Below, piece by piece: positions 1-8,739 of a stretch of 8,739 bases of DNA; position 1 is the stretch's first letter, and each line of letters opens with the position of its first letter. The notes beneath the pieces were generated by a model. That model was not told the origin of the DNA. It saw only the letters and a list, made by a program, of their open reading frames with translations, and made no database searches. Location of the stretch: NCBI GenBank assembly GCA_030592105.1, contig JAUVKE010000091.1:1-8739 (forward strand), written 5' to 3'. A program made the position numbers and the translations under genes. This DNA is from Desulfobacteraceae bacterium (GTDB lineage Bacteria > Desulfobacterota > Desulfobacteria > Desulfobacterales > BuS5).

Positions 1-153
1 AAATGCCTCGCAACTTCTTAATGATAAACATAAATATTCACTCCAGCAGACCTAAAAATGTGCTTACTACGATGAGTTCTTAGCCAAGCCGACGCACAAC
101 TTGTTTGATGAGAGTCGAGATACAGATTCCTACTCCCATCAAGTAGGGATGTA
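1..153. other. Left-edge non-coding stretch with hairpin
   Basis: I see no supportable gene here, and no upstream half of the adjoining ATPase in any frame. The one structural feature is a 9-bp hairpin at 126-150, with stem arms ATTCCTACT and AGTAGGGAT (one G-T wobble) and a 7-nt loop. It is not followed by a T-tract, so it is not a normal intrinsic terminator. The stretch probably belongs to whatever rearrangement cut off the ATPase gene. Confidence 0.4.
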
Positions 154-1158
154 GTGCATGATTCCACCCCCGCTCTGTTTGGCCTTATTATAGCTGAACT
201 AAATATTGACTTGCAAAAGAAAGCCTGGGAGCTTTATGTTACAATGAAATTCAATAGCAAAGAGGGTGGGACGAGTAAACTTTTTGCCTGGAAACTCGTT
301 ATATGTATATACAAGCAAGATAAGAGAGCTAATCTTAATGAAGGCAAAATCGCTTATTTCCCTGGCATTACGCAAAAAAGAGGCATAAAACCTGTTAGTC
401 ATGATGTTTGTGATTATATGCCCGGCATCGGGATAAGGTGTGAGATTGGCGGACATGAAATTCTGGTTGGCAGCGGAAAGCTAATGAATAAATTTTCTGT
501 AGCGCCTGATGAAGTAAAAAGACAGCTTGAAAAAATGAAAAAGTTTGGACTTACCATAGTTTTTATTGCAAAAGATAATGAGCTGGCAGGTATTCTTGGG
601 TTTGCCAACCATCAGCGCCCTGGTGTGGACAGGGTGCTTCAATTTTTTGAAAATGACGGTGTTAATGAAATTGCCATGGTTACTGGTGATTCCAAATATA
701 CAGCACTCGATTTGTCAGAAAGGCTTAATATCAAGAAGTGTTATTATTCTGTTATGCCTGAAGAAAAGGCAAATATCATTCGTGAACTGAGAAAGGATGG
801 AAGCAAAATTTTGATGGTTGGTGACGGGATAAATGATGCCTTGGCGCTGGCAGAGGCGGATATCGGTATCGCCATGGGTACAGGCGGTTCTGAAGTTGCC
901 ATTGAAGCGGCTGATATCGCCCTTGTGGGGGACGATATCAATGGGCTCATATATATTCGCTCTTTAAGTCATGCCACAATCAGAATAGTACATCAGAATT
1001 TTTGGATCGCCACAGGGTCAAATCTTGTTGGTGTAATTTTGGGTGCGATGGGTATTTTGTCTCCTGTTATGGCCGGCCTTATTCATATTACCCATACTGC
1101 TGGTATTCTGGCAAATTCAGGAAGGCTTTTATTTTATGAAGAACCGCCGGTATCATGA
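154..1158 (+). pseudogene. N-terminally truncated P1B-type metal ATPase (C-terminal fragment)
   Basis: The open frame starts at a GTG with no good Shine-Dalgarno and encodes 334 aa. Only residues from about 72 onward look like a P1B ATPase: the second half of the nucleotide-binding domain (YMPGIGIRCEIGGHEILVGS, 88-107), the P-domain TGDS (177-180), the hinge GDGINDALAL (223-232) and two final membrane helices ending in HTAGILANSGRLL (314-326). Missing are membrane helices 1-6, the TGES actuator loop, the metal-site motif, DKTGT and the HP motif, so it cannot pump. The hinge has Leu where the family normally has Pro (GDGxNDxP), and the usual Asp before RP is Asn (ANHQRPG). Residues 1-70 resemble nothing I recognise and probably come from the joined upstream DNA. 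The C-terminal tail resembles that of the complete ATPase downstream, so this is probably a decayed P1B-6-like paralogue of the same cluster. Confidence 0.75.
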
Positions 1159-1180
1159 ATTATTTATTTAAGAGGCATAA

Positions 1181-1513
1181 ATGGATTTAGATTTGTTTCA
1201 AGACCTGCGCAGGCATTTTACTATTATTCATCATATTCCGGGAAGAATGAGAATTAAATTCGATGCAAAAATTATTGCAAATCCTGTTATAAAAAAATTT
1301 ATAAACAAGGAGAATGATTCATTAAATACAATATATTCTATTATTCCGGGGGCTAAAAAAATCAGGTTTAATCTTTGGGCACGTTCAATTATAGTTGAAT
1401 ATGATAAAACATATATTAAACCTGAGTTGATAAAAGAGTTATTTATAACCGACGATACAAACCGCATTAAGGCTATTGTTAACGATTTTACAGTTCTGGA
1501 AAAAACAAGTTAA
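1181..1513 (+). CDS. HMA-like domain protein without CxxC (FezC-type candidate)
   Basis: This is a 110-aa protein with one beta-alpha-beta-type fold. It opens with IIHHIPGRMRIKF (15-27), followed by a helix, a second strand pair around AKKIRFNLWARSIIVEYD (58-75), and a final helix with KPELIKELF. The pattern fits the HMA_2-like, heavy-metal-associated family often found next to P1B ATPases. It has no cysteines, so it has no classical CxxC metal site. The N-terminal domain of the complete ATPase downstream carries the same IIHxxxxRxRxxx signature, which suggests a docking or regulatory role rather than copper-style chaperoning. The start is set by AGAGG at 1171-1175, five bases before the ATG. 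The gene lies 22 bp after the truncated ATPase and 22 bp before the Q/P-rich gene. In ferrosome clusters an HMA-domain Fez protein has been described; equivalence is inferred. Confidence 0.65.
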   Translation: MDLDLFQDLRRHFTIIHHIPGRMRIKFDAKIIANPVIKKFINKENDSLNTIYSIIPGAKKIRFNLWARSIIVEYDKTYIKPELIKELFITDDTNRIKAIVNDFTVLEKTS

Positions 1514-1535
1514 AATATTTTAAGGAGAAACATTT

Positions 1536-2435
1536 ATGCAAAATATGCAGAAGAATGATGGTACGGGGACGTCAGAGCCTGATTCATGCTCTGAAAGCAG
1601 CCATGAACAGACTGAAGGTCGCAACCCAAACGAACAGCCCATATCATCCGGAGGTTCTCCGAATATGGGCAATGAAACTTTTGTTAATAATGGATATAAC
1701 AGTTATCAAGGGATACCTCAAAACAGTATGGATCAGCCCCGACAGAGTCCACAACAGCCATTCACAGGTCAAGCCGGTTCAGGTTCTGTGTTCAGAACCG
1801 CAGGGGGGCAGGAAGGTGTTCAGAATGCATATGATGTTCCCCATTATACGTCGGAAGGATATATCCTTGGAAGACCACAAGAAGTAAATAATCCTCAGAC
1901 AGCCGGAAATATTCAGGGCAGCAGCCAGGCTCCGCTGCCTAATGGTTTTCAAGGAACAGTTTCTGGTACATATCAGCAAGTGCCGCCGCAAATGCAACCA
2001 CAAATGCCGCCGCAGATGCAGCCACAAGGCATCTATAACCAGGTTCCACCAAATCCTCAACCCCAAAATATTTACCAGCAGAATCCTGCCCAGCCTGTTT
2101 TTCAGCAAAATCCATATAACAGGCAATATGTGCCTCCTTATCCATATGGGCAACAACCGCCGCCTGGAGAACAATCCGGTGAAGGAGAAAAAAAGCACGG
2201 TCAGATTGTTGATGTTGTAAATGGTATTATTAACGGAGAAACCCCTGATATACCAAAATTAATCAGCGTGTTTGAAAGTATTGACACTCAGTTTTGGAAA
2301 GGCGCTGTAATAGGAGCTGTGCTTGTACTTGTCGTAACTAACGATACTGTGAAAAAAACTATTGGAGATGCACTCTCCAGCGTTATGGGAAAAGCATCCG
2401 GAACTGAAAATGAAAAGGGAGAAAAAAATGTCTGA
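1536..2435 (+). CDS. Q/P/N-rich low-complexity protein with C-terminal membrane helix
   Basis: This 299-aa protein has no known enzymatic domain. Residues 1-220 are low-complexity, rich in Gln, Pro, Asn, Ser, Gly and Tyr, and almost certainly disordered. They include a tandem PPQMQPQM / PPQMQPQG repeat at about 150-164. A short conserved-looking segment (GQIVDVVNGIINGETPDIP, 222-240) precedes one hydrophobic helix, FWKGAVIGAVLVLVV (253-267), and a basic/acidic tail. The helix block [FY]xKG...LV..N..V...I recurs in the shorter gene at 2864-3232, so the two are paralogous in their anchors. AAGGAG at 1522-1527 lies eight bases before the ATG. The 3' end overlaps the next gene by 8 bp (ATGTCTGA), which points to translational coupling with the MamC-like gene. 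A membrane-anchored scaffold or coat for an iron vesicle is inferred from context only. Confidence 0.7.
   Translation: MQNMQKNDGTGTSEPDSCSESSHEQTEGRNPNEQPISSGGSPNMGNETFVNNGYNSYQGIPQNSMDQPRQSPQQPFTGQAGSGSVFRTAGGQEGVQNAYDVPHYTSEGYILGRPQEVNNPQTAGNIQGSSQAPLPNGFQGTVSGTYQQVPPQMQPQMPPQMQPQGIYNQVPPNPQPQNIYQQNPAQPVFQQNPYNRQYVPPYPYGQQPPPGEQSGEGEKKHGQIVDVVNGIINGETPDIPKLISVFESIDTQFWKGAVIGAVLVLVVTNDTVKKTIGDALSSVMGKASGTENEKGEKNV
1983..2030 (+). repeat. 24-bp tandem repeat inside the Q/P-rich gene
   Basis: Two adjacent 24-bp units (1983-2006 and 2007-2030) both begin CCGCCGCA and differ at a few bases, mostly silent A/G third positions plus the last codon. They encode PPQMQPQM and PPQMQPQG. The repeat lies in frame, so copy-number change would lengthen or shorten the disordered region without breaking the gene. 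Confidence 0.8.
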
Positions 2436-2835
2436 TCAAATAAAAACTCAGCCTGTTTCTTTAGTACCAAGAGCTTTTTTTGGTATGGGTTGCGTGGGAG
2501 CTGTTATAGGCGCAGCATCTGCTGCGGCAAAGAATATTCCTCTGGTAAAAAATAATGAAATCAAGCGAACTGAAGCCATTAAAAATGTATTAAAAGAATC
2601 CGCAGGTGTCGGTCTTGCAACGGCTGCTGCAACGGCCGTTGTAGGAACTGTTGCGCCTCGAAGCGGGGTTTTTTCTATTCTGGGATTTACAGCAGTTGCT
2701 ACAGGAGCAAAAATGCTTTGGGATAAAGCGAGCTCTTCCGATAAAACCTTCCAGCAGGTGATAACGTCCGAGGTCACATCAGGTGAACAAGAAGAAGTTA
2801 TAAAAGAAAAAACAGCAGATAAGAAAAATAAATAA
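2428..2835 (+). CDS. MamC/Mms13-like small membrane protein
   Basis: This is a 135-aa protein. The start is placed at the ATG at 2428, where AGGGAG (2416-2421) gives a 6-nt spacing; longer in-frame starts lie inside the preceding gene. A Gly/Ala-rich first helix (GMGCVGAVIGAASAAA, 19-34) is followed by a charged stretch (KNNEIKRTEAIKNVLKE, 41-57), a second hydrophobic stretch (GVGLATAAATAVVG, 60-73), a third (FSILGFTAVATGAKMLWDK, 82-100) and a Lys/Glu-rich tail. From memory, magnetosome protein MamC has the same layout, with AKN after the first helix, a TEA-containing charged loop, KEAAGAGLATA, and AAKYAWD at the end; here the matching pieces are AKN, TEA, KESAGVGLATA and AKMLWD. The MamC loop contacts magnetite and influences crystal size. 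The loop here has Glu44, Glu49 and Glu57. A role at an iron-containing vesicle membrane fits the neighbours. The similarity was judged by eye, so orthology is not claimed. Confidence 0.7.
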   Translation: MSDQIKTQPVSLVPRAFFGMGCVGAVIGAASAAAKNIPLVKNNEIKRTEAIKNVLKESAGVGLATAAATAVVGTVAPRSGVFSILGFTAVATGAKMLWDKASSSDKTFQQVITSEVTSGEQEEVIKEKTADKKNK

Positions 2836-2863
2836 TAGAAAAAAAATTAAGGAATAATATATT

Positions 2864-3232
2864 ATGCAAACTAATTATCAAGAGATCAATTCTCCACAAC
2901 AGCCACAACCGCAGAATGTAAATGATCGGATATATTATCATGAGCAGTATCCCGAACCTCAATTCTATCAACAGCAGGTTTCTGGCCAGACCAGAGTTTA
3001 CGCATCACCCCAGGCTCCCGATACTGCCTTTTCAAGCTGGTTTGATTTTTCAAATCCGTCATATATGAAAGGTTTTATAGTAGCGGCAGGAATAACTCTT
3101 GTGGCAGCTAATCCTTCTGTGCAGCAAACCCTGATAAAAGGTGTGCTCAAAGCCTGGAGTTTTCTTCAGGGTGGGGTTGAAGAAATAAAGGAACAGATTC
3201 AAGATGTCAAAGCTGAAATGAGTCAGGATTAG
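2864..3232 (+). CDS. Short Q/P/Y-rich protein with membrane helix, paralogue of upstream scaffold
   Basis: This 122-aa protein has a low-complexity N-terminus (1-50) rich in Gln, Pro and Tyr (QQPQPQ, QFYQQQ). It continues into FSNPSYMKG and a hydrophobic helix, FIVAAGITLVAANPSV (71-86), then an amphipathic tail ending in EEIKEQIQDVKAEM (106-119) that could form a coiled coil. The helix region aligns with the 1536-2435 product: YMKG...LV..N..V...L matches FWKG...LV..N..V...I. AAGGA at 2849-2853 with a 10-nt spacing supports the start. It follows the MamC-like gene by 28 bp. No known domain is recognised. A partner of the larger low-complexity protein, in the same membrane, is the best guess. 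Confidence 0.65.
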   Translation: MQTNYQEINSPQQPQPQNVNDRIYYHEQYPEPQFYQQQVSGQTRVYASPQAPDTAFSSWFDFSNPSYMKGFIVAAGITLVAANPSVQQTLIKGVLKAWSFLQGGVEEIKEQIQDVKAEMSQD

Positions 3233-3286
3233 AAAATAGAGGTTTTTAACCATTCACACAATGTGGAGGTTGGGAAAAAAGCAAAT

Positions 3287-3502
3287 ATGAAGAAAAAAAT
3301 TATTGAAAATAAAAACATGTCCATCGAAGATAAAAAAAAATATGCAAAGGTGGGAATGACCGTATCTATGGGTGTATTGGCGGCAACAGGGTTTGTGCAG
3401 GGAAAGGGAGCAAAAACCCTGCATATCTGGTCGGGAGCAGCACTTATCGGATTTTCACTGTGGCATCATATGCTTTATCAACCCAAAGCCAAAGCTAAAT
3501 AG
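3287..3502 (+). CDS. Small two-helix membrane protein with conserved-looking histidines
   Basis: This 71-aa protein starts at ATG 3287. A GTG at 3263 in the same frame would add eight residues, but no Shine-Dalgarno is well placed for it; GGAGGT (3265-3270) lies 16 nt before the ATG, which is long. After a Lys-rich N-terminus come two hydrophobic segments (about 22-37 and 45-59). The second carries TLHIWSGAALIGFSLWHHML, with His46, His60 and His61. A His-xx-Ser-Gly then His layout in a membrane helix resembles small b-type heme or DUF4405-like proteins, so heme or metal binding is possible but unproven. It is followed 18 bp later by the ATPase gene. Small membrane proteins of this kind accompany P1B-6 ATPases in fez-type clusters, which makes it a plausible member. 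Confidence 0.6.
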   Translation: MKKKIIENKNMSIEDKKKYAKVGMTVSMGVLAATGFVQGKGAKTLHIWSGAALIGFSLWHHMLYQPKAKAK

Positions 3503-3520
3503 GCGTACATAGATCTTATT

Positions 3521-5608
3521 ATGGGAAGTAATTCATCAGCAAAAAATATTCGTATTATCCATGAAGTTTCCAGCAGAATAAGAGTTTATTGCGCTGCCTT
3601 GCATGATCCGGAGCTTGATCCTGTATATCTTGAGGCTGTTATCAGAAATGTTTCAGGTGTTGAGCATGTTCGCATTAATACTCGAGCGGCCTGCATAGTT
3701 GTTTCTTATGACGGGAATACAGCTACCAAAAAAAAGATTTTGTCATTTATAGAAAATATTCCTGAAGAAGTATATCAGCCTGAATCTTTATCTGAACAAT
3801 CAACAGATCTTGCAAATGTTGTGTCCAGAGCAGCGGCGGCTCTTTTAACGCCATATATTCCAGGTTTTTTTAGAGCGCCTGCCAGCTGGATTTTATCCAT
3901 TCCTGTTCTGCTGGAGGGTATTGACAAACTTATTACTAAAGGGATTAAAGTGGAAGCGCTTGATGCTTCGGCTGTTGGGTTTTCACTTTTACGCAAAGAT
4001 TTTGTTACTGCTAATTCCGTTGTTGCAATGCTGGCGCTGGGTAGTTATATGGAGCAGCTTTCCGATCAAAAAACAACAGCTCTTTTGACCCGTCTTCTCC
4101 GTCCCCAGATTAAACATGTGTGGGTGGAAAGAGATGGTGCAGAGACCAAAATAGAACCTGAGCAGCTTGTCACAGGGGATATTATAATCTGCGGGACAGG
4201 CGAGCTTGTGCCTGCGGACGGAAGAGTAATCGAAGGAGATGCACTGGCAAACTTAAGTTCCATAACTGGTGAGTCAGTTCCTGTTCATATCAAAAAAGGT
4301 GATGAAATATTGTCGGGGGCTGTGCTTGAAGAAGGCCGTGTGAAAATTGAAGCTTTACAAGTAGGGGCAGAAACCAGTATGGCAAGAATCAGCCGTTTTC
4401 TTGAAAATTCACTCCGTTATAAGTCTAAATCCCAGACAGAAAGTTATAAGCTGTCTGACAAGCTGGTTCCTATAACTTTTGGCCTGTGGATAGGATTATA
4501 TCTTTTGACCAGAGATATTAACCGGGCGGCAGCGGTTCTTACAGTAGACTATTCATGTGCAATAAAGCTTGCCACTCCTGTGGCTGTCAAAGTGGCTATG
4601 TATACAGCAGCCAGGGAAGGGGTTCTTCTTAAAGGTTCAGGTGCAATTGATTCTCTGGCGCGGGTTGATACTATTGTTTTTGACAAAACCGGAACATTAA
4701 CCAAAGGTATTCTGGAAGTTGTTGATATTGTTTCCTTTGGAAAAATGACTTCTGATGAACTTCTATCCCTTGCTGCATGCGCTGAAGAACATTATACACA
4801 TCCGGTGGCAAATGCCGTTGTAAGGGCTGCTTTAATGCGAAAGCTTGATTTCCCTTCAATTGGTCAGGTCGATTTTATAGTGGCACATGGAGTATCGGCA
4901 TATGTTGGAAATGAGCGTGTTCTTGTTGGAAGTCGTCATTTTATCAATGATGATGAAAAAATAGATTGTGGCAAATCTGACGAGATTGCAGCATCAATGC
5001 GGTCAAAAGGGGAAACTGTTCTTTTTGTGGCACGTGGCAAAATTCTTGAAGGTGTGATATCTTTAAGAGATGCTTTAAGAGATGAAGCGAATAATCTGCT
5101 TTTAAAATTAAAGAATAATGGTATAAAAAAAATAATAGTTTTAACAGGAGACCATCGGGAAACCGCCAAAGCCGTTGCCCAAAAAATTGATGCTATTGAT
5201 GAAATCTATTGGGAACTTAATCCTGAAGATAAAGCCAATATAATTAAAAAACTGCAGGATCAGGGGTGTTTTCTTGCTTTTGTGGGAGATGGTGTTAATG
5301 ATGCGCCTGCTCTGGTTACAGCAAATGTGGGAATTTGTCTGCCGTCCGGAGCGGAACTGGCTAAAGAATCATCCCAGGTTCTTCTTTTAAAGGATGATTT
5401 GAATCTGTTGTATACAGCCAGGAAAATTGCCTGTGATACACAGCAGACAATAAAACGATGTTTTAATTCGACAGTGGGAATCAATACGTCTATCTTGCTT
5501 CTTGCCACCAGCGGATTGCTTCAGCCATTTGCTTCAGCTCTCCTTCATAATGCAGGTACTTTGGGAATTTTAACTTATGCAGTTTTGTCAAGATCAAGAA
5601 AGCCATAA
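3521..5608 (+). CDS. fezB: P1B-6-type metal-transporting ATPase (FezB-like)
   Basis: This is a complete 695-aa P-type ATPase. Residues 10-75 form an HMA-like domain without CxxC (IIHEVSSRIRVY, 12-23). Hydrophobic segments around 101-178 form the first membrane helices. The actuator loop TGES is at 249-252. The metal-site helix reads DYSCAIKLATP (343-353), an SCA motif in place of the CPC of copper pumps. DKTGT is at 388-392 (phosphorylated Asp388), HP at 427-428, TGD at 542-544 and GDGVNDAPAL at 589-598. Two final helices end in LLHNAGTLGILTYAVLSR (674-691). All catalytic residues are intact. SCA-type (P1B-6) ATPases include FezB, which is required for ferrosome formation in Desulfovibrio magneticus, Rhodopseudomonas and Shewanella; iron is the likely substrate and a vesicle membrane the likely site. 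No strong Shine-Dalgarno precedes the ATG, so it may depend on coupling to the gene 18 bp upstream. The exact metal is not proven by sequence. Confidence 0.82.
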   Translation: MGSNSSAKNIRIIHEVSSRIRVYCAALHDPELDPVYLEAVIRNVSGVEHVRINTRAACIVVSYDGNTATKKKILSFIENIPEEVYQPESLSEQSTDLANVVSRAAAALLTPYIPGFFRAPASWILSIPVLLEGIDKLITKGIKVEALDASAVGFSLLRKDFVTANSVVAMLALGSYMEQLSDQKTTALLTRLLRPQIKHVWVERDGAETKIEPEQLVTGDIIICGTGELVPADGRVIEGDALANLSSITGESVPVHIKKGDEILSGAVLEEGRVKIEALQVGAETSMARISRFLENSLRYKSKSQTESYKLSDKLVPITFGLWIGLYLLTRDINRAAAVLTVDYSCAIKLATPVAVKVAMYTAAREGVLLKGSGAIDSLARVDTIVFDKTGTLTKGILEVVDIVSFGKMTSDELLSLAACAEEHYTHPVANAVVRAALMRKLDFPSIGQVDFIVAHGVSAYVGNERVLVGSRHFINDDEKIDCGKSDEIAASMRSKGETVLFVARGKILEGVISLRDALRDEANNLLLKLKNNGIKKIIVLTGDHRETAKAVAQKIDAIDEIYWELNPEDKANIIKKLQDQGCFLAFVGDGVNDAPALVTANVGICLPSGAELAKESSQVLLLKDDLNLLYTARKIACDTQQTIKRCFNSTVGINTSILLLATSGLLQPFASALLHNAGTLGILTYAVLSRSRKP

Positions 5609-5646
5609 AATTAACCGGATTTTTAGTTTTTTCACAGGATAAGTCT

Positions 5647-6378
5647 ATGTATCAAACCTTAATAAACGCTCCTTTTGAAAAATCTCTTATACTTGTCAAG
5701 GTGGCAGACAATTCCCTTGCGTCGCGTTTCAGAAATATGGGAATCTTTGAAGGCATGGAACTGATACGTGTTAATGAGGATGTTAAACTTTATCCTGTAA
5801 GGGTTGAAGGTAGTAAAGGGGTTGCAATTATCGGAGGCGGAATGTCATCCAAGATCATTGTGCGTTTAGATGATGGTCGTAAATCTTCCTTAAGTGAAAT
5901 GGAACCTGACGAAACAGGGTTTATTATAGGATTAACAGGCGGTTCAGGACTTTCCAATGCATTAAAAGTGTTAGGCTTTGAAAAGAACAAAAGGATTACG
6001 TTTATCCGCAGGCTTCCTCCCATGGAATATATTGCATTTATTGAAAAAAAAGGTAGAATTCGTCTTACCGAGAGCATGGCGGCCAAAATTTGGGGTGAAA
6101 TGGATAAAAAAATGTGTCAATTTAATTTCGCTCAAAAAAAGAAAAAATTTTTTGTGAAATCGATTCTTGGAGGTCAGAATGCCCTTGAAATGCTTCATTC
6201 CCGAGGTATTGAAACAGGAATAGTTCTTATCCTGGAAGGCGTAACACCAGCCAGAAATTTTTACATGTGCAAGAACAACCCGATCATTGTTTCCACTAAA
6301 GACGGGTTAAGATTATTTTTGAAAGAAAAAGATTGTGAACAAATTTTTATTAAAGAAAAAATAGACACCCCTCATTAA
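5647..6378 (+). CDS. Triple FeoA-like SH3-domain protein
   Basis: This 243-aa protein contains three consecutive FeoA-like units. Unit 1 (about 14-72) is the most typical: SLASRFRNMGIFEGMELI, then YPVRVEGSKGVAIIGGGMSS, matching the FeoA pattern LxxRLxxMGIxxGxxI ... GxxxAIGxGMAxKI. Unit 2 (about 90-151) keeps GGSGLSNALKVLGFEKNKRI and a degenerate end with ESMAAKIWGE. Unit 3 (about 167-227) keeps LGGQNALEMLHSRGIETGI. FeoA normally is a single domain of about 75 aa that binds the cytoplasmic part of the ferrous transporter FeoB; no FeoB is seen here. AGGA at 5636-5639 lies seven bases before the ATG, and the gene starts 38 bp after the ATPase. Acting as a cytoplasmic regulator or docking factor for the iron ATPase is inferred from position. 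Confidence 0.72.
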   Translation: MYQTLINAPFEKSLILVKVADNSLASRFRNMGIFEGMELIRVNEDVKLYPVRVEGSKGVAIIGGGMSSKIIVRLDDGRKSSLSEMEPDETGFIIGLTGGSGLSNALKVLGFEKNKRITFIRRLPPMEYIAFIEKKGRIRLTESMAAKIWGEMDKKMCQFNFAQKKKKFFVKSILGGQNALEMLHSRGIETGIVLILEGVTPARNFYMCKNNPIIVSTKDGLRLFLKEKDCEQIFIKEKIDTPH

Positions 6379-6380
6379 TG

Positions 6381-6437
6381 CTCAAAAACAGTTTATAATT
6401 TTAAAGTTTTCCGCTTTCTCCTTCCTATGCTCCAGCA
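6381..6437 (+). repeat. Diverged left copy of a roughly 60-bp interspersed repeat
   Basis: The segment from CTCAAAAACAGTTTATA to TTCCTATGCTCCAGCA aligns with 8023-8082 (CTTAAAAACAGTTTACA to TTCCCATGCTTCAGCA). About 22 of the first 26 and 14 of the last 16 positions are identical, with a T-rich, gap-containing middle. This copy has lost the right arm of the palindrome that completes the other copy. The two lie in the same orientation on either side of the HTH-YaaW unit. Confidence 0.6.
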
Positions 6438-6462
6438 GTTATTGAAGAGTTACAAAAAAATA

Positions 6463-6494
6463 TTGACATATATTAATGTAATGTATAATATAAT
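6463..6494 (+). promoter_or_regulatory. Sigma-70-type promoter of the HTH-YaaW unit
   Basis: A perfect TTGACA (6463-6468) is followed by TATAAT at 6484-6489 (15-nt spacer) and a second overlapping TATAAT at 6489-6494 (20-nt spacer). Neither spacing is the ideal 17, but the block is strongly AT-rich. It begins about 75 bp before the HTH gene. An imperfect inverted repeat (ACATATATTA at 6466-6475 and TAATATGT at 6491-6498) overlaps the promoter and could be an operator for the HTH protein encoded just downstream. That operator is a guess. Confidence 0.55.
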
Positions 6495-6540
6495 ATGTAA
6501 TGGCTATGTAACACTTTAACATATATACCACATTTAGCGT

Positions 6541-6990
6541 ATGGTTGATAATTTATCTAAAAAAATCAGGCAAATAAGAGAGAGATATCAACTCTCCATG
6601 GCACAATTCGGCTCAATGGTAGGAGCACCTGCAACATCAGTTAAAAGATGGGAGGAAGATGTAAAACCTCAGGAACGTTTCTTTTTTCAAATTATACTGG
6701 TACTCGGCTTAATAGAAAATTCCGATGAAATATTTTTTGATCTTGGGCGTCAAGGAATAAAACTTAATAAAAAGCACTGGGACGGGTTTGCAAATCTTGT
6801 TAAAGATGTAAGTAACAGTCTTGATATTGCAAAAGAAGCGGAGCTCCCTGAGCCGGAAATAGACACTGCCCTGATATCCGGAATAAAGGGACTGCTTGCC
6901 TTGATTGCAGGAGCATTCGCAGTAAAAAATCTGCTTGGTAACAGGCTTTATCCTGTGCTTGCTACAAAAATTGCTAATTTGTTAAAATAG
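6541..6990 (+). CDS. Xre-family HTH protein with hydrophobic C-terminal tail
   Basis: This 149-aa protein has a helix-turn-helix domain at residues 6-57: KKIRQIRERYQLSMAQFGSM, then GAPATSVKRWEEDVKPQE. This is the Cro/C1 (Xre) pattern with the usual Trp-Glu after the recognition helix. Residues 60-105 are a charged linker. Residues 110-145 are hydrophobic and Gly/Ala-rich (ISGIKGLLALIAGAFAVKNL), which is unusual for a soluble repressor and could insert into or lie on the membrane. The domain begins right at the ATG, so the start is well set, but no clear Shine-Dalgarno precedes it. It is first in a three-gene unit. Autoregulation through the AT-rich promoter is plausible. Its targets are unknown. 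Confidence 0.75.
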   Translation: MVDNLSKKIRQIRERYQLSMAQFGSMVGAPATSVKRWEEDVKPQERFFFQIILVLGLIENSDEIFFDLGRQGIKLNKKHWDGFANLVKDVSNSLDIAKEAELPEPEIDTALISGIKGLLALIAGAFAVKNLLGNRLYPVLATKIANLLK

Positions 6991-7008
6991 TTGAAAGGAA
7001 AATAAACG

Positions 7009-7776
7009 TTGCCGGAAATTAAACTAAGAGAGCCGGATATTGATTTAATACCCCTGATTAAGAAATGTAATAATGATGAATTGGATAACCTGGTTGGATA
7101 CATTACAAAAAAAGGGCGTGTATCATCACAGATACAAACCACTAAGGTATATAAAAAACATAACCCTGATCATATTAAGTATGCAAATGAGATTGCAGCC
7201 GAAATTCAAAAATTTGGCGGAAATACAATCGCCAATATAATGCGAGGCGGCACAGGTGTATACTACAAGGAGATCGTTTGCAATGTAGCAGATAAACTGA
7301 AAATCAATTATAACAAAAAACAGGCTATAGATTTTATAGAGCAGCAAATTCTTTTAAAAGTTCTTGAAAAATCTTGGGAAAAGATGAGTATAGACGAAAA
7401 AGAGGCACTGTTAAAAGGGATAATGGCAGACACAAAAAATATAAACGGATATCATGAATTCCCCATGGCAATCTTACAATCTGCAATAATTGCCGGTGGA
7501 GGTTATGTCTCGTACAGGCTGTCGTTGATTGTGGCAAATGCCATCGCTAAAACAACATTGCAAAGAGGGGTCTCTTTTACAACCAGTGCAGCTTTGTCGC
7601 GCTGGGTTACAATTTTTGCCGGAGCAGTGGGGTGGGGAATAACTGCTCTATGGGCGCTGTTTGATGTATCCGGACCGGCATATCGTGTGACTGTGCCTTG
7701 TGTTTTGCATATAGCCATGCTTAGACAACTACATATGCTAAAAAATGACGTAATAAAACCTATAAAAAGGAGGTGA
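7009..7776 (+). CDS. YaaW/UPF0174-family membrane-associated protein
   Basis: This 255-aa protein begins with TTG, supported by AAGGAA at 6995-7000 and an 8-nt spacing. The N-terminus (8-40, PDIDLIPLIKKCNNDELDNL) matches the DUF3944 motif that opens the YaaW family. The central signature EIQKFGGNTIANIMRGGTGV, followed by YYKEI and KLKI (65-99), is the most typical part of UPF0174 proteins such as Escherichia coli YaaW. The C-terminal half has hydrophobic stretches (about 153-180 and 199-217) and the family-like GPAYRVTVPCVLHIAMLRQ (222-240). Length is close to the family norm and all parts are present. The biochemical function of the family is not established. It sits 18 bp after the HTH gene. 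Its last codons contain the Shine-Dalgarno (AAGGAGGTGA) of the next gene, so the two are probably coupled. Confidence 0.8.
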   Translation: MPEIKLREPDIDLIPLIKKCNNDELDNLVGYITKKGRVSSQIQTTKVYKKHNPDHIKYANEIAAEIQKFGGNTIANIMRGGTGVYYKEIVCNVADKLKINYNKKQAIDFIEQQILLKVLEKSWEKMSIDEKEALLKGIMADTKNINGYHEFPMAILQSAIIAGGGYVSYRLSLIVANAIAKTTLQRGVSFTTSAALSRWVTIFAGAVGWGITALWALFDVSGPAYRVTVPCVLHIAMLRQLHMLKNDVIKPIKRR

Positions 7777-7781
7777 ACTAA

Positions 7782-7970
7782 ATGCTTAGAATAATTATTT
7801 ATTTTGCGGCAGGATTTGCAACTGCAAAAATTTTTTCAGGAACTGGCAGTATTGAAAAGATAAAAAAAGCAGCAAAGGAGAATACTAAAAAGATTAAAAA
7901 TACATCAAAAAAAATGGCTCAGGCTGTTAAAGAAGAATTTGGTAAAGAAAAGGTTGAAAAACTGCAATAG
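7782..7970 (+). CDS. 62-aa protein: N-terminal helix and Lys-rich tail
   Basis: The product has one hydrophobic segment (IIIYFAAGFATAKIF, 4-18) followed by a strongly basic, probably helical tail with Lys/Ala/Glu spacing (KKAAKENTKKIKNTSKKM, 28-45). The layout is like YtxH-type small anchored proteins, but no family can be assigned with confidence. The start is certain: AAGGAGGTGA at 7767-7776 is a near-perfect Shine-Dalgarno that overlaps the yaaW-type stop codon, with the ATG five bases later. The stop codon sits at the base of the terminator stem. It is the last gene of the three-gene unit and may be a membrane partner of the YaaW-family protein. Confidence 0.65.
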   Translation: MLRIIIYFAAGFATAKIFSGTGSIEKIKKAAKENTKKIKNTSKKMAQAVKEEFGKEKVEKLQ

Positions 7971-7999
7971 GATGTTTCTTAAGAATTAACATCCTTTTA
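7969..7999 (+). terminator. Intrinsic terminator of the HTH-YaaW unit
   Basis: An 8-bp perfect stem, AGGATGTT (7969-7976) and AACATCCT (7988-7995), encloses an 11-nt loop and is followed by a TTTTAT tract. It begins within the stop codon of the 62-aa gene and ends the three-gene transcript. Confidence 0.75.
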
Positions 8000-8022
8000 T
8001 TGGCATCTTTTATTAATACATA

Positions 8023-8082
8023 CTTAAAAACAGTTTACATTTTTAACGATTCTCGTTTTTTTCTTGTTCCCATGCTTCAGCA
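8023..8082 (+). repeat. Right copy of the roughly 60-bp interspersed repeat
   Basis: This is the better preserved partner of 6381-6437. It begins CTTAAAAACAGTTTACA and runs through a T-rich stretch into the left arm of the palindrome at 8063-8092. It lies just after the terminator of the HTH-YaaW unit, in the same orientation as the left copy. Confidence 0.6.
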
Positions 8083-8092
8083 TGGGAACGAG
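8063..8092. repeat. REP-like palindrome GTTCCCATGC..GCATGGGAAC
   Basis: A 10-bp perfect stem, GTTCCCATGC (8066-8075) and GCATGGGAAC (8080-8089), surrounds the loop TTCA and is extended by C-G, T-A and T-G pairs to 8063-8092. Similar GTTCCCA/TGGGAAC palindromes are scattered between genes in many bacterial genomes and behave as dispersed repeats. There is no T-tract on the + side, so a terminator role is less likely. Confidence 0.65.
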
Positions 8093-8099
8093 GCAAGAA

Positions 8100-8355
8100 C
8101 TAACCGAACTCACCTGCCGCCAACACTGCGGAGCACTGAACCTTGAAAAACCACCTGTTGGTTCATAGCTAACCATGAAAACAAATGGTTGATAGGTATC
8201 ATCCGGGTCCCCAAGACGTATTGCTCCACGTAAATACGGTTCCCATGTGTGTCCCGGTTCCTGCAAGTCGAATGATTTTCTATTAGATCAACAATATTTG
8301 TCGCCCACGTGTCAGCTTTGCAATTCGTGTTACTGCATTTGATAGTCCATCCCAT
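8100..8355 (-). pseudogene. Degraded zinc-ribbon-like small protein gene
   Basis: Reading leftward from an ATG at 8355-8353, with AAAGGAG about ten bases upstream, the first frame encodes MGWTIKCSNTNCKADTWATN and then IVDLIENH, a CxxxxC-type opening that looks like the first half of a zinc ribbon. Around 8271-8280 the coherent protein continues in another frame as KSFDLQEPGHTWEPYLRGAI, then RLGDPDDTYQPFVF and VSYEPT. The two halves each read like real protein but cannot be joined without a frameshift. The expected second cysteine pair between them is absent, so an internal stretch seems to have been deleted. The 3' end dissolves into the palindrome region. I recall similar small hypothetical proteins in deltaproteobacteria but cannot name a family. 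Confidence 0.5.
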
Positions 8356-8656
8356 ATGCTATTTTCTCCTTTGGCATAATAATGTGGCATGAGGGGATGG
8401 GAAAAGCTTGCTACAGCCTTGGAACAATTAAAAAAATGACTTTTAGACGGCCTGGGCAAAAGAGAAAAAGTCGCCTGCTTTTCCCAGTCCCTCTCTATGC
8501 TATAGCGCTCAGATAAACTGATACACTTTCGCTCAGATAAATTGATACGTTCATTCACAGAAGAACTCACAAGGCACAACGGCCATACCCCGAAAAATAT
8601 TTTTAAATTATACCCCGCAGCTGTTAACCCCGCGGCAAAACCTGGCAGCAGGGATT
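8356..8656. other. Intergenic stretch without a supportable gene
   Basis: A minus-strand open frame crosses part of this stretch (8283-8579), but it overlaps the better-supported degraded gene and has no convincing start or family. The stretch holds the Shine-Dalgarno of that degraded gene (about 8366-8372, minus strand), a pair of direct repeats at 8506-8548, and a GC-rich patch near 8615-8650 with a short CCTG..CAGG hairpin. On the minus strand that hairpin is followed by TTTT and could weakly terminate the partial gene to its right. Confidence 0.35.
8506..8548. repeat. Pair of 19-bp direct repeats, period 24
   Basis: CGCTCAGATAAACTGATAC (8506-8524) and CGCTCAGATAAATTGATAC (8530-8548) differ at one base and are separated by five bases. 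No third copy is seen nearby. Read on the minus strand they would encode a short ..LSER.. repeat, but no convincing gene covers them. Confidence 0.7.
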
Positions 8657-8739
8657 TTAACTGTTCAGTTCTATAACCTTGAGTTTTTGGATCAAGTATA
8701 CTACTTTTTGTTCCAGCTGTATTATGCGCTCATTAAGCT
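8657..8739 (-). CDS. 3' end of a minus-strand gene with coiled-coil C-terminus (partial)
   Basis: Reading leftward from the window edge, one frame is open for 26 codons before TAA (8659-8657). It contains LNERIIQLEQKVVYLIQKLK, with hydrophobic residues at heptad-like spacing, so the C-terminus is probably a coiled coil. Too little is inside the window to name a product, and a chance open frame of this length is possible. The heptad pattern is the only reason to list it. Confidence 0.3.
   Translation of the reverse strand, partial: LNERIIQLEQKVVYLIQKLKVIELNS

Follow-up and report, generated by a model that had tools for sequence, protein, structure and literature searches.

Why does a relative of the magnetosome protein MamC lie among genes of another iron organelle? 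The question is raised by an 8,739-nucleotide stretch of DNA from a Desulfobacteraceae bacterium (contig JAUVKE010000091.1; hereafter the window), in which an earlier note had recognized a MamC/Mms13-like protein with ferrosome-like neighbours. The note proposed either an evolutionary link between the two organelle types or a MamC-type loop that acts on other iron minerals. Magnetosomes and ferrosomes are usually regarded as separate inventions. In the window the genes run in the order CPC P-ATPase, HMA2 protein, Gln-rich protein, MamC-like protein, second Gln-rich protein, FezC-like protein, P1B-6 ATPase (FezB-like) and FeoA (Table 1). The MamC-like ORF starts with the ATG at 2428 and stops at 2835; AAGGGAG lies 5′ of it, and the last 8 nt of the upstream gene, stop codon included, lie inside it. 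According to its hydropathy profile, the protein consists of two hydrophobic stretches separated by a charged loop, followed by a K/E-rich tail.

Table 1. Features of the gene cluster in the window, with the evidence for each.
Feature	Position	Strand	Evidence
CPC-type P-ATPase, C-terminal part	376..1158	+	77% identity to residues 461-717 of the 729-aa L005 protein
Stand-alone HMA_2 protein	1181..1513	+	PF19991, E 1.4e-6, 28.8 bits (slightly below the cut-off of 30)
Gln/Pro-rich protein with one hydrophobic C-terminal segment	1536..2435	+	Conserved in the cluster
MamC-like protein, 135 aa	2428..2835	+	NF038051 match, hhalign against MamC, hydropathy profile
Segment aligned to the 21-residue magnetite-interacting component of MamC	2548..2610	+	Alignment: VKNNEIKRTEAIKNVLKESAG
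Second, shorter Gln/Pro-rich protein with one hydrophobic segment	2864..3232	+	Conserved in the cluster
FezC-like small membrane protein, conserved His (H..SG.AL.GFS.WH)	3287..3502	+	33.5 bits to the L105 FezC candidate
P1B-type ATPase with N-terminal HMA_2 and DYSCAIK (P1B-6, FezB-like)	3521..5608	+	36% identity over 608 aligned columns to the L105 FezB candidate
FeoA-domain protein	5647..6378	+	PF04023, E 1.7e-15

The homology to MamC extends over the whole domain. The NCBIfam model for MamC (NF038051) matches the ORF with E = 7.5e-16 and 58.2 bits, residues 17-101 falling on profile positions 9-92 of 97, and the short pieces singled out in the earlier note (AKN, TEA, KESAGVGLATA and AKMLWD) align with AKN, TEA, KETIGAGLATA and AKYAWD in P0074, a named MamC. 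The profile-profile comparison (hhalign) that the note had called for gave a probability of 98.5% and E = 3.8e-15 when A1, the window protein plus 19 close relatives (20 rows), was set against 15 named MamCs (A4), and 99.3% and E = 2.4e-20 with a wider set (A2, 35 rows). The A1 profile alone recovered 84 of the 86 MamCs (E < 1e-3 for a nominal database of 1e6) and matched none of 172 reversed or shuffled copies at E ≤ 10. The MamC set had been gathered with a MamC query sequence whose top match was 100% identical. Searches of Pfam returned no family of weight either for the window protein or for the 15 named MamCs, and the better match to some other family that could have undone the assignment was not seen: the strongest hit of the ORF was DUF7269 (E = 0.0085, 16.6 bits, below the cut-off of 29.1). 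In the precomputed Pfam annotation of the protein database, PF26373 is assigned to 72 of 72 proteins in the set that contains P0019, P0052 and P0066, and to 85 of 86 proteins from the MamC search. Neither the window protein nor the A2 profile (best E 0.49) found a relative among solved structures, and the two AlphaFold models had low confidence (mean pLDDT 47.1 and 55.0).

A chance or convergent likeness of membrane hairpins has to be considered here, since both proteins are short and Gly/Ala-rich and the score lies under the equivalog cut-off. However, profile matches with E values of 1e-15 to 1e-20 span the loop and both hydrophobic halves, the reversed or shuffled controls gave nothing, and one or more cluster genes lie within 7 kb at 59 of the 60 places that the MamC model picked out. 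We consider this explanation, already disfavoured, highly improbable. As judged from its sequence, the product of 2428-2835 is a clear homologue of MamC, and the resemblance reported in the earlier note is real.

It is nevertheless, on the evidence of the tree, a paralogue from a separate clade and not MamC proper. Four named MamCs score 117-142 bits against NF038051, whereas the window protein does not reach the equivalog cut-off of 100 bits. A first scan of genome contigs with a narrow alignment found no relative, and a second scan found five loci. The MamC model finds matches in 13 of 395 genomes of the L005 phylum and in 42 of 199 of the L001 family, two overlapping samples to which the distribution refers. 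None of these matches is above the cut-off, and the three hit sets contain no genome with a match > 100 bits (0/13, 0/42 and 0/5). In a maximum-likelihood tree of 108 rows, one branch (support 100/99) parts 32 MamCs from 76 others, namely the window protein and 75 relatives; with few columns, several long rows and a root that was not inferred, the tree gives no direction of descent between the ferrosome-type and magnetosome lineages. Its longest branch, which attaches beside the MamC branch, belongs to an outlier locus (L084 of G540, 6082-9536) with a P1B-type ATPase, a very divergent MamC-like gene and, on the opposite strand, an HMA2-FezC-like fusion.

The NCBI label ‘magnetosome protein MamC’ is carried by P0019, P0052 and P0066, from Desulfovibrio sp. 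JC010, Maridesulfovibrio hydrothermalis and M. zosterae; P0019 and P0052 score 44.9 and 42.8 bits against NF038051 (cut-off 100). On Maridesulfovibrio-type proteins this public label misleads.

The two clades differ most visibly in the loop. The magnetite-interacting component (MIC) of MamC comprises 21 residues, with the strongest iron contacts at D14, G16 and E18, and the D14A mutation abolished the particle-size effect of MamC-MIC (available part of PMC6206293). The aligned segment of the window protein retains E10 and E18 and has a net charge of +2. The magnetite residue D14 is Asn, and the proposal that a MamC-type loop acts here on other iron minerals is not supported as it was written, though the loop may still bind mineral. 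An acidic residue occupies position 14 in 32 of 76 ferrosome-cluster-type rows versus 29 of 32 MamCs, position 13 is basic in 41 of 76 versus 3 of 32, and the mean loop charge is −0.20 versus −1.03 (p values for these comparisons disregard kinship among rows). A sharp charge switch was rejected: position 13 is basic in 71 of 73 rows of a metagenome-weighted set but in just the 41 of 76 given above when the set is genome-based. Because the shift is weaker in the latter, we describe it as a tendency only. The loop of the L003 protein, EAAVDVGKEAVGTGLATA, has the MamC form nearly intact.

These data bear on whether the protein touches mineral at all. It could be a structural or scaffold protein of the organelle membrane that makes no such contact, the hairpin and packing motifs being common to both clades and the magnetite-binding residues specific to MamC. 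This is a serious rival, because conservation between the clades falls on the hairpin, on packing of the G.GLATA type and on E18 (70 of 76 rows and 31 of 32 MamCs) rather than on D14; the positions common to both clades are mostly packing ones plus E18. It also agrees with the observation that deletion of mamC in Magnetospirillum leaves crystals without defect (available part of PMC3905215). On the other hand, the loop has kept its length and its charged nature, and L003 and some relatives come close to the MamC form. We regard a scaffold without mineral contact as a lesser, though by no means negligible, possibility.

Some genomes carry further copies. In five of them (G443, G449, G494, G575 and G580) the additional MamC-like gene lies in a small unit with HMA2 on the opposite strand. 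For the extra copies at L050, L051, L052, L053 and L054 the unit has HMA2 and a short HMA gene and adjoins the main cluster. Together with L003 these copies form one clade, of which five or all six members retain much of the acidic loop form at position 14; all six are among the rows with an acidic residue there.

The earlier note had pictured a stray MamC among ferrosome-like genes. The neighbours are indeed ferrosome-like, with FezB-like and FezC-like genes in a conserved cluster, but the gene is no stray. With the MamC model we located 60 MamC-like places in 53 genomes and counted their neighbours within 7 kb; the gene order was read by tblastn and profile searches of the relatives' loci. 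A CPC ATPase was present at 55 of these places, FezB-like and FezC-like genes at 51 each, HMA2 and the first Gln-rich gene at 50 each, the second Gln-rich gene at 49, FeoA at 45, FeoB at 21 and Fur at 18. The 19 places whose flanks reach 7 kb or more in both directions each have all three of the CPC ATPase, FezB-like and FezC-like genes. FezB-like is absent at nine places, five of which end at a downstream contig edge (G001, one of G003, G005, G450 and G564). Otherwise, G217 has FezC-like and no FezB-like gene in 7.5 kb, G176 has the second Gln-rich gene alone in 4.6 kb, the L003 copy of G003 lacks FezB-like in 6.3 kb, and the flanks of G075 (2.7 and 4.4 kb) are without any cluster gene. Maridesulfovibrio-type loci begin with the MamC-like gene, mostly beside fur. 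The MamC-like gene is a conserved member of a ferrosome-type cluster.

In the window itself the cluster is incomplete at its upstream end. Residues 1-460 of the CPC ATPase are missing, the DKTGT segment among them, and the gene is therefore probably a remnant. Homology to the L005 enzyme starts at residue 461 (window position 376), and the sequence 5′ of that point is unrelated; the break within 1-1158 is probably a deletion, an insertion or an assembly junction. Downstream of the cluster, positions 7009-7776 match Ubiq_cyt_C_chap above the Pfam cut-off (E 8.2e-9, 36.1 bits), a family that we take to include YaaW-like proteins, with an HTH gene (6541-6990) 5′ of it. A 62-aa membrane protein (7782-7970) follows. 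Its 63% identical relative in L005 (5124-5309) sits immediately upstream of the CPC ATPase, so the 62-aa protein may belong to the cluster.

Is the cluster that of a ferrosome? For comparison we used locus L105 of genome G529, which is probably Desulfovibrio magneticus RS-1. Here three adjoining genes fit fezA, fezB and fezC: they encode a membrane protein of 86 aa, an ATPase of 743 aa that carries DFSCAIK and a 146-aa fusion of an HMA2-like part with a cytochrome part. The window ATPase has the corresponding DYSCAIK together with the identity to the FezB candidate listed in Table 1, as expected of a FezB, that is, a P1B-6 ATPase. We take the SCA-type motif to be a marker of this class; it was read at 18 of 22 loci, while three had neither motif by a simple pattern and at one the CPC ATPase matched best. 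The FezC-like window protein, with its conserved His, matches the L105 FezC candidate with E 4e-8 in a single comparison, as expected of a DUF4405-like membrane cytochrome. The match of the FezC-like family (A5) to DUF4405 is weak, with 11 of 15 members at E ≤ 1 and a best value of 0.0029. In ferrosomes FezC is described as a haem-binding relative of DUF4405 (available part of PMC11334425). FezA identity was considered for two small window proteins, neither of which gave a supported match to the L105 FezA candidate, and the search of the window, including the comparison of the second Gln-rich protein with L105 FezA, identified no FezA equivalent. From the comparisons with L105 we regard the window cluster as an expanded relative of fez, with a MamC paralogue that is absent from the compact type.

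The same genes could instead serve the transport of iron or other metals at the cell membrane, under a link to Fur, with no organelle and with the MamC-like protein as a transporter subunit or assembly factor. Two P-type ATPases, HMA2 proteins, FeoA, FeoB and Fur lie close by, and the carriers are known from genes alone. However, a P1B-6 ATPase paired with a FezC-like cytochrome is what is known from ferrosome clusters (available part of PMC11334425), and both window proteins have their matches in L105. We think the transport explanation unlikely.

The carriers are sulfate-reducing bacteria and apparently not magnetic. MamK was above cut-off in none of the 53 carrier genomes, many of which are drafts; 52 of the 53, like 8 of 14 control genomes, have matches at the level of MreB. 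In the 199-genome family sample four genomes are MamK positive, none of them a carrier, a difference (0/42 carriers versus 4/157 others) that is not significant (p = 0.58). The whole-family profile gave nothing at E ≤ 10 in three of these four genomes and a match of E 0.9 in G467; none of the four, which include the MamK-positive G529 with its compact fezABC, has a credible MamC-family gene. MamC is conserved in most magnetotactic alphaproteobacteria and has two membrane helices (available part of PMC3905215).

FezC-like genes tend to accompany the MamC-like gene: the FezC-like profile matches 55 of the 199 family genomes, made up of 39 of 42 MamC-like carriers versus 16 of 157 others. At E ≤ 1e-10 it matches 39 genomes, of which 38 are carriers; the exception is the MamK-positive G467. 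That genome has a pair resembling the second Gln-rich gene and FezC (L104 6871-7659, identical to L116 17371-18159), about 17 kb from mamK and a few kb beyond the apparent magnetosome island, which places ferrosome-type genes beside magnetosome genes.

On balance we favour a model in which the product of the MamC-like gene would be integral to the membrane of a ferrosome-type iron organelle, a MamC paralogue whose lumenal loop would contact or space the mineral. The cluster would make ferrosomes, and the MamC-like protein would probably insert into the vesicle membrane as a hydrophobic hairpin, next to the FezB-like P1B-6 ATPase, predicted to move iron, and the FezC-like cytochrome, predicted to handle electrons. 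Its charged loop may point to the lumen and contact or space the stored iron mineral, and the protein may thereby help to set vesicle or particle size. The model draws on the homology to MamC, the conservation of the cluster, the P1B-6 ATPase and FezC-like pair and the presence of Fur and FeoB near some places. Against it count the Asn in place of D14 in the window, the search that identified no FezA equivalent, the weak DUF4405 match, the defect-free mamC deletion and the exceptions G075, G217, G176 and the L003 copy. The compact L105 fez, which is without a MamC-family gene, also counts against it and suggests that the MamC-like protein is dispensable for ferrosomes in general.

Of the evolutionary connection proposed in the earlier note, one part stands: homology to MamC together with ferrosome-type neighbours links the two organelle types at the level of the family. 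The window protein being MamC itself does not, given its place in the paralogous clade. The data suggest that magnetosomes and ferrosomes have a component in common, and a membrane-protein family found in both is a concrete evolutionary link. More speculatively, and we would call it possible rather than probable, MamC may have arisen in ferrosome clusters and been adopted by proteobacterial magnetosomes, where it then evolved its acidic magnetite-binding loop, with the expanded Desulfobacterota ferrosome system carrying its sister lineage. If so, both bacterial iron organelles would own one membrane protein by descent, whose loop first served a non-magnetic iron store and was later adapted to magnetite. 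The family also provides a comparison set for telling the structural from the magnetite-serving parts of MamC, and it marks an expanded ferrosome-type cluster that is testable in culturable Maridesulfovibrio species. In titles and the first lines of abstracts of the papers listed we found no report of a link between MamC and ferrosome clusters, although Grant et al. (2022) might mention one. The available part of PMC12713370 deals with MamC and ferrosomes and reports no link between them; PMC12748827 mentions ferrosomes and not MamC.

Compared with MamC/Mms13 (NF038051; PF26373), the window protein has the same helix - charged loop - helix plan over its whole length, with the GA..GG, AKN, EA, KE..G.GLATA and K..WD blocks in common. 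It differs in its score below the cut-off, its separate clade and the absence of D14, and its gene is flanked by ferrosome-type genes instead of mamGFD, in carriers without MamK above cut-off. With the compact fezABC of L105 the window cluster has in common the P1B-6 ATPase adjoining a FezC-like cytochrome and the HMA2 domains. In contrast to the three genes there, it has about eight, adding the MamC paralogue, two Gln-rich membrane proteins, a second (CPC) ATPase and FeoA; its FezC-like protein has no fused HMA2 part, and FezA has no identified counterpart. Rhodopseudomonas palustris and Shewanella putrefaciens have six-gene fez operons with a FezB-type ATPase as the core. The same holds for the ATPase of the Clostridioides difficile fez system (available part of PMC12574912), and it is this FezB-type core that the window cluster has in common with all three.
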